A stretch of DNA of 64,000 bases from Agrococcus casei LMG 22410 (GTDB taxonomy: Bacteria > Actinomycetota > Actinomycetes > Actinomycetales > Microbacteriaceae), in NCBI RefSeq assembly GCF_900163565.1, contig NZ_FUHU01000044.1, forward strand, positions 124,001 to 188,000, in the 5' to 3' direction. A model generated the notes under the pieces. That model did not search any database. It worked only from the letters and a program-made list of their open reading frames with translations, and had not been told where the DNA came from. Made by a program: the position numbers and the translations under genes. Positions 1-64,000 of the stretch are shown one piece after another. The stretch's first letter is position 1, and every line of letters starts with the position of its first letter.

Positions 1-1740
1 CGCACGCCGGAAGCGCTCCTGCAGGGCACCGCGAATGATGTGCCAGATCATCACTTCGCCGTCTTTGCCCTGACGGAATTCCTCCATGTCGGGCTGCGAA
101 CGGAATGCGAGGCCCACGGCGTCGCCGTCGAAGTCGACCGGCTTGATCGCGCTGGCCACCATCCAGGCCCGACGACTCTTGGACTCGATGACCGAGAGCA
201 CCTCTGGCCAGGCATCTTCAATCTGCTTGAAGGTGAGCGACGACTGCTGCGGCTCGGGTTCGGTCGGTTCGGGCTCGTTGGGTTCAGGCTCTGTCGGCTC
301 GGGCTCGGGCACAGTGGGCTCGGGCTCGGTCGGCTCGGGCTCAGTTGGCGCGGGCTCGGCGGGCTTTGACTCGGCGGCCTCAGGCTCGTGAGCTGGGTCG
401 GGGGTCGGCTCAGGTCGCTCGGGCGGAGCGGCCGCGCTGGCAACCCGGAACGAGTTCGTTGCCGCCTGCACATTGGGCCGAGCTGGCTCTTCAGGCGTGG
501 GCTCGGGTGTGGGCCGAGTCTGCTGCGGCGCCGACTCCTGCTTCTGCGGCTCAGGCGTCGAAGCCGGTGCGGGTCGCTGCCCGACTGGCTGCGACGAAGC
601 TGGCTGGCGCGACGGACCAGCGGGTGCGGTGCTCACCGGGGCAGGCTGGCCCCCGACTAACAGGCGGGCGAGCATGAGCTCGAGGTGCAGCTTCGGGCTT
701 GTCGCTCCCGTCATTCCGGTGAGCGACTTCGCCACGATGTCTGCCGCACGCGACAGCGGACCGGGGCCGAACTCGTGTGCTCGATCGCGCATCCGCTCGA
801 CCTGCTCTTCTTGCGCGCCGTGCAGCAGTGCCTCGGCGTTGTCGCTCACGGCGGCGATGATGAGGTCGCGCAGGTACTCGAGCAGGTCCTCGACGAAGCG
901 GCGCGGGTCTTGCCCGGTCTCGACGACGCGCTCTACCGACGCGAATGCGGCGGATGCGTCGCCAGCGGCAAGCGCCTTGGTCACCTCGTCGAGCAGCTCG
1001 GCGTGTGTGAAGCCGAGCAGCGACACTGCGAGCTCGTAGCTGACAGGCCCCTCTGAACCGGCGATCAGCTGGTCGAGCAGGCTGAGTGTGTCGCGGGCGG
1101 AGCCGCCGCCTGCGCGGATGACGAGCGGCAGCACACCGGGGTCGACCGAGACGCCCTCTTCGTTGACGATCTTGGTGACGTAGTCGAGCAGCACGCTCGG
1201 CGCGATCAGCCTGAAGGGATAGTGGTGCGTTCGCGAGCGGATCGTGCCGATGACCTTGTCGGGCTCGGTGGTCGCGAAGATGAACTTGACGTGCTCAGGC
1301 GGCTCTTCGACGATCTTCAGGAGTGCGTTGAAGCCGTCTTTCGAGACCATGTGGGCCTCGTCGATGATGTAGACCTTGTAGCGGTCGCGAGCCGGTGAGA
1401 TGGTGGCTCGCTCGCGCAGATCGCGGGCGTCGTCGACGCCACCGTGGCTGGCTGCGTCGATCTCGATGACGTCGATCGAGCCGCCGCCGTCGCGGCCGAG
1501 CTCGACACACGAGGGGCACACGTTGCAGGGGCTGTCGGTCGGCCCCTCTGCACAGTTGAGGCACCGAGCGAGGATGCGCGCGCTGGTCGTCTTGCCGCAG
1601 CCTCTCGGGCCGCTGAAGAGATACGCGTGATTCACACGATCGGTGCGAAGCGCGGTCATGAGCGGCTCGGTGACATGCTGCTGGCCCACGAGCTCAGCGA
1701 ATGCCTCCGGCCGATACCTGCGATACAGAGCCGACACCAT
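1..1740 (-). CDS. dnaX: DNA polymerase III subunit gamma/tau (5' part, runs off window)
   Basis: This is the clamp-loader ATPase of the replicative polymerase. The frame is open for 580 codons from the ATG at 1740 to the window edge, so the C-terminus is missing. The N-terminus carries Walker [10 protein letters not shown] (residues 44-52), a zinc module with Cys63/72/75/78, the Walker B DEAH box in YIIDEAH, and the sensor region FATTEPDK. After about residue 390 comes a Pro/Glu/Thr-rich linker built of EPTEPEP units (bases about 249-362), then the start of a folded tau-like domain. A TAGGCT box 7 nt before the ATG supports the start and a leaderless transcript. Identification is secure; only the 3' end is unknown. 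Confidence 0.96.
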
Positions 1741-1747
1741 GGACTCC

Positions 1748-1753
1748 AGCCTA
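1748..1753 (-). promoter_or_regulatory. putative -10 box of dnaX (leaderless)
   Basis: Minus-strand TAGGCT lies 7 nt before the dnaX ATG, the spacing expected if transcription starts at the start codon. No convincing -35 was seen. Confidence 0.4.
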
Positions 1754-1872
1754 GCGACTGCCACTGACATCGCAGCGCGGTCTCCACAGGCGGAGCAATC
1801 AGCAGCTTTGGACATTTGTCCAAAGAAAGTCTGGTTCAAATCTTAAACATTTGCAGATCGTCACAATCACCA

Positions 1873-1901
1873 TTGCCTCTTACTGCTATTGCCGAGATAA
1901 T
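1873..1901 (+). promoter_or_regulatory. putative promoter of the SipW operon
   Basis: TTGCCT (1873-1878) and GATAAT (1896-1901) are separated by 17 bases and lie about 80 bases before the first ATG of the SipW cluster, in a locally AT-rich gap between dnaX and that cluster. The match to a housekeeping sigma promoter is good. Function is inferred. Confidence 0.45.
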
Positions 1902-1982
1902 TGGTACACAATCCTTCATGTCGGAGGCAGTCATTGGCCCCGGCTTCACCTATGGCATGAGCCATCAGCATCGGAGAATCAC

Positions 1983-2588
1983 ATGACAGAGAACACAAAG
2001 CGTCGCAAGGTCTTGGCGATCCTCGCGGGCGGCCTCGTCCTCGGCGTCGGCACGGCAGTCACGCTCGCAGCGTGGAACGACTCGGAGTTCGCGTCGAGCG
2101 ATTTCACAGCGGGATCATTCAACCTCGAGGGCGCGGTCGACGGCGCAGCGGGCACCTATGAAGAGCACGAGTCTGCCGGCGCAGCAGCGGCGATCGATTT
2201 CACTGTCGATGCCAGCAACATGGCTCCCTAAGACACTGTCTACGCACCTTTCTGGCTCCGCCTCGACGCAGCCACGACCAGCCCGGCAACGCTGAACGCA
2301 ACCGCTGTCACTGCAGACGGACCGAATGCTGCAAACCTCGCCTATGAGGTCTACACGATTGATGCCGCAGCCACTTGCGGCGCCGACGCAATCGCTGGTG
2401 CTGACACTGTCGCATCAGGTGCTGATCTGACAGCATTCACGCCTGGATCCAGTGTTGCGCTCACCGAAGGCGCTGGCGCAGACGCAGGAGCACCTGCACA
2501 GCTGTGCTTCGTGGTGACCGCTGACGCTGCCCTGGCGGAGGGCGCGACCGCGACAGCCACCTGGCAGTTCACCGCCGAATCCAACTAG
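1983..2588 (+). pseudogene. SipW-dependent secreted protein, interrupted by an in-frame TAA
   Basis: The ATG at 1983 follows a GGAG-like site and opens a basic, hydrophobic SipW-type signal peptide (RRK, then LAGGLVLGVG) ending in AAWNDSEF, the cleavage-region pattern of this family. After residue 82 (MAP) comes TAA at 2229-2231. Exactly the same frame then continues with DTVYAPFWLRLD and runs 118 further codons to TAG at 2586-2588. Family members usually read MAPGDTVYAPF here, so the stop replaces a glycine position. Total length with the stop read through is 201 residues, like the next gene. Either a recent nonsense mutation, a sequencing error or readthrough; a truncated 82-residue product would lose most of the mature domain. 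Confidence 0.85.
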
Positions 2589-2594
2589 CCCACC

Positions 2595-3227
2595 GTGGGT
2601 CGCCATAGCTCCGATGCATCACGCCTGCGCAGGCGCCGAGTGCGGGCCCTCCTTGCGAGCGGCCTGGTGCTCGGCGTCGGCGCGAGCGTGACGCTCGCAG
2701 CCTGGACTGATTCAGAGCACAGCCAGGCAACCTTTACGGCCGGACACTTCGGCATCGTGGGGTCGACTAACGGCACCACGTTCACCGAGCACGCTACTGC
2801 TGGCTCTGCCGCGACCCTGAACTTCCAGGTCGCACCGACAGCGATGGCTCCAGGCACAACCACCTACGCCTTGTACAGCGTCAGCACGATCAACCCGTCA
2901 GTCGCGGGAACCGTCGCACTGCACGCAACAGGCACGAACAACAGCGGACTCGGTGCCCATCTCACATACGGGGTCCGGACCGTCAGCGGGGTGACTTGCA
3001 ATGCGGCCACGTTCAACGGGGCAGGTTCGGCTGCAAACGTCGTGGCCCCCGGTCAGCCGATGACCGCGAGCTCGACCCAGGGAGTGACACAAACCGTACA
3101 GGCAAATTCAGGCAACCGTGTCAACTACTGCTTCGCCGTCACACTGCCGACGACTGCACCGAACTCGGCGCAGGGCCTGACCACCACCGCATCCTGGGAG
3201 TTCGTCGCGACTTCCACCGCCCCGTAA
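2595..3227 (+). CDS. SipW-dependent-type signal peptide protein
   Basis: A 210-residue secreted protein starting at GTG 2595, 6 bases after the preceding frame ends. The N-terminus is Arg-rich, followed by LLASGLVLGVGASVTLAAW and TDSEHSQATFTAGHF, the A-x-W-x-D-S-E signature of substrates of alternative (SipW-type) signal peptidases. The mature part is Thr/Ala/Ser/Gly-rich, predicted beta-rich, with two Cys (in VTCNAATF and NYCFAV) that could form a disulfide. It is a paralogue of the broken gene upstream (both contain a MAPG/MAP motif mid-protein). Related substrates (TasA, camelysin) form extracellular fibres in Bacillus; that role here is inference. Confidence 0.85.
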   Translation: MGRHSSDASRLRRRRVRALLASGLVLGVGASVTLAAWTDSEHSQATFTAGHFGIVGSTNGTTFTEHATAGSAATLNFQVAPTAMAPGTTTYALYSVSTINPSVAGTVALHATGTNNSGLGAHLTYGVRTVSGVTCNAATFNGAGSAANVVAPGQPMTASSTQGVTQTVQANSGNRVNYCFAVTLPTTAPNSAQGLTTTASWEFVATSTAP

Positions 3228-3256
3228 ACCGCATCACCGCATCCGAAAGCCCGAAG

Positions 3257-3805
3257 ATGACCCACACACCCAGACACGCTGGCCGCCAGGCCAGCTCGTG
3301 GGTCGTTGACGCCCTGCTCTGGGTGCTCGCGGTCGCGGGTGCGGTCTGCATTCTGCTCGTCATCCTGGCGCACACGATGGGCATCACGCTGATGATGTTC
3401 TCGACGGGCTCCATGTCGCCGACGATTCCGGCTGGGTCGGTCGCAATCGTGCAGGAGGGCCCAGCCAGCGAGATCGAGGTCGGCGATGTCGTCACCGTCG
3501 ACCGCGGCGATCTGCTGCCGGTCACGCACCGCGTCACGTCGGTCGAACCGGGGGCCGTCGACGACCAGCGCATCATCACGATGCGCGGCGACGCCAACGA
3601 GCAGGACGACCCCCAGCCCTACCCCGTCGAGACAGTGCGCACGGTGCTGTTCTCGATTCCGGGGCTGGCGAATGTCATCGTCTGGTTCGGCGACCCACTG
3701 GTGCTCGGCGGTCTCACCATCGCCATGGCACTCCTGGTCGGATGGGCGTTCTGGCCCAAACAGGAACGCTCCAGACCTGCCGCTCTAGCGGGGGCTGAAC
3801 AATGA
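3257..3805 (+). CDS. sipW: signal peptidase I, SipW/ER type
   Basis: A 182-residue membrane protease that cleaves signal peptides of the neighbouring SipW-type substrates. It has an N-terminal membrane segment (residues about 17-46), the serine motif STGSMSPT with catalytic Ser52, His91 in VTHRV in place of the usual bacterial lysine (Ser-His, ER-type signal peptidase), the RGDANEQDDP box, and a second membrane segment near the C-terminus. An ATG at 3257 gives the family length. A much longer frame running back to 2996 would overlap the preceding gene and is rejected. Its TGA overlaps the next ATG (ATGA), so the genes are translationally coupled. Confidence 0.93.
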   Translation: MTHTPRHAGRQASSWVVDALLWVLAVAGAVCILLVILAHTMGITLMMFSTGSMSPTIPAGSVAIVQEGPASEIEVGDVVTVDRGDLLPVTHRVTSVEPGAVDDQRIITMRGDANEQDDPQPYPVETVRTVLFSIPGLANVIVWFGDPLVLGGLTIAMALLVGWAFWPKQERSRPAALAGAEQ

Positions 3806-4434
3806 AGGCGCGCGTCCTCGCAACCATGGCGCTTGCCGCAGTCCTGGCTGCCGCGAGCGCTGCCCCAGCATCCGCAGCCTCGACGTCACAGGTGATCACG
3901 GGACAGTACCTCGAGCTGGTGTCGACCGCAGACACTGCGGTCATGGCAAACATGCTGCCTGGCGACGAAGTGGTGTGGACTGTGTCGGTCTCTGCAGATG
4001 CTCCAGAACCGGGAGTCGTCGACGTGGCCCTCTCGGGCACTGGCGAACTGCCGCTGTCAGTCGTCGTGCGCGCATGCGACGTCGAATGGGATGACGGACT
4101 GTGCACCTCTGGTGCCACTCTGCTTCGTGAACGTGCAACTGTCGCCCTTGACGGGCATAGCGAGCACCTGTTGCGCTTCGACGCCGAGACAGCCCAACAC
4201 CTCAGGCTTGATGTCTCGCTGGCCGAATCGTCCGACGCACCTAGCGGCGAGACCGAACTTCGCGTGCTCGCCAACGGATTTGGCGACGAGGTCGAGGCCA
4301 CCCCACCGGGTGAAGGCCAACTGCCCGAAACGGGCCTGCGTATCGGCGGAGTGCTGCTGATGGCACTCGGCGCGATCGTTGCAGGCATCGCCGGTGCAAG
4401 CCTGCTGTCACGACGCCAAGCGGATGCGTCATGA
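3802..4434 (+). CDS. LPETG-anchored cell-wall surface protein in SipW operon
   Basis: A 210-residue protein with a classical Sec signal peptide (MKARVLATMALAAVLAAAS, cut near ASAAS), an extracellular region with three Cys, and a sortase sorting signal: LPETG at about residues 174-178, a hydrophobic stretch, then the basic tail SRRQADAS. It should be attached covalently to peptidoglycan by a class C/E-type sortase, which is not in this window. It overlaps sipW and the next gene by 4 bases on each side. A wall anchor for the SipW-processed proteins, analogous to TapA beside TasA, is a plausible inference. Confidence 0.85.
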   Translation: MKARVLATMALAAVLAAASAAPASAASTSQVITGQYLELVSTADTAVMANMLPGDEVVWTVSVSADAPEPGVVDVALSGTGELPLSVVVRACDVEWDDGLCTSGATLLRERATVALDGHSEHLLRFDAETAQHLRLDVSLAESSDAPSGETELRVLANGFGDEVEATPPGEGQLPETGLRIGGVLLMALGAIVAGIAGASLLSRRQADAS

Positions 4435-5018
4435 GCCAGTCACGCAACCGTATGTCCAAGCACCAGCGGCGCATAGCATTTCGGCGGCGGATACTCGTTG
4501 CAGTCGCCCTCGTCGGACTCTCACTCAGCCTGGTCGCCTTGCCTTCGGCCGAGCAGACTGAGGCTTATTGGACTGACCGGGAGTACACTGCGGCTGGGTT
4601 GACTGCTGCACGTCTTTCACCCCCGCAGGTGAACAGTCCCGTTGATACTTGTCGCAACCCATTCATTGCAGGGACTGTGCTCCAGATCACCTGGCGGCTA
4701 TCGGAAACTGAAATCCATGCCGGCCTCGTCCCTAGTTCAAACACCACTTGGCGCGTCCGGTCCAGCTCTTCGAGTAGCTGGACCTCCATCACGCCCAGCC
4801 ACCAAGACCTGGGCAATGGGTGGTATCGCTCAACTTTCAGTTCTGGTCTCCTTGACAACGTTGGGAGCCTCTTCGGGACAACTCTCATCTTTGAAGGGAG
4901 GACCACGAAGATGATGGCCGGCGGTCAGACATGGATTTCGAACAATCCAACCTCGATCCAAGCCGCGTTGCCCGCGATCGTTGGCAATGGAACATGCACA
5001 GTGACAAACGGCTCGTGA
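4431..5018 (+). CDS. secreted protein with SipW-like signal peptide
   Basis: A 195-residue protein and the last gene of the operon. The N-terminus is strongly basic (KHQRR, FRRR), followed by a hydrophobic segment and EAYWTDREYTAAGLTA, which resembles the W-x-D-x-E cleavage region of the two other substrates. The mature part is Ser/Thr/Asn-rich with aromatic strands and two Cys (DTCRN, GTCTV), likely a beta-sandwich. The start ATG overlaps the previous stop (ATGA). Codon use is less GC-biased than its neighbours in the second half, which may indicate transfer. No specific family was recognised. Confidence 0.8.
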   Translation: MSQSRNRMSKHQRRIAFRRRILVAVALVGLSLSLVALPSAEQTEAYWTDREYTAAGLTAARLSPPQVNSPVDTCRNPFIAGTVLQITWRLSETEIHAGLVPSSNTTWRVRSSSSSSWTSITPSHQDLGNGWYRSTFSSGLLDNVGSLFGTTLIFEGRTTKMMAGGQTWISNNPTSIQAALPAIVGNGTCTVTNGS

Positions 5019-5053
5019 GCATCCAGCAATGAAGCGCTGATACGATGGTTGTC

Positions 5054-5141
5054 GGCTCCTCGCGTGGCGCCATCCAGGCCAACTCCCCCAGGACGGAAAC
5101 GTAGCAAGGGTAACCGGGCTCTGGCGGGTGCGCGGGGAGTC
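5054..5141 (+). ncRNA. ffs: signal recognition particle RNA (4.5S-like, short bacterial type)
   Basis: The RNA component of SRP, which binds Ffh and guides membrane and secreted proteins. The conserved helix-8 core is visible: CAGG, a stem ACG capped by a GAAA tetraloop and CGT, then AGCA. The ends pair over 11 bases (5' GGCTCCTCGCG with 3' CGCGGGGAGTC, one G-U near the end). The transcript is followed by CTTTATTCTTT, a U-rich stop. Position near dnaX is the usual actinobacterial arrangement. Exact ends may be a few bases longer. Confidence 0.9.
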
Positions 5142-5183
5142 TTTATTCTTTCCGTTCCGCAGATCAGCCATTTGCCGCCCGCG

Positions 5184-5189
5184 TAGACT
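5184..5189 (+). promoter_or_regulatory. putative -10 box of the DUF3151 gene (leaderless)
   Basis: TAGACT lies 6 nt before the ATG at 5196, with no Shine-Dalgarno sequence in between. Confidence 0.4.
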
Positions 5190-5195
5190 GCCCGC

Positions 5196-5609
5196 ATGAT
5201 CGGTGAGAACCTGCTCGGACCAGAGCCCACACTCCTGCCCGAAAACACTGCGGTCTCGCAAGCACTCGCTCACGGCACTGCGCCGGCGGATGTCGTGCGT
5301 GCGCATCCGGAGTCTCCCCTCGCTTGGGCGGAACTCGCCGACAGGACCCGCGCCGAGGGCCGCGACGTCGAGGCGTACGCCTACGCTCGCGTCGGCTACC
5401 ACCGCGGGCTGGACTCGTTGCGGAAGGCTGGCTGGAAGGGCGCAGGCCCCATTCCCTGGAGTCACGAAGGTAACCGCGGCGTACTGCGCTGCCTCTTTGC
5501 ACTGCGCGAAGCCGCAGCGCTCATCAGTGAAGACGCAGAAGTCACGCGACTGACCGACTTCCTGAACGACGCAGACCCCTCGGCAATCAGCGAGCTCGAA
5601 AACCGCTAG
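5196..5609 (+). CDS. DUF3151 domain protein
   Basis: A 137-residue cytosolic protein with the actinobacterial DUF3151 pattern: NLLGPEPTLLP at the N-terminus, SPLAWAELA, and a helical TPR-like middle (AYAYARVGYHRGLDSLRKAGWKG), then PWSHEGNRG. Function is unknown. The family is widespread in actinobacteria. The stop overlaps the end of convergent ackA by 4 bases. The ATG is fixed by the TAGACT box 6 nt upstream. Confidence 0.85.
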   Translation: MIGENLLGPEPTLLPENTAVSQALAHGTAPADVVRAHPESPLAWAELADRTRAEGRDVEAYAYARVGYHRGLDSLRKAGWKGAGPIPWSHEGNRGVLRCLFALREAAALISEDAEVTRLTDFLNDADPSAISELENR

Positions 5610-6808
5610 GCGACAACCGCCGCGACCTGCTGCGCGATCTCGAGCTCTTCGTTCGTGGGCACAACCCACACCGCAATAGCGGACTCGTCGGCCGAGATGC
5701 GGCGCTCTTTCGCGTCACCATCGGGCCCGGTTCCAGCGTTGCGGTCGGCGTCGATCACGATGCCGAACGACTCGAGGCCGGCCAGCGACTCGGCACGAGT
5801 TTCGGCACTGTTCTCGCCGACGCCTGCGGTAAATGCGAGCGCATCCGTGCGGCCCAACTGCGCCATGTACTGCCCGACGACACCGCGAATCCGATACGTG
5901 TAGGTTTCAAGAGCAACGCGCGCAGCCTCAACACCCGCGCCAGCGCTGGCCCGCACGTCGCGCATGTCATTCGAGCCGGCCATGCCGAGCAGGCCAGACC
6001 GCTTGTTCAACAGGGTGTCGAGATCGTCGATCGAGTACCCACCGTTGCGAGCAAGGTGCAGCAGCACGCTCGCATCAATATCGCCGGTGCGCGTGCCCAT
6101 GACGAGCCCCGCAAGCGGCGTCATGCCCATGCTCGTTTCGACCGATTCGCCGCCCCGAACAGCACACGCGGATGAGCCATTGCCCAGGTGCAACACGATC
6201 GAGTTCGTCTCGCCAAGGGGTTTACCGACAAGCTCCGCGAGCCTGCGCGACACAAACTGGTGGCTCGTGCCGTGGAAGCCGTATTTGCGCACTCGGTGCT
6301 CTTCGGCAACCGAGCGATCCAGAGCGTACGTGTATGCAGCGGGCGGCAACGTGAGGTGGAAGGCGGTGTCGAACACGGCCACGTGGGGCAGGTTCGCGAA
6401 CGCTGCTCGAGCGGCACGGATGCCCACCACATTTGCGGGATTATGCAGCGGTGCCAGTGGACTCAAGGCCTCGATCTGATCTTGCACGCGGCCGTCAATG
6501 ATCGTCGCGCGGTCAAACCGCGAACCGCCCTGCACCACCCGGTGCCCCACGCCGATCATGTCGGCATCATCGAGGCTGGGGCCGACTGCGTCGAACTGGC
6601 GCAGAACCCATCCGAATGCCTGGGCGTGGTCTTGAATGTGTAGCTCTTCTTGAGCCTCACCGCCGGCGGCATTCTTGTGCTTGGCACTCGAGCGCACCTG
6701 CCCGATTCGCTCGATGAGTCCCGAAGCCAGCGACGCGCCGCTTGCAAGCTCGACCAGCTGATACTTCAAGCTCGAAGAGCCGGCGTTGACGACAAAGACG
6801 GTGCTCAT
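5606..6808 (-). CDS. ackA: acetate kinase
   Basis: Interconverts acetate plus ATP and acetyl phosphate in the cytosol, forming the acetyl-CoA/acetate overflow pathway with pta. At 400 residues it has full family length. Motifs: VNAGSSSLKYQ at the N-terminus, GHRVVQGG, YGFHGTSHQFVS, the phosphate loop HLGNGSSACAV, MGTRTGDID, and FTAGVGENS near the C-terminus. The ATG overlaps the pta stop (ATGA), so the two are translationally coupled in the order pta-ackA. Confidence 0.97.
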   Translation of the reverse strand: MSTVFVVNAGSSSLKYQLVELASGASLASGLIERIGQVRSSAKHKNAAGGEAQEELHIQDHAQAFGWVLRQFDAVGPSLDDADMIGVGHRVVQGGSRFDRATIIDGRVQDQIEALSPLAPLHNPANVVGIRAARAAFANLPHVAVFDTAFHLTLPPAAYTYALDRSVAEEHRVRKYGFHGTSHQFVSRRLAELVGKPLGETNSIVLHLGNGSSACAVRGGESVETSMGMTPLAGLVMGTRTGDIDASVLLHLARNGGYSIDDLDTLLNKRSGLLGMAGSNDMRDVRASAGAGVEAARVALETYTYRIRGVVGQYMAQLGRTDALAFTAGVGENSAETRAESLAGLESFGIVIDADRNAGTGPDGDAKERRISADESAIAVWVVPTNEELEIAQQVAAVVA

Positions 6809-8889
6809 GCTTGCTCCTGCGCGGACTGCGCCTGGATCGCGGTGATCGCGATCGTGTTCACGATGTCGGGCACCGTGGCGCCGCGCGACAGGTCGTTGAC
6901 GGGCGCGTTCAGCCCCTGCAGCACCGGCCCCATGGCAACCGCACCGGCCGACCGCTGCACGGCTTTGTACGTGTTGTTGCCGGTGTTGAGGTCGGGAAAG
7001 ATGAACACCGTGGCCTGGCCCGCGACATCGCTGCCGGGCATCTTCTTCTCGGCAACGGTCGGGTCGGCGGCCGCGTCGTACTGAATCGGTCCGGCCACGG
7101 GCAGGTGCGGCGCACGCTCGCGCACGAATGCGGTCGCCTCGCGCACTTTGTCGACTTCGGCGCCGGTTCCGGATTCGCCGGTCGAGTACGACAGCATCGC
7201 AATGCGGGGGCGGATGCCGAACTGCGCGGCCGTGTCGGCTGAAGACACAGCGATGTCGGCGAGCTGGTCTGCGGTCGGATCCGGAATCACCGCACAGTCT
7301 CCGTAGACGAGCACCCGATCGGCCAGCGCCATCAGGAACACGCTCGAGACGACGTTGACCCCCGGCTTGGTCTTGATGACCTCGAACGACGGCCGAATCG
7401 TGTGTGCTGTGGTGTTGGCGGCGCCCGAGACCATGCCGTCGGCGTCGCCGAGCTTCACCATCATGGTGCCGAAGTAGCTGCCATCCTGCACTCGTTCGCG
7501 AGCCTCTTCAAGAGTGACGCCCTTGTGTGCGCGCAGCTTCGCGTACTCGCCCGCATACTTCTCGAGGTCGCCGCCGGCGTCGGTCGGCAGAATGCGCACG
7601 TCTTCAAGCTGCAGCCCGAGTTCGGATGCGCGGGCGCGGATCTGAGACTCGTCACCCAGCAGCACGACGTCGGCGATCTGTCGCTGCATCGCGATTGCCG
7701 CCGCTTCGAGAATGCGGTCGTCGTCGCCCTCGGGAAGCACAATGCGCATCCGCTTCTGCCGGGCCTGCTCGATCAGCCCGTGCTCGAAGATCAGCGGCGT
7801 GACGACTTCAGCGCTCTGCACCGAGAGATGGTCGAGCAGGTGTGGAACGTCGACGCTCTGCTCGAAGGTCGCGAGCGCGAGCTCGCGCCGACTCACGGTT
7901 CCGCGCAGAAAGGAGCCGCGGGTGTGCGCGATCGCGCGCGCCGAGTCGTAGGTGCCGAGCGGGCTCTTCGCGATGGGCATCGAGAGCCGCAGCCCGTCGA
8001 GCAGCCGCTGCACCGATGGCGGCAGGTCGAACCCGCCGTTCAGGATGATGCCCGAGATGTTCGGGAACGTCTCCGACTGTTGGGCCAGCAGCACGCCGAC
8101 CACCACGTCGGCTCGGTCGCCCGGAACCACCAGCACGCCGCCCTCGATCAGGCGATCGAGCACGTTCTCCATCGACATCCCGGCGACAACGGTGCCCAGT
8201 GCGGCGCGATCGACGAGTGCTGCGTCGCCCGAGACGAGCTGCGCATCCGTCGACGCGAAGAGCTCGGCAACGGTCGGGGCCGAGAGTTCGGGATCATCGC
8301 CGATCGTCCAAACAGGCGCTTCTTCGACGACGGTCGACACGACTCCGCGGATCTCGTCGCGGTCGCCGACGACGCGGTTCACGATGACGGCACCCAGGGT
8401 CGCGTGGGCCTGGTGCAGCTCGCCGATCGAGACGAGCGCAAGCTGACGCAGCTCTTCTGCAGAGCGCGGCTGGCGGGTGTCGGGGTTGAACCCGCCGAGC
8501 ACCAGCACGACCGATGCGCCCAGGTTCGCGGCGACCCGCGCGTTGTACTCGAGCTCGGCGGGGCTGCCGACGTCGGTGTAGTCAGACCCGAGCACGACCA
8601 CCGCATCACAGCCGTCTTCTACGACATGGAACCGCTCGACGATCGTGGCGAGTGCCGCATCCGGGCTGTCGTGCACTGCGTCGTACGTGGTTCCGGTCGC
8701 GATGGCGGCGTCGGTGACGACCGCCTCATGCTCGAGCAGCGCGTCGAGAACGAAGTCTTCGCTCGAGCGCGCGACGGGCCTGAACACGCCCACGCGCTCG
8801 ACCCTTCTGCTCAGTGCGTCGACGAGTCCGAGCGCAATGATCGACTTGCCGGTATGGCCTTCTGGAGAAGCGATGACGATGCGAGTCAC
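6805..8889 (-). CDS. pta: phosphate acetyltransferase (long form)
   Basis: Converts acetyl-CoA and phosphate to acetyl phosphate. At 694 residues it is the long form: an N-terminal P-loop domain (IASPEGHTGKS at residues about 5-15), a DRTGG-type middle domain, and a C-terminal PTA_PTB catalytic domain (residues about 375-690) with SYSTGESGTGAEVDK. A GTG start at 8889 is preferred: it gives MTRIVIASPEG, the normal family N-terminus, and lies 7 nt after a TAGTGT box. The ATG 32 codons upstream would read through that promoter. Confidence 0.95.
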   Translation of the reverse strand: MTRIVIASPEGHTGKSIIALGLVDALSRRVERVGVFRPVARSSEDFVLDALLEHEAVVTDAAIATGTTYDAVHDSPDAALATIVERFHVVEDGCDAVVVLGSDYTDVGSPAELEYNARVAANLGASVVLVLGGFNPDTRQPRSAEELRQLALVSIGELHQAHATLGAVIVNRVVGDRDEIRGVVSTVVEEAPVWTIGDDPELSAPTVAELFASTDAQLVSGDAALVDRAALGTVVAGMSMENVLDRLIEGGVLVVPGDRADVVVGVLLAQQSETFPNISGIILNGGFDLPPSVQRLLDGLRLSMPIAKSPLGTYDSARAIAHTRGSFLRGTVSRRELALATFEQSVDVPHLLDHLSVQSAEVVTPLIFEHGLIEQARQKRMRIVLPEGDDDRILEAAAIAMQRQIADVVLLGDESQIRARASELGLQLEDVRILPTDAGGDLEKYAGEYAKLRAHKGVTLEEARERVQDGSYFGTMMVKLGDADGMVSGAANTTAHTIRPSFEVIKTKPGVNVVSSVFLMALADRVLVYGDCAVIPDPTADQLADIAVSSADTAAQFGIRPRIAMLSYSTGESGTGAEVDKVREATAFVRERAPHLPVAGPIQYDAAADPTVAEKKMPGSDVAGQATVFIFPDLNTGNNTYKAVQRSAGAVAMGPVLQGLNAPVNDLSRGATVPDIVNTIAITAIQAQSAQEQA

Positions 8890-8896
8890 GGCACCA

Positions 8897-8902
8897 ACAC
8901 TA
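8897..8902 (-). promoter_or_regulatory. putative -10 box of pta-ackA (leaderless)
   Basis: Minus-strand TAGTGT lies 7 nt before the chosen GTG start of pta. Confidence 0.4.
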
Positions 8903-8987
8903 GTCCGGCGGATGCGCGAATGCCGCTCGCGTCGAAGCCCGAGCAAATATTGGGTAGAGTTGTGGAGTTGACCTTGAACGGTCACCT

Positions 8988-9072
8988 GGAGGATTCGCCT
9001 AGTGGCCTATGGCGCACGCTTGGAAAGCGTGTTGGGTGCAAGCCCTCAGGGGTTCGAATCCCCTATCCTCCG
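8988..9072 (+). tRNA. tRNA-Ser (anticodon GGA)
   Basis: A complete class II cloverleaf: acceptor GGAGGAT pairs with ATCCTCC, D-arm, anticodon stem CACGC/GCGTG around loop TTGGAAA (anticodon GGA), long variable arm (GGGTGCAAGCCC), and T-arm GGGGTTCGAATCCCC, with G as discriminator. CCA is not encoded. The last 16 bases are repeated 69 bp downstream. Confidence 0.97.
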
Positions 9073-9125
9073 CTTCGCGTCGCATAGGCGATGCACCCCT
9101 CAATCAATTCGCAGTGCGAATTGCA

Positions 9126-9141
9126 AATCCCCTATCCTCCG
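9126..9141 (+). repeat. 16-bp direct copy of the tRNA-Ser 3' end (att-like)
   Basis: AATCCCCTATCCTCCG at 9126-9141 repeats 9057-9072, the 3' end of tRNA-Ser, exactly, with 53 bases between copies. Duplicated tRNA 3' ends are the typical scar of tyrosine-integrase attachment. No integrase or cargo lies between them, so this may be an empty or decayed site, or a preserved tandem att. Confidence 0.7.
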
Positions 9142-9248
9142 TCAATTCTTTGACAGTTCTCCGCCACAACTCACGCTCCTGAGGCGGGTCAGCTGCATAT
9201 TGCAGTCGGCACCCCGCTATGACGTGAGTTATGGCGGGCCAAGTCGCA

Positions 9249-9254
9249 TACGCT
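9249..9254 (+). promoter_or_regulatory. putative -10 box (leaderless)
   Basis: TACGCT lies 7 nt before ATG 9262 and favours that start over the GTG at 9256. Confidence 0.35.
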
Positions 9255-9261
9255 CGTGGGC

Positions 9262-9618
9262 ATGACCGAAACGCACATCGAGCACCGCCGCGGAACCGAC
9301 CGCGAACTCGTCGGCTGGATCCGCCCATCCGGCGAAGACTTCGTCGCAGTCGACCTGCTGGGTCGCGACGTCACCGGCAATGTCGACTGGCTCGAGGCCG
9401 AAGAGGCCCTCGAAGAGCTCGGCATCGGCTACCTCGCGGACGCCTACGAGCTGCGGCTCGCATCAGGCGAGTGGCTGCGCGTTCGCGTCACCGAAGTCAC
9501 GCCCGAGACCATCGGCCTCACCGTCGACGACGGCGCCTTCAACGTGATCGGCGGCGAGAAGCAGCTGTACAGCGCGCGCTTCCCGCTCGACCCGAACGAG
9601 CTCAGGCCGGCTGCCTAG
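9262..9618 (+). CDS. conserved hypothetical acidic protein
   Basis: A 118-residue cytosolic protein with no signal peptide or membrane segment. Acidic and rich in Glu/Leu, with predicted beta strands (WIRPSGEDFVAVDLLG; WLRVRVTEVTPETIGLTV). No family was recognised. The good codon pattern and the promoter-like box at the ATG support it as a real gene. It stands alone between tRNA-Ser and a convergent membrane protein. Confidence 0.7.
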   Translation: MTETHIEHRRGTDRELVGWIRPSGEDFVAVDLLGRDVTGNVDWLEAEEALEELGIGYLADAYELRLASGEWLRVRVTEVTPETIGLTVDDGAFNVIGGEKQLYSARFPLDPNELRPAA

Positions 9619-9631
9619 CTGGACATCACGC

Positions 9632-10957
9632 CTAGCCGACCCGCCTGCTGACGTATGCGGTCAGCCGTTCGAGCGGCCCGCGTCCCACGAGCAGCGCCCA
9701 CGCAGTGCAGCCGACGAGCACGGCGCCGGTCAGCCACCAGAAGAACGCGGGGTCGTCGATCCAGCCGCCCGGGCCTCCGACGATCCAGATCACCACGACG
9801 TGCGTCGTGTAGGCCGTGAGCGGCATCGAACCGACCGCCGCGATCGGCAGCAGCGCGTGCCGCAGCCCCCTCCCGACGAGCAGCAGCAGGCCGACGAGCG
9901 CGAGAGCAAGACCGCCGGATCCGAACAGCTCCATCGTGCCTCCCGAGTGCGGCGAGCTCGCCAGGAGCGCATCCGACATCATGTCGAGCGGCGCGTTGGC
10001 CTGCACCATGTCGATGTAGTCGTCCCAGCTTCCGCCGAGCCGCTGCTGCGACTCGATCGGCTCGTCTTCGGGCATCTCATCGAAGAACTCAGGCGGGTAG
10101 CACGACACGAAGCCGTCGCCGTAGTCCTCGCAGAACAGGCCAGACAGATCGACCTCGTCGCCCGGAGTCACGGGCGCTGCATAGGCACTCGACGACGCCG
10201 ACGAAGACGCGCTCGACACCGACGACGACCATCCGGCTTCTTCTCCTGGCCCCCACAGCACGCCGACCGAGTATCCGATGGAAGACATCGCAACGCCGAT
10301 CGCCAGCGCCCCAGCAGCAACCTTGGCCCGCGTCAGCTCGAGCCTGCCGAGGGCGAGGCCCGCGAGCATCAGCGACGTCCAGACGAAGATCGAGTAGGTG
10401 CCGTGCAACATGAGCGTCGTGCCCTCGCCGAACCCGAATGGCGAGACGCTGACCAGCCCCGCCTGCAGCGCCGGCCCCGCGACCGCGAGCGCAGCCGCCC
10501 AGATCACGAGCGTTCGCACCCGCAGCCCGACGAACAGCATCGCGACGACGTAGACGATGCCGTAGAACGTCAGGATGATGGCGATGTTGGTGCCGAGCAG
10601 CTCGAGCACCAGCCCGATCGCGAAGATCATCACGCCGCGCGCGACCAGCCGCAGTCGGATGCTGCCCAGCTGCGAGCGCTCGGGCACTTGCGTTCGCCCG
10701 GTCATGAGGGCGATCGAGATGCCCGCGAGCAGCGCGAACAGGATCGACGGGCGACCGTTGGCCAGCGCAGTCCAGGTCTCTGGATCCGACCACACGAACA
10801 TGGCTGAAGTCTCGAGCGTGTGCGCTGCGATCATGCCGATGACGGCGATGCCGCGAGCGATGTCGAGACCGACGATGCGCGGCGGGCGTCCGAAGTCGCG
10901 CAGTGTCTGCCTGAGTGATTGCGGGCGCGCAGGCGCGGTCGTGAGCGACGAAGTCAT
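9632..10957 (-). CDS. YeiB/HGSNAT-like membrane acyltransferase (DUF418/DUF1624 type)
   Basis: A 441-residue integral membrane protein with about ten hydrophobic segments. The N-terminal GLDIARGIAVIGMIAAH and NGRPSILFALLAGISIAL are typical of the heparan-alpha-glucosaminide acetyltransferase-like and YeiB families, which move acyl groups to extracytoplasmic glycans. The central loop (residues about 228-300) is Ser- and acid-rich with two Cys (FCEDYGDGFVSC) and is probably outside the membrane. The substrate cannot be told from sequence. GACAAT 7 nt before the ATG may be its -10. Confidence 0.8.
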   Translation of the reverse strand: MTSSLTTAPARPQSLRQTLRDFGRPPRIVGLDIARGIAVIGMIAAHTLETSAMFVWSDPETWTALANGRPSILFALLAGISIALMTGRTQVPERSQLGSIRLRLVARGVMIFAIGLVLELLGTNIAIILTFYGIVYVVAMLFVGLRVRTLVIWAAALAVAGPALQAGLVSVSPFGFGEGTTLMLHGTYSIFVWTSLMLAGLALGRLELTRAKVAAGALAIGVAMSSIGYSVGVLWGPGEEAGWSSSVSSASSSASSSAYAAPVTPGDEVDLSGLFCEDYGDGFVSCYPPEFFDEMPEDEPIESQQRLGGSWDDYIDMVQANAPLDMMSDALLASSPHSGGTMELFGSGGLALALVGLLLLVGRGLRHALLPIAAVGSMPLTAYTTHVVVIWIVGGPGGWIDDPAFFWWLTGAVLVGCTAWALLVGRGPLERLTAYVSRRVG

Positions 10958-11038
10958 GATCGCAATTGTCGTGCACGACTGGCCCGTGACAGGTCATTGC
11001 CGACGAAGAATACGCCTGCAGGATGATCTGCACCGAGG

Positions 11039-13003
11039 TCACTGCAGAGGAAGACGTGCCGTAAGCAGGTATCCAGTCGCAGTCGGGCCAGCTGTGACCT
11101 GACCGCCGAGTGCAGCTGCGCGGCCGCGTAGGCCCACAAGCCCCATGCCGGAGCCTGGCGAAGGCGAAGCCGCGAGCGCCTCAGACGCCAGACCGTTCTC
11201 GACTCGGATGCTCAGCGCATCCGTCTCGCGCCGCACCGAGACGTGCACGTCGGCCCCCGGCGAGTGTCGCACCGCATTGCTCAATGACTCCTGCACGATG
11301 CGGTAGGCCGTCAGCCCAGTCGCAGAGGGCACGGATGCGGCGACTGCGGCGAGCTGCGCCGGCTCGCCTTGCGAGTCGAGGGCGGTGAAGTCGATGCGGG
11401 CTCCTGACTGGCGAGTCGACTCGATGAGCGCCTCGAGGTCAGCCAGTTCGGGCTGCGGAGCGAGCGGTGCATCGGAGTCGGTGCGCAGCAGGCTCAGCAG
11501 GCCGCGCATCTCGGTGAGCGCTCGGCGCGACGAGTCGGCGATCGAGGCGAACTCGCCGACGGCTCGATCGTCGAGGCCTTCGATGCGGTACTTCGCGGTC
11601 GTCGACTGCACGGCGATGACCGACATCGAGTGTGCGACGACGTCGTGCAGCTCCTGTGCGATGCGGTTGCGCTCCTCGAGCTCCTGGCGCTTTGCGGTCT
11701 GCTCGGCGCTTGCGCGGCGCTCGGTGTCGAGGGCGCCGCGGCTCTGCGTCAGCTGCCGGATGACGATACCGATGACGGCGACTCCGCCCGAGACCGACGC
11801 GGCGACGATGATGTTGGCCATCACGTGCCCGGGCAGATCGGTGCCATCGAGGATTGCGAGCAGGAGACCCGACGGCACCAAGCCGCCGAACCAGGCGATG
11901 ACGCTCCACGGCCACGGGCGTCGCAGCGCGACCAGCAGCACGATGAGCGAGTGGGCGATCAGCAGCGTGACCGGCCACGGAAGCGGGAGGTCGACCAGCG
12001 GGCCAGCGGCTGCGACGTAGAGGATCGACCCCGTGATGGTGAACACGTCGAGCAGGATCGCGGCGACCGCCCAGCGCACTGCGAGCACGACCGCGGCGCT
12101 CTGCGCGACGGCCAGCACCATCGAGACGACGACGTTCCATTCGTACGCGGCTGCGAGAACAGGCCACGTCACTGCCAGCAGCGCGACCGCAGCGGCGCCG
12201 GCGACGATCCACGCCCATCCGTCTGCCGACAATGACTGCCCGCGGGCAGTGCCCTCAGTGCGGATGCGCGGGCGCGGCTGAGCTGCGGCGCCGGAGCCGG
12301 GAGCGTCCTGGCGGGGAGGGCCGGGGCGATTCGAGACGCCTGATGATCCGCCGAGCAGCGCCGCCTTCGTGACCGAGGCGTCGAGCAGGGCGAGGCCGCG
12401 CATGACCCACGGAAGCGTGACGATCGCGATGATGCCGAGCACCAGGTTGAACACGGCGTCGACCCAGAAGCTGCCGGTGATCGACGCCGGAATCGCGCCA
12501 CCGAACATGGCGTCGAGAATCAGCTCGATCAGCGATGTTCCGCGCGGCAGTGTCGCACCCCAGATCCAGAAGGTGAGCCCGCCGAGTGCGATCGCAGACC
12601 ACGTGACCGCGAACACGAAGGTGAACAGGCGCATCGGAAACGCGATCAGCCCCTCGAACACCAGGTCGAGCCAGCGGCGCGGGTCTGCGAGTGTCTTCAT
12701 GGTGCCGAGCACGCCCCGCTGACGCGGCTGGTACTGCACCGGTGCGAAGTCGATGCCGAGCATCCGCAGTCTCACACGCGACAGGTCGGCGAAGGCGCCT
12801 GCGATCGCGAGGGTGAACGGCAGGATGATCGCGCCCACCCAGATGATGACGGTGCCGACTCCGAGTGTGAAGAGCGTCAGCAGCACCGCGAAGGCGAACA
12901 CTGAGATGAACATGCCGGGCACGACGTATGCGTAGTCGCGACCCAGTTGCGAGGCCGTGCGGCGCAGCCACGACGGGTGCGCCTCCTGCTGGTGTGTGGC
13001 CAT
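11039..13003 (-). CDS. sensor histidine kinase, HisKA_3 type with membrane sensor domain
   Basis: A 654-residue kinase. The N-terminal half has paired hydrophobic segments and resembles the 'putative sensor' domain (YAYVVPGMFISVFAF...), followed by further membrane helices. The HisKA_3 site is ELHDVVAHSMSVIAVQ (His near residue 452). The ATPase part has an N box in QESLSNAVRHSP and G box GSGMGLVGLRGRA. The ATG at 13003 with AGGAG upstream gives the natural N-terminus; the open frame continues 276 codons further upstream over the divergent regulator, which is a shadow. It is divergent from its likely partner at 13238. Confidence 0.92.
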   Translation of the reverse strand: MATHQQEAHPSWLRRTASQLGRDYAYVVPGMFISVFAFAVLLTLFTLGVGTVIIWVGAIILPFTLAIAGAFADLSRVRLRMLGIDFAPVQYQPRQRGVLGTMKTLADPRRWLDLVFEGLIAFPMRLFTFVFAVTWSAIALGGLTFWIWGATLPRGTSLIELILDAMFGGAIPASITGSFWVDAVFNLVLGIIAIVTLPWVMRGLALLDASVTKAALLGGSSGVSNRPGPPRQDAPGSGAAAQPRPRIRTEGTARGQSLSADGWAWIVAGAAAVALLAVTWPVLAAAYEWNVVVSMVLAVAQSAAVVLAVRWAVAAILLDVFTITGSILYVAAAGPLVDLPLPWPVTLLIAHSLIVLLVALRRPWPWSVIAWFGGLVPSGLLLAILDGTDLPGHVMANIIVAASVSGGVAVIGIVIRQLTQSRGALDTERRASAEQTAKRQELEERNRIAQELHDVVAHSMSVIAVQSTTAKYRIEGLDDRAVGEFASIADSSRRALTEMRGLLSLLRTDSDAPLAPQPELADLEALIESTRQSGARIDFTALDSQGEPAQLAAVAASVPSATGLTAYRIVQESLSNAVRHSPGADVHVSVRRETDALSIRVENGLASEALAASPSPGSGMGLVGLRGRAAALGGQVTAGPTATGYLLTARLPLQ

Positions 13004-13225
13004 TGGTCGATTGTCTCCTACTCTGTGTGCCGGCGGTGATGGGTCTCGCCGGTGTTGCCTGCGGATCTTGTCTGCGGTTCTGCCTGCGGACTTGCTTGCG
13101 GTTTCGCTGACAGGCACCACAGTGCTGGCACGGCTTCGCGCTTGCGTCACCCGCGAGAGTGAATCGCATGGCACCCCTGAGAGTGATAGTTCTGTGCTGA
13201 GCCGGATTCTGTCGTTGGCGCGTGC

Positions 13226-13231
13226 TACGTT
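13226..13231 (+). promoter_or_regulatory. putative -10 box of the response regulator (leaderless)
   Basis: TACGTT lies 6 nt before ATG 13238 in the divergent kinase/regulator gap. Confidence 0.4.
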
Positions 13232-13237
13232 CCTGGC

Positions 13238-13924
13238 ATGAGCGACGCGCCTGATTCCGTGACCCCGATCCGGGTGATGATCGTCGATGACCAGGCGATG
13301 GTGCGGCAGGGATTCGGTGCGCTGCTCGACGCGCAGCCCGACGTCACGGTAGTCGCGACGGCTGCCGACGGCCTCGAGGTGACCGAGCTCGTGAAGCGCA
13401 CGAGTCCTGATGTGATCCTCATGGACATCCGCATGCCCAAGCTCAACGGCATCGACGCCACCAAGGCGGTGCTTGCGATGCCGGGGCTGTCGCATCCGCG
13501 GGTGATCATCCTGACGACGTTCGATGCCGACGAGTATGTGTTCGATGCGCTGCGGGCGGGTGCGAGCGGGTTCATTCTCAAGGATGCGACGGCCGACGAT
13601 CTCGTCAGTGCGGTGCGCGTCGTGGCTGGGGGCGAGTCGCTGCTTGCTCCCTCTGTGACGAGCAGGCTGATCGCCGACTATGCGACACGGCCTGCGCCCA
13701 GGCGTGACGCCCAGAAGCTCAGCGAACTGACGGAGCGCGAGCTCGGCGTCATGCGCGAGATCGCGACGGGCAAGTCGAATGCCGAGATTGCGGCTGAGCT
13801 GTATGTGTCTGAGCAGACCGTGAAGACGCACGTCTCTCGGATTCTGTCGAAGCTCGGGCTGCGCGACCGCACGCAGATCGTCGTCACTGCCTACGAGTCA
13901 GGGCTGGTGACCGCGGAGCGGTAG
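13238..13924 (+). CDS. NarL/LuxR-family response regulator
   Basis: A 228-residue regulator. The receiver domain has the acidic pair in MIVDDQ, phospho-acceptor Asp63 in ILMDIRMP, and the conserved Lys in GFILKDA. The C-terminal LuxR helix-turn-helix (about 160-225) has LTERELGVMREIATGKSN and SEQTVKTHVSRILSKLGL. It is probably phosphorylated by the divergent kinase at 11039-13003. Targets are unknown. Confidence 0.94.
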   Translation: MSDAPDSVTPIRVMIVDDQAMVRQGFGALLDAQPDVTVVATAADGLEVTELVKRTSPDVILMDIRMPKLNGIDATKAVLAMPGLSHPRVIILTTFDADEYVFDALRAGASGFILKDATADDLVSAVRVVAGGESLLAPSVTSRLIADYATRPAPRRDAQKLSELTERELGVMREIATGKSNAEIAAELYVSEQTVKTHVSRILSKLGLRDRTQIVVTAYESGLVTAER

Positions 13925-13971
13925 GGCTGCTGCGGCTTCGCCTGCGTCTGCTTCGTCGCTGGCAGCTGCGC

Positions 13972-14051
13972 CACGAGAAACCGCAATGTCACCAGAAACC
14001 GCAAAACCTGCGGCTGCTCGTGCACGGATGCCCGAATTGCGGCCTCTCGTG
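13972..14051. repeat. 80-bp palindromic repeat, copy 1 (upstream of DUF222 gene)
   Basis: It begins CACGAGAAACCGC and ends GCGGCCTCTCGTG, so the ends are inverted repeats, with further nested pairing inside. Copy 2 at 15498-15577 has the same length and orientation with about nine mismatches. The two bracket the broken DUF222-HNH gene. Confidence 0.8.
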
Positions 14052-14132
14052 CACCGCAATTCTCGCTCGATCCGACGCCGCCTCCCCATGTCAGACGTCG
14101 CCATTACGTTGGTTCTAACGAAGGAGGTGAGC

Positions 14133-15284
14133 ATGAGCACCGCACTAGCCACTGCAACGCCGAGCAGCACCGCTGAGACGATTCAGTGACTGACCGCGGA
14201 GGCTGCCCAGGTGTTGGATGCCGCCTTCGACGACTTCACCTCGTGCTCCACTGGCGACCGGTTCGCGACACTCAACGCGATGACCGAGTTCGCTCTGCAG
14301 CACCAGGCGCATCTGGCTAGGTTTGCACAGGTGCTCGAGCACTCCGGCTCAATCCTGTCGAGCGTCGCCAAAGACCTCCAATACTCCTCGACTGCAAACC
14401 TCTTGCAGCATGAAGTCGGGTTCGCAAAGGGCCAGGCCGACGCCTACGTGCGACTCGGCAAACTGTTGGAGCACCGCGAGTACCCGGTGCTTGCCGAAGC
14501 GATCGAGGCCGGCACAGTGTCGTCACAACAGGCGATCATCATCGTGCGGGAGTTTGATCGGCAGCGTGATCGCTTTGATGCGGAGTTCCTGGCCATGGCC
14601 GATCGCAGTGCCGTCGCATTTGCTGAGGGCAGCGACTCCAGCCAGCCGTGGAGCCCCGAAGACCTCCGCGACAGCATCCGCGGCTGGTTCGCCCAGCACG
14701 ATCCCGAGCAGGTCGAGCTGCGCACCGAGCAGCAGCATTCGCGGAGGTCGTGCAAAGCGTGGGTACAAGAAGACGGCATGGTCACCGTCATCACACTGCT
14801 GACAGCAACGGATGGTGCGGCGGTGATGCAGTTCCTCGATGCGAACGCATCGCCACGCACGCGCCTTTCAGCACCAGACGGTGACCCCGAGATCGACATG
14901 CGCACCCGTGAGCAGAAGATGGCCGACGCATTCGTCCAGGCTTTCACCACCGCCGCGAAGAGCAAGCACACGAGCACTCAAGGTGGGTCCGCACCAACGC
15001 TGCTCGTCACCGTGCCCATGGCCGAGATCGACAAGCACGCCAACGGCACGCCAGCCCTCGCTCGTGTCAGCCGCACACAGGAGTTCGTGCCGGTCGCTGA
15101 GGTCTCCCGGATCATCTGCGACGACGCGGTGCAGGCGGCCATCACCGACGATTCCGGCAATGTGTTGAAGCTCGGCCGGTCACAGCGACTGTTCTCCCCT
15201 GCCCAGCGCAAGGCGCTGAACGTCGCCTACCCCACTTGTGCGACAGACGGATGCACGATCCCGTCAGTGTGGGAAAACGGCTAA
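14133..15284 (+). pseudogene. DUF222 / 13E12-type HNH endonuclease, stop codon near start and truncated before HNH core
   Basis: The ATG at 14133 follows a strong AAGGAGGTGA site and gives 18 codons, then TGA at 14187-14189. The same frame continues LTAEAAQVLDAAFDDF and runs through the DUF222 domain to residue about 383. The end reads LNVAYPTCATDGCTIPSVW then ENG and stop; in the family the CEAHHxxPW catalytic core follows this exact point, so the nuclease site is lost. A hairpin-forming sequence replaces it. A restart at GTG 14211 could still give 357 residues without catalytic function. Two palindromic repeats flank the gene. Confidence 0.85.
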
Positions 15285-15314
15285 CAGGCCGTTTTCGTGG
15301 AAAGACCGGGATCG
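15256..15314. repeat. imperfect long hairpin at the break of the DUF222 gene
   Basis: The inner stem GAAAACGGC/GCCGTTTTC (15273-15281 with 15288-15296) has loop TAACAG; the outer arms CGATCCCGTC and GACCGGGATCG also pair. The stop codon of the truncated gene lies in the loop (TAA). It could serve as a terminator or be an inserted palindromic unit. Confidence 0.6.
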
Positions 15315-15340
15315 CGAGCCTCCGATCCAGCACAATCCAC

Positions 15341-15366
15341 GGAAACGATCCGTCAGGATCGTTTCC
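15341..15366. repeat. perfect 11-bp-stem hairpin
   Basis: GGAAACGATCC, loop GTCA, GGATCGTTTCC. It lies 27 bases after the previous hairpin and resembles it (GGAAAACG versus GGAAACG). The 465-base gap from 15285 to 15749 holds these two hairpins, a possible scrap of the HNH gene C-terminus (HHHQVHLERLK in another frame near 15370) and repeat copy 2; no gene is supported there. Confidence 0.6.
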
Positions 15367-15497
15367 CCACCACCATCAAGTGCATCTCGAACGCCTCAAG
15401 ATGACCAAAGACCCCCAGACTCAGAAATGGAAAGCCGTCAGGGCAATCCGAAGATGATGCCCGACAGCCGATTCCCACTGTCGATGCCCGCCCGCGT

Positions 15498-15577
15498 CAC
15501 GAGAAACCGCGATGTCACGAGAAACCGCAGAAGCTGCGGCTTCTGGTGCACGGATGCGCGAATTGCGGTTTCTCGTG
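15498..15577. repeat. 80-bp palindromic repeat, copy 2 (downstream of DUF222 gene)
   Basis: Starts CACGAGAAACCGC and ends GCGGTTTCTCGTG, an exact 13-base terminal inverted pair. The inner part GAAACCGCAGAAGC/GCTGCGGCTTC also folds. Same length and direction as copy 1 at 13972-14051. Confidence 0.8.
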
Positions 15578-15749
15578 TACTCCCGTTTGGGCGTGCACGG
15601 GTGATGCGTGTATGCCGGCCGGCCCGCCAGCGACTGACGCCCGAACATCTCAGAACGTCATCCTCTCGTCGCGCCCGAACCCCTCGAGAGAGTGACGCGC
15701 ACCGGCATGCCTGAACCATACGTTCTCCTCAGCCGAACGAGGAGACACC

Positions 15750-17090
15750 ATGGCAATCGCACACCACCCGGCCCGCGCAGCCGCAGAACGCACAGCCACG
15801 CCAACACCAGCACTAGCACCAGGCCGCGACGGCACCATTGACGCCATCCGCACCGCATGCCTGCTGGTGGTCGTCGTGCTGCACGCACTCATGGTCGGCA
15901 TCGAGAACTCACACGGCTCCCTCGTGACATCCGTCGCCATGGACGGCCAGCCCTGGTTCGCTCCCCTCACTTGGGCACTGCAGGTCATGCCGCTGTTCTT
16001 CATCGCAGGCGGCTTCGCATCACTGAGCCAGTGGCGCCAGATGCAGAGTCGCGGCGAACACTGGACCACCTACGTCGTCGCCCGCACGCGACGACTCGTG
16101 ATCCCTGCAGTCGCAATGATCGCAATCTCGGCCACCGGAATCGCAATAGCCAGAGCAGCCGGCCTCAGCGATGAACTCGCAGCCGAAGCCGGACACCGCA
16201 TCGCCCAGCCACTGTGGTTCCTCGCTGTCTACATCGGCGCATCCGCTCTCGTTCCCGCCATGGCACGACTGCACCGACTCGCTCCGAAGCGAACCGTCGC
16301 CGCCCTGTCGGCTGCGATCGTCGCAGTCGACCTGACACGAATCGTCACCGGCATCGACGGCATCGGCTACGCCAACCTGCTGTTCGTCTGGCTCTTCGCC
16401 CAGCAGCTCGGCTTCTTCGCCCGCAGCTGGCGCAGCGACTTGCACAGAGCATCCCGCCGCACACCCGCTGTGACACTCGTCGCCGCTCTGACCGCCATGG
16501 TCACCCTCATGGCAACCGGGCTCTGGAGCACCGACCTGATCGCCAACCTCAACCCGCCGACGATCCTGCTCGCGCTGCTGGCTGTCGTGCACCTCTGCGC
16601 ACTGCGACTCGCCAAGCCGACCCTCGACCGAGCCTTCGCCCACCCCGCCGTCTCAAGACTGGTGCGCATCGCAAACCCGCGAGCAATGACCGTCTACCTG
16701 TGGCACATGCCGCTGATCATGGCACTCATCGGCGTGCTCTGGGCTGCCGAGATCCCCATGCCCGAACCCCACTCAGCAGCATGGTGGGCGACGAGAGTGC
16801 CGTGGCTGGTGTCGATCGCACTCGTGCTGATCCCGGCAACTGCCGTGCTGCAGCGCTTCGAGCGCATCGCAACAGCCCTGCCAGCACCGAAGCCAGTCGC
16901 TTCCCACGCCGCCCTGGCGTCGGTGATCGATGCAGCCGCAGGCGTCACCCTGGTGCTGCTGGCAGGCGTCGCGAACCCGCTCGCCGCCACCGCATCCGTT
17001 TGCATGCTGCTGGTGAGCATCGCGCTCGGCTTCACCGGCAGGTCAGTCAGCGACGACGGTTGCCCAGAATCCCTCGGAAGACCTGCTTGA
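15750..17090 (+). CDS. acyltransferase 3 family membrane protein
   Basis: A 446-residue integral membrane protein with ten or more hydrophobic segments, with the acyltransferase-3 N-terminus DGTIDAIRTACLLVVVVLHALM (putative active-site His) and MPLFFIAGGFAS. The family O-acylates cell-surface glycans or lipids. The ATG at 15750 has GGAG 7-8 bases upstream. The 3' end overlaps the convergent HerA-like gene by 44 bases. The target cannot be deduced. Confidence 0.87.
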   Translation: MAIAHHPARAAAERTATPTPALAPGRDGTIDAIRTACLLVVVVLHALMVGIENSHGSLVTSVAMDGQPWFAPLTWALQVMPLFFIAGGFASLSQWRQMQSRGEHWTTYVVARTRRLVIPAVAMIAISATGIAIARAAGLSDELAAEAGHRIAQPLWFLAVYIGASALVPAMARLHRLAPKRTVAALSAAIVAVDLTRIVTGIDGIGYANLLFVWLFAQQLGFFARSWRSDLHRASRRTPAVTLVAALTAMVTLMATGLWSTDLIANLNPPTILLALLAVVHLCALRLAKPTLDRAFAHPAVSRLVRIANPRAMTVYLWHMPLIMALIGVLWAAEIPMPEPHSAAWWATRVPWLVSIALVLIPATAVLQRFERIATALPAPKPVASHAALASVIDAAAGVTLVLLAGVANPLAATASVCMLLVSIALGFTGRSVSDDGCPESLGRPA

Positions 17091-18792
17091 TGATCCGCTG
17101 CCCCGTTCGCGAAGTCAGCGCATCAAGCACAGGGTTGCCGTTGTCACGCTTCGACCTCGAGCTCGATTTGGCCTTGGCATCGCGCGCGGCCTCCCGCTCG
17201 AGGCGAGCAGCCTCCTTGAGCTCTGCCTCGCGACGCTCCTCTTCTTCCTTCGCAAACGCTTCGGCCTCGGCAGCCGCCTCAGCAGCTCCGATTCGCGCCT
17301 GCAGCATCTCGAACGCAGACTCGCGATCGACAGCGTCGCGATACTTGGCATCGAGCGACGACGCCTGCACCACGGCATCCTGAGTGGCCTGGGGCGACGG
17401 ATCCATCGACCCCTGCGGCGCCCGCACCCGCGTCCAGGCAACCGGAGTCGGCGCACCCTTCTCGTTCATCACCGTCACGATCGCCTCGCCGATGCCGAGC
17501 TGCGTCAGCACCTCCTCGAGGTCGTAGTCGCTGTTGGGGTAAGTGCGCACGGTCTGACGCAGCGCCTTGGCAGAGTCGGGAGTGTGCGCACGAAGCTGAT
17601 GCTGGATGCGCGAGCCCAGCTGAGCGAGCACGTCACCAGGCACATCCTTGGGGGTCTGCGTCACGAAGAAGACGCCGACGCCCTTCGACCGGATGAGCCG
17701 CACAGTCTGCGTGATCGCCGCAAGGAAGTCCTTCGACGCATCATTGAAGAGCAGGTGCGCCTCGTCGAAGAAGAACACAAGCTTCGGCTTGTCGGGGTCG
17801 CCGACCTCGGGCAGCAGCTCGAACAGCTCTCCGAGCAGCCACATGAGGAACGTCGAGAACAGCCTCGGCTGCGACGCCACCTCCGGAATCTGCAGCAGGC
17901 TGATCACACCGCGACCGTCTGTGACCTGCAGCAGGTCATCGATCTCGAACTCGGGCTCGCCGAAGAACACCTCGGCTCCGTCGGCCGCAAACGCCGTCAG
18001 CTCACGCAGAATCACACCGACCGTCGCCTTCGAGACGCCGCCGATGCGACCGAGCTCCTCCTTGCCCTCATCGCCCGTGAGGTAGAGCAGCACCTCGCGC
18101 AGATCCTTCAGATCGACAAGCGGCAGACCCTGCTGGTCGGCAAACGCGAACACGAGCGACAGGCTCGACTCCTGCGTCTGGTTGAGGCCGAGCACCTTCG
18201 ACAGCAGCAGCGGACCGAAGTCGGTCACCGTCGCCCGAATCGGCACACCCGTGCCGCGGCCGCCGAGGCTGAACAGCTCACTCGGAAACGCCTTGCCCTC
18301 CCACGCCTGGCCGATGCCCTCGGTGCGAGCCAGCAGCTTCTCGCCGCTCTCGCCAGCAGTCAGCACACCCGTGAGGTCGCCCTTGATGTCGGGCGCGAAC
18401 ACGGGGACACCCGCATCAGACAGCTGCTCGGCCAGCACCTGCAGCGTCTTCGTCTTGCCGGTTCCGGTCGCACCTGCGACGAGCCCGTGGCGGTTCAGCA
18501 TGCGAAGCGGGATGCGCACCTGCACATCCGCACGCGCCTCCCCGTTCACGAGTGCACCGATGTCAAGTGAAGAGGCCTCCGACTTGTATCCGTCGCGGAT
18601 GACCGAGACACTCGGCTCGCTCAGCGGCCCCCCTGCCGCAGGCTCGGCCGGCGCTGCTGCTGGCTCGTCGACTGGCGCATCCGCCGCCTCCTCCGCATTC
18701 GCAGCCTCTGCCGCCTTCGCCTCTGCCTCGGCAAGCGCTCGCTGCGCTTCTTCGAGTGCCTTCTTCGCCTGCTCGATCTGGGAGTCGCTCAT
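17047..18792 (-). CDS. HerA-like ATPase (DUF853 / helicase HerA-like domain)
   Basis: A 581-residue cytosolic ATPase. The N-terminus (1-70) is an Ala/Glu-rich coiled-coil and linker. The P-loop is GATGTGKTKT (about residue 110), followed by VPVFAPDIKGDLTGV. Walker B is LVFFFDEAHLLF, and the C-terminal region has an Arg-containing VFFVTQTPKDVPGDVL. After about residue 500 comes a second charged coiled-coil. Relatives form hexameric DNA pumps but the job of the DUF853 group is unknown. The start is fixed by TAGTAT 6 nt before the ATG. Confidence 0.9.
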   Translation of the reverse strand: MSDSQIEQAKKALEEAQRALAEAEAKAAEAANAEEAADAPVDEPAAAPAEPAAGGPLSEPSVSVIRDGYKSEASSLDIGALVNGEARADVQVRIPLRMLNRHGLVAGATGTGKTKTLQVLAEQLSDAGVPVFAPDIKGDLTGVLTAGESGEKLLARTEGIGQAWEGKAFPSELFSLGGRGTGVPIRATVTDFGPLLLSKVLGLNQTQESSLSLVFAFADQQGLPLVDLKDLREVLLYLTGDEGKEELGRIGGVSKATVGVILRELTAFAADGAEVFFGEPEFEIDDLLQVTDGRGVISLLQIPEVASQPRLFSTFLMWLLGELFELLPEVGDPDKPKLVFFFDEAHLLFNDASKDFLAAITQTVRLIRSKGVGVFFVTQTPKDVPGDVLAQLGSRIQHQLRAHTPDSAKALRQTVRTYPNSDYDLEEVLTQLGIGEAIVTVMNEKGAPTPVAWTRVRAPQGSMDPSPQATQDAVVQASSLDAKYRDAVDRESAFEMLQARIGAAEAAAEAEAFAKEEEERREAELKEAARLEREAARDAKAKSSSRSKRDNGNPVLDALTSRTGQRIIKQVFRGILGNRRR

Positions 18793-18798
18793 AGTCAG

Positions 18799-18804
18799 AT
18801 ACTA
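18799..18804 (-). promoter_or_regulatory. putative -10 box of the HerA-like gene (leaderless)
   Basis: Minus-strand TAGTAT lies 6 nt before ATG 18792. Confidence 0.45.
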
Positions 18805-18809
18805 CGAGG

Positions 18810-20048
18810 CTATCCACGCCCCTGCACGGGCAGCTCGTCGGTTCGCGCGTCGCCGGTCGGCAGCGGTGCGATGCTGCGCGGCCGCACCACCGACCACAGC
18901 ACGATCACGCCGACGACCGCCGAGATCGCGACCGCCGAGGCCATCGGAACAGCGCTCGTCACCGGGAACATCCCGATCACCGGCCCCACCAGCGCCGCAC
19001 CGAGCATGCCGGTGGCACCGATCAGGCTGGCGGCGGTTCCGGCATCGCGACCGTGACGGCCGAGCCCGATCGCCTGCACCGCCGGGTTCACAAGCCCCAC
19101 CCCGAACTCGTACAGGAACAGCGCGACGATGATCACCACGACATGCGCATCCAGCAGCGCGACAGACAGCATGAGGATGCCCATCAGCAGCAGGTAGGCA
19201 GTGCCGAGCATGAGCGTGACAGGGGGTCCGTGTCGCGTCGAGAAGAGCGGCGACACCTGCGAACCGCTGACGACACCGATCGCACAGACCGCGAACACCG
19301 CACCGAACTGCAGCTCGGTGAACCCATACACGCCCTGCAGCAGCAGCGACGCACTCGCCAGGTACGAGAACAGGCCACCCCACGTCGCGAACGCGAGCAG
19401 CAGGATGCCGACGTAGACGCGGTCGCTCAGCACGCGCCGATAGCGCGTGAAGAACGGCTCGGCAGTGCCGAACCCGCGCCCGCGCGGATGCGTCTCGCGC
19501 AGGATCAGCGCCTGCAGCACGATCATGAGCAGCCCGTAGCCGGCGAGCACCACGAAGATGCCGCGCCACTCGACCACGCTCAGCAGCAGCGAGCCGACGA
19601 TCGGCGCGACCACGGGCGCCGCACCCTGCACCAGCATGAGGCGGCTGAGCGCGACGATCAGCCGATCGCCCGAGAACAGGTCGCGCACCATCGCCATCGC
19701 GACGACCGCACCGCCCGCAGCGCCGAGGCCCTGCAGGATGCGCAGCAGCGACAGCACCTCGATGTCGGGTGCCATCGCAACGCCGAGCGAAGCCAGCACA
19801 TGCACCGAGTTCGCAGCCAGCAGCGGAATGCGCCTGCCGATGCGGTCGCTGAGCGGCCCGACGACCAGCTGGCCGAGCGCGAACCCGAGGGTCGTCGCGG
19901 CAAGCGTCAGCTGCACCTGGCCGTCGGCGACGCCGAAGTCCTCCCGCAGCTGCGGGAACGCCGGCAGATACAGGTCAATCGTGAACGGCCCGAGCCCCGT
20001 GAGCAGCCCGAGCGTCACGAGTGTGACGATCTGCCTCGATCTAGACAA
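18810..20048 (-). CDS. Bcr/CflA-family drug-resistance MFS transporter
   Basis: A 412-residue, 12-helix MFS exporter. It shows the Bcr/CflA marks: GPFTIDLYLPAFPQL in helix 1, GPLSDRIGRRIPLL after helix 2 and LRILQGLGAAGGAVVAMAMVRD. Substrates are likely hydrophobic drugs, by family. The start is taken as TTG 20048, which overlaps the amidohydrolase stop by 8 bases and gives the normal N-terminus; the longer upstream extension is a shadow of that gene. Confidence 0.88.
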   Translation of the reverse strand: MSRSRQIVTLVTLGLLTGLGPFTIDLYLPAFPQLREDFGVADGQVQLTLAATTLGFALGQLVVGPLSDRIGRRIPLLAANSVHVLASLGVAMAPDIEVLSLLRILQGLGAAGGAVVAMAMVRDLFSGDRLIVALSRLMLVQGAAPVVAPIVGSLLLSVVEWRGIFVVLAGYGLLMIVLQALILRETHPRGRGFGTAEPFFTRYRRVLSDRVYVGILLLAFATWGGLFSYLASASLLLQGVYGFTELQFGAVFAVCAIGVVSGSQVSPLFSTRHGPPVTLMLGTAYLLLMGILMLSVALLDAHVVVIIVALFLYEFGVGLVNPAVQAIGLGRHGRDAGTAASLIGATGMLGAALVGPVIGMFPVTSAVPMASAVAISAVVGVIVLWSVVRPRSIAPLPTGDARTDELPVQGRG

Positions 20049-21240
20049 GCTCGCGCGATGCCACGCGCTCTTCGCGGGTCTCCTCATCGAACTCGAAGAC
20101 GCGCTTGCCGTCGACCCACACGCCCGTGGGGCGCGCCATGGTGTCGGCCCAGTCGCCGCTCCACAGCACGAGGTCGGCACGCTTGCCGACTTCGAGAGAG
20201 CCGACTTCAGCGTCGACGCCGAGCACCTTCGCCGGGTTGATCGTGATGGCACGCAGCGCAGTGTCGCGGTCGAGCCCCTCGCGCATCGCCAGGCTCGCCT
20301 GGTGCACGTGGAACGAGATCGGAATCACCGGGTGGTCCGTGATCAGCGACACCTCGACGCCCGCAGCCGCCAGCTTCGCGGGGTTCGCAATCGAGCGACC
20401 GCGCAACTCCATCTTCGACTTGGTCGTGAAGAGGGGCCCGATCAGCACGGGGATGCCCTTCTCAGCGAGCAGATCGGCGACGAGGTGCGCTTCGGTGCCG
20501 TGATCGATGACGAGCTTGTAGCCGAACTCCTCAGACAGGCGCACAGCAGTGACGACGTCATCTGCACGGTGGCAGTGCTGACGCCACGGGATCTCGCCGC
20601 GCAGCACCTGGGCGAGCGCCTCGTTCGTGACGTCGCGTGCGAACGGCTTGCCCTCGGCTGCAGCGTGAGCCTGCTGCGCCATGTAGTTCTGAGCCTCGAA
20701 GAACGCCTCGCGAATGACCTTCGCGTTGCCGAGCCTGGTCGACGGAGTCTGGCGCTTCTCGCCGTAGACGCGCTTGGGGTTCTCGCCGAGCGCCGACTTC
20801 ATGCCAGCCGGCACGCGCAGCGTCATCTCGTCGACGATCCGGCCCCACGTGTGCAGCGTCGTCGCCTGACCGCCGATCGGGTTTCCGGACCCTGGGTTGA
20901 CGTTCACTGTCGTGACGCCGCCAGCCAGTGCCGCATCCCATCCCTCTTCGAGGGGGTCGATCGCGTCGATCGTGCGCACGCCGGCCTGGTTGACGCCGGT
21001 CATCTCGTTCGTGTCGCTCGCGGCGCCGCCGTCGCCTTCCGGATGCACGCCCAGGTGCACGTGCGCATCGACGAGTCCGGGGGTCAGGTGTGCGCCGCCG
21101 GCATCGACGACCTCGGCGCCTTCTGGAACAGCGATGTCTGCTCCGAGCGCCGCGATGCGACCGTCTTCGATGACGACAGTGCCGTCGAATGCCTCACCCG
21201 TGACGGGGATGACGTGTGCGTTCGTGATTGCGATGGTCAA
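20041..21240 (-). CDS. amidohydrolase (imidazolonepropionase-like metal hydrolase)
   Basis: A 399-residue member of the amidohydrolase superfamily. The metal motif is LVDAHVHLGVH (HxH) after LTPG, with later His residues in WRQHCHRADD and DHGTEAHLV, and Asp in ITDHPV. The C-terminal composite domain is VGSLEVGKRADLVLW. The start chosen is TTG 21240, with GAGGAG 8 bases upstream; an ATG 12 codons earlier lacks a site. Overlaps the MFS gene start, so the two are coupled. The substrate is unknown, likely a cyclic amide or a dipeptide derivative. Confidence 0.87.
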   Translation of the reverse strand: MTIAITNAHVIPVTGEAFDGTVVIEDGRIAALGADIAVPEGAEVVDAGGAHLTPGLVDAHVHLGVHPEGDGGAASDTNEMTGVNQAGVRTIDAIDPLEEGWDAALAGGVTTVNVNPGSGNPIGGQATTLHTWGRIVDEMTLRVPAGMKSALGENPKRVYGEKRQTPSTRLGNAKVIREAFFEAQNYMAQQAHAAAEGKPFARDVTNEALAQVLRGEIPWRQHCHRADDVVTAVRLSEEFGYKLVIDHGTEAHLVADLLAEKGIPVLIGPLFTTKSKMELRGRSIANPAKLAAAGVEVSLITDHPVIPISFHVHQASLAMREGLDRDTALRAITINPAKVLGVDAEVGSLEVGKRADLVLWSGDWADTMARPTGVWVDGKRVFEFDEETREERVASRELV

Positions 21241-21321
21241 GCGTCTCTCCTCTTCGCAGTCGCGCACAGTGCGCACGCGACATCCGAGCCCAGGCTACGC
21301 CTTTCGATTGAGATACGACAA

Positions 21322-21777
21322 TCAGTCGTCGGCCATGTCGTCGAAACGCTCTTCGAGGCGGGTCATCACGTCTTCCCAGCCCTCGGTCAGCGGGTCGATG
21401 TCGTCGAACGCGATGCCGGTCTGGGCGACGGTGACGACGGTTCCGCCATCGCCCTCTGCGAAGTCGACCGACACGCTGCTCTCGCCCGACTCGCCCGACC
21501 AGTGCCACGAGTACTCGAGGCGCCTGCCGTCGATCACCTCGGTGAATTCGCCCGCGACGGCCATGCCGCCCGACACGGTGTGCATGCGGTAGATGCCGCC
21601 GATCTGCGCATCGACTTCGTAGCGGGTGTCGTCGAACATCGGCCACCACCACTCGGCCAACAGCTCGGGGTCGACCCAGTGCTGCCAGACCTCGTCAATG
21701 CGACCGGCAACGAACGACCGCACTTCAAGTCGTTCCTCTTCGATGAATTCCTCGTCATCTGTGAAGGCAGCGTTCAT
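21322..21777 (-). CDS. SRPBCC / AHSA1-domain protein
   Basis: A 151-residue START-like protein of the Aha1/CalC type: RSFVAGRIDEVWQHWVDPELLAEWWWP at the N-terminal strand-helix, FTEVIDGRRLEYSWHW, and a C-terminal helix GWEDVMTRLEERF. These single-domain proteins bind hydrophobic ligands; the ligand here is unknown. ATG 21777 is preferred over the upstream ATG at 21795, which adds an atypical extension. Confidence 0.82.
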   Translation of the reverse strand: MNAAFTDDEEFIEEERLEVRSFVAGRIDEVWQHWVDPELLAEWWWPMFDDTRYEVDAQIGGIYRMHTVSGGMAVAGEFTEVIDGRRLEYSWHWSGESGESSVSVDFAEGDGGTVVTVAQTGIAFDDIDPLTEGWEDVMTRLEERFDDMADD

Positions 21778-21858
21778 GAGTTCATGGTGACACACTCATG
21801 CACGGCTGGCTATTGTGTACTCACCCCCAGTTTCCAGCGCCAGAAGAGTCCATAACGC

Positions 21859-23232
21859 ATGACTACACCCGCAACGTCGCGTCGTCTCACAAGAAATGAG
21901 CGTCTCGACCGCCTTCCATTCACGAAGAAGCACGGAAGGATGCTGTTCGGCAGCGGCGTGGGCTGGGCCCTCGACGCCATGGATGTCGGTCTGATCTCAT
22001 TCGTCATGGCTGCGCTCGCAGTGCACTGGGACCTCGACACGACGACCCTCGGATTCATCGGCTCGATCGGCTTCGTCGGCATGGCCATCGGCGCCACGTT
22101 CGGCGGCCTGCTCGCCGACAAGATCGGTCGCCGCCAGGTCTTCGCAGTGACCCTGCTGATCTACGGCATCGCAACCGGCGCATCCGCCCTCGCCACCGGC
22201 GTCGGCATGCTCATCGTGCTGCGATTCATCGTCGGCCTCGGACTCGGCGCAGAGCTGCCGGTCGCCTCGACCCTCATCTCGGAGTTCGCCCCCAAGCGGA
22301 TTCGCGGCCGAGTGGTCGTCTGGCTCGAAGCCTTCTGGGCAGTCGGCTGGATCGCCGCCGCCTGCATCGGCACCTTCGTCATTCCCCTCAGCGAAAACGG
22401 CTGGCGCTGGGGCTTCGCAATCGGCCTCGTGCCCGCCGCCTACGCGATCGTCATCCGCTTCGGCCTCCCCGAGTCAGTGCGGTTCCTCGAGTCGAAGGGC
22501 CGTCTCGACGAGGCTGAGCACATCGTGCGCGACTTCGAGAACTCCGCCGGCATCGCGCATCCGACCCCCGGACCCGAGACGCAGGCACTCGAAGTCGTTC
22601 CGGCGAGGAACAAGAAGACGGATGCGCGCACGAGCGACGGCGACGCCCCGGGAATCTGGAGCAAGGGTCTGCGTCGCCGCACCTCTGGCCTCTGGATCAT
22701 CTGGTTCTGCATCAACCTGTCGTACTACGGCGCCTTCATCTGGATTCCGTCGCTGCTGGTCGCACAGGGATTCGACCTCGTGAAGTCGTTCACCTTCACA
22801 CTGATCATCACGCTCGCTCAGCTGCCCGGCTACGCAGTGTCTGCCTGGCTGATCGAAGCGTGGGGCCGCCGCGCGACCCTTGCGACCTTCATGGTCGGCT
22901 CTGCCGGGTCAGCGGTGTTCTTCGGCCTCGCGACGACCGAGCCCATGATCATCACCGCCGGCTGCATGCTGTCGTTCTTCAACCTAGGCGCATGGGGCGC
23001 GCTCTATGCGATCGGCCCCGAGCTCTACCCCACCGACATTCGCGGAACCGGCACTGGAGCCGCCGCCGGATTCGGGCGCATCGCCTCGATCATCTCGCCG
23101 TTCATCGTGCCGCTGGTGATCGTGTCGGGCGGGCCCGTCATGGTGTTCGCGATCTTCGGTGTCGCGTTCCTGATCGCGGCCTGCGCGGTGTTCCTGCTGC
23201 CGGAGCTCAAGGGTGCATCCCTCCAGCAGTGA
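21859..23232 (+). CDS. MFS transporter, metabolite:H+ symporter type
   Basis: A 457-residue 12-helix transporter. The N-terminal segment GVGWALDAMDVGLISF and the loop LADKIGRRQVF (MFS signature) fit the aromatic-acid/sugar symporter branch, and GAELPVASTLISEFAPKRIRGR is the typical loop after helix 4. A cytosolic loop of about 50 residues separates the halves. The substrate is not determined. The 3' end overlaps the next gene by 20 bases. Confidence 0.87.
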   Translation: MTTPATSRRLTRNERLDRLPFTKKHGRMLFGSGVGWALDAMDVGLISFVMAALAVHWDLDTTTLGFIGSIGFVGMAIGATFGGLLADKIGRRQVFAVTLLIYGIATGASALATGVGMLIVLRFIVGLGLGAELPVASTLISEFAPKRIRGRVVVWLEAFWAVGWIAAACIGTFVIPLSENGWRWGFAIGLVPAAYAIVIRFGLPESVRFLESKGRLDEAEHIVRDFENSAGIAHPTPGPETQALEVVPARNKKTDARTSDGDAPGIWSKGLRRRTSGLWIIWFCINLSYYGAFIWIPSLLVAQGFDLVKSFTFTLIITLAQLPGYAVSAWLIEAWGRRATLATFMVGSAGSAVFFGLATTEPMIITAGCMLSFFNLGAWGALYAIGPELYPTDIRGTGTGAAAGFGRIASIISPFIVPLVIVSGGPVMVFAIFGVAFLIAACAVFLLPELKGASLQQ

Positions 23233-23590
23233 CCGGGCTGGCAGCGACCGGCGCGAGCTCGTCGTCGAGCACGTGCTGCGCTGCGTCGAGGCGATTCCGC
23301 CGGGCCGCGTCGCCGCCTACGGAGTGATCGGACGCATCGTCGGCATCGGCCCGCGACAGGTGGGATCGATCATGCGCCACTACGCGCGCGAGTCGCCATG
23401 GTGGCGTGTCACGAACCATGCGGGTGACTTCTCGGGCGGGCTGCTCAGCCGTGCTCGAGCGCACTGGGAGGTCGAGGGCATCCGTGTGAAGGCCAACGGA
23501 CTCGGCTGCCGATACAGCGACTACGGCGCCGACGAGAGCCGGCTCGCCGCCGACTACCGCGTCGCTGCCGGTGATCTGCCTGTGCTTTGA
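23213..23590 (+). CDS. alkyltransferase-like (Atl) DNA repair protein, MGMT family
   Basis: A 125-residue homologue of the C-terminal DNA-binding domain of O6-alkylguanine-DNA alkyltransferase: IPPGRVAAYGVIGRIVG and RQVGSIMR form the HTH. The active-site PCHRV is replaced by PWWRV, so there is no acceptor Cys. Atl proteins bind alkylated bases and pass them to nucleotide excision repair rather than removing the alkyl group. The start is GTG 23213, inside the upstream MFS gene; a later start is possible. Confidence 0.85.
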   Translation: MHPSSSDRAGSDRRELVVEHVLRCVEAIPPGRVAAYGVIGRIVGIGPRQVGSIMRHYARESPWWRVTNHAGDFSGGLLSRARAHWEVEGIRVKANGLGCRYSDYGADESRLAADYRVAAGDLPVL

Positions 23591-23593
23591 GCC

Positions 23594-23670
23594 GCGCACA
23601 GAAGTGGGGCTGAGCGGGGCTCCGCGTGGATAATCCACTCGGAGCCCCGCTCAGAGGGCGCCCTGTGCGC
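23594..23670. repeat. nested palindromic repeat A, 77 bp (upstream of DUF559 gene)
   Basis: Three nested inverted repeats: outer GCGCACAG/CTGTGCGC, middle CTGAGCGGGGCTCCG/CGGAGCCCCGCTCAG (15 bp, perfect), and inner GTGGAT-A-ATCCAC. The first 45 bases (23594-23638) are identical to 24563-24607 in copy B. Confidence 0.85.
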
Positions 23671-23735
23671 CGCCATAGAAGCAACTCTCCACAGCGCTGG
23701 CTTTCAACAGAACCGCATCCGAGCTATCACCCGGC

Positions 23736-24602
23736 GTGCGCAAGAAGCATCATGACCGGATGCAAGACCACGGTGTGCACACGCGCAAACAGCTTCACAC
23801 CCGAGGCTTCAATCCATCGCAGATTCGCACCGCGGTGAACCGCGGCCGCCTCAGACGAATACGGCCCGGATGGTTCGCCACCCCACAAGCCGACCTCAAC
23901 GCGGTTCGAGCAGTTGCCCTAGGAGGCTGCTGCGGCTGCATCTCAGCCTTGAGGCATCACGGCGTCTGGGTGCCCGAGACGACGAAGCTGCACATGCGCG
24001 CAGCGGATCACATCACCGTGAAGCACTCGTCGTGCAGACCGTTCGGCGCCAATCCTCCTGTGGTTTCGGCAGTGGACGACATCGACACTGCAACACGCAG
24101 CGCAGCACGTTGTCTGAACGACGAGCAATTCGTCGTCGTACTCGACTCGCTGCTGCATCTGAAGCGAGCGACCGAGCACCAGCTGCGAACGTGGCTGCGC
24201 CAGGCTCCGCTGCGAGTACAGCGCCTGGTGGACATGACCGCTGAAGCCGAAGCAGGAACCGAGACGATGACTCGACTCCGGCTGCGCGCAAAGGGCGTCC
24301 GTGCGCGCACGCAGGTGTGGTTGGCAGCCGACTGCCGCGTCGACTTGCTGATCGGCGACCGGCTGGTCATCGAATGCGACAGCGAGCGTTGGCACGGTTC
24401 ATGGGAGGCCCGCGAGCGAGACCTTGCTCGCGACCGAATGCTGGTCGCGAAGGGATTTCTGGTCATCAGACTGAGCTATCGCCAGATACATGACCAGTGG
24501 CCACTGATCGAACGAGACCTGCTGCAGATCATTCGCGACCGGCGGCATGTGTGGCCGCGCCAGCGCACAGAAGTGGGGCTGAGCGGGGCTCCGCGTGGAT
24601 AA
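23736..24602 (+). CDS. DUF559 nuclease-like protein with AbiEi-type N-terminal domain
   Basis: A 288-residue protein. The N-terminal 60 residues are winged-helix-like (THTRKQLHTRGF style, then GRLRRIRPGWFATP), as in AbiEi/DUF559 proteins. The C-terminal DUF559 domain (about 195-275) has the Vsr/PD-(D/E)XK pattern: CRVDLLIGDRLVIECDSERWHG, ERDLARDRMLVAKGFLVIRLSY. Start GTG 23736; ATG 23760 is an alternative. The last 13 codons and the TAA stop lie inside repeat B, and a matching repeat lies upstream, so the gene is framed by repeats. No toxin partner is adjacent. DNA cleavage is inferred from the fold, not shown. Confidence 0.85.
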   Translation: MRKKHHDRMQDHGVHTRKQLHTRGFNPSQIRTAVNRGRLRRIRPGWFATPQADLNAVRAVALGGCCGCISALRHHGVWVPETTKLHMRAADHITVKHSSCRPFGANPPVVSAVDDIDTATRSAARCLNDEQFVVVLDSLLHLKRATEHQLRTWLRQAPLRVQRLVDMTAEAEAGTETMTRLRLRAKGVRARTQVWLAADCRVDLLIGDRLVIECDSERWHGSWEARERDLARDRMLVAKGFLVIRLSYRQIHDQWPLIERDLLQIIRDRRHVWPRQRTEVGLSGAPRG

Positions 24603-24638
24603 TCCACACGGGCCACCGCTCAGCCCAACTCTGTGCGC
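24563..24638. repeat. nested palindromic repeat B, 76 bp (overlaps end of DUF559 gene)
   Basis: Same outer (GCGCACAG/CTGTGCGC) and inner (GTGGATAATCCAC) palindromes as copy A. The middle stem has diverged on its right side. The stop codon of the DUF559 gene (24600-24602) is in the inner palindrome. It also sits just downstream of chvE on the other strand, where it could end transcription. Confidence 0.85.
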
Positions 24639-24643
24639 TCTGC

Positions 24644-25753
24644 TTACTGCTCCGTCAGCGGGCCCAGCTTGGGGTCGTCTGCGTAGACCTCAGCTGCGTT
24701 CTCCTGCGTCACGATGACCGGGTCGAGGAGGATCGAGGGGATGTCGGCAGAGCCGTTGTCCATGCCCTCAGCACCCTCGGGTGTCTCGCCTGCCTGCAGC
24801 GTCGAGATCAGGTCGATCGTGTCAGCGACGAGGATGCGGGTGTCCTTGCTGATCGTGGAGTACTGCACGCCCTCCATGATCGACTTGACCGACTCGACCT
24901 CGGAGTCCTGGCCGGTGACGACCGGGGTGTCGAGGCCAGCGTCTGACGTCGATGCGAGGATCGCACGAGCCAGCGTGTCGTTCGGCGAGAGCACACCGTG
25001 CAGCTCGGTTCCGCCACGGTAGTTGGCCGTGATCAGGTTGTCCATGCGCTCCTGAGCGTTCTCAGCGAGCCATCCTTGTGTAGCAGTAGCGGCCAGCTCC
25101 GACTGGCCCGACACGACGTTCAGGGTGCCGTCATCGATCTTCGGCTGCAGGACGCTCATTGCACCCTCGAAGAACACCGGTGCGTTCGAGTCGTCGGGCG
25201 AGCCCGAGAACAGCTCGATGTTGTAGGTGTCTGCATCGGGGAAGCGGTCTGCCATGCCATCGAGCAGAGCCTGGCCCTGCAGCTCGCCGACGCGGTAGTT
25301 GTCGAACGCGATGTAGTAGTCAAGGTTCTCGGTGCCCTGGATGAGGCGGTCGTACGAGATCACCAGGATGCCAGCATCCTTGGCAGCCTGCAGCTGCGTT
25401 GCGAGCTGGCCGGTGTCAGCGGCACCGATGACGATCACCTGTGCGCCGTTCTGGATCATGGCCTCGATCTGCGACTGCTGGTCCTGCACGGCGTTCGCCG
25501 AGCCGGCGTACTGCACGTCGGGGGTGAAGCCAGCCTCTTCGAGGCCGTTGACGAACAGGTCGCCTGCAAGCACCCAGTTCTCACTGGTCTTGTCGGGCAG
25601 TGCAACGCCAATGCGGGCGTCTGCGTCGAAGCCGGCTCCGCCGTCGGTGCCGTCTCCGTCGCCTGAGGTGTCTTCGCGTCCGGTGCCGCAGCCGGCGAGC
25701 ACGAGGCCCGCGACCGTTGCGAGCGCCATCGCTCCAAACAGTTTCTTCTTCAT
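24644..25753 (-). CDS. chvE: sugar ABC transporter substrate-binding lipoprotein (ChvE-like)
   Basis: A 369-residue lipoprotein that captures monosaccharides outside the membrane for the importer encoded next to it. Signal peptide with lipobox LVLAGC (Cys22), a Gly/Asp linker, then a periplasmic-binding-protein fold: IGVALPDKTSENWVLAGD, DQQSQIEAMIQNGAQVIVIGA and ISYDRLI. The length and motifs fit the multiple-monosaccharide family. It is last translated in this block's minus-strand order mmsA-mmsB-chvE, 17 bases after mmsB. Confidence 0.92.
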   Translation of the reverse strand: MKKKLFGAMALATVAGLVLAGCGTGREDTSGDGDGTDGGAGFDADARIGVALPDKTSENWVLAGDLFVNGLEEAGFTPDVQYAGSANAVQDQQSQIEAMIQNGAQVIVIGAADTGQLATQLQAAKDAGILVISYDRLIQGTENLDYYIAFDNYRVGELQGQALLDGMADRFPDADTYNIELFSGSPDDSNAPVFFEGAMSVLQPKIDDGTLNVVSGQSELAATATQGWLAENAQERMDNLITANYRGGTELHGVLSPNDTLARAILASTSDAGLDTPVVTGQDSEVESVKSIMEGVQYSTISKDTRILVADTIDLISTLQAGETPEGAEGMDNGSADIPSILLDPVIVTQENAAEVYADDPKLGPLTEQ

Positions 25754-25770
25754 GGATTTCTTCCTTTTCT

Positions 25771-27081
25771 CTATGACTTGTCGCTAATGGATGTCTGTTG
25801 TGGCTGCTCAAGCTGGCCGCCGGTTCGACCCGACTTGAGCTTCGCCATCATGATTCCGATGAATGAGAAGCGGCCCTGCTGCTTGTTGAGCACGTCGATG
25901 CCGACTGCGACGAGCAGCACGAGTCCCTTGATGACCTGCATGCGGTCGGTCGGAACACCGACCAGCTGCAGACCGTTGTTCAGGACTGCCATGACGAGGC
26001 CACCGATGACCGCTCCGAAGACGGTGCCGATGCCGCCTGCGACAGCCGCACCTCCGATGAAGACTCCGGCGATCGCGTCGAGCTCCCACATGGTGCCGTC
26101 ACCGGGGCCTGCGGCGCCAGCACGGGCAGCCCACAGCATGCCGGCGACACCGGCAAGCGTCGACATGTTCATCATCACGAAGAAGTCGGTGCGACGGGAG
26201 TTCACGCCCGAGAGCTCAGCAGCCCTGCGGTTGCCGCCGACTGCGTAGATGTGGCGGCCGATCTTGGTGCGGCTGGTGAGGAACGCGTAGAACAGGATCA
26301 GCACCGCGAGAATGATGCCCGAGAACGGGAAGCTGGTGCCGACACGGCCGCTGGCGAACAGCAGCGTCGCGTAGATGACGACTGCCGAGAGCAGGCCGGT
26401 GCGTGCGACGACTACCCAGACGGGCTCGAGCATGGCGCCCGAGCTCTTGCGCTTGGCACGCGAGCGCACCTGGAAGAAGATGATCGCGAGCACGACGATG
26501 AGGCCGAGCAGCAGCGTGAGGTTGTTGTAGGGAGTCGCGGGGCCGACTTCAGGCAGGTAGCCGTAGAGCGCCTGGCGGAAGCCGTCGGGAACAGCGACGG
26601 TCTGCGCCTGGCCGACCCACTGCTGAGCACCGCGCCAGATCATCATGCCCGCAAGGGTCACGATGAATGCGGGAATCCCCACGTAGGCGACCCAAAATCC
26701 TTGGAAGGCTCCGATTGCGGCGCCGAGCGCGATGCCGAGCAGGATGCCCGCCCACCACGGCAGGCCCCAGTCGCGCATCGAAGTGGCCACTACGATGCCG
26801 ACGAATGCGGCCACCGACCCCACCGAGAGGTCGATGTGGCCGGTGATGATCACCATCACCATGCCCACCGAGAGGATCAGGATGAACGAATACGCCTGCA
26901 CGAGGTTGATCACGTTGCCCGAGGAGAGCGTGGTGCCGTTCGTCCAGATCTGGAAGATCATGATGATGATCACGAGCGCGCCGAGGATGCTCAGCTGCTT
27001 CAGGGAACCCCGGCGGCCGAAGATCAGCCAGATGTCGCTTGCACGGAACCCGCGGCGCTCTTTGGTGTTGTCAGCGGTCAT
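25771..27081 (-). CDS. mmsB: multiple monosaccharide ABC transporter permease
   Basis: A 436-residue membrane permease (GguB/MmsB type) with about ten hydrophobic segments. Motifs: GMVMVIITGHIDLSVGS and the EAA-like region in AVGGNRRAAELSGVNSRR, plus GGIGTVFGAVIGGLVM. The polar insert near residue 200 (FQVRSRAKRKSS) is typical of this long subfamily. The start overlaps the mmsA stop by 4 bases. The sugar is not fixed by sequence; xylose, glucose, galactose or arabinose are used by relatives. Confidence 0.92.
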   Translation of the reverse strand: MTADNTKERRGFRASDIWLIFGRRGSLKQLSILGALVIIIMIFQIWTNGTTLSSGNVINLVQAYSFILILSVGMVMVIITGHIDLSVGSVAAFVGIVVATSMRDWGLPWWAGILLGIALGAAIGAFQGFWVAYVGIPAFIVTLAGMMIWRGAQQWVGQAQTVAVPDGFRQALYGYLPEVGPATPYNNLTLLLGLIVVLAIIFFQVRSRAKRKSSGAMLEPVWVVVARTGLLSAVVIYATLLFASGRVGTSFPFSGIILAVLILFYAFLTSRTKIGRHIYAVGGNRRAAELSGVNSRRTDFFVMMNMSTLAGVAGMLWAARAGAAGPGDGTMWELDAIAGVFIGGAAVAGGIGTVFGAVIGGLVMAVLNNGLQLVGVPTDRMQVIKGLVLLVAVGIDVLNKQQGRFSFIGIMMAKLKSGRTGGQLEQPQQTSISDKS

Positions 27082-28634
27082 GCCGCGTGTCCCTTCTGTG
27101 TCGGCGCCATGTGGCGCATGACGGTCTCCTGATCAACCCGTGCGGCATCGAGCTCGCCGGTGATCTCGCCTTCGAAAATCGTGTAGATGCGATCGGCCAT
27201 GCCGATCAGTTCGGGCAGCTCTGACGAGATGAGCACGATGGCCTTGCCCTCGTCTGCCAGCCTGCGGATGATCTGGTAGATCTCAGCCTTGGCGCCGACA
27301 TCGATGCCGCGCGTGGGCTCGTCGAGGATCAGCAGCTCAGGCTGCGTGAACATCCACTTGGCGAGCACGACCTTCTGCTGGTTGCCGCCAGACAGCGTGT
27401 CGACGCCGGCCTCGACCGTGGGCGACTTGATGCGCAGGTCTTTTCGGTATTCCTCGGCGTAGCGCGCCTCGTCGAGGTCGTCGACGACGCTGCCCTTCGA
27501 GATGCGTCCGAGCTTCGCAGCGACGATCGATCGCTTGATCGTGTCGAGCAGGTTGAGCCCCAGCGACTTGCGGTCTTCGCTCACGTAGGCGATGCCCGCC
27601 TTGATCGCATCCTTGACCGTGCGGATCTTCGCAGGCTCGCCGTGCATGAACGCCTCTCCCGAGACCTTCACGCCGTACGACTGGCCGAAGATGCTCATCG
27701 CAAGCTCGGTGCGTCCGGCGCCCATGAGGCCCGCGAAACCGACGACCTCACCGGCGCGAACCCTGAAGCTGGAGTTCTTCGCAACGAGCCTGGTCGTGTC
27801 GAGCGGGTGCTGCACCGTCCAGTCGCGCACCTCGAACATGACGTCGCCGATCCTCGACGACTTCTCGGGGAATCTGTTGCCGAGCGTGCGGCCGACCATG
27901 CCGCGAATGATGCGGTCCTCGTCGACCGTGCCGTCGACGCTGAGCGTCTCGATCGACTTGCCGTCGCGGATGATCGTGATGCTGTCAGAGATCTGCTCGA
28001 TCTCGGCGAGCTTGTGCGAGATCATGATCGACGTCATGCCCTCGGCCTTGAGGTCGGTGATCAGGCGCAGCAGCTGCTGCGAGTCGTGCTCGTTGAGCGC
28101 AGCCGTCGGCTCATCGAGGATGAGCAGCTTGACGTCCTTCTCGAGGGCCTTGGCAATCTCGACCAGCTGCTGCTTGCCGACGCCGAGGTACTTGATCGGA
28201 GTGTCGGGGTCTTCGCGCAGCTGCACGCGCTGGAGCAGCTCATTGGTGCGGCGACGTGCTTCGTCCCAGTCGATGCGGCCCATCGACGTGATCTCGTTGC
28301 CGAGGAAGATGTTCTCGGTGATCGAGAGCTCGGGAATCAGCGCGAGCTCCTGGTGGATGATCGCGATGCCGGCCTCTTCGCTGGCGTTGATGCCGCTGAA
28401 CCGGCGCACGCTTCCGTCGTAGCGGATGTCGCCCGTGTACGTTCCCGCCGGATAGACGCCCGAGAGCACCTTCATCAGCGTGGACTTGCCCGCGCCGTTC
28501 TCGCCGCAGATCGCATGGATCTCACCGCGTCGAACCGCGAGGTTGACCGAGTCGAGCGCTTTGACACCTGGGAACTCCTTGGTGATATTCACCATTTCGA
28601 GCAGGTTCGCGTCTTCGTGTGCCACTTTCACCAC
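27078..28634 (-). CDS. mmsA: multiple monosaccharide ABC transporter ATP-binding protein
   Basis: A 518-residue protein with two ABC ATPase domains. The first has Walker A GENGAGKSTLMK, signature YLGVGKQQLVEIAK and Walker B LLILDEPTAAL. The second has a degenerate P-loop, signature LSGGNQQKVVLAKW and LLILDEPTRGID. It powers the permease. The start is taken at GTG 28634, 24 bases after the end of the ROK regulator gene on the same strand, so all may form one operon. Confidence 0.94.
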   Translation of the reverse strand: MVKVAHEDANLLEMVNITKEFPGVKALDSVNLAVRRGEIHAICGENGAGKSTLMKVLSGVYPAGTYTGDIRYDGSVRRFSGINASEEAGIAIIHQELALIPELSITENIFLGNEITSMGRIDWDEARRRTNELLQRVQLREDPDTPIKYLGVGKQQLVEIAKALEKDVKLLILDEPTAALNEHDSQQLLRLITDLKAEGMTSIMISHKLAEIEQISDSITIIRDGKSIETLSVDGTVDEDRIIRGMVGRTLGNRFPEKSSRIGDVMFEVRDWTVQHPLDTTRLVAKNSSFRVRAGEVVGFAGLMGAGRTELAMSIFGQSYGVKVSGEAFMHGEPAKIRTVKDAIKAGIAYVSEDRKSLGLNLLDTIKRSIVAAKLGRISKGSVVDDLDEARYAEEYRKDLRIKSPTVEAGVDTLSGGNQQKVVLAKWMFTQPELLILDEPTRGIDVGAKAEIYQIIRRLADEGKAIVLISSELPELIGMADRIYTIFEGEITGELDAARVDQETVMRHMAPTQKGHAA

Positions 28635-28658
28635 CTTGTGAGCTGTTGATGTAGAAAC

Positions 28659-29891
28659 TTACGATGCCGAAGAGTTGTTGTCAACATCTGAAAGCAAGAT
28701 GTTATCTGCGTCGTCGATCAGATACGCAGACTCGTCCGCGCGGTCGAAGGCGAGCGAGGCCGCTCCGCGTGCGCTTCCGGCCTCGCCGAGCCGCGAGAGC
28801 TCGACGCGAGTGCGTTCAGCCACTGAGGGAATCGCGAAGCGCGCGAAGCCCTCACGCACCGGGTCGAGCAGCACGTCGCCCGTCTCGCTGAGCGGCCCGC
28901 CGATGATCACGAGCTTCGATCCGAGGATGTTCACGGCAGACGCGATCGACTGCCCGAGCGCCTGGCCAGCATCCTGCACGACGCGCATGGTGGCGCGGTG
29001 CCTGGTGCTCGCGAGCTCACCCAGTTCAGATCGCGAGACCGAGCGTCCGAAGGCCTCGCTCAGGTATTGCAGAATGACCGGAGTCGCGGCAACCGTCTCG
29101 AGGCAGCCGCGGTTTCCGCACCGGCACAGGGCACCCGTGGGGTCGACCGTCGAGTGGCCGATCTCGCCGGCGATGCCGAATCCGCCGGTGTAGAGGTGGC
29201 CGTCGGCGACGATGCCGGCACCGATTCCGGTGCCGATCTTCACGAACAGGAAGTCGTCGATCTCGCTGCCAGAGCCCCACGCGCGCTCGGCGAGCGCACC
29301 GACATCCGCGTCGTTCGCGAGCTCGACCCGAATGCCGAGAGCCGTCGACACGTCATCTGCTGACCGACCGACCCACTCGGGCAGGATCGTGCCGTCGACC
29401 ACGACGCCTCGCTCCCGGTCGACGGGGCCTGGCACGCCGAACACAATGCCGGCGATGTCGTCCGTGGTGCGCTCCAGCTCGCCGAGGCTCGCGTGCAGCA
29501 GCTGCCGCACATCCGCCAATGCCTGCTCCGCAGGAGTCTCAGGCGTCATCGCGACGCGCTTCTCGAGCAGCAGCTCGCGCCCCGGCTTCAGCACCGCGAT
29601 GCCGATGTGGCTGCGGCCGAGGTCGATGCCGACAGCCACCGTGCGACTGGCCGTGCGAGGGGTCACGAGCGTCGCCCTGCGCCCCGACGCGACGGTCGAG
29701 CTGGTCTCGAGCATGCCGCGACCGCGCAGGGCCTTGACGATCGACGAGACGCTGCCGTTCGAGAGCCGAGTGCGCCGTGCGAGCTCTGACTGCGTGGCCG
29801 GTCCGTTCGACAGCAGGTCGCGCAGAATCGCGCGCTCGTTGCTGACGCGCAGCGCTGCGGTGGATCCCGGACGTCGGTGGCCTCGTTGCAT
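28659..29891 (-). CDS. ROK-family transcriptional regulator (XylR/NagC type)
   Basis: A 410-residue repressor. The N-terminal winged helix has TQSELARRTRLSNGSVSSIV (about residues 33-52); the C-terminal ROK sugar-binding domain has VAVGIDLGRSHIGIA, GIGAGIVADG, GEIGHSTVDP and the zinc motif CRCGNRGCLE. It probably represses the sugar importer downstream and the divergent ROK kinase until sugar binds. ATG 29891 gives the normal start; the upstream 20 codons are rejected. Confidence 0.91.
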   Translation of the reverse strand: MQRGHRRPGSTAALRVSNERAILRDLLSNGPATQSELARRTRLSNGSVSSIVKALRGRGMLETSSTVASGRRATLVTPRTASRTVAVGIDLGRSHIGIAVLKPGRELLLEKRVAMTPETPAEQALADVRQLLHASLGELERTTDDIAGIVFGVPGPVDRERGVVVDGTILPEWVGRSADDVSTALGIRVELANDADVGALAERAWGSGSEIDDFLFVKIGTGIGAGIVADGHLYTGGFGIAGEIGHSTVDPTGALCRCGNRGCLETVAATPVILQYLSEAFGRSVSRSELGELASTRHRATMRVVQDAGQALGQSIASAVNILGSKLVIIGGPLSETGDVLLDPVREGFARFAIPSVAERTRVELSRLGEAGSARGAASLAFDRADESAYLIDDADNILLSDVDNNSSAS

Positions 29892-29965
29892 GTCGCTATA
29901 GTTGTCGGTATCGGTCCTTGCTGTCAAGACGTGAACGCAAGACCGGCTCATTCAGGAAGGCCAAG

Positions 29966-30910
29966 ATGACCTCAGCAACGTCGCTGCCCAGCGTCATCGC
30001 CGTCGACGTCGGCGGCACGAAGATCGAGGCCGCCGTCGTGACCGCAGGCGGCGCAGTGCTGGCCGAGACGCGCATCCGCGTGACGACCGGCGCAGCCGCC
30101 GCAGCCTCTGCTGAAGCGTTCGCCGACGCGCTGCTCACGACCGTGCGCAAGGTTCGCGAGCATCCGCTGGCGGCAGGCATCTCGAGCATCGGCATCGGCG
30201 CCGCCGGCCCCGTCAACCTGCCAGAGGGCACCATCAGCCCCATCAACCTGCCGGCCGTGCGCGACTTCGAGATCGTGCGCCGCGTGCAGCAGGCGACCGG
30301 CCTCGACGATGTTCGGCTCAGGCTCGACGGCACCTGCATCGCCCTGGCCGAGTTCTGGCTCGGGGCAGCGGCAGGCGTGCAGAACGCAATCGCCTTCGTC
30401 GTCTCGACCGGCATCGGCGGCGGCATCGTGGCCGACGGCCGGGTGATCGCCGGGGCCTCGGGCAATGCGGGGCACCTGGGGCAGCTTGTGGTCGACACGC
30501 CTGTGAACGGCGACGTCTTCGGCGCGACAGCCGAGGGGCAGGCATCCGGCAAGTACACGGTCGAGTGGGCACGGGCCCACGGATGGTCGGGCACGTCGGG
30601 CGAAGAGCTCAGCGCGGCAGTGCGGGCGGGCGATGCCCTTGCGCTCGAAGCGGTCGCACGCTCAGCCTCTGCGCTGGGGCGCGGACTGGCCAGCGTCGCC
30701 AATCTGCTGAACACCGAGCTCGCCGTCATGGGCGGAGGGTTCTCGTACGTGACCGACGACTACCCGTCGCAGGTCGAGCGCATCGCCCGAGAGCACAGCG
30801 TCAATGCCTACGGCCGCGAGCTGCGCGTCGTGCGCGCTGGCCTCGGCAAGGACGCACCGCTCGTCGGAGCCGCCGCCCAGGTGCTGCGAGCCGACCTGCT
30901 CAGCCTCTAG
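29966..30910 (+). CDS. ROK-family sugar kinase lacking the zinc Cys cluster
   Basis: A 314-residue kinase-like protein, divergent from the ROK regulator. The N-terminal phosphate loop is VIAVDVGGTKIEAAVV, then GIGAAGPVNLPEGTI, RLDGTCIALAEFWLG (catalytic Asp), and STGIGGGIVADG. The usual ROK motif CxCGxxGCxE is missing: the region reads DVFGATAEGQASGKY, keeping only the E-xx-ASG part. Zinc binding and perhaps specificity are therefore altered. ATG 29966 has AGGAAGG upstream. The likely role is phosphorylating the imported sugar. Confidence 0.88.
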   Translation: MTSATSLPSVIAVDVGGTKIEAAVVTAGGAVLAETRIRVTTGAAAAASAEAFADALLTTVRKVREHPLAAGISSIGIGAAGPVNLPEGTISPINLPAVRDFEIVRRVQQATGLDDVRLRLDGTCIALAEFWLGAAAGVQNAIAFVVSTGIGGGIVADGRVIAGASGNAGHLGQLVVDTPVNGDVFGATAEGQASGKYTVEWARAHGWSGTSGEELSAAVRAGDALALEAVARSASALGRGLASVANLLNTELAVMGGGFSYVTDDYPSQVERIAREHSVNAYGRELRVVRAGLGKDAPLVGAAAQVLRADLLSL

Positions 30911-31563
30911 CCGACAGCCGAGATCGCGCACCACGCGGTGTGCGTCTCCCCTGGCTCGAGCCGCACGAGCCCGCTGCCCGAGTTGAACGCATCGGGCGCG
31001 CAGGTCATGGGCTCGACCGCGAGGCCTGCCCTGTGCAGCTCCGGCTCGGGTCTGTCTGCCGTGTGCACCTGCACCCAGGCTGAGCGTGCATCCCAATCCA
31101 TCCGAACACCGACACCGGCTGGGTCTGTCAGCAGCACGCTGCCGGCTCCAGCTGTCTCGAACGCGTGGTCGATTTCGGCACTGCCGATCGGCCTGCCGGC
31201 GCGAAAGTCGAACCGCGCTGGGTCATGTTCGACGGCGACCGTGTCACCGGGCAGCAGCCGGTCGCCGTCGGCCAGCATGACCCGCTCGGCCGCGAGCTTC
31301 GCGATCGCCCGCTTCTCGCCCGGGTTGAGCAGCCCCTTCTCCTTCGGCGAGGGTTCGAGGGCGACACGGCCGCCGCGGAGTCGTGCGCCGCCGTGGATGC
31401 GCTCGAGCACACCCTCGCCCGCGAGCAGCTCGATATCGCGCCGCACGGTCATGAGTGAGACTTCGAGCTTGTCTGCCAGGTCTCGAACGCGCACGGTGCC
31501 GCGATCGCGCACTTCCTGCACGATGCGCTCGCGTCGGTCAGGTCCGAGATCTGTCGTGGCCAT
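30907..31563 (-). CDS. chimeric protein: DeoR-type HTH fused to aldose 1-epimerase C-terminus
   Basis: One open frame of 218 residues. Residues about 8-60 are a DeoR helix-turn-helix (RRERIVQEVRDRGTVRVRDL, SLMTVRRDIELL, IHGGARL). From about residue 105 the sequence matches the end of aldose 1-epimerases: FDFRAGRPIGSAEIDHAF and finally MTCAPDAFNSGSGL, RLEPGET. The sugar-phosphate sensing domain of DeoR and the first two thirds of the epimerase are absent, so an in-frame deletion between two neighbouring genes is the simplest origin. Starts 6 nt after a TAGGGT box, so it is likely still transcribed. Whether it binds DNA or sugar is unknown. Confidence 0.8.
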   Translation of the reverse strand: MATTDLGPDRRERIVQEVRDRGTVRVRDLADKLEVSLMTVRRDIELLAGEGVLERIHGGARLRGGRVALEPSPKEKGLLNPGEKRAIAKLAAERVMLADGDRLLPGDTVAVEHDPARFDFRAGRPIGSAEIDHAFETAGAGSVLLTDPAGVGVRMDWDARSAWVQVHTADRPEPELHRAGLAVEPMTCAPDAFNSGSGLVRLEPGETHTAWCAISAVG

Positions 31564-31569
31564 GCCGCA

Positions 31570-31575
31570 ACCCTA
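31570..31575 (-). promoter_or_regulatory. putative -10 box of the DeoR/epimerase fusion (leaderless)
   Basis: Minus-strand TAGGGT lies 6 nt before ATG 31563. Confidence 0.4.
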
Positions 31576-31643
31576 TGCGCGATACCGTTCGTTCGGCAAT
31601 GCGAATCTGTTCGTCAGTGATCGATTCGCCAGTGATCGATTCT

Positions 31644-33500
31644 TCAGCGATCGAACTGGCGCTGCGCCTGCGACAGCTCGAAGTAGGCGCCCTGGGCCGC
31701 AAGCAGCTCATCGTGCGTGCCGCTCTCGACGATGCGGCCGGCATCGACAACGTGGATCTCGTCGGCATGCTGCACCGTCGAGAGCCTGTGGGCGATTGCG
31801 ATCACGGTGCGTCCGCGGGATGCGGCGTCCAGCGCCTGCTGCACGACCCGTTCAGAGACCGTGTCGAGTGCGCTTGTCGCCTCGTCGAGCACGAGCACAG
31901 CGGGGTCTTTCAGCAGCACGCGTGCGATCGCGATGCGCTGCTTGTCTCCGCCCGACAAGCGGTAGCCGCGCTCCCCCACGACTGTCTCGAAACGGTCGGG
32001 AAACCGGTCGATCGTCTCGAGGATGTTCGCATCGCGGCATGCCCGCACGAGGTCGTCTTCGGTCGCATCAGGCTTCGCGTAGCGGAGGTTCTCGGCGATA
32101 GAGGCGTGGAAGAGGTATGGCTCCTGGCTCACGATGCCGATGTTGTCGGTCAGCGTCTCGGGGTCGACGTCTCGCACGTCGACGCCTGCGAAGCGCACCG
32201 CTCCGTCGGTGACGTCGTAGAGCCTCGGCACGAGGTAGCCGATCGTCGTCTTGCCGGCTCCCGAGGGCCCGACGAATGCCGCGAAGGTGCCCGGTGAGAC
32301 GGTGAACGAGACACCGGCAAGCGTCGATCGCTCATCTGGTGTCGCGTCTGGGTAACGGAAGGTGACGCTGTCGAACCGGACTTCGCCCATCCGTCGCTCG
32401 TCGACAGGCTTGGGGTCTGCCGGCGGCTCGATGGCCGGCTTGAGGTCGAGGTACTCGAAGATGCGGGCGAACAGCGCACCCGAGGTCTGCAGGTCGAGCG
32501 CGACACGAAGCAGGCCCATCATCGGCATGAGCAGTCTTGCCTGCACCGTGGTGAACGCCACCAGGGTTCCCGCAGTGACGATCGCGTTGCCACCCGTGAT
32601 GATGAAGCCGGCGACCAGGTAGATGATGGCGGGCAGGATCGAGATGATCACGTTGACGATCGCGAAGAAGATCTGGCCGCTCATGGCGAGGCGCACCTGC
32701 AGCCCGACCTGGCGGTCGTTCTCGTCGGCGTAGCGCTTCGACTCGTCGCCCTGGCGCCCGAAGGCCTTGGCCAGCAGAATGCCCGAGACGCTGAGCGCCT
32801 CCTGCGTGATCGCGGTCATGTCGCTCAGCGATTCCTGCGTCTGCGTGGCAATGCGTGCCCTGATCTGACCGACCCTGCGCTGCGCGATCACCAGGATCGG
32901 CATCAGCACAATCGCCACGAGCGTCAGCTGCCACGACAGCACGATCATGGTGATGAGGCTCGCGATCACGGTGACGGTGTTGCCGACTACGCTCGAGACC
33001 GTGTTCTGCAGCACGCCCGCCACACCGCCGACGTCGTTCTGCAGCCTCGACTGAATCACACCCGTTTTCGTGCGGGTGAAGAACGCGAGCTCCATGCGCT
33101 GCAGGTGGTCAAAGAGCTTCGTACGAAGCTCGCCCATGACCGAGTTGCCGACGCGGGCGGTGAGCAGCGACTGCGCAACCCCGATGCCGGCCGAGACCAC
33201 CCACAGGGTCACCATGATGGCGAGCAGTTGCAGCAAGAGCGGCATGTTCACGACGCCGGATGCGGGGAACAGCGCCTCGTCGAACACTCGCTGGATCAGC
33301 AGCGGCGGAAACACCTGGATCGTCGCGACAGCCAGCACCAGCACGATGATGACGATGACCTTGCCGCGGTGAGGCCTGAACAGCTCGGCTATGCGTCCGC
33401 CGAGGTTCGCCACTTTCGGGGCGCTCTGATTCGCGGCTCGCTGTACCGCTTCGTCGCGTGCGCCGACCCTGCCGCCGCGACCGCCCATCCCCATGCTCAT
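31644..33500 (-). CDS. ABC exporter, fused membrane and ATPase domains (MsbA/LmrA type)
   Basis: A 618-residue half-transporter that works as a dimer. The Gly/Arg-rich N-terminus is followed by a six-helix ABC membrane domain (about 50-340), then an ATPase: Walker A GPSGAGKTTIGYL, Q-loop IVSQEPYLF, signature RLSGGDKQRIAIAR, Walker B LVLDEATSALD, and H-loop AHRLSTV. The exported substrate is unknown (lipid, drug or peptide). Short tandem copies of CAGTGATCGATT straddle the 3' end. Confidence 0.93.
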   Translation of the reverse strand: MSMGMGGRGGRVGARDEAVQRAANQSAPKVANLGGRIAELFRPHRGKVIVIIVLVLAVATIQVFPPLLIQRVFDEALFPASGVVNMPLLLQLLAIMVTLWVVSAGIGVAQSLLTARVGNSVMGELRTKLFDHLQRMELAFFTRTKTGVIQSRLQNDVGGVAGVLQNTVSSVVGNTVTVIASLITMIVLSWQLTLVAIVLMPILVIAQRRVGQIRARIATQTQESLSDMTAITQEALSVSGILLAKAFGRQGDESKRYADENDRQVGLQVRLAMSGQIFFAIVNVIISILPAIIYLVAGFIITGGNAIVTAGTLVAFTTVQARLLMPMMGLLRVALDLQTSGALFARIFEYLDLKPAIEPPADPKPVDERRMGEVRFDSVTFRYPDATPDERSTLAGVSFTVSPGTFAAFVGPSGAGKTTIGYLVPRLYDVTDGAVRFAGVDVRDVDPETLTDNIGIVSQEPYLFHASIAENLRYAKPDATEDDLVRACRDANILETIDRFPDRFETVVGERGYRLSGGDKQRIAIARVLLKDPAVLVLDEATSALDTVSERVVQQALDAASRGRTVIAIAHRLSTVQHADEIHVVDAGRIVESGTHDELLAAQGAYFELSQAQRQFDR

Positions 33501-33542
33501 CTGTGCCCAACACTAGTCGACCCCGCCCCTCCCCAATTTTTA

Positions 33543-33591
33543 GGTCGAAAAAGTCTGGCAAAGTACAGTACTTTGCCAGACTTTTTCGACC
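33543..33591. repeat. 49-bp near-perfect palindrome
   Basis: 24 bases starting GGTCGAAAAAGTCTGG are followed by a single A and then their exact reverse complement. It lies between the ABC exporter start and the end of the FtsX gene, both on the minus strand. It could be a strong terminator for the FtsX gene or a protein-binding palindrome. No U-tract follows the stem on the minus strand, apart from TAAAAATT. Confidence 0.85.
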
Positions 33592-33602
33592 CCAAATCGG
33601 GC

Positions 33603-34700
33603 TTAGGGGACCCGCAGAATCGCGACGGGATCGAGGCGGGATGCGCGGATGGCTGGCAATGCGCCGCCGCGCAACGCGGCAATCATCAGGAGCACCGGGA
33701 TGCTCAGAATGAACCCCGCCCGAGGCACGCTGCCGGTCAGGGCCAAGGTGATGCCGCATCCGATGAGCGTGCCGACAACAGCACCGATGACCGCAGCTGC
33801 GGCAGCCGACACCAGCACGCTCGAGACGATCAACGATCTGGTTGCGCCGAGCGCGCGCCGGCGGCCGATGTCTTTCGCGGTCGCGGACACCCTGCCGAAC
33901 TGCACTGCCGCCACCAGCAGTGCAACGATCGCCAGCAGCGCCGACACCGTCTGCCGAGATGATGCGGCCAGCTCGTCGGACACATCGGAGGAAAGTCCGA
34001 CGAGCGCTTCGTTGGTCGTGATCGTCGCCTCGTGCGGCCGTTCGGCAATCAGCAGCCCTCGTGTCGCCGCCTGCACCTGTTCGAGCTGCTGCAAGCTGGT
34101 GACGCTGACGAAGATCGTCAGCACCTGACCTGTGTCGGCTGCGATCAGGACTTCGTCATTCCACGATCCGAGCGGGTCAGCGACGTGCACGCTCTCTACG
34201 ATGTCGGCATCCAGTCCGCCGGTGACGAAGCCCACACCGTCGACTAGCCCCAGCCGCTCAATGACGTCGGCCGAGGCCACAGCCTGACCCGGTGCCAACA
34301 GCCGACCGTCGAGACCCTCGGCGACTTGTGAGACATCACCGAACACGTGACGTGCCGTCACGCCTTCGCCGCCGTCGAATCCGCCAGCATGCACGGTTTT
34401 CGCGGGCCCGGCCGCCAGCACCCATTCCACCCCGGTCAGGGTTGCGAGCTGCTCGACGCTGCGAGCATCCATGTCGGCGCCGCCTTGCGAATCGACAATC
34501 GTGATGAGGCGCCCTTCTGGGGAGTTCATGAGGTCGAGCGTGCGCTGTTGGCTCGCCATCGCGAGCCCTGTCGTCGCAAAGATCGCGATCGCGGCGGCCG
34601 CGACAACACCGGCGAGCACAAGTGTCGGCACAACCGGCCGCCACAGTTTGCGCCACGCATCGATCAGCAGTGATCGCCCAAGAGCCCACACTGCAGTCAC
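33603..34700 (-). CDS. FtsX-like ABC permease (MacB type)
   Basis: A 365-residue membrane protein with the FtsX layout: one N-terminal helix (about 24-50), a large extracytoplasmic domain, and three C-terminal helices (about 240-355) including KDIGRRRALGATRS and the end PAIRASRLDPVAILRVP, typical of MacB/LolC-type permeases. The partner ATPase is not adjacent. The start is GTG 34700. The gene is flanked downstream by the 49-bp palindrome. Confidence 0.85.
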   Translation of the reverse strand: MTAVWALGRSLLIDAWRKLWRPVVPTLVLAGVVAAAAIAIFATTGLAMASQQRTLDLMNSPEGRLITIVDSQGGADMDARSVEQLATLTGVEWVLAAGPAKTVHAGGFDGGEGVTARHVFGDVSQVAEGLDGRLLAPGQAVASADVIERLGLVDGVGFVTGGLDADIVESVHVADPLGSWNDEVLIAADTGQVLTIFVSVTSLQQLEQVQAATRGLLIAERPHEATITTNEALVGLSSDVSDELAASSRQTVSALLAIVALLVAAVQFGRVSATAKDIGRRRALGATRSLIVSSVLVSAAAAAVIGAVVGTLIGCGITLALTGSVPRAGFILSIPVLLMIAALRGGALPAIRASRLDPVAILRVP

Positions 34701-34753
34701 CCTGTCTACGATGCAACAGCATCAACGCTCGCTCCGCGACTGTAGGGCATCGA

Positions 34754-34759
34754 TAGAAT
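34754..34759 (+). promoter_or_regulatory. putative -10 box of lipoprotein gene (leaderless)
   Basis: TAGAAT lies 7 nt before ATG 34767. Confidence 0.45.
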
Positions 34760-34766
34760 CGCCCAC

Positions 34767-35189
34767 ATGAGGTCACGGCTGAGCAGAACCGCATTCGCGG
34801 GCGCGTTCGCACTGGTTGCAGTCTTGGGCATGACTGCCTGCCAAGGCGCGAACTGCCCCGCCATCGGCTGGAACGACACCCTCACCGTCGAACTCACCGA
34901 CAAGCAGGACCGAATCACTGCGCTCGAGCTCTGCTTCCGGGGTCACTGCATGAGCGACGAGGATCTCGGCGACTCCCCACTGGCTGGCGTGCAGGCGACC
35001 GATCTCGGCAACGGCACCTGGCAGTTCGACATGGGCATGTGGACTCCGGCCGCCGTGCTGCTTCGCGGCCTCGCATCCGACGGCACGGTCGCCAACGAGT
35101 ATCCGATCGAACCCGACTGGAGCGTCACCGACGAAGTCGCACCCGGATGCGGTGGCCCGGCAACCGCGACCGTGGAGATGGAGTTCTAG
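34767..35189 (+). CDS. small lipoprotein, family unknown
   Basis: A 140-residue lipoprotein with signal peptide and lipobox LGMTAC (Cys26), and a mature beta-rich domain with three or more further Cys (GANCPA, ELCFRGHC, PGCGGP). It aligns along its length with the lipoprotein at 36496-36930 (spacing of Cys, a SDED-like motif, GTWQF/STWSF, and C-terminal CG), so the two are paralogues. Function is unknown. Overlaps the convergent MBL gene by 4 bases. Confidence 0.78.
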   Translation: MRSRLSRTAFAGAFALVAVLGMTACQGANCPAIGWNDTLTVELTDKQDRITALELCFRGHCMSDEDLGDSPLAGVQATDLGNGTWQFDMGMWTPAAVLLRGLASDGTVANEYPIEPDWSVTDEVAPGCGGPATATVEMEF

Positions 35190-35908
35190 TCGGCGGCGTC
35201 ACCCTCCGGCAGCTCCGAGCTGGCAAGCTGCGCATCGAACAGCCGCCGGTGATGTTCGAGCCGTGCCCCGTCAGCCGGGTCGCCGTGGCCGGGCAGCAGC
35301 GTGGTTCGACCGTGCACTCGCAGGTGCGTGAGCACTGACAGCCAGCCGCGCAGATCGGACTCCGCATCCCACTGTGGATCCGCGCCCACTTCGACAACGT
35401 CACCGGTGATCGTGACGTCGACGGGGTCGACGTGCACCAGCAGATCGCCTGCCGTGTGCGCGGCGTCGAGTGGCTCAAGGGTCACCCGCAGGTCTCCGAC
35501 CAGCAGCGCGTGCTCCCGCTCGATCGGCACGCTGGGCGCCGGCACCTGCATCCGCCACAGTTCAACCTCCGTGCCCTGCTCCGTGCCCTCATGCAGACTC
35601 GCCACCGCAGCCGCCCTGTGCTCGTCGGGGTGGGCGTGAATGTGCTCGATCGCAGCCGGATGCGCGAACGACGGAACATCCGAGAACGTCTCCATCGCCA
35701 AGAAGTGATCCCAGTGCGCGTGCGTCACCACGACGCCGACGACGCGGTCACCACGAGCTTCGATCGCCTCACGAAGCGCGGATGCGCGAGACGGCAGCGT
35801 GCCAGGGTCGACCACCAGCGCCTCCCCTGCCGACGCGATGACGTACGCGTTCATCGCCGCTTCGGGCATGACCCAGCGGTCGACGCCTTCTGCTGCTCGC
35901 TCAAGCAT
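35186..35908 (-). CDS. MBL-fold metallo-hydrolase (glyoxalase II-like)
   Basis: A 240-residue metallo-beta-lactamase-fold enzyme. Metal motif THAHWDHF (HxHxDH) at about residue 77; further metal ligands are likely the His in DAAHTAGD and LLPGHGDP. The substrate is unknown. ATG 35908 shares a base with the stop of the DinB gene (TGATG), indicating coupled translation; the 55-codon upstream extension is a shadow of that gene. Confidence 0.88.
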   Translation of the reverse strand: MLERAAEGVDRWVMPEAAMNAYVIASAGEALVVDPGTLPSRASALREAIEARGDRVVGVVVTHAHWDHFLAMETFSDVPSFAHPAAIEHIHAHPDEHRAAAVASLHEGTEQGTEVELWRMQVPAPSVPIEREHALLVGDLRVTLEPLDAAHTAGDLLVHVDPVDVTITGDVVEVGADPQWDAESDLRGWLSVLTHLRVHGRTTLLPGHGDPADGARLEHHRRLFDAQLASSELPEGDAAD

Positions 35909-36432
35909 CAGGCTGCTCCGGCCGTGCGTCTGGCGATGATGATCTCGCGCAGGACATCGATGTGACCGCAGTGCTGGGCATGCTCGCGAAGCACATGCAT
36001 GAGGATCCAGCGAAGCGGCAGCGGTCCTCGCCGGTTGCCCGTCACGACGTCGTCCGCGCCCATCCCCCTGCACCGTGCTCTCGACCGAGCAACAGCAGCT
36101 TCGAACTCCGCGCGTATCGAGTCGATGGAGTCTTCGGGAGCCAGATCGAACGACTCATCGGGCCCGGCCACGAGACCTGATTCAGAGCGCGGAAGACCAT
36201 CAAAGGCCTCCTCGAACCAGACGCGCTCAACGAAAACAGCGTGCTTCGCGAGCCCGAGCAGCGTGGTCTTCGACGGAACGAGCTTCAGGCGCGCCTCGTC
36301 CTCAGTGAGCCCGTCGAGCGCCGAGGCGATCATCGCGCGGTGCTGTTCGATGAATGTCACCAGCTGTCCCACGGGCTCCTGGGCAAAATGCTCCGCGGAA
36401 TCTGGCGTGGTCACCTGGGCTGCTTCGCTCAT
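35908..36432 (-). CDS. DinB-family protein (DUF664 type)
   Basis: A 174-residue four-helix-bundle protein: QLVTFIEQHRAMIASALDGL, TTLLGLAKHAVFVERVWFEE and LRWILMHVLREHAQHCGHID supply three conserved His for a metal site. Relatives include thiol transferases for mycothiol/bacillithiol-like detoxification. It begins 6 nt after a TAGGCT box and is coupled to the MBL gene, suggesting a shared small-molecule detoxification role, by inference. Confidence 0.87.
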   Translation of the reverse strand: MSEAAQVTTPDSAEHFAQEPVGQLVTFIEQHRAMIASALDGLTEDEARLKLVPSKTTLLGLAKHAVFVERVWFEEAFDGLPRSESGLVAGPDESFDLAPEDSIDSIRAEFEAAVARSRARCRGMGADDVVTGNRRGPLPLRWILMHVLREHAQHCGHIDVLREIIIARRTAGAA

Positions 36433-36438
36433 GCATTC

Positions 36439-36444
36439 AGCCTA
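36439..36444 (-). promoter_or_regulatory. putative -10 box of the DinB-MBL operon (leaderless)
   Basis: Minus-strand TAGGCT lies 6 nt before ATG 36432. Confidence 0.4.
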
Positions 36445-36483
36445 GATGCAGGCGGCTGGCGGCCATCGATCAGATGTCATGGA

Positions 36484-36489
36484 TACGCT
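36484..36489 (+). promoter_or_regulatory. putative -10 box of lipoprotein gene (leaderless)
   Basis: TACGCT lies 6 nt before ATG 36496. Confidence 0.35.
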
Positions 36490-36495
36490 CGCACC

Positions 36496-36930
36496 ATGCT
36501 CTCCCGACGTGCTCCGTTCTTGACGCTCGCCACCGCATCCACCCTTGTCGCACTGACCGGATGTGCATCCGGCACGTCTGAACCGACGTGCCCGCTCGTC
36601 GACTTTGACGTCATCGTCGCTGTCACGGTCGAGACCGACAAGCACGTCGAGGCGATCGGCATCTGCGACGAGATCGCGTGCTCGACCGACGAAGAGATCC
36701 CGGCCGCGTCTGAGGTCGGTGACCTCTATACGTTCAAACAGGGCGAGGGGAGCACCTGGTCGTTCTCGGTCATTCGCTGGATGCCCGAAGAATTCAGGCT
36801 CGTCGCGATCGTTGATGGCGAGAAGATCGACCTCGGAACGTTCGAGGCCGACATCACGTATCACCCCATCAAGGAGGGTGAGGACTGCGGCGACATTCCA
36901 GAGTACGCGCCCATCACAGTAGAGGTGTAG
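36496..36930 (+). CDS. small lipoprotein, paralogue of the one at 34767
   Basis: A 144-residue protein with a short signal peptide and lipobox ALTGC (Cys22). The mature domain has Cys in EPTCPL, GICDEIACSTDEE and EDCGD, and the STWSF motif parallel to GTWQF of the 34767 protein. ATG 36496 is chosen because it begins the signal peptide and follows a TACGCT box; the long upstream extension overlaps the DinB gene. Function is unknown. Confidence 0.78.
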   Translation: MLSRRAPFLTLATASTLVALTGCASGTSEPTCPLVDFDVIVAVTVETDKHVEAIGICDEIACSTDEEIPAASEVGDLYTFKQGEGSTWSFSVIRWMPEEFRLVAIVDGEKIDLGTFEADITYHPIKEGEDCGDIPEYAPITVEV

Positions 36931-36934
36931 ATGC

Positions 36935-36966
36935 AGAAAGGGAGCCGCCGAAGCGACTCCCTTTCT
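36935..36966. terminator. bidirectional hairpin terminator (rplL / lipoprotein)
   Basis: AGAAAGGGAG pairs with CTCCCTTTCT across a 12-base loop. It sits between convergent 36496-36930 and rplL. Confidence 0.75.
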
Positions 36967-36981
36967 CACAAGCAGAAGTGA

Positions 36982-37371
36982 CTACTTGACGGTGACGGTT
37001 GCGCCAGCCTCTTCAAGTGCTTCCTTCGCCTTGTCGGCGTCTTCCTTGTTGGCGCCCTCGAGCACTGCCTTGGGAGCAGCGTCGACGAGTGCCTTTGCGT
37101 CGCCGAGGCCGAGCGACGAGTCAATCGCGCGAACAGCCTTGATGACCTGGATCTTCGCCGAGCCAGCCGACTCGAGAATGACGTCGAACTCGGTCTGCTC
37201 TTCAGCAGCCTCAGCCTCAGCGCCAGCAGCGGGTGCAGCACCTGCAACAGCGACGGGTGCAGCAGCGGTAACTTCGAACTTCTCCTCGAAAGCCTTCACG
37301 AAATCGTTCAGCTCGATGAGGGTGAGTTCCTCGAATGCTGCAAGCAGCTCTTCGGTCGACAGCTTTGCCAT
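36982..37371 (-). CDS. rplL: 50S ribosomal protein L7/L12
   Basis: A 129-residue stalk protein that recruits translation GTPases. N-terminal dimerisation helices ([20 protein letters not shown]), Ala-rich hinge (about 38-58), and C-terminal domain with [21 protein letters not shown] and [13 protein letters not shown]. Full length. 32 bases downstream of rplJ in the same operon, with a terminator after it. Confidence 0.98.
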
Positions 37372-37403
37372 CTTTATCTCCTAATGGGTAACTAGCCGAG
37401 TGC

Positions 37404-37922
37404 CTAGGCGGCCTCGGACTCCTTCTTTGCACGCAGCGCGTCGACAGCGCGAGCTGCCTGAGCGACGGGTGCGTTGAACAGGTATGCTGCTCCGAACAGC
37501 GAGGCCTTGAAGGCGCCAGCCAGCTTTGCCAGCATGACGTCACGGGACTCGAGCTCGGCGAGCTTGTTGACCTCTTCTGCGGAGATCGGGTTACCGTCAA
37601 AGTAACCGTTCTTCACGACCAGGAGAGGGTTCGCCTTGGCGAAGTTGCGCAGCTCCTTCGCGACGGCGACAGGGTCACCGTGCACGAATGCGATTGCCGA
37701 CGGGCCGACGAGGTCTTCGTCGAAGGCAGAGATGCCTGCCTGGTTTGCCGCAATCTTGGAGAGCGTGTTCTTCACCACAGCGTACGTCGCGTGCTCGCTG
37801 ATGGAACGGCGCAGCTGCTTGAGCTCGCCTACAGAGAGTCCGCGGTACTCGGTCAGCAGCACTGCATTGGAGTTCGCGAACAGGTCCGCGAGCTCGGCGA
37901 CTGCTTCTTGCTTGTTCGCCAT
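37404..37922 (-). CDS. rplJ: 50S ribosomal protein L10
   Basis: A 172-residue base of the ribosomal stalk, binding 23S rRNA and L7/L12 dimers. N-terminus KQEAVAELADLFANSNAVLLTEYRGLSVGELKQLRR is canonical; the C-terminal helix for L12 is present. AAGGAG stands before the ATG. Preceded by an L10 leader with an attenuator, through which L10 is expected to control its own operon. Confidence 0.98.
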   Translation of the reverse strand: MANKQEAVAELADLFANSNAVLLTEYRGLSVGELKQLRRSISEHATYAVVKNTLSKIAANQAGISAFDEDLVGPSAIAFVHGDPVAVAKELRNFAKANPLLVVKNGYFDGNPISAEEVNKLAELESRDVMLAKLAGAFKASLFGAAYLFNAPVAQAARAVDALRAKKESEAA

Positions 37923-38092
37923 GGTGCTCCTTGCTTCAGTGCTGGAACCCGGCTCACGAAAAAAGCTCTGGCCCGTGCAGGAGGATGCACGCCAGAGCTG
38001 ACTTGAATCTCACCTGCGCGGGCTGTCACACTTCGTGATCCTTCGACAATCGTGCAAGCACGATCGCAACCAGCGGTCTTTGGTACCTGCCT
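37923..38092 (-). ncRNA. L10 leader (ribosomal protein autoregulation element)
   Basis: In actinobacteria and other bacteria the rplJ leader binds L10-L12. On the minus strand the leader has ACCAAAGACCGCTGGT, the conserved L10-site segment, then GAAGGATCACGAAGTG and CCGCGCAGGTG, followed by the attenuator hairpin. The order matches the known L10 leader architecture. Confidence 0.75.
37959..37999 (-). terminator. intrinsic attenuator before rplJ
   Basis: On the minus strand AGCTCTGGC pairs with GCCAGAGCT, followed directly by TTTTTT, and GTGCA/TGCAC pairs inside. It lies 37 bases before the rplJ ATG, inside the leader, so it should end most transcripts when L10 is in excess. Confidence 0.85.
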
Positions 38093-38122
38093 ACTCTAGG
38101 GGATGCGCGACCCGATGCGCAA
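38093..38122 (-). promoter_or_regulatory. putative rplJ-rplL promoter
   Basis: Minus-strand TTGCGC and TAGAGT with an 18-base spacer, just upstream of the conserved leader sequence. Confidence 0.5.
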
Positions 38123-38152
38123 GCGCCCGCTTTCGCCGTGCTGACACGCAAA

Positions 38153-38183
38153 TGCGGAGGAGCCCACTCGGGACCCCTCCGCA
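38153..38183 (-). terminator. terminator of the LPDTG gene
   Basis: On the minus strand TGCGGAGG pairs with CCTCCGCA, followed by TTTG. It lies 17 bases after the end of the surface-protein gene. Confidence 0.65.
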
Positions 38184-38199
38184 CCGCAAGCCGCACCCG

Positions 38200-39066
38200 T
38201 CAGGCGCCCCAGCCCATCCGTCTGCGTGCGAACACGAGTGCCAGACCCGTCAGCATCACGACTCCGCCGATCACACCGACGCCGGCAACATCGAACCCGG
38301 TGTCGGGCAGCGTCTCGGGCTCGGCAGCCGCCTCGACAACCGGCTCAGCGGGCTCTGCAGAGTCAGCAGGCTCCTCAACGACCGGTTCCTCAACAACAGG
38401 CTCCTCAACAACAGGCTCCTCCACAGCAGGCACCGTTTCGCACGGCTGGTCGGTGAACGAGAACGTCCACCGCACTTCGACGCCCTCGGGCAGCACATAG
38501 CCATCTGCCGCCGCAGCCTCGACCGCAACCTGCCCGACGCCGTGCACCCGCGCATCCGTCACCGTGTACTCAACATGCTCGACCTCAGGCAGCACGATCG
38601 CATCACCGGTCACGCCGCAGTCGTCGACGAAGGTCGGAAACGCCGGATCCCCCGTCTCGACCAGCTGCTCTGGGCACTCCTTCACGGTGAACACCCGACT
38701 GTGCTCGTCGACTGAGGCATAGTCGGCATGCGGGCGACCGGGTCCGTGCATGACCGTGCCGGCCAGCAGGTCTCGCGTCTTCGCGCTGTTGTTGTAGAGG
38801 TCGAGCTGGTAGATGCCGCACTCGATCGCCTCGTCATCGAGCTGGTCAAGCGACGCATCGTCGGTCTTGATCGACGCGATCAGCGTCTGCGGAAACATGG
38901 GCAGACGCTGCGACTCATCGCCCTTCCAGAGCGCGAGCACGTAGTCGCCGTCGCTCTTCGGCGGCTCGACATACGGCGCTCCCCCAGTCAGTGCACCGAC
39001 ACCTGCGACGGCAGCCACCGCTGCGACAGCGACCGCCACAGCCTTCTTCACCAATTTCGATCGCAT
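38200..39066 (-). CDS. LPDTG-anchored surface protein with EEPVV repeats
   Basis: A 288-residue cell-wall protein. Signal peptide (KLVKKAVAVAVAAVAAVAG), an extracellular domain of about 190 residues with four to five Cys (ECGIYQL, KECPEQ, DDCGV, QPCET), a stalk made of VEEP/VVEEP repeats, then LPDTG (about 253-257), a hydrophobic stretch and RRRMGWGA, a full sortase sorting signal. ATG 39066 has GAGGAG upstream. The domain was not recognised. No sortase gene is in the window. Confidence 0.85.
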   Translation of the reverse strand: MRSKLVKKAVAVAVAAVAAVAGVGALTGGAPYVEPPKSDGDYVLALWKGDESQRLPMFPQTLIASIKTDDASLDQLDDEAIECGIYQLDLYNNSAKTRDLLAGTVMHGPGRPHADYASVDEHSRVFTVKECPEQLVETGDPAFPTFVDDCGVTGDAIVLPEVEHVEYTVTDARVHGVGQVAVEAAAADGYVLPEGVEVRWTFSFTDQPCETVPAVEEPVVEEPVVEEPVVEEPADSAEPAEPVVEAAAEPETLPDTGFDVAGVGVIGGVVMLTGLALVFARRRMGWGA

Positions 39067-39205
39067 CGGCGATCTCCTCACCTGATTCGCGACGCGGCCC
39101 TGCCTGCGTCTTGCTTTGTGTTGAACGCGGCAAGCATCGCGGGCAGCAGGGGTCGCACTCCAGAGCGGATGCGCGGCTGTGCAGAGTGCGTGGCTGTGGA
39201 GAGCG

Positions 39206-40690
39206 CTACTCGGCAGTCATCGGCAGGCGAACGGTGAACCTGGCTCCGCTGCCGTCATCGCGGTTCGCGGCAGTGATCGTGCCGCCGTGCGCCTCGACGA
39301 GGGCCTTCACGATGGCAAGCCCGAGCCCAGAAGAGCCAGCAGCTCGCGAGCGCGACGCGTCGCCGCGAACGAATCTGCCGAAGAGGCGATTCTGCAGCTC
39401 CTCGCCGATCCCCGGGCCGTTGTCGGCGACGACGACCACCGCATCCTCCCCTTCAGTCTCGACACTGACCTCGATCCGTGTGCCATCGGGGGTGTGCACC
39501 CGCGCATTGGCGAGCAGGTTGCCGAACACCTGCTGCAGGCGCGACAGGTCGCCATGCACCGTCACGGGCGCGTCAGAGAGCTCGAGCGAGACGGGGTGCG
39601 TCGGGCCGGCCGCTTGGGCGTCGGCAACGGATTCGACGACGAGCTTCGACAGGTCGACCTCGGTGAGCGTGACCTCGCGGCCCTCATCGAGCCGTGCCAG
39701 CAGCAGCAAGTCATTGACGAGAGCGGCCATGCGGTTCGCCGCCGACTCGATGCGCTGCAGCGACAGCTGCGCGTCGTCGCTCATGTCGCGCTCGTGCAGC
39801 CGGGTGATCTCGGCATAGCCGCGCACCGCAGCAAGCGGTGTTCGCAGCTCGTGCGACGCATCCGCAACGAACTGCCGCATGCGGTTCTCGCTCGCCGCAC
39901 GCGCTTCAAGCGAGGTCTCGAGGTGGTTGAGCATGCGGTTGACGCTTTCGCCGACTCGCCCCACCTCGGTTGCGGGATCACTGATGCTGACGCGCGTGGT
40001 CAGGTGCACGTCGCCCGAATCGAGTGGCAGCTGCGAGATGCGCTCGGTCGCGGCCACGACGCTCGTCAGCGGCCGCATCGCCCTTCGGATCGTGACGTCG
40101 GCGAGCGCGACCAGCAGCGTTGCCCCCGCGATCGCACTCGTGACGATGACCATGGTCATGGCCAGCATGGTCTGGTTCATCTCAGACATCGGCAACGCCA
40201 CGAACAGCCGCATCTCTGGGATCTCGTCGGCCAGCGGCACTTCGAGCACGCGGTAGTCGCCGCGCAGGTCCATCGAGACGGTGTGCGACTGCCACGGCGC
40301 ACCCGCTCCACCGGTGATGCGCGCGACCTGCATCGCACTGAGCTCTTCAGCGGTGTTGTCGCCGGTCACGTAGTAGGCGAACTGCGTCTGCCCCTCGTAC
40401 TGCAGCACCGCGATGGCGCCAGGGCCGCCGCGCGGATCGGGTGCGATGTTGGGCGACTGCGTGTAGAGGGCGTCGAGCGCCTGTCCCTGCACGCGGGCGC
40501 CGAAGTCGGCCAGCGAGTCGTCGAGCCGCTGCAGCATCACCTGTCGCATGACAGCGACGCTGGCGATCGAGACGATGAGCGTGAGCAGCGTGAAGAGCGC
40601 GATCGTCACGAACAGCAGCCGCTTTCGCAGCGACCACGTGGCGAAGCGCGATGTCGCCACCGATCGCCTCGCAGCCGCCCCCACACTCAT
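39206..40690 (-). CDS. sensor histidine kinase (HAMP, HisKA, HATPase_c)
   Basis: A 494-residue membrane kinase: helix at about 24-47, an extracytoplasmic sensor domain (about 48-165), a second helix, HAMP linker, HisKA with DASHELRTPLAAVRGYAE (His near 279), N-box FGNLLANARVHTPD, and G-boxes VADNGPGIG and GSSGLGLAIVKALVEAHGG. The start overlaps the regulator's stop by 4 bases. It resembles the TcrY/CutS/MtrB branch of actinobacterial kinases. The signal is unknown. Confidence 0.93.
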   Translation of the reverse strand: MSVGAAARRSVATSRFATWSLRKRLLFVTIALFTLLTLIVSIASVAVMRQVMLQRLDDSLADFGARVQGQALDALYTQSPNIAPDPRGGPGAIAVLQYEGQTQFAYYVTGDNTAEELSAMQVARITGGAGAPWQSHTVSMDLRGDYRVLEVPLADEIPEMRLFVALPMSEMNQTMLAMTMVIVTSAIAGATLLVALADVTIRRAMRPLTSVVAATERISQLPLDSGDVHLTTRVSISDPATEVGRVGESVNRMLNHLETSLEARAASENRMRQFVADASHELRTPLAAVRGYAEITRLHERDMSDDAQLSLQRIESAANRMAALVNDLLLLARLDEGREVTLTEVDLSKLVVESVADAQAAGPTHPVSLELSDAPVTVHGDLSRLQQVFGNLLANARVHTPDGTRIEVSVETEGEDAVVVVADNGPGIGEELQNRLFGRFVRGDASRSRAAGSSGLGLAIVKALVEAHGGTITAANRDDGSGARFTVRLPMTAE

Positions 40691-41430
40691 GACGCTGGGC
40701 GGATCTGGTACCCGACACCGCGCACGGTGTGGATCATCGGCTCGCCGAGTGTGTCGATCTTCTTGCGCAGATACGAGATGTAGAGCTCGACGACGGATGC
40801 GCGCCCGCCGAAGTCGTACGACCAGACACGGTCGAGGATCTGGGCCTTCGACAGCACTCGACGGGGGTTGCGCATCAGATAGCGCAGCAGCTCGAACTCG
40901 GTGGCCGTCAGATCAACGGAAGTGCCTCCTCGCTGCACTTCGTAGCTGTCTTCGTCGAGCATGAGGTCGCCGACCCACAGCACGCTCGACTCCTCGGCAG
41001 TGGCTGCGTTGCGGCGGATCAGGCCGCGAAGCCGCGCCACGACCTCTTCTATGCCGAAGGGCTTGGTCACGTAGTCGTCGCCGCCTGCGGTGAGGCCTGC
41101 GACGCGGTCTTCGAGCGAGTCCTTGGCCGTCAGGAACAGCACAGGCATGTCGAACCCGGCCGACCGCAGACGCTGCAGCACCTGCAGGCCGTCGAAGTCG
41201 GGAAGCATGATGTCGAGCACGACCGCATCGGGCCTGAACTCGCGCACCGCCTGCAGCGCCGTCTGGCCGTTGGCCGCCGTGCGCACATCCCAGCCCTCGT
41301 ACTTGAGCCCCATCGAGATGAGGTCGGCAAGCGTCTGCTCATCGTCGACGACGACGACGCGGATGGGCGAGCCGTCGGGGCGTGTCAGCCGCGGCTGCGC
41401 GCGAAGGTGATCCTGTGCAGATTCGGTCAT
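40687..41430 (-). CDS. OmpR/PhoB-family response regulator
   Basis: A 247-residue partner of the kinase that follows. Receiver: VVVDDEQ, phospho-acceptor Asp73 in VVLDIMLPDFDG, switch Thr in LFLTAKD, and Lys in DDYVTKPF. The C-terminal winged helix has LTATEFELLRYLMRNPRRVLSK and YLRKKID, ending HTVRGVGYQIRP. Operon order regulator-kinase, ATGA overlap. Confidence 0.95.
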   Translation of the reverse strand: MTESAQDHLRAQPRLTRPDGSPIRVVVVDDEQTLADLISMGLKYEGWDVRTAANGQTALQAVREFRPDAVVLDIMLPDFDGLQVLQRLRSAGFDMPVLFLTAKDSLEDRVAGLTAGGDDYVTKPFGIEEVVARLRGLIRRNAATAEESSVLWVGDLMLDEDSYEVQRGGTSVDLTATEFELLRYLMRNPRRVLSKAQILDRVWSYDFGGRASVVELYISYLRKKIDTLGEPMIHTVRGVGYQIRPAS

Positions 41431-41524
41431 GGTGCTATGAAACCAACCATAGCTGTGCAGTTGCTATGCGACATCCATGAGAGCCTGGGGCATTCCGGCC
41501 GCTGCTGCTGGCAGAATGGAGCCC

Positions 41525-42157
41525 ATGCACAACCCCCAGCTCGACCTCTTCTCGGATGTCGAGACGGTTGCAGAGACGGCCGAGGCGGCGCACATCGCCC
41601 GCATCATCGCCCGCTCGTCCGATCGCGTCACCTGGCTCAAGATGCGCGCGACCGGCGTCACCGCCACCGACGCAGCCAGGCTGACGTCGCCCAAGGCGAT
41701 GCAGTCGCTCGCCTGGGAGAAGCGCACCGGCGGCAGCGGATTCAGCGGCAACCGCTACACCGACCACGGGCGCGAGCGCGAGCCCTTCATCGCCTCGTGG
41801 GTCGCCCAGCGATTCGGCGTCACTTCGAGCGACGCCCTCTTCCACGCCGAGCAGGAGCGCCGCCACCTGGCGACTCCCGACGGCGTCAACGACGAGGGCA
41901 CGATCCTCTGCGAGATCAAGACCACGTCGAAGCCCTTCCGTCGCCCTCCCGCCAACTACATGCGCCAGATCTGGTGGCAGCAGTACGTGCTCGGCGCCGA
42001 GCGCACGCTCTTCGTCTGGGAGCAGCACCGCGACTTCGTGCCGCTGGGCGAGCCCCAGTACGTCTGGATCGACCGCAACGACGCCGAGATCGACGTGCTC
42101 GTGAAGCGCGCCAACCTCCTGCTCGAAGCCATGAGCCAGCCTTCGACGGGCTACTGA
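41525..42157 (+). CDS. YqaJ-type phage recombinase/exonuclease-like protein
   Basis: A 210-residue member of the YqaJ/lambda-exonuclease fold: DRVTWLKMRATGVTATDAARL, GREREPFIASWVAQRFG, then LATPDGVNDEGTILCEIKTTSK with the D...ExK catalytic set, and YMRQIWWQQYVLGAERTLF. In phages such enzymes resect DNA for annealing by RecT; there is no RecT here, and a stand-alone chromosomal copy is common in actinobacteria. ATG 41525 is preferred: CAGAAT lies 7 nt upstream. Followed after 2 bases by the hydrolase-like gene, so they are cotranscribed. Confidence 0.88.
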   Translation: MHNPQLDLFSDVETVAETAEAAHIARIIARSSDRVTWLKMRATGVTATDAARLTSPKAMQSLAWEKRTGGSGFSGNRYTDHGREREPFIASWVAQRFGVTSSDALFHAEQERRHLATPDGVNDEGTILCEIKTTSKPFRRPPANYMRQIWWQQYVLGAERTLFVWEQHRDFVPLGEPQYVWIDRNDAEIDVLVKRANLLLEAMSQPSTGY

Positions 42158-42159
42158 TC

Positions 42160-42909
42160 ATGACCGTGCTGGTGCTGCACGACCTCGGCGGCGACTCGAG
42201 TCAGCTCGCATCGATGCTGCCGCAGCTGCCCGACGTGTGGGCTCCCGATCTGCCCGCACACGGCATGAACGCAGTGCCGGCGGATGCCGAAGCCCTGTCG
42301 GTCTACCGGCTCGCTCAGCAGGTGGCCCAGGGAATGCCGCAGCATGCATCCGGGGCACCGCTGACCGTCATCGGCCTCGGCCTCGGCGCCGCGGTCGGCC
42401 TGCGCATCGCCCTGTCGGGCGTCTTCCGCATGGATCGCTTCGTCGCCATCCGCCCGTCGTTCACGCACCAGACGCTGCCGGAGCACCTCACGATCTACCC
42501 GGTGCTGGCCGACCTGCTGGGCACGACGACGTACGGCACCGGCATCGACCAGGTGATGGCAAAGCTCGTCACGACCGGCATCTACAACGACATCAGGTCT
42601 GCATCACGAGCGGCCGCGACCGAAGTCGAGCGGCAGATCACCGCGCCGGGAGCACGAGATCGGCGGATGCGCCTCGCAGATATTCCGATGCATCCCGCGT
42701 TCGAGGCGCACGAGTTCGACACCCTCGACCTGCCATCGATGGTGATCGCAGACCCGACCGACCCCGTGCATCCGCTCAGTGTCGCCGCCCAGTGGAGCGA
42801 CCTGCTGGGAGCCGCCCAGCGCGTCACGCCTGATCGAGGGCGGGATCCTCACGGGGCTGATGCGTGGATTCGCCATCAGCTCGACGAGTATCTCGTTGGA
42901 GTTCGCTGA
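42160..42909 (+). CDS. alpha/beta-hydrolase fold protein without nucleophile serine
   Basis: A 249-residue alpha/beta-hydrolase. It keeps the early LVLHDLGGDSSQL oxyanion region and PDLPAHG, a later Asp (ADPTDPVHP) and a possible catalytic His (DPHGADAW). The nucleophile elbow G-x-S-x-G reads IGLGLGAAVG, so Ser is Leu and normal hydrolysis is unlikely. ATG 42160 follows the YqaJ stop by 2 bases. The 3' end overlaps the convergent DUF998 gene by 86 bases. Confidence 0.82.
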   Translation: MTVLVLHDLGGDSSQLASMLPQLPDVWAPDLPAHGMNAVPADAEALSVYRLAQQVAQGMPQHASGAPLTVIGLGLGAAVGLRIALSGVFRMDRFVAIRPSFTHQTLPEHLTIYPVLADLLGTTTYGTGIDQVMAKLVTTGIYNDIRSASRAAATEVERQITAPGARDRRMRLADIPMHPAFEAHEFDTLDLPSMVIADPTDPVHPLSVAAQWSDLLGAAQRVTPDRGRDPHGADAWIRHQLDEYLVGVR

Positions 42910-43549
42910 GGAAGTTCCTCTGCGAGCGGCCGACTTCGCTGAACACTGCCCAGAGCAGCCACACGAGACCGATGCCCGTTGCGACGTGCTCGAGAATGGC
43001 GCCGAGCTCGCTCGTGCTGCCTGCCAGCGACAGGAGGCCGCCCGTGCCCGAGATCACGCCGATGGCGATGGCGGCCACGATCGTCACGTGACGCAGACGC
43101 CCCTTGCGAGCGGCTGCCATGAGCAACATCGTGAGGCAGCCGAAGACGAAGCCCGCGATCGCGAACCACACGTGCACGAGGTCGCGCGTGGTCGCCTCGG
43201 GGTTGGCGAGGCTCGGGCATGACTCGGTGCAGTTGACCTGGCTCGCGACGAAGAAGCAGACCCCGGCGAGCCCGACCGTCATCCAGGGCATCACGAAGAG
43301 CCGCCGCCCGCTGCTCGTGCGAGTCACCGTGCGCAGCGGCCACGCGGCCAGCAGGATGCCGCAGGCGAGCATCGTGAACCCGACCTTGAAGTCCTCTTCT
43401 GTCTCGAGCCCTGCGGCGCCGAACTCCGAGACGTAGTACCAGCGGTCGTGGTAGATGCGCTGCATGACCATGATCGATGCGCCCATGACGACGAGGAGCG
43501 CGACTGTGAGGGCGAGCACACGCTCGAACACCATCCTGCTGATCTGCAC
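42824..43549 (-). CDS. DUF998 family membrane protein
   Basis: A 241-residue protein with six to seven membrane segments, matching the DUF998 layout: RWYYVSEFGA after helix 1, then alternating helices. An extracellular loop has VNCTESCPSL. Function is unknown. GTG 43549 is chosen because TACTCT lies 6 nt upstream; ATG 43534 is possible. The C-terminal tail is polar and overlaps the hydrolase gene on the other strand. Confidence 0.82.
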   Translation of the reverse strand: MQISRMVFERVLALTVALLVVMGASIMVMQRIYHDRWYYVSEFGAAGLETEEDFKVGFTMLACGILLAAWPLRTVTRTSSGRRLFVMPWMTVGLAGVCFFVASQVNCTESCPSLANPEATTRDLVHVWFAIAGFVFGCLTMLLMAAARKGRLRHVTIVAAIAIGVISGTGGLLSLAGSTSELGAILEHVATGIGLVWLLWAVFSEVGRSQRNFLSELQRDTRRADGESTHQPREDPALDQA

Positions 43550-43555
43550 CTGTCG

Positions 43556-43561
43556 AGAGTA
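43556..43561 (-). promoter_or_regulatory. putative -10 box of the DUF998 gene (leaderless)
   Basis: Minus-strand TACTCT lies 6 nt before GTG 43549. Confidence 0.35.
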
Positions 43562-43639
43562 CCGAATCCGAGCGCTTCCGCTGTCGGCGCAAATCCTGAC
43601 GCAATCTGCAATACTCGCCCCCGTGTCGGCCGTCGCGAC

Positions 43640-43645
43640 TACATT
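43640..43645 (+). promoter_or_regulatory. putative -10 box of quinone oxidoreductase gene
   Basis: TACATT lies 7 nt before ATG 43653. The gap itself contains GGAGG, so the start may be used with or without a leader. Confidence 0.35.
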
Positions 43646-43652
43646 GGAGGGC

Positions 43653-44603
43653 ATGCGTGCAGTAACACTGGAATCCGTCGGGCCCGATGCCACACCGCAG
43701 GTGACCGAGGTGCGTGACCCGCTGCAGCTCATGAGCGACGCGCTCGTGCAGGTGCATGCTGCGGGCATCAACCCCATCGACTGGAAGACCATCGCGGGCA
43801 AGGGCGTCGCCGCCGGCATCCAGCGATTCCCGTGGGTGCCGGGCAACGACTTCGCCGGCACCGTGCTCAAGTCGCCGTACGAGCTGTCCGAGTTCCAGCC
43901 GGGCGACGAGGTCTTCGGCTTCGCGTCACCTGCGCTCGCGTGGGGCTCCTACGCCGAGAAGGTCGCGGCGTCGACGCTGCAGATGGCCAAGAAGCCCGAA
44001 TCGCTGTCGTTCGCCGAGGCGGCCGCGGTTCCGTGCGCCGGCCTCACCGCCTGGGACGCCGTGGTCCGCGTTGCCCGCGCACGCACCGGCCAGCGCATCC
44101 TCGTGCACGCGGGTGCCGGCGGCGTCGGCCACTTCGCGGTGCAGTTCGCCCGCTACTTCGGCGCGCACGTCATCGCAACGGGCTCTGAGAGCAGTCTCGA
44201 CTACCTGCGCGAGATCGGTGCAGACGAGGTGGTCGACTACCGCAAGCAGCGCTTCGAAGAGGTGCTGGGCAAGGTCGACGTCGTCGTCGATCTGATCGGC
44301 AATGTCAAAGACGACACCGGCTCGCGCTCACTGAACGTGCTGAAGAGCGACGGCCTGTACCTCAACATCCCCACAGGCTCGTGGCCCGAATACGCTGAGG
44401 CGTCCGAGGCCGCTGGCGTGCGCTACTCGCACATCAAGGTCGAGCCCGACGGCCAGAACCTCGCGATCATCGCCCGCCTGCTCGAATCGGGCGACGTCAA
44501 GGTCAATCTCGACTCGGTGTTTCCGCTCGACCAGGTGAACGAGGCGCTGCAGCAGCAGGCCGAGGGCCACACCCGCGGCAAGATCGTGCTCAAAGTGCGC
44601 TGA
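43653..44603 (+). CDS. NADP-dependent quinone oxidoreductase-like (MDR superfamily)
   Basis: A 316-residue zinc-free medium-chain reductase. Motifs: AAGINPIDWKTIAGKGV, PGNDFAGTV, the hinge AAAVPCAGLTAWDA, and the nucleotide loop VHAGAGGVGHFAVQFAR. The C-terminus FPLDQVNEALQQQAEGHTRGKIVL is canonical. It likely reduces quinones or enals with NADPH. Overlaps the convergent CPBP gene by 14 bases. Confidence 0.91.
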   Translation: MRAVTLESVGPDATPQVTEVRDPLQLMSDALVQVHAAGINPIDWKTIAGKGVAAGIQRFPWVPGNDFAGTVLKSPYELSEFQPGDEVFGFASPALAWGSYAEKVAASTLQMAKKPESLSFAEAAAVPCAGLTAWDAVVRVARARTGQRILVHAGAGGVGHFAVQFARYFGAHVIATGSESSLDYLREIGADEVVDYRKQRFEEVLGKVDVVVDLIGNVKDDTGSRSLNVLKSDGLYLNIPTGSWPEYAEASEAAGVRYSHIKVEPDGQNLAIIARLLESGDVKVNLDSVFPLDQVNEALQQQAEGHTRGKIVLKVR

Positions 44604-45408
44604 CCGGTGCGTGCTCGCTTCGGCGAGCATCACGAGAGCGGATGCGCGAGTGCAGCACCGCAGCCGCGGCCAGCCACAGCACACAGCCGGCAAGCTCCAC
44701 CAGCCAGTTGACGCCCTCCCCCGAGGCGATCGACTGGGTGAGGAACACCCGCACGCTGTTGAGCGCGCCGTGCACGATCACCGCCGGCCACACCGACCCC
44801 GACCAGAGTCGCAGCGCGACCATGAACGGCGCCCACGATGCGATCGCAAGCAGATAGGCAGCCCCCGGCTCCCAGCCGCCGTCGCCCACGATGAGGGGCA
44901 GCGCCGGCAGATGCCAGATGACCCAGGCCGCAGCCGACACCCCTGCGATCAGCCAGAACGGCTTTTCGCGCAGCTGCGTCACCAGCCACCCGCGCCAGCC
45001 AAGCTCCTCGCCGACGGCAAAGACACTCTGCATCACGAGCAGAACAGGAACCGCCGCTGCCGCAATGAGCACCGCATCCGGGGACGAGAGCGTGTGCCCC
45101 GTGGCCAGCCCCGCGCCGAGCTGCAGCAGCCCGATCGCGACGACGGCCGCGAGGCTCACGCCCACACCTGACCACGAGCGGCCCCACCGCAAAGCGAAGA
45201 CATCGCTGAGCCTTCCGGGCCGCAGCACGAAGAACAGCACCAGCGCTGTCAGCAATGGCGTGAGCTGAGCGACGGGAACGATCAGCCCTGCGAACTCCTC
45301 AGGCAGTGCTCCGAAGACCACCGGCGACGCGATGCCGAAGCACAGCAGGGTCGCAGCTGCGACGAAGATCGCGGTGGTGCGAAGCGGATGGGCGGGTCTG
45401 GTGTGCAT
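44590..45408 (-). CDS. CPBP-family intramembrane metalloprotease (CAAX protease-like)
   Basis: A 272-residue membrane protein with eight hydrophobic segments. The Abi/CPBP motifs are all present: GEELGWRGWLVTQL, WVIWHLPALPL (HxxxP) and VHGALNS. Relatives process peptides or give bacteriocin self-immunity. AAGGAG lies before ATG 45408. Divergent from a TetR gene with a perfect operator in the gap, so it is probably repressed by that protein. Confidence 0.9.
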   Translation of the reverse strand: MHTRPAHPLRTTAIFVAAATLLCFGIASPVVFGALPEEFAGLIVPVAQLTPLLTALVLFFVLRPGRLSDVFALRWGRSWSGVGVSLAAVVAIGLLQLGAGLATGHTLSSPDAVLIAAAAVPVLLVMQSVFAVGEELGWRGWLVTQLREKPFWLIAGVSAAAWVIWHLPALPLIVGDGGWEPGAAYLLAIASWAPFMVALRLWSGSVWPAVIVHGALNSVRVFLTQSIASGEGVNWLVELAGCVLWLAAAAVLHSRIRSRDARRSEHAPVSAL

Positions 45409-45429
45409 GGCGGCTCCTTCGCGTTCGTT

Positions 45430-45448
45430 GTTTGTACAGTGTACAAAC
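45430..45448. promoter_or_regulatory. palindromic operator for the TetR regulator
   Basis: GTTTGTACA-G-TGTACAAAC, a perfect 9-bp inverted repeat with one central base, in the gap between the CPBP and TetR genes. AGTACAGTG at 45461-45469 partly repeats a half-site. Size and place fit a TetR dimer site controlling both genes. Confidence 0.75.
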
Positions 45449-45490
45449 AGAGGGCCGCGAAGTACAGTGTCTTCAGACGGAAAGGTGCAG

Positions 45491-46093
45491 ATGCAGCGAA
45501 GAGGCCCCCGCGGCGACATCGACGAGGCTCGCATTCTGCGTGCGGCGGATGCGCTGCTCGCTGAGCGAGGAGACATCGACCGGATCTCGCTGCGCAGCAT
45601 CGCAGCTGAGGTCGGCGTTGCCGTCAACGCCCTCTACACGTACTTCCCGTCGCTGCGGGCGATCTGGCATGACCTCGCCGACGAGCGCCTCGGGCTGCTG
45701 CGCCCCACCGAGCTGCTCGACATCGGCTGCAGCCACTGCGCCGTGCTCGAGCTCGTCGATCGGGCTGGCGCCATGGCCGCCGCGCCCGGCACCCTGTCAC
45801 TGCTGCGCGCCCAGCCGGTGCTCGGTCGCAACTCCTTCGCGCTCAGCGAGACGATCATGACGCTGACCGAGCACGGGTCGATCAGCCCGCGCAATGCGCA
45901 CGACCTCATCGTGGGCTGGTTCTACGGCAGCTCCGTGCTCGACTCCGAGGGGTGGACTTCAGGCACGGACGAGATCCGCGCATCCGAGCCCCTCCCCGAG
46001 TTTCCGCGCATTGCCGACCGCGACGCCGCCGACAGACACGAGCAGGCCGAGGCCATTCTGCGAGGCATAGGCCTCAGCTGCCAGCGGCTGTAG
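45491..46093 (+). CDS. TetR/AcrR-family transcriptional regulator
   Basis: A 200-residue regulator: N-terminal HTH with EARILRAADALLAERGDIDRISLRSIAAEVGVAVNALYTYFP-type sequence (the family TetR_N, ALYTYFPS at its end) and a C-terminal TetR_C-like ligand domain. ATG 45491 gives the standard N-terminus. It is divergent from the CPBP protease gene and its own promoter overlaps the operator, so autorepression is likely. Ends directly against the convergent lipoprotein gene. Confidence 0.88.
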   Translation: MQRRGPRGDIDEARILRAADALLAERGDIDRISLRSIAAEVGVAVNALYTYFPSLRAIWHDLADERLGLLRPTELLDIGCSHCAVLELVDRAGAMAAAPGTLSLLRAQPVLGRNSFALSETIMTLTEHGSISPRNAHDLIVGWFYGSSVLDSEGWTSGTDEIRASEPLPEFPRIADRDAADRHEQAEAILRGIGLSCQRL

Positions 46094-46816
46094 TCACTCC
46101 CAAGACGATGCGACGGTCGGCATCCAGCTGTCGCGGCTGTCAGTCAGCAGCTGCCCGAGTTCAAGCAGGTAGTCAGGCGAGTCGAGCATGGATGGGTCCG
46201 GCAGGCCCTCTGGCTTGTGCGACATCACATCGATGTTCATCCTGTGCACGCCATCAGCCCAGCACGTCGTCAGCGTGGCGCTCGGAACCCGTCCTTCGCC
46301 GCCCCCGAGTGTCCAGTGCAGGCCCCCCTCGGTGCCGTGGTCGACCGAGCCCTCTTCGAGAGGCGGGCACAGCTCGTCGTCGAAGCTGACGCCCGAATCG
46401 AGCAGCTCTGCACCCAAGCCAGCAACCATCACCGCAAGCAGCGCATCTCCGTGGTCACGATCGGTGTCGATGCTGCAGACCGCGATGTCCTGCCCGCCCT
46501 GCGATGTGGAGTGTCCGCCTGCCGTCTTCACGACCGGCACGTACTCCATCGCTGCTCGCGCGACGTCGTCATCAGCGAAGATCGCTCCGCAGAGCTCGAT
46601 GGCGACGTCATCCTCCGCCGCCGCTTCCATGGCGGCGCGCCATTCGTCTGGAGTCGAGGCCACGCCGCCTGTTTCGGTCTCAGAGGAAGTCGCCTCCGAG
46701 GGCGCAGCCGACTCCTCCTCGGAGCCGTCGGTCGAGCATCCGACCAGCATCACTCCTATGACGGATGCGGCGACAAAGGCACGACCGACGCCCCTGCGGG
46801 CAGATGGCTCAGTCAT
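46094..46816 (-). CDS. hypothetical lipoprotein
   Basis: A 240-residue secreted lipoprotein. Signal peptide with lipobox VMLVGC (Cys27), an acidic Ser/Thr/Glu linker (about 28-55), then a domain with four Cys (ELCGAI, AVCSID, DELCPP, TTCWAD), likely two disulfides. ATG 46816 begins MTEPSARRG; the ATG 7 codons earlier lies near the terminator. No family was recognised. It sits in the gap between rplA and rplJ. Confidence 0.75.
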   Translation of the reverse strand: MTEPSARRGVGRAFVAASVIGVMLVGCSTDGSEEESAAPSEATSSETETGGVASTPDEWRAAMEAAAEDDVAIELCGAIFADDDVARAAMEYVPVVKTAGGHSTSQGGQDIAVCSIDTDRDHGDALLAVMVAGLGAELLDSGVSFDDELCPPLEEGSVDHGTEGGLHWTLGGGEGRVPSATLTTCWADGVHRMNIDVMSHKPEGLPDPSMLDSPDYLLELGQLLTDSRDSWMPTVASSWE

Positions 46817-46839
46817 GGCAATCACTTTCTGTTGCACGC

Positions 46840-46871
46840 AGAAAGGGCCCGGCCGAAGCCGAGCCCTCTCT
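46840..46871. terminator. hairpin terminator after rplA
   Basis: On the minus strand AGAGAGGGCTCGGC and GCCGGGCCCTTTCT pair around TTCG, with one bulge or mismatch. It ends the rplK-rplA operon. Confidence 0.75.
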
Positions 46872-46883
46872 GAGGTTCAGTTG

Positions 46884-47585
46884 CTACTTGCTGGCGACGA
46901 CAGCGGCGGGGTCAACGGGGATCCCGGGGCCGAAGGTCGTCGAGACAGCAGCCTTCTGCACGTAGCGTCCCTTGGACGACGACGGCTTCAGACGCAGGAC
47001 CTCGTCGAGCGCAGCGGTGATGTTGTCAACGAGCTTCTCTTCTGAGAACGAAGCCTTGCCGACGATGAAGTGCACGTTCGAGTGCTTGTCGACGCGGAAC
47101 TCGATGCGGCCGCCCTTGATGTCGGTGACAGCCTGTGCCACGTTCGGGGTGACGGTGCCGGTCTTGGGGTTCGGCATGAGGCCACGGGGTCCGAGGACCT
47201 TTCCGAGGCGTCCGACCTTGCCCATGAGCTCGGGGCTCGCAACGGCTGCGTCGAAGTCGGTCCAGCCGCCAGCGACCTTCTCGATGAGCTCGTCGTTGCC
47301 GACCTCATCTGCGCCTGCTGCGATTGCAGCCTCAGCTGCCGGGCCCTGCGCGAAGACGATGACGCGAGCGGTCTTGCCGGTTCCGTGAGGAAGTGACACG
47401 GTTCCGCGAACCATCTGGTCTGCCTTGCGAGGGTCAACGCCGAGCTTCAGCGCGACCTCGACGGTCGAGTCGGTCTTTGCAGAACCGGTCTCGCGTGCGA
47501 TCGCGACTGCCTCAGCGGGGGTGTAGAACTTGCCCGGCTCGAGCTTGTCGAGTGCGGCCATGTAGGCCTTTGACTTCTTTGCCAT
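46884..47585 (-). CDS. rplA: 50S ribosomal protein L1
   Basis: A 233-residue L1-stalk protein and translational repressor of its own operon. Motifs: [42 protein letters not shown]-type N-terminus ([10 protein letters not shown]), [29 protein letters not shown]. Full length. It lies 62 bases after rplK, in the conserved rplK-rplA order. Confidence 0.98.
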
Positions 47586-47647
47586 GTTGTACTCCTTCAG
47601 AGTTCGTGGTGCGCGTCAGGCAGACGCTGCCACTGAATGCGTTGGTG

Positions 47648-48079
47648 TTAGTTGCCGACCGTGATGCCCATGGAGCGGGCCGTGCCTGCGATGATCTTCT
47701 TCGCAGCGTCGATGTCGTTTGCGTTGAGGTCCTTCATCTTCGCTTCTGCGATCTCAGCGACCTGCGCGTCGTTCAGCTTGCCCACCTTGTCGGTGTGGGG
47801 CACGCCCGAACCCTTCTTCACGCCAGCTGCCTTCTTGATCAGCTCGGCTGCCGGAGGAGTCTTGAGAACGAAGTCGAACGAACGGTCTTCGTAGACAGTG
47901 ATCTCGACGGGAACGATGTTTCCGCGCTGGTCTGCCGTGGCGTCGTTGTACGCCTTGCAGAACTCCATGATGTTGACGCCGTGCTGACCGAGCGCCGGAC
48001 CGACAGGAGGCGCGGGGTTTGCGGCGCCAGCCTGGATCTGGAGCTTGATGAATCCAGAAACCTTCTTCTTAGGTGCCAT
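47648..48079 (-). CDS. rplK: 50S ribosomal protein L11
   Basis: A 143-residue protein of the GTPase-associated centre. Motifs: [22 protein letters not shown]-type N-terminus ([17 protein letters not shown]), [20 protein letters not shown], and the C-terminal [10 protein letters not shown]. Complete. It lies 59 bases after nusG. Confidence 0.98.
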
Positions 48080-48138
48080 TCTTCTTCCTTAGTTTTCTCT
48101 CCGATCCACCCCGGACCGGATTTCCAGCCACGTGGTGG

Positions 48139-48834
48139 CTAGAGCTTGCTGACCTGGCCGAATCCGAGCTCCACAGGAGTCTCGCGCTCGAACAGGGAGA
48201 CGAGGACGGTGAGCTTGCCGCTCGCGGGCTGGATCTCGGAGATCGTGCCCGGGAAGCCTGCGAACGAGCCCTCCGTGATGGTGATGGTCTCACCGATTTC
48301 GTAGTCGACCTCGGCCACGATGGGCTGGGCCGCGACACTGCTGTCGTCTGCGCGCTCTGCTTCGGCGATCTCGGCGTCTGCGAGCGGCTTGAGCATGTTG
48401 AACGCCTCGTTGAAGCGCAGCGGTGCGGGGTTGTGGGCGTTGCCCACGAAGCCGGTGACGCCAGGCGTGTGACGGACGATCGACCAGGTGTCTTCGTTGA
48501 GCTCCATGCGAACCAGCACGTAGCCGGGAACACGGACGCGGGTGACGCGCTTGCCGACGCCGTTCTTGACCTCGAGCACGTCTTCGGTCGGAACCTGAAT
48601 CTCGTGGACGCCTTCGACCTGCATGTTCTCAGCGCGGCTGGCGATGTTGGCCTTGACCTTCTTCTCGTAGCCGGCGTACGAGTGGATGACGTACCACTTG
48701 CCAGGCTTGAGGCGCAGCTCGCGCTTGAACTCGGCGTAGGGGTCGACAGCGGGCTCAGCCGACTCTTCAGTTTCGGTGAGGTTGTCGAGCGCCTTGTTCA
48801 GCTCGTTGTTGAGGTCATTGACGTTGTCTGCCAC
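48139..48834 (-). CDS. nusG: transcription termination/antitermination protein NusG
   Basis: A 231-residue factor that binds RNA polymerase. An acidic actinobacterial N-terminal extension (about 1-40) precedes the NGN domain ([47 protein letters not shown]), an Ala/Glu-rich linker, and the KOW domain ([19 protein letters not shown]). It lies 36 bases after secE, in standard order. Confidence 0.97.
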
Positions 48835-48870
48835 TGATTCTGCCTTCTCAAATCGTTGAACTCGCGGATG

Positions 48871-49119
48871 CTAGTTCAGGACCACGCCATTGCCGAAGAG
48901 GTTGGCCATGATCCATGCCGAGAGCGCATCGAGGCCGAACACGAACAGCATCATCAGGGCGACGAACACGAGAACCACCGTGGTGTAGCTGATCAGCTCG
49001 CGCTTCGTGGGAGTGACCACCTTCGAGAGTTCAGCGAACACCTCTTTGATGAAGGTGACGACCGCGACAAAGGGGTTGCGTGCCTTGTTTCGCTTCTGCA
49101 CGCTTGCTTTCTCTGCCAC
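48871..49119 (-). CDS. secE: preprotein translocase subunit SecE
   Basis: An 82-residue single-span subunit of SecYEG. The amphipathic helix FIKEVFAELSKVVTPTKREL is the family signature, followed by one membrane helix (about 44-66). Start ATG 49119. First gene of secE-nusG-rplK-rplA. Confidence 0.96.
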   Translation of the reverse strand: MAEKASVQKRNKARNPFVAVVTFIKEVFAELSKVVTPTKRELISYTTVVLVFVALMMLFVFGLDALSAWIMANLFGNGVVLN

Positions 49120-49195
49120 GAGGCACCTTTCCTTAGCTCTTCGGACCTGCGGACCTGCTCTGAGCCCGGCACTGTCGCATTCGCGACTGCACTCG

Positions 49196-49268
49196 CAGGG
49201 CGGACAGGACTCGAACCTGCAACCTGCGGTTTTGGAGACCGCTGCGCTACCAATTGCGCCACCGCCCT
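49196..49268 (-). tRNA. tRNA-Trp (anticodon CCA)
   Basis: On the minus strand, a full cloverleaf: acceptor AGGGCGG/CCGCCCT, D-arm GCGCAATTGGTAGCGC, anticodon loop CTCCAAA (CCA), T-arm GCAGGTTCGAGTCCTGT, discriminator G. It lies directly upstream of secE, the usual actinobacterial order. CCA end not encoded. Confidence 0.97.
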
Positions 49269-49413
49269 AGGCTGGGTGAACGACATCTGCACCATCTGCC
49301 ACACCCGCAGAACTTCGCTCTTTGGGCATAGGAAATGATGGCGGATATCAACCACCATCGGACAACTATACGCGCATCCCGTACTGCATGTCCAACTCTG
49401 ACTCGCCCGCGTG

Positions 49414-49442
49414 CTGACAGCGCATGCTCCGGTGGTTAGTCT
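49414..49442 (+). promoter_or_regulatory. promoter of the aminotransferase gene (leaderless)
   Basis: CTGACA and TAGTCT with a 17-base spacer; the GTG start follows the -10 by 6 nt, so the mRNA probably begins at the start codon. Confidence 0.6.
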
Positions 49443-49448
49443 GGTGTC

Positions 49449-50639
49449 GTGAATCGAATCTCAGCACACATCGCCGCAATCAACGAGTCCGCAACGCTCA
49501 AGGTCGACGCAAAGGCCAAGGCACTAAAGGCAGAGGGCAAAGACGTCATCTCCTTCGCAGCCGGCGAGCCCGACTTCGCGACCCCCGAGAACATCGTCGA
49601 CGCAGCTCGACGCGCACTCGACGACCCCAAGAACTTCCGCTACACCCAAGCCGCGGGCCTCCCCCTGCTGCGCGAGGCGATCGCCGAGAAGACCAGGCGC
49701 GACTCCGGCCTCGAGGTCGACCCCTCGCAGGTGCTGGTGACCAACGGCGGCAAGCAGTCGGTCTACCAAGCGTTCCAGACGATCCTCGATCCCGGCGACG
49801 AAGTCATCGTCCCCACCCCCTACTGGACCACGTACCCCGAGGCGATCGGCTTCACGGGCGCCAAGCAGGTCGACGTCTTCGCCGGCAGCGACCAGGGCTA
49901 CCTCGTCACGGTCGACCAGCTCGAGGCCGCGCGCACTCCGCAGACCAAGGCGCTGCTCATGGTCACGCCCTCGAACCCGACCGGCGCCGTCTACTCGGCC
50001 GAGCAGGTTCGCGAGATCGGCCAGTGGGCACTCGAGCACGGCCTCTGGGTCATCGCCGACGAGATCTACCAGAACCTCACCTACGACGGCGTCCGCGCTG
50101 TCTCGGTCACCGAGGCGGTCCCCGAGCTCGCTGACCGCACCCTGCTGCTGAACGGCGTCGCGAAGACCTACGCGATGACCGGCTGGCGCGTCGGCTGGAC
50201 GGTCGGCCCCGCAGACGCCATCAAGGCGGCCGCAAACCTGCAGTCGCACCTGACCTCGAACGTCAACAACATCGCCCAGATCGCCGCTGCCGAGGCCCTC
50301 ACCGGCCCGCAGGATGCAGTGCAAGACATGCTGACCGCCTTCGACCGCCGCCGCAAGACGATCGTCGAGGCCCTCGCGAGCATCCCGGGCGTCTCTGTTC
50401 CGACCCCCGAGGGCGCGTTCTACGCGTACGCCGACGTGAACGGGCTGCTGGGCAAGGAGTGGAGCGGCGTCACCCCCACGACCTCGCTCGAGCTGGCCGA
50501 CCTCGTGCTCGACAAGGCGCTCGTGGCGGCGGTTCCCGGCGAGGCGTTCGGCCCCAGCGGCTACCTGCGCTTCTCGTACGCTCTCGGCGACGACCAGCTG
50601 GCAGAGGGCATGAGCCGCCTCAAGCAGCTCTTCAGCTGA
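49449..50639 (+). CDS. pyridoxal-phosphate aminotransferase, aspartate aminotransferase-like (class I)
   Basis: A 396-residue cytosolic enzyme. Motifs: [28 protein letters not shown], the substrate loop [24 protein letters not shown], and the Schiff-base Lys in [15 protein letters not shown]; the C-terminal Arg is in [10 protein letters not shown]. Class I subgroup Ib (aspC/aatA-like) is most likely. Start GTG 49449, fixed by the promoter spacing. Confidence 0.93.
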
Positions 50640-50719
50640 CCCTGCATTCCGGCTGACGCTGCATTCCCGTCAACCGATCGGCTGATCCGCCGAACGGTGC
50701 GCCGCCGCATGCTTGAGTC

Positions 50720-51589
50720 ATGCAACCGGCAATACAGGTCAAGAGCCTCACCAAGAAGTACGGCGATCACACGGTCGTCGACGATGTCAGCTTCGAGATC
50801 GAGCAGGGCGAGACGTTCGCGCTGCTCGGCCCGAACGGCGCAGGCAAGTCGACGACCGTCGAGACACTCGAGGGCTATCGCAAGCCCACCTCAGGCGACG
50901 TGCGCGTGCTCGGCACCGACCCGCTGCGCGGCGGCCTCTCGTGGCGCAGCCGCATCGGCGTCGTGGCGCAGTCGCTCGGCTCCGAGACGATGCTCACGAC
51001 GCGCGAGCTGCTCTCGCATGCCGCGCGGGTGTTTCCGACTCCTCGAAGCGTCGACGAGGTGCTCGAGATCGTCGGCCTCAGCGAGCACGCCGGCAAGCTG
51101 ACGCGCAAGCTCTCGGGCGGCCAGAAGCGCCGCGTCGACCTGGCGCTCGGCATCATGGGCAGGCCAGAGGTGCTCTTCCTCGACGAGCCGACCACGGGCC
51201 TCGACCCCGAAGTGCGCCGTCAGATCTGGGATCTCATCGACGACCTCTCAGACCAGGGCACGACCGTGCTCCTCACGACGCACTACCTCGACGAAGCCGA
51301 GCAGCTCGCACGTCGCGCGGGCGTCATCATCGGCGGAAAACTGGTCACGGTCGATGCTGTCGACCGCATAGGAGGGGCGGATGCGCGAGTGCCGGTCGTG
51401 AGGTGGCAGGAAGGCGGCCGCGTGCACGAGGAGCGAACCGAGCATCCGACCTCCCTTGTCGCCCGACTGGCTGAGGAACGGGGCGAACTCGCCCGGCTCG
51501 AGGTCATCAGGCCGACCCTCGAGACCATCTACCTCGGCATGCTGCGCGAGCACGGAAGCCACGACATGCTGCAGGAGGCAACATCATGA
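50720..51589 (+). CDS. ABC exporter ATP-binding protein (daunorubicin-type)
   Basis: A 289-residue ATPase: Walker A GPNGAGKSTTVE, Q-loop IGVVAQS, signature LSGGQKRRVDLALG, Walker B VLFLDEPTTGLD, H-loop LLTTHYLDEAEQL. The C-terminal extension (about 215-289) is as in drug-exporting DrrA-like proteins. First gene of a four-gene operon with its permease (4-base overlap), a kinase and a regulator. Confidence 0.93.
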   Translation: MQPAIQVKSLTKKYGDHTVVDDVSFEIEQGETFALLGPNGAGKSTTVETLEGYRKPTSGDVRVLGTDPLRGGLSWRSRIGVVAQSLGSETMLTTRELLSHAARVFPTPRSVDEVLEIVGLSEHAGKLTRKLSGGQKRRVDLALGIMGRPEVLFLDEPTTGLDPEVRRQIWDLIDDLSDQGTTVLLTTHYLDEAEQLARRAGVIIGGKLVTVDAVDRIGGADARVPVVRWQEGGRVHEERTEHPTSLVARLAEERGELARLEVIRPTLETIYLGMLREHGSHDMLQEATS

Positions 51590-52458
51590 GCACTGCAGCG
51601 AACACCGCGATGCACACCGTCACACCTGTGACCGGCCTGGATCGCACGCTGCCACCGGGCCACACGCTGCGGGTCGGCATCGACCGCATCCGTCTCGAAC
51701 TGCTCGAGTACGTTCGCCGCGTCGACAACATGATCTTCACGTTCGCGTTTCCGATCATGCTGCTGCTGATCTTCGCGAGCGCATTCGGCAGCGCCGACCC
51801 CGTGCAGACACCGGAGGGCGAGATCGATCCGGCAGCCATGATGCTGCCGGCGATGCTGGCGGCCGGCGTGCTGCTCTCGGGCACGCAGAACCTCGGCATC
51901 GGCGTCGCGATCGAGAAGTGGGACGGCACGCTGCGCCGCTTCTCAGCCATGCCGATTCCCGTCGCGAGCTACTTCATCGGCAAGTTCGGCCAGGTGCTCG
52001 TGACCTCGATCGTGCAGACGGCGGCACTGCTGGCCGTCGGCATCGGCGTCTTCGGCTTCGAGCTGCCGCAGTCGGGCGAGCAGTGGGGCGTGTTCGGCTG
52101 GGCCTACGGGCTCGGGCTGCTGTGCTGCTCGATGCTGGGGCTCGCACTCGCGCAGCTTCCGCGATCGGTGAACTCCGCATCCGCCATCGTGATTCCCGTC
52201 GTGCTGCTGCTGCAGTTCATCTCGGGCATCTACCTCACGATCACGATGCTGCCAGAATGGCTGATCCAGATCGCCAACGTGTTTCCGGTCGCGTGGCTGG
52301 CACACGCCATGCGCTTCGCCTTCATGCCCGACGCCGCGAGGTTCGCCGAGCTGAACCAGGAGTGGGATCTCGGCACGGCGCTCCTGATGCTCGCGGCCTG
52401 GACGGTCGTCGGCACCGCGATCGCGCTCTTCACGTTCCGCTGGGTCAAGCGAAGCTGA
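51586..52458 (+). CDS. ABC-2 type permease
   Basis: A 290-residue membrane protein with six hydrophobic segments: one near residue 45-65 (MIFTFAFPIMLLLIFAS), then five in the C-terminal half. MLPAMLAAGVLLSGTQNLGIGVAIEKWDGTLRRF is the ABC-2/DrrB-type motif region. It forms an exporter with the preceding ATPase; the substrate is unknown. Its ATG overlaps the ATPase stop. Confidence 0.9.
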   Translation: MSTAANTAMHTVTPVTGLDRTLPPGHTLRVGIDRIRLELLEYVRRVDNMIFTFAFPIMLLLIFASAFGSADPVQTPEGEIDPAAMMLPAMLAAGVLLSGTQNLGIGVAIEKWDGTLRRFSAMPIPVASYFIGKFGQVLVTSIVQTAALLAVGIGVFGFELPQSGEQWGVFGWAYGLGLLCCSMLGLALAQLPRSVNSASAIVIPVVLLLQFISGIYLTITMLPEWLIQIANVFPVAWLAHAMRFAFMPDAARFAELNQEWDLGTALLMLAAWTVVGTAIALFTFRWVKRS

Positions 52459-52477
52459 CCCCTGCCAGACTGTGAGC

Positions 52478-53659
52478 ATGCACACCGAGTCGACCGCGGA
52501 GGAGACCGACGGCACCCGCATCTGGCACTGGGCAGTGCTGGTGCTGGGGCCTGCGACCTCCGCCGTCGCCGTCTGGATGCTGTGGCTCGAAGCCGGCGAA
52601 GGCCCGCTCACGACGCTGCAGTGGGCGCAGGGCATCTTCACGATCGTCGCCCCGCTCGCCGTGATCGCCCTGTGGCTGTGGGTGCGCCCTCGCGTGGCCG
52701 AGCGGCCTGCGGCGCACCTTCCGCTCATGATCCTCATGACCGTCACGCTCGGCGTGAGCACCTGGACCCAGCCGGGTCTCGCGGGCGCCATGAGCTTCAT
52801 CATGCCGCTCGCCTGGCTCGCCACCCCGACCAATCGCGCGGCGATCATCTGGAGCGGCGTGCTGGTCGCCGCAGCCGGCACGGGCATGATGGCCAGCGGC
52901 TTCACCTCGCCGGGCTACGCGATCTTCACCGTGATCTTCAGCGTCGGGCTGAGCGCTGCGATCGGGCTCTCGATCTCGAAGCTGCACGAGCAGGTGCTCG
53001 AGCGCGAGCAGCTGGTTCGCGAACTGCAGCAGAAGCAGGACGAGATCGTCGCACTCGGCTCTGAGCGTGCCGCCGAAGCCGAGCGGGCTGCCGTGCTGCG
53101 CGACGTGCACGATGCCGTGACCCAGAATCTCACCGCGATCGTCATGCAGTCGCGGCTGCCGAACCACGACCCTGCGCTCATCGAAGAGCTCGCGAGCGAA
53201 GCCCTCGAAGAGACGCGAGCGCTGCTGCTGAAGGCGACCCCCTCGCAGCTCGACAGCGGGCTTCCGGCCGCGCTGCAGCGTCTGGCCGACCGGTTCGAGC
53301 GCGAGGCATCCGTGACCGTGACGACCAGAATCGAGCCCCTCCGACTCGGCCTCGAATCCGAGATCGTGCTGCTGCGCGTCTGCCAGGAGCTGCTCGCCAA
53401 CGTGCGAAAGCACGCACAGGCCAGCAGCGTCGAAGTCACCCTCGAAGCCGCGGGCGGCTCCGTCTCGCTCGCCGTCGTCGACGACGGGCGCGGCATCGAC
53501 GAGGCAAGAACCGCGAGCACAGCGGATGCGCGGGGCCTGCGCGGCATCCACGAGCGCGTGCAGGCGGTCGGCGGCACGGTCGAGGTGGCCTCCTCCGGCG
53601 GAACAGCCGTCACCGTTCGACTGCCGGCCGAGACCAGCGCGCAGGAGGCGCGGGCATGA
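52478..53659 (+). CDS. sensor histidine kinase, HisKA_3/DesK type
   Basis: A 393-residue kinase. Four to six membrane helices make up residues about 15-160, then a coiled-coil and HisKA_3 site AVLRDVHDAVTQNLTAIV (His near 211), N-box ELLANVRKHAQ, and G-box DARGLRGIHERVQAVGG. Start ATG 52478 rather than GTG 52472 because CAGACT lies 6 nt upstream. Coupled to the regulator by ATGA. Confidence 0.92.
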   Translation: MHTESTAEETDGTRIWHWAVLVLGPATSAVAVWMLWLEAGEGPLTTLQWAQGIFTIVAPLAVIALWLWVRPRVAERPAAHLPLMILMTVTLGVSTWTQPGLAGAMSFIMPLAWLATPTNRAAIIWSGVLVAAAGTGMMASGFTSPGYAIFTVIFSVGLSAAIGLSISKLHEQVLEREQLVRELQQKQDEIVALGSERAAEAERAAVLRDVHDAVTQNLTAIVMQSRLPNHDPALIEELASEALEETRALLLKATPSQLDSGLPAALQRLADRFEREASVTVTTRIEPLRLGLESEIVLLRVCQELLANVRKHAQASSVEVTLEAAGGSVSLAVVDDGRGIDEARTASTADARGLRGIHERVQAVGGTVEVASSGGTAVTVRLPAETSAQEARA

Positions 53660-54279
53660 CCGATCCCATTCGCGTCATCGTCGCCGACGACCACCCCGTG
53701 ATCCTCGGCGGGCTCGTGAGCATGCTCGAATCCGACCCCGGCATCTCCGTCGTCGCCACGGCGGCCGACGGCGCGGCGCTCGTCGCGGCGACCCGGCAGC
53801 ACGCGTGCGATGTGGTCGTCACAGACCTGCGGATGCCCGGCACGGGCGGCGCAGACGCGACCCGGCAGATTCGGCGGGCCGCGCATCCGCCCCGTGTGCT
53901 GATCCTGACCACCTACGACTCCCCCGCCGACGTGATGCAGGCGGTCGAGGCAGGTGCAAGCGGCTACCTGCTGAAGGCGGCTCAGCCCCGCGAGATCCTG
54001 GCGGCGGTGCGCGCAGTCGCCCGCGGCGAGCGCGCCATGTCACCTGCCGTCGCGCAGCGGCTGTCGCAGCTGCAGGATTCCGAGCAGCTGACCGCCCGCG
54101 AGGTGCAGGTGCTGCGCCTCATGCGCGCCGGCGGCACCAACGCGAGCATCGGAGCAGAGCTCGGCATCGGCGCGGCCACCGTCAAGACGCACGTGCAGCA
54201 CATCTTCGACAAGCTCGGGGTGCGCGACCGCACGAGCGCCGTCGCGACCGGCATCGATCTCGGCCTGCTGAGCGCCTGA
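53656..54279 (+). CDS. NarL/LuxR-family response regulator
   Basis: A 207-residue regulator. Receiver VIVADDHPVIL, phospho-acceptor Asp57 in VVTDLRMPGTGG, Lys in GYLLKAA; LuxR HTH with LTAREVQVLRLMRAGGTN and AATVKTHVQHIFDKLGV. Partner of the preceding kinase; it probably controls the ABC exporter in the same operon. Confidence 0.94.
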   Translation: MTDPIRVIVADDHPVILGGLVSMLESDPGISVVATAADGAALVAATRQHACDVVVTDLRMPGTGGADATRQIRRAAHPPRVLILTTYDSPADVMQAVEAGASGYLLKAAQPREILAAVRAVARGERAMSPAVAQRLSQLQDSEQLTAREVQVLRLMRAGGTNASIGAELGIGAATVKTHVQHIFDKLGVRDRTSAVATGIDLGLLSA

Positions 54280-54283
54280 GGAT

Positions 54284-55336
54284 TCAGATCTCGAGGCCGA
54301 CGAGCACCGGCTCGTTCACCAGCTGCACGCCGAACTCACTGAGCACTCTGATCTGCACGTAGCGCGCCAGCTCGGCGACCTCCTCGCCCGTTGCACCGCC
54401 GGTGTTGGTGATGGCCAGGGTGTGCTTCGACGAGATCGCGGCACGGCCGGTGCCGAGGCTGAAGCCCTTCTCGATGCCCGCACGCTCGATCAGCCACGCG
54501 GCCGAGAGCTTGAAGGCCTCGGTTTCGCCGCCATCGGCTCGAGTCTTGGGGGCAGCCGCAAATCGCGGCGCGTCTTCTGGCAGCGAGTGCGTGAACGCCT
54601 TCGAGACGATCGGGTTCGTGAAGAACGAGCCGGCCGAGACCGAGTCGGGGTCGTCAGAGAGCACCATGCCCTTGGATGCGCGAAGCTCGAGCACCGATCG
54701 GCGCACGTCCGCAAGGGGTCGCCGGTCGCCGGTCTCTGCCCCGAGGCTCGTCGCCAGCTGCCCGTATCGAATCGGCGCGGACTGCCCGTCGGCCTTGCGC
54801 AGCCGCAGCTCGACCGAGAGCACGAGACCCGTGAGGCTGCCGCTCTTGATGGCGCTGTTGCGGTACTCGAGCTCGAGGTCAGCCGCCTCGAGCCGCTGCA
54901 CCTCCAGCGTCTCTGCGCTCAGGAACTCGACGGCAACCAGGGTCTCGGCGACTTCCTGCCCGTATGCGCCGATGTTCTGAATGGGTGCCGCCCCGACCGA
55001 GCCGGGTATCCCGGACATCGCCTCGATGCCTGACCAGCCGCGCTCGACCGACATGGCGACCAGGTCGTCCCACGTCTCGCCTGCCTGCGCGCGCACCGTG
55101 ACGGCGTCGTCGGTCTCATCGAGCACCTCGAAGCCGCGCGTGCGCATGAGCAGCGCTGTTCCGGCGAACGGGTCGTCGCTCGCGACCGTGTTGCTGCCGC
55201 CGCCCAGCACGATGAACTCAGCACCGGTTCTGACCAGCCGCTCGTAGGCCTCTGCGGCCTGCTGCGCACTCTCGGCCTCGACGAGGTCGGCGATCTCGCC
55301 TCCGACCCGCATCGTCGTCAGGTCAGACAGCCTCAT
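54284..55336 (-). CDS. murB: UDP-N-acetylenolpyruvoylglucosamine reductase
   Basis: A 350-residue FAD/NADPH enzyme of peptidoglycan precursor synthesis in the cytosol. Motifs: LTTMRVGGEIADLVEA, the FAD site VLGGGSNTVASD, GIEAMSGIPGSVGAAPIQNIGAYGQ-type region, the catalytic Ser in SAGSFFTNP, and the C-terminal Glu near NEPVLVG. It is the long (type I, E. coli-like) form. ATG 55336 overlaps the previous stop (ATGA); the 25-codon extension is rejected. Confidence 0.95.
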   Translation of the reverse strand: MRLSDLTTMRVGGEIADLVEAESAQQAAEAYERLVRTGAEFIVLGGGSNTVASDDPFAGTALLMRTRGFEVLDETDDAVTVRAQAGETWDDLVAMSVERGWSGIEAMSGIPGSVGAAPIQNIGAYGQEVAETLVAVEFLSAETLEVQRLEAADLELEYRNSAIKSGSLTGLVLSVELRLRKADGQSAPIRYGQLATSLGAETGDRRPLADVRRSVLELRASKGMVLSDDPDSVSAGSFFTNPIVSKAFTHSLPEDAPRFAAAPKTRADGGETEAFKLSAAWLIERAGIEKGFSLGTGRAAISSKHTLAITNTGGATGEEVAELARYVQIRVLSEFGVQLVNEPVLVGLEI

Positions 55337-55743
55337 GCGGCGCGAACGATCGCCTGGGACTTTCCGAGCACGGTCTGCTCGCCCAGCGTGACCTTGAGAT
55401 CGATGCGCCACAGGCCTTCGCCGAGGTCTTTGGCCACAGTCGCGGTGATGTGCACGTCGGCCCCGGCCTCGGTGTCGACGGGCACCGGTCGCGTGAAGCG
55501 CACCTGGTAGTCGACGATGCGCCCGGGGTCGCCGAAGAAGTCGACCACCGGCTGGATCGCCGTGCCCATCGTGAGCATGCCGTGTGCCAGCACGCCCGGA
55601 AGCCCCACCTGCTGCGCGACGTCGTCGCGGTAGTGGATCGCGTTGAAGTCACCGGATGCGCCGGCGTACCGCACGAGCGAGTCGCGCGAGAAGTGCGCGT
55701 CGTATTTGGCGATGACCTGGCCTTCTGAGAGTGCGAAGCTCAC
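55333..55743 (-). CDS. MaoC-family dehydratase, HadB-like
   Basis: A 136-residue hot-dog protein with the hydratase-2 motif GDFNAIHYRDDVAQ (Asp32, His37) and GLPGVLAHGMLTMG. Together with the upstream HadA-like protein it should form a (3R)-hydroxyacyl dehydratase. The two overlap by 4 bases. Gene order HadA-HadB-murB is a known actinobacterial arrangement. Confidence 0.9.
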   Translation of the reverse strand: MSFALSEGQVIAKYDAHFSRDSLVRYAGASGDFNAIHYRDDVAQQVGLPGVLAHGMLTMGTAIQPVVDFFGDPGRIVDYQVRFTRPVPVDTEAGADVHITATVAKDLGEGLWRIDLKVTLGEQTVLGKSQAIVRAA

Positions 55744-56186
55744 GAGTCTCCTCCGACCACGAGTGTTGCGAACGAGGCGGCGACCTTCTCGCCGGCCGCG
55801 TCGAAGATGTCTGCCTCAGTCGTGACCATCGCGTTGCCGCCGAGCGCGCGAACGCCTGCGACCTTGAACTGCACCGTGAGCTCGTCGCCTGCGACGATCG
55901 GACGCTCGAAGGCGAAGCGCTGGTCTCCGTGCACGACGCGCGTCAGCTCGATGCCTGCGCTCTCGTCAGCCAGCAGCTGGTCGAGGCCGCGCTGCTGCAC
56001 GACGATCGTGAAGGTCGGGGGTGCGACGAGATCGTCGTAGCCCGCCTCGTTCGCTGCCGCCACGTCGAAGTGCACGGGGTTCGTCGCCTGCACAGCATGC
56101 GCGAACTCCCGAATCTTCTCGCGACCGACCAAGTACGGCTCAGTCGGCGGATACACCTTGCCTGCAAGTTCTGGATTCACTGCCAC
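55740..56186 (-). CDS. MaoC N-terminal (FAS1-like) dehydratase, HadA-like
   Basis: A 148-residue hot-dog protein: PTEPYLVGREKIREFAHAV, DDLVAPPTFTIVV, VHGDQRFAFERPIVAGDEL. HadA proteins bind the acyl chain while HadB catalyses. In mycobacteria they work in mycolate synthesis; in a mycolate-free relative the substrate is open. Start GTG 56186, with TAGACT 6 nt upstream. Confidence 0.9.
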   Translation of the reverse strand: MAVNPELAGKVYPPTEPYLVGREKIREFAHAVQATNPVHFDVAAANEAGYDDLVAPPTFTIVVQQRGLDQLLADESAGIELTRVVHGDQRFAFERPIVAGDELTVQFKVAGVRALGGNAMVTTEADIFDAAGEKVAASFATLVVGGDS

Positions 56187-56192
56187 GCCTCC

Positions 56193-56198
56193 AGTCTA
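56193..56198 (-). promoter_or_regulatory. putative -10 box of hadA-hadB-murB (leaderless)
   Basis: Minus-strand TAGACT lies 6 nt before GTG 56186. Confidence 0.4.
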
Positions 56199-56222
56199 TG
56201 CGTCGGCTCTCTTGGCGTCGGC

Positions 56223-56462
56223 TCAGCCGTTGGGCGGCCGCTTGATGTCACCGCGGATGAGTCGCTTGCGCAGCCAGAAGATCATCGGGATCATCAGCAG
56301 CGCGAACGCGAGCAGCACATAGGCGATCAGCTCGTCAGCAGTGAAGTAGAAGTACACGGCTAAGCCGAACACCACGAGCGTCGAGGTCGACATCGCGCCC
56401 GCGATGAGGTTGGCGGCGCGAACGCGCTGCTCTGGGGTCTGGGGCCCTGCCTCGTTGGTCAT
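56223..56462 (-). CDS. small two-helix membrane protein
   Basis: A 79-residue hypothetical: hydrophilic N-terminus, helix 1 (ISAGAMSTSTLVVFGL-like, about 20-40), helix 2 (AYVLLAFALLMIPMIFW, about 46-63), and the basic tail RKRLIRGDIKRPP. ATG 56462 follows a GAGGAATC-like site. It is 10 bases after the truncated dehydrogenase, same strand. Function is unknown. Confidence 0.75.
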   Translation of the reverse strand: MTNEAGPQTPEQRVRAANLIAGAMSTSTLVVFGLAVYFYFTADELIAYVLLAFALLMIPMIFWLRKRLIRGDIKRPPNG

Positions 56463-56472
56463 GATTCCTCGC

Positions 56473-57153
56473 TCAGTAGCCGCGCTCGGGGCTGACGACG
56501 CCGTCGAGGCTCTCGCCAGCCGCACGCCTGCGGATGTTCTCGACGAACCGGTCGCTCAGCAGTTCGACGACCTGCACCTCGGTGTCAGCGGTATGCGGTG
56601 TGATGATCGCGCGCGGCTCGCTCCAGAGCGCGTGCCCTGCAGGCAGCGGCTCGGGGTAGGTCACATCGAGCCCCGCACCGAAGATCTCGTCGTTCTGCAG
56701 GGCGGCGACCAGCGCATCCGTGTGGATGATGGGCCCGCGTGCGATGTTGACCACCACTGCGCTGTTCGGCATGGCCTTGAACGCCTCGGCATTCACGATG
56801 CCGCGCGTCTCGTCGTTCAGCGCCGACGCCAGGAACAGCACGTCGGTCTCGGGCAGCAGCCCAGCGAACTCGCTCGTCGGCACGGTGCGGTCGGCACCGG
56901 GCATGGGCGTCGACGAGTGACGCACAGCGGTCACGGTGCAGCCGAACGGCTCGATGAGGCGCGCATACTCCTCTGCGATGCCGCCGCCGCCCAGGATCGT
57001 GACCCGCTTGCCGTAGAGCATCTCGCCGGTCTGCACGGAATCCCATTCGGATGCGCGAGCGCGGCGGTGCAGGTCGTTCATCAGCGCCAGCGTGAGCGCC
57101 AGGCCGTGCTGTGCGACAGGCTTCGAGTAGGCGCCCTTGGCGCTCGTGAACAT
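56473..57153 (-). pseudogene. 2-hydroxyacid dehydrogenase, 5' end cut off by mobile element
   Basis: A 226-residue remnant of an NAD-dependent D-2-hydroxyacid dehydrogenase (about 300 residues in relatives). It keeps TSAKGAYSKPVAQHGLALTL, the NAD motif ILGGGGIAEEYARL, NIARGPIIHTDALVAAL (catalytic Arg), ALQNDEIFGAGLDVTYPEPL, and IITPHTAD (catalytic His). About 80 N-terminal residues are missing. The homology stops near 57153, where the integrase-bearing element starts. An ATG at 57153 with AGGAG directly upstream might allow a fragment to be made. Confidence 0.88.
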
Positions 57154-57167
57154 CTCTCCTCTAAGAC

Positions 57168-57173
57168 TAGGGT
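57168..57173 (+). promoter_or_regulatory. putative -10 box of the integrase gene (leaderless)
   Basis: TAGGGT lies 6 nt before ATG 57180, about 15 bases inside the element. Confidence 0.4.
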
Positions 57174-57179
57174 AGAGAC

Positions 57180-58580
57180 ATGACGACGAGGGCAGCCGCA
57201 TACCTACGCATCTCCCAGGACCACGATGGTGAACGCTTCGGCGTAGAGACCCAGCGGCGACGGATCGCGGCTGAGATCGAGAAGCGCGGATGGACGCTGG
57301 TGCGAGAGTTCGAGGACAACTCGGTCTCGGCGTCGAAGGCGCGAGGCAAGGGCACCAAGTGGCACGACATGCTCGAAGCGGCGGGCACTGGTCAGTTCGA
57401 CGTCATCGTTGCGGTCGACCTCGATCGTCTACTCCGCCAGACCAAGGACCTTGTCACCCTGATCGAAGCGGGGGCCAAGGTGGTGACCCTCGATGGTGAG
57501 ATCGACCTGAGCACTCCCGATGGCGAGCTGCGGGCGACGATGCTGACCGCGTTCGCGCGATTTGAAGTGCGACACAAGGCGGAGCGCCGCAGGCGGGCGA
57601 ACGCCCGTCGTCGCGATGAAGGCACACCGACGATGGTCGCGCTCAAGATCCTCGGGTACACGCGCGACGGGCTGGACGTCATCGAAGAGGAGGCAGAGTC
57701 CGTCAAGAAGGTCTTCGATGACTTTCTGGCCGGCGTCTCGCTGAACCAGCTGGCCAGGGACCTCAACGAACAGGGCTTCACGACATCGAAAGGTCGACCA
57801 TTCAACGGCCACTCGGTCAGGACCATGCTGCGCAATCCGCGTTATATGGGGAAGATCCTCCACCACTCGACCGGCGAGATGTACGCGGGGCGGTTCCCTG
57901 AGATAGTCGACGAGGACCTGTGGAACACCGTCCAGACGAAGCTCGACGACCCCGCCCGCCGGAAGTCGATCGGCAACGAGCCGACACAGCTGCTCAGCAG
58001 CATCGCCTACTGCGGAGTGTGCAACAAACGATCCATCAAGGTCGGCCGAGCGGATTGGGTCTTCTATCGATGCAACGACGGACACGTGAGCCGGAGCCAG
58101 CGCCAGGTCGATGCGATGGTCAACGCGGCGGTCATCGAACGACTGTCGAGCAAGGATGCTCGGGAGCTGATCCTGCGCCCCGCCGCCGACGAGACAGATA
58201 GGGACGCGCTCCGTTCTGAGCGGATGGTGGCGCAGACCAAGATTGACGGGCTTGCGGCTCTCTACGCGGACGGCGTGCTCGACGGGCCCGCGGTGCGACG
58301 TCAGAGCGCCATGCTGCGTCAGAAGATCAACGAGATCGACGGTCGCCTCAGCACACCCGGCGCTCCGCCGATTGAGGAGCTGATCGAGTCCGCCGATGTC
58401 GAGGCGACGTGGCGCGAAATGGACCTCACGCGACGTCGGCTCGTCGTCGACTCACTCATGAAAGTGACCATCCTTCCGAAGGAGTCCCGGGGCCGGAAGT
58501 TCGATCCCGAGTCCGTTCGGATCGAACGGTTGAGCCCGAGCGACGCTCGTGAACTCAGGGGCGACTCGGAGGACGAATGA
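57180..58580 (+). CDS. large serine recombinase / integrase
   Basis: A 466-residue recombinase. N-terminal resolvase domain with catalytic Ser12 in YLRISQD and the Arg cluster in VDLDRLLRQTKDL; then the recombinase domain (GYTRDGLDV to RNPRYMGK), zinc ribbon CGVC with a second half YRCNDGH, a coiled-coil region and an acidic tail. It should integrate the element at a short att core and, with a directionality factor, excise it. The gene lies at the left edge beside the split dehydrogenase, which marks the attachment site. Confidence 0.95.
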   Translation: MTTRAAAYLRISQDHDGERFGVETQRRRIAAEIEKRGWTLVREFEDNSVSASKARGKGTKWHDMLEAAGTGQFDVIVAVDLDRLLRQTKDLVTLIEAGAKVVTLDGEIDLSTPDGELRATMLTAFARFEVRHKAERRRRANARRRDEGTPTMVALKILGYTRDGLDVIEEEAESVKKVFDDFLAGVSLNQLARDLNEQGFTTSKGRPFNGHSVRTMLRNPRYMGKILHHSTGEMYAGRFPEIVDEDLWNTVQTKLDDPARRKSIGNEPTQLLSSIAYCGVCNKRSIKVGRADWVFYRCNDGHVSRSQRQVDAMVNAAVIERLSSKDARELILRPAADETDRDALRSERMVAQTKIDGLAALYADGVLDGPAVRRQSAMLRQKINEIDGRLSTPGAPPIEELIESADVEATWREMDLTRRRLVVDSLMKVTILPKESRGRKFDPESVRIERLSPSDARELRGDSEDE

Positions 58581-58870
58581 GTCGACTGCGAGTTGACCGC
58601 GAGTTGACAGCCCGGTAGGATCGAAGCCACGAAGTCGATCCGGAAAGATGGTTCGACGGGCAGATGGCACGTCGTCGTCACCGTGGGGGTAGCGACGGCA
58701 GGGGCCATGAGGCAGGCAACGGAGTGAACCTCGCGCCGCGGGGGTGAGACACCTGCCGGACGACTCCCGAAAGTGATGGCCGAGAGGCCGGGCCAGAGCG
58801 ATAGGCCCGTAGCGTTCGCAAGGATCGCAAGTCGCAGGGCCCGATGGCCGCCGGATGACGGGACGCCGGA
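58581..58870. other. 290-base gap in the mobile element, no gene seen
   Basis: GC-rich and without a supported reading frame, RNA or strong repeat. It may hold the promoter for the HTH-primase genes; no clear -35/-10 was recognised. Confidence 0.4.
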
Positions 58871-58893
58871 ACTCCCAACGAAGTGTTGGGAGT
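58871..58893 (+). promoter_or_regulatory. hairpin covering the ribosome-binding site of the HTH gene
   Basis: ACTCCCAAC, loop GAAGT, GTTGGGAGT: a perfect 9-bp stem. The right arm contains GGGAG, the only ribosome-binding site for ATG 58900. Folding would block translation; it could also be a protein operator. Confidence 0.6.
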
Positions 58894-58899
58894 CTCAAC

Positions 58900-59268
58900 A
58901 TGCCCGTTTCATCCAATCTCAGTCCTGTCGCAGCGACTTCGCCGCTGTCCACGAAGGAAGCCGCCGCGTACATCGGATGCTCGCCGAGGACGCTTTCCAA
59001 CTGGCGCAATCGCGGCACCGGGCCGACGTTCGTGTGGTTCGGCGCAAAGCACTCGCGCGTCGCATATCTGAAGGCGGACCTCGACGCGTTCTTGGCCGAG
59101 CATCGCTCCACTGGCGCGTCGGATGACATCGCGGCCGCGATCGCCGCGGGCAAGGCAGCCGGCAAGAAGCTCGCGGAGACCCCGCTGACGGAGGAGCAGA
59201 AGGCTCTGCTCGGAACGCTGATCAGTCCCCTGAAGAGCCTGGCTGTCTCGGGAGGTGCGTCGGCATGA
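58900..59268 (+). CDS. HTH (MerR/excisionase-like) DNA-binding protein
   Basis: A 122-residue protein. A HTH_17-type domain spans about 14-70: LSTKEAAAYIGCSPRTLSNW, RNRGTGPTFVWFGAKHSRVAYLKADLDAFL. The C-terminus is helical and Ala/Lys-rich. In integrative elements this family acts as excisionase or as replication regulator. ATG 58900 is chosen for the GGGAG 8 bases upstream. It overlaps the primase start (ATGA). Confidence 0.85.
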   Translation: MPVSSNLSPVAATSPLSTKEAAAYIGCSPRTLSNWRNRGTGPTFVWFGAKHSRVAYLKADLDAFLAEHRSTGASDDIAAAIAAGKAAGKKLAETPLTEEQKALLGTLISPLKSLAVSGGASA

Positions 59269-61076
59269 ACGCAGAAGAAAGCCGCCCCGGCGGCAACACC
59301 GAGACGGCCATCCAGAATCGGGCGGATTCTTCCCACCATTCTACCGATAGCGAGGCCCCTGTGCCTCCTTCGGCGGAAGACGAGATCGCCCGTCTGGAGC
59401 GCGAGCTGGCCGAGGCGCAGCGGGGAGGTCCGGTGCCGACCCCGCAGGTCGAGGTGGGCACTCAGAGCGTAGACACGACGGTGCGGCCCTCGCCCGAAAG
59501 CCTGATCGAGATGGCCTACGAAGAACACCGTGCAGCCCTGTCCGGTCGGCAGATCGAGTTGGGCAAGTATCGGGACGGCCTCCTGGCTCGGATCGAGGAG
59601 CGGTTCGCGGAGGAGAACACGTGGCGTAAGGCTCAGAAGCTGCGCGTCCACCCGACGCCTAGCCATCTCGATGAACTGACGATCGTGAAGATCCTGTTGG
59701 ATCTCCACGACATCGCAGCGGTCAACCTGACGAACAGCAGGGACGGCGACGACCTGTCGCTGCTCGCGATGTACCAGTCGTCGGGCGACGCCGAGGGCAC
59801 GTACGCGACTAGCGAGAGCGTGTTCGTCCGGCTCGTCAGCGAGCTGGCACCGAGCATGCGTCAGCGCGATGTCGAGTCGGTCATCAAGCGCTTGAATGCT
59901 CATGCGAAGGTGGTGCGGCGGTGCGACGACCCGGCGCTGTCGCCGGTGAACAACGGCATCTTCAACCACACCACGCAGGAGCTGGAGCCGTTCACTCCGG
60001 AGCGCGTCTTCCTGGCGAAGTCACCGGTCGACTACATCGCCGACGCGCCGAACCCCGTCATCACGATGCCCGACGGCCAGACCTGGGATGTCGAGTCGTG
60101 GATCGCCGATCTCTCCGACGACGAGGGCGTTCCCGAGCTGCTGTGGGAGATCATCTCGGCGGTACTGCGTCCCAATGAGCGGTGGAACCGCTCACCGTGG
60201 CTGTATGGCACGAGCGGTCGCAACGGCAAGGGAACGCTGATGCAGCTGCTGAGGAACGTCGTCGGTGACGATGGTGCTGCGACCCTGTCGATCAAGGCGT
60301 TCGGTGACCGGTTCTCGAAGGAGTCCCTCCTGACCTCGACGGCGGTGCTCTCCGATGAGAACGACGTCGGCGACTTCGTGAAGTCCGCTGCGGATTTCAA
60401 GTCGGTCGTCACGGGGGATCCGATCCAGATCGACCGAAAGAACCGCCGGCCGGTCAGCGTCCGTGTGCAGGGCATCGTCGTGGCCTGTTTCAACGGCTTC
60501 CCTCGTGTGAAGGACAAGTCCCAGTCGTTCAACCGCAGGCCGCTGATGGTGCCGTTCCCCAAGAACTTCACGGGCGGCGAGCGGCGGTACATCAAGAGCG
60601 ACTACCTCGCTCGTAGGGACGTCCTCCGTTATGTGCTGCGGCGGGCGCTTCAGATGCAGCACACCACTCTCAGCGAGCCCGAGGCATGCACGGCGGTGAT
60701 GGACGAGTTCCGGATCATGAACGACCCGGTTGCCGACTTCTGGACCGAGTTCGAGGACCAGTTCGTCTGGGATCTGCTTCCCACCGTGTTCCTGTACGAC
60801 TTGTTCATGACGTGGTTCGCGAAGACCCGTCCCTCCGGTATTCCGTTGAGTCGCAACGAGTTCACGCATCAGTCGAAGATCCTCCTGGCAGATTCGTCGA
60901 CCTGGAAGTACACCGACTGCAAGCGCCCCGGGACGTCGATGATCAACCCCGAACCGCTGATCGCCGAGTACGACCTCACGAACTGGATGAACCCTACTTA
61001 TCGGGGTCCGAACATCCACGGCAAGTGCGTTCCCTCACCGCTGAAGCCCAATTACAGGGGGTTTGAGCGCCAGTAA
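59265..61076 (+). CDS. phage/plasmid primase-helicase, P4/D5 type
   Basis: A 603-residue replication protein. The N-terminal 75 residues are disordered and acidic; the middle resembles D5_N/DUF5906 regions. The SF3 helicase core has Walker A GTSGRNGKGT (about 315-324), LSDENDVGDF as Walker B, FKSVVTGDPIQIDRKNR and VACFNGFPRV (motif C, Asn). The end binds DNA by analogy. It should allow replication of the excised element. An archaeo-eukaryotic primase domain is not obvious. Confidence 0.87.
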   Translation: MNAEESRPGGNTETAIQNRADSSHHSTDSEAPVPPSAEDEIARLERELAEAQRGGPVPTPQVEVGTQSVDTTVRPSPESLIEMAYEEHRAALSGRQIELGKYRDGLLARIEERFAEENTWRKAQKLRVHPTPSHLDELTIVKILLDLHDIAAVNLTNSRDGDDLSLLAMYQSSGDAEGTYATSESVFVRLVSELAPSMRQRDVESVIKRLNAHAKVVRRCDDPALSPVNNGIFNHTTQELEPFTPERVFLAKSPVDYIADAPNPVITMPDGQTWDVESWIADLSDDEGVPELLWEIISAVLRPNERWNRSPWLYGTSGRNGKGTLMQLLRNVVGDDGAATLSIKAFGDRFSKESLLTSTAVLSDENDVGDFVKSAADFKSVVTGDPIQIDRKNRRPVSVRVQGIVVACFNGFPRVKDKSQSFNRRPLMVPFPKNFTGGERRYIKSDYLARRDVLRYVLRRALQMQHTTLSEPEACTAVMDEFRIMNDPVADFWTEFEDQFVWDLLPTVFLYDLFMTWFAKTRPSGIPLSRNEFTHQSKILLADSSTWKYTDCKRPGTSMINPEPLIAEYDLTNWMNPTYRGPNIHGKCVPSPLKPNYRGFERQ

Positions 61077-61129
61077 CCGATACACACCGACACCCACACG
61101 CCGGGTGACAACTAGAGAGGAAAGAAGAG

Positions 61130-61441
61130 ATGAACTACCAGACCGAAGAGATGAGCGGGCAGCAGGATGAGACCGCCGAAGTGACGGCGGAGGCGTCGTC
61201 GAAGCCGAAGAAGACCCCGAGTCGCCGGAAGCCGAAGACTCCCCGGGAGCGTCTCGCAGACGTCATGCGCCAGCAGGAGACGTTGAAGCAGCAGGTCGCT
61301 GCTCAGCGCTCACGTGAGTGCGTCGAGATCGTCGAGGCACTGTACGAGCTGCACGGCATCGAGGCGATCACCGGCGACCTGGGCGAAGGCCAGCGGCTGT
61401 CGAGTCTGCGTGACGCACTGGGTCTCCCCGCTACGGAGTAG
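61130..61441 (+). CDS. small charged protein of the mobile element
   Basis: A 103-residue protein. The N-terminal half is Lys/Arg/Glu-rich and disordered (SKPKKTPSRRKPKTPRERL), then a helix (VMRQQETLKQQVAAQR) and a small domain ending DALGLPATE. A GAGGAAAGAAGAG site precedes the ATG. No family was recognised; a DNA-binding accessory of replication or mobilization is possible. Confidence 0.65.
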   Translation: MNYQTEEMSGQQDETAEVTAEASSKPKKTPSRRKPKTPRERLADVMRQQETLKQQVAAQRSRECVEIVEALYELHGIEAITGDLGEGQRLSSLRDALGLPATE

Positions 61442-61464
61442 TGCAGGGCGGAGACCCTCTGGCC

Positions 61465-61500
61465 GAAGCCCCGAGCACCGATTCTGGTGCCCGGGGCTTC
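61465..61500 (+). terminator. strong hairpin, likely terminator after the replication genes
   Basis: GAAGCCCCGAGCACC and GGTGCCCGGGGCTTC pair over 15 bases with one mismatch around GATTCT, 24 bases after the small gene's stop. No U-tract follows. Confidence 0.65.
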
Positions 61501-61604
61501 GTCATGCCCGCGGGGTTCGAAGGGGCAGAGGGGACGCGCGGAGCGCGGACACGGAGCCCCTCGCAAGCAAAGGTAGTCGTCGCGCCAGCGACGGCTGCCG
61601 TGCC

Positions 61605-61739
61605 GACTGTAAACGTTCGAGCGAAGCGAGAGCGTTTACAGTCGGATTGCTTGCCAGTAGCCAGGGCCCTGGGGCAAAATGGAAGTACGAGTCGTTCGCC
61701 AGAATGCGTCGTTGACGAATGGAGCCCCAGGGCCCTGGC
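61605..61739. other. candidate oriT: nested inverted repeats upstream of mobC
   Basis: Two inverted repeats lie in a gene-free region directly before mobC and the relaxase. GACTGTAAACG (61605) pairs with CGTTTACAGTC (61633) over 11 bases; GCCAGGGCCCTGGGGC (61660) pairs with GCCCCAGGGCCCTGGC (61724) over 16 bases. Place and structure fit a transfer origin. The nick site cannot be named from sequence alone. Confidence 0.55.
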
Positions 61740-61754
61740 CAGTGGGAGGGTGCA

Positions 61755-62369
61755 GTGAACGAGGAACGAGTGAACATAGAGCACCCGACTGCCGGCGAGG
61801 AGGACGTGTCCGACGAGCACCGTCCTCGCGGTCGAGACGCCTCCGGCGTTGAGACTCGCGATGGTGGCGACGGACCCGCCGCCACGACGGGGAGTGTCCA
61901 GCCTCGGTCGGCACGACCGGTCAAGAACACCGTTGTTTCCGCTCGACTCGACGAATCTGGGTCCGAGGATTTCGCATTCGTGAAGTCGGCTCTGGTCGGC
62001 AGGAAGTCGTCATCATCCGATGCAGTTCGCAAGATGGTGGAGATCATGGCTGCGACACTGCGCGACGAGAAGTACACCGATGCCTCACGAGCACAGGAGT
62101 CGCGCACTGTCGACCTCGACGAGAGTCAGATCGCCTCGTTGAAGGAGTCGCTGGACCGGAACGCAACCGGTTACTCGGACGCGACCTTCCAGTTCCAGAA
62201 GATCGGCAACAACGTGAACCAGCTCGCGCGCTCAGCGAACTCAGGCGACCGCGTTCCTGCTGCGGCGCTGAAGCAGGTCTCGCGTCGTCTGGCGCGTATC
62301 GAGGAGTTGCTGGAGTTCCTGGCCGACCGTGATGGCGCTCGGTCCCGGATGCTCCGAAGGTGGTTGTGA
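61755..62369 (+). CDS. mobC: MobC-like relaxosome accessory protein
   Basis: A 204-residue protein. The first 55 residues are disordered and acidic; then a ribbon-helix-helix-like segment (KNTVVSARLDESGSEDFAFV), a linker, and the MobC signature FQKIGNNVNQLARSANSGD at about 147-166, ending in a helical domain. It helps the relaxase bind and open oriT. GTG 61755 has GGGAGGG upstream. Its TGA overlaps the relaxase ATG (TGATG). Confidence 0.85.
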   Translation: MNEERVNIEHPTAGEEDVSDEHRPRGRDASGVETRDGGDGPAATTGSVQPRSARPVKNTVVSARLDESGSEDFAFVKSALVGRKSSSSDAVRKMVEIMAATLRDEKYTDASRAQESRTVDLDESQIASLKESLDRNATGYSDATFQFQKIGNNVNQLARSANSGDRVPAAALKQVSRRLARIEELLEFLADRDGARSRMLRRWL

Positions 62370-64000
62370 TGCCCTCGATCACGATCGGCAAAACACCCAT
62401 CGCGTGGCGGCTGCTGCGGTACACGGTGAAGCCGAAGCCTGGCTCGACGAAGACGGAGCGCGTGCTGCATGCAGCGGGCCTGCACTGCCGTCCTGAGTCC
62501 TCGGCGAAAGAGTTCGCGGCAGTGCGGCGTCGTCATGGGAAGCAGGGTGCGATGCGCAAGTCGCCGGCCCGTTTCGAGCTTCCCGAACACGACGAGGAGG
62601 CCACGCACGTGCGCGACACTCGCCCCGGTGGCCGCAGGTACTGGCGTGAGGCTCGGGGCGATGAGACTGCGACCCACGTCAAGCACGAGGGCGGCTACGT
62701 GCGCCAGAACGAGGCGGTGCACTTCATCATCGGCTTCGGCCCCGATGAGGTGAACCCGCAGGATCCCGAACAGGTCGCTCACGCATTCGAGTACACGGTG
62801 GCGCTCTTCCGGGAGACCATGCCCGGGCTCCAGGTCCACCTGGTTGGGCAGGCCGATGGCAAGGGCATGACTCCCGATCCCACGACCGGTGAGGTCAGCG
62901 GGAAGTTCCACGTGCACGCGGTAGCGAACGCCGTTGTCTATGAGGACATGGATGTCGAAGGCCGCGTCTGGCAGGCGGGGTCGAAGATGTCCGGTGCACT
63001 CACGGACATCGACAGCGTCCGCGAACGGCATGACGTCTTCATGCGTGAGAACCCGGAATGGGGCTTCACGCAGAAGGCGAAGTCTGTCGCCGAGCAGAAG
63101 AAGGAGCGCCGCTCGGTGATGGACCGTCGCATGCGTTCGCGCGGTGAACGGTCGAACCACGACATCATCCGCGACGCAATGTGGTCCGCGCTGCACGACC
63201 CTCGATCTGTCGATGACGCCTTCCGGGGCACGATGAGCGACCCCCGCACGGTCGACCGCAGCGCGTTCGAGGCCGTCATGGCCGAGTACGGGGCCGATCA
63301 TGGTCTGTCGGTCGAGGACCCGGGCTGGCGCCGGGGTAAGCCGCCGAAGCGGCGCAAGATCAGTTACCGGCTCGACGGCATGGCGACGAACGTCCGTGGC
63401 GAGACGCTTGGCGAACAGTACGAAGCCGACTTCATCTACCGGCAGCTGTGCGCGGTCGCCGCTGGCCGGGAGATCGAGCCACGTGTCGAGAGCGCCGTCG
63501 TGGGGCCAGCACGCCAGGTCACGAAGCCGACCGACGACGAGCTGACCGAGGCCAGGGCCACGATCGAAGAACTCGTCCGCGAGGAAGAGCTCGACGCCTG
63601 GGTCGAGGACTGGGCTCGTGCAGAGAATACTTCCGTCGAAGAGCTTCTGGACGAGCGGGGGATGTCGATCGACGACGAAGGCGACCGTGAGAAGCTCCGA
63701 CGTTCCATGCACACATGGAGGGCAGCCCGGCAGAAGGATCACACCGCGTCGATGCCCCAGACCACGGCGACCAGCAAGCCCGAGGGCAAGAGTCCCAGCG
63801 CAGCGGGCTCGCGGCAGCCTGCCCGGCGGGCCGCAGTGGTTCTGGACATCAGCGCCGACGTCGACCGCCAGATGCAGGAGTCGGGAACAGCAGCCGAGGC
63901 TCTCCTTCAGCGGTGGGGGGTCGAGGAAGCGCCCCATCGCTCCGAGACGGCTCCTGCTGCCCGGGACGAGCACCAGGACGATGAGACCGAGGAGACGGTG
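62369..64000 (+). CDS. relaxase / mobilization protein (partial at 3' end)
   Basis: The frame is open for 544 codons to the window end, so the C-terminus is missing. The relaxase fold lies in the first 200 residues: VHFIIGFGPDEVNP, then FHVHAVANAVVYED with the metal-binding HxH (about residue 180). A catalytic Tyr is probably one of the N-terminal Tyr residues (YTVKPKPG, YWREARG), not proven. The middle is basic and helical, and the end is an acidic low-complexity tail. It should nick oriT and lead the strand into a recipient, using a helper's conjugation machinery. Confidence 0.82.
   Translation, partial: MPSITIGKTPIAWRLLRYTVKPKPGSTKTERVLHAAGLHCRPESSAKEFAAVRRRHGKQGAMRKSPARFELPEHDEEATHVRDTRPGGRRYWREARGDETATHVKHEGGYVRQNEAVHFIIGFGPDEVNPQDPEQVAHAFEYTVALFRETMPGLQVHLVGQADGKGMTPDPTTGEVSGKFHVHAVANAVVYEDMDVEGRVWQAGSKMSGALTDIDSVRERHDVFMRENPEWGFTQKAKSVAEQKKERRSVMDRRMRSRGERSNHDIIRDAMWSALHDPRSVDDAFRGTMSDPRTVDRSAFEAVMAEYGADHGLSVEDPGWRRGKPPKRRKISYRLDGMATNVRGETLGEQYEADFIYRQLCAVAAGREIEPRVESAVVGPARQVTKPTDDELTEARATIEELVREEELDAWVEDWARAENTSVEELLDERGMSIDDEGDREKLRRSMHTWRAARQKDHTASMPQTTATSKPEGKSPSAAGSRQPARRAAVVLDISADVDRQMQESGTAAEALLQRWGVEEAPHRSETAPAARDEHQDDETEETV

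Follow-up and report, generated by a model that had tools for sequence, protein, structure and literature searches.

Probable remnant of an integrative mobilizable element within a 2-hydroxyacid dehydrogenase gene of Agrococcus casei

In Agrococcus casei LMG 22410, a gene for a 2-hydroxyacid dehydrogenase breaks off next to the gene of a large serine integrase, which raises the question of whether the mobile element at this locus holds its host gene in two halves that excision would rejoin or has become fixed there. An earlier note on this DNA proposed that the gene is split reversibly by an integrative mobilizable element (IME). We analysed the surrounding stretch of 64,000 nucleotides, here called the window (G000:C25:124001-188000; contig C25 continues to 210118), in a genome assembly of 2.79 Mb and 48 contigs with a completeness rating of 100%. 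Our analysis makes it probable that the locus holds the left part of a decayed IME, inserted at codon 80/81 of a dispensable dehydrogenase gene, and that its right end, the 5' part of the gene and about 2 kb of chromosome have been lost.

On the left, the chromosome is conserved in gene order up to the break (Table 1). The dehydrogenase open reading frame (ORF) as listed spans 56473-57201(-), extending over element DNA, and carries the NAD-binding domain of 2-hydroxyacid dehydrogenases (Pfam). A homologue occurs in 18 of 79 other genomes (E limit 1e-40), including two of the 23 from the same genus, G003 and G015. These two intact proteins have 305 residues, and their alignment to the remnant (79% and 80% identity, respectively) starts at residue 81, which bears out the earlier placement of the split near codon 80. 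About 30 bases separate the end of DNA homology to the intact gene from the start codon of the integrase. Taken together, the alignments place an end of the element inside the gene, at codon 80/81, and the break there is not a chance effect.

Within those bases (window 57151-57180), the element supplies an ATG, preceded by an AGGAG-like stretch and in frame with the dehydrogenase remnant; the start codon of the divergently oriented integrase gene is 26 bases away. As read from the sequence, a C-terminal dehydrogenase protein of about 226 residues could therefore be made.

Table 1. Features of the locus, in window coordinates unless a locus is named
Feature	Position	Strand	Evidence
Left chromosomal flank, eight ORFs	50720..56525		same-order homologues in G015 and G003, 39-83% identity (tblastn)
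3' part of 2-hydroxyacid dehydrogenase gene, codons 81-305 of intact homologues	56473..57150	-	2-Hacid_dh_C 9.8e-46; G015/G003 match from residue 81
Left junction (attL)	57140..57180		DNA alignments with L063 and L064: homology to intact gene ends at ~57150; integrase start codon 57180
Large serine integrase, 466 aa	57180..58580	+	Pfam Resolvase 8e-25, Recombinase 3.2e-21; PHROG integrase 4.4e-96
HTH_17 protein, excisionase/regulator-like, 137 aa	58855..59268	+	HTH_17 3.6e-10; PHROG 66 excisionase and transcriptional regulator 9.2e-11
P4/D5-type primase-helicase, 603 aa	59265..61076	+	TIGR01613 2.9e-53; DUF5906 1.1e-15; Pox_D5, D5_N (Pfam)
103-aa ORF (orf103)	61130..61441	+	89% conserved in Brevibacterium S111 element (tblastn)
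MobC mobilization protein, 216 aa	61719..62369	+	PF05713 8.1e-10, above cut-off; 93% identity to S111
Relaxase, 761 aa	62360..64000, on to L006:10645	+	sub-cut-off Pfam Relaxase match, motif and homology

The genes that follow the junction are those of a mobilizable element. Pfam, PHROG and TIGR01613 matches confirm the large serine integrase, the P4/D5 helicase and MobC named earlier, and the relaxase stands on motif and homology: its Pfam score is 21.8 bits for the part in the window and 20.5 for the whole protein, both below the cut-off of 24.6, and its FHVH..xN (HxHxxxN) stretch and N-terminal Tyr21, which we take to be relaxase motifs, are invariant across the homologues in this element, Brevibacterium and genome G371. 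The relaxase gene crosses the end of the window, stops 645 bases further on and is followed by genes for a lipoprotein-like product, an XRE-type regulator and ArdA. The interval of 56473-64000 that had been assigned to the element thus starts in the host gene and ends within the element. A PHROGs scan of seven element proteins returned integrase, excisionase/DNA-binding, primase and anti-restriction families; the sole match to a packaging family was a weak one (5.1e-5) between the HTH protein and a terminase small subunit.

The element, then, has its own integrase and its own relaxase with the accessory protein MobC, and the identification of an IME-type element inside the dehydrogenase gene is well supported by gene content and break point. 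Its left junction is the one end that was found, and no oriT was located in it. A Pfam scan of 24 ORFs, drawn from the element and from the sequence on its right-hand side, yielded neither VirB4 nor a coupling protein, the right part of the element being missing. Searched against 72,556 plasmid records, the relaxase gave nothing at 1e-5. The helicase matched 20 plasmid records, and its two best matches, at 39-41% identity, belong to one plasmid from Streptomyces and one from Gordonia; the inspected stretches of these two contain no annotated mobilization genes, and the Gordonia plasmid is typed mobilizable as a whole.

Relatives of the mobilization block show that it is found in varied company. 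A search of the genome collection with the relaxase, made with short exact patterns that detect close relatives only, gave one confirmed match, in Brevibacterium sp. S111 (NZ_RHFH01000004.1, L082). There the order helicase, orf103, MobC, relaxase, lipoprotein, XRE and ArdA is the same as here, with tblastn identities of 89% for orf103, 93% for MobC, 93% for the relaxase, 93% over 275 aa for the lipoprotein, 80% for XRE, 63% for ArdA and 62% for the helicase. The S111 element differs in having a tyrosine integrase instead of a serine integrase, other flanks, and further on additional ORFs, one of them for the type I restriction protein HsdR. An element in G371 (L077) likewise has, in the same order, a serine recombinase, a helicase (40%), an ORF, MobC, a relaxase (50% over 420 aa), a lipoprotein and XRE, but its recombinase is only 27% identical to the integrase here. 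With a serine integrase in Agrococcus, a tyrosine integrase in S111 and a distant recombinase in G371, the block is thus combined with different integrases. In S111, a stretch that follows the relaxase gene is present in about three copies (L082:12287-12692), against a single copy here (L006:10650-10854).

The integrase has relatives of its own (E<=1e-70) in 10 of the 397 other family genomes drawn, and none of these ten regions contains a dehydrogenase match at 1e-3. Four of them, in four genera (L054-L057, from G357, G138, G371 and G104), have a luciferase-like monooxygenase gene split after codon 83, with both halves kept at the two ends of elements of about 6.3, 7.2, 8.6 and 9.1 kb; the other six show neither half. 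When the flanks are joined, all four give open frames of 345-350 aa. The integrase adjoins the N-terminal half in L056 and L057 and the C-terminal half in L054 and L055, so both orientations occur; this would be possible if the central dinucleotide is a palindrome, for instance the AT in the shared ATG. These elements resemble the one in Agrococcus in having an integrase (43-44% identical) that adjoins the junction and a target gene split near codon 83 (here 80/81), and L056 also in its relaxase domain and a replication protein. They differ in their target gene and in keeping both halves of it, and the L056 replication protein, with Rep_OBD and helicase domains, is unlike the P4/D5 type here. 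They show what an undamaged gene-splitting IME looks like. Inside the L055 element, a 473-aa ORF (L055:10784-12205) appears by eye to be mercuric reductase-like, suggesting that this small element may carry cargo.

In the Agrococcus casei strain, by contrast with L054-L057, one half of the target gene is missing. The 5' part of the dehydrogenase gene had been expected at the far end of the element. A tblastn search with the N-terminal 94 residues of the G015 protein recovered, from the remaining part of the contig, the remnant already known, and no other match had an E below 0.086; over the whole assembly (E<=10) the single match was to 15 residues of that remnant. The 5' part is thus absent from the assembly, and the two halves do not stand at two ends of the element. 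In G003, the DNA beyond the 5' end of the intact gene runs through a gene whose G015 counterpart is polyketide-cyclase-like, two ORFs, tRNA-Met, tRNA-Thr and a hydrolase gene, presumably for a sugar-hydrolase. A 3958-base query from this stretch matched the start of contig C6 in its hydrolase part (81%) and its tRNA part (80%), with tRNA-Met and tRNA-Thr present in both G003 and C6; over its first 2046 bases, where the dehydrogenase 5' part lies, no match was better than E 0.0175.

C6 opens with the last part of an IS3 transposase, followed by a recombinase stub and then tRNA-Met, and its IS3 part is complementary to that of C25: a complete IS3 transposase of 310 aa, encoded on an Iamia plasmid, is covered over residues 1-232 by the end of C25 and over residues 233-310 by the start of C6. 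The simplest reading is that C25 and C6 are neighbours, separated by an insertion nested in one IS3 copy. The sequence at the end of C25 occurs once in the assembly, and because it has no second copy the gap between the two contigs cannot be closed; among plasmids, this IS matched nothing by DNA search and did find matches by protein search. The right end of the element and about 2 kb of chromosome look deleted, across a joint that we infer and that includes one assembly gap. IS copies elsewhere could mislead the joining of C25 to C6, and the genes that G003 has on the right side of the break may have been absent from the Agrococcus casei strain from the outset.

The recombinase stub, a C-terminus at L107:303-785, adjoins tRNA-Met. 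It matches the C-terminal part of a longer ORF in L091 on contig C29 (32%, E 1.7e-16), which by eye we take for a serine recombinase, so the stub would be the C-terminal piece of one. The L091 locus has its own tRNA-like match to the query.

Between the broken gene and the old right flank lies a mosaic: the element, an IS, a MobF relaxase gene in truncated form, a block of siderophore genes and a second recombinase, the last as a stub. The IS is an IS3-family copy after ArdA (L006:13786-15151), its ends set by similarity to plasmid copies and by inverted repeats, and no short direct repeat is visible in the flanks inspected, a result that depends on where those ends are set. On its far side is the MobF gene, cut off by the IS and separated by it from the element, and beyond come AraC-type regulators and then the siderophore block. 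The lack of a target duplication at an IS whose two neighbours are mobile segments unrelated to each other suggests that recombination took place through it. In the likely history, two elements about 2 kb apart, one of them represented by the stub at tRNA-Met, would have fused when the intervening DNA was lost.

The siderophore uptake block lies between IS copies within the mosaic (L007:445-10204 and L006:18019-18999). It encodes a binding protein, two FecCD permeases and an ATPase, and in addition a siderophore-interacting protein that includes a methyltransferase domain, two ABC-type proteins in which membrane and ATPase domains occur, and a luciferase-like monooxygenase. Among plasmids, 498 records match the siderophore-interacting protein, none of them reaching 60% identity, which does not settle its origin.

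Other readings of the locus have to be weighed against that of a decayed IME. An intact IME might hold the gene in a reversible split, its right end and the dehydrogenase 5' part lying in the unassembled gap between C25 and C6, so that excision would restore the gene. There is one such gap, an assembly may miss short contigs, and 4 of the 10 integrase relatives keep both halves of the gene they split. Yet the 5' part would have to sit in a gap inside one IS3 copy, C6 passes from IS3 through the stub to tRNA-Met with no trace of the neighbouring genes, and the assembly is rated complete, all of which makes this reading unlikely. With the 5' part not found and the old right flank behind the IS3 joint, we reject a reversible split for this strain. 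The proposal that excision would restore the enzyme is accordingly unsupported here, and the searches point, subject to one assembly gap, to the outcome that the earlier note itself had named as speaking against it. Probably the element cannot leave and restore the enzyme.

The remaining alternatives concern what kind of element decayed. That it is the remnant of a full integrative conjugative element (ICE), whose transfer genes went with its right part, is improbable, even though that part is missing, a MobF relaxase remnant lies to the right, and in the S111 relative the shared block is followed by a 1190-aa protein with hydrophobic stretches. This protein has no Pfam or NCBIfam family match, and nothing in the Agrococcus casei genome matches its first 691 residues; of the other S111 ORFs scanned, some gave HsdR, a Mu-type transposase, a resolvase or DUF402 and the rest gave no match. 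The IS stands between the MobF gene and the element, and the 24 ORFs here, from which the right part of the element is missing, include neither VirB4 nor a coupling protein, so the full ICE that had been raised earlier as an alternative did not materialize. The P4/D5 primase-helicase and the excisionase-like HTH protein would also suit a P4-like phage satellite with added mobilization genes. To this we give almost no credence: in S111 and G371 the order of MobC and the relaxase relative to the helicase is conserved, and the PHROGs scan of seven proteins produced a single packaging family, in the weak terminase match. Both the ICE and the satellite were rejected as main readings for want of marker genes among the ORFs scanned.

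We thus return to the decayed IME, for which we infer the following movement, transfer and IS-mediated deletion. The large serine integrase would have inserted the element into the dehydrogenase gene at codon 80/81. An element of this kind would excise as a circle, whose copying may be helped by the element's P4/D5 primase-helicase; the relaxase and MobC would nick it, and its transfer machinery would be borrowed from a helper element, with ArdA protecting it from restriction in a new host. After ArdA, an IS3-family copy would then have come to join the element to the truncated MobF gene and the siderophore block, and recombination through IS copies would have removed the right end, the dehydrogenase 5' part and the rest of the roughly 2 kb of chromosome up to the tRNA-Met gene.

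Overall, the element is a decayed member of an ordinary kind, and the locus offers a well-delimited case of the fixation of an inserted IME: one of its ends and one half of the host gene appear to have been lost through an IS joint, so the split is probably no longer reversible. It also shows that almost the same mobilization block can be paired with a serine integrase, as here, or with a tyrosine integrase, as in Brevibacterium. A bolder thought, drawing on the 2-hydroxyacid dehydrogenase here and the luciferase-like monooxygenase in four genera, is that in these actinobacteria serine-integrase IMEs use dispensable oxidoreductase genes as reversible switches, turned off by insertion near codon 80 and on, in frame, by excision, to the gain of host and element; we regard this as a long shot. 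Should excision of the monooxygenase elements prove precise, they would offer a convenient natural setting for testing whether IMEs act as gene switches.

Neither the gene split nor the mix of replication and mobilization genes is unusual, to go by the portions of the literature consulted. The earlier note had held such splits to be seldom seen in mobilizable elements; according to the relevant part of a streptococcal survey (PMC5357655), streptococcal IMEs with serine integrases nearly always insert inside genes, which they disrupt, and 4 of the 10 integrase relatives described above split a gene as well. The gene mix, previously singled out as special, has precedents as well, since another paper describes, in the text drawn on here, various IMEs that carry replication genes, and calls IME target genes dispensable (PMC5704250). 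Streptococcus suis ICEs, in an excerpt of a further report, were found inside a luciferase-like monooxygenase gene (PMC7168690). As far as the sections of the streptococcal survey used here go, its serine-integrase IMEs, in rumA, traG, maff2 and snf2, share with the present element an end-placed serine integrase, a relaxase and a disrupted target; VirB4, the gene used in that survey to tell ICEs from IMEs, was not found in them (PMC5357655) or, among the 24 ORFs scanned, here. Compared with those streptococcal IMEs, the Agrococcus element belongs to another host phylum, occupies another target gene, carries a P4/D5 helicase, MobC and ArdA, and has lost its right end.
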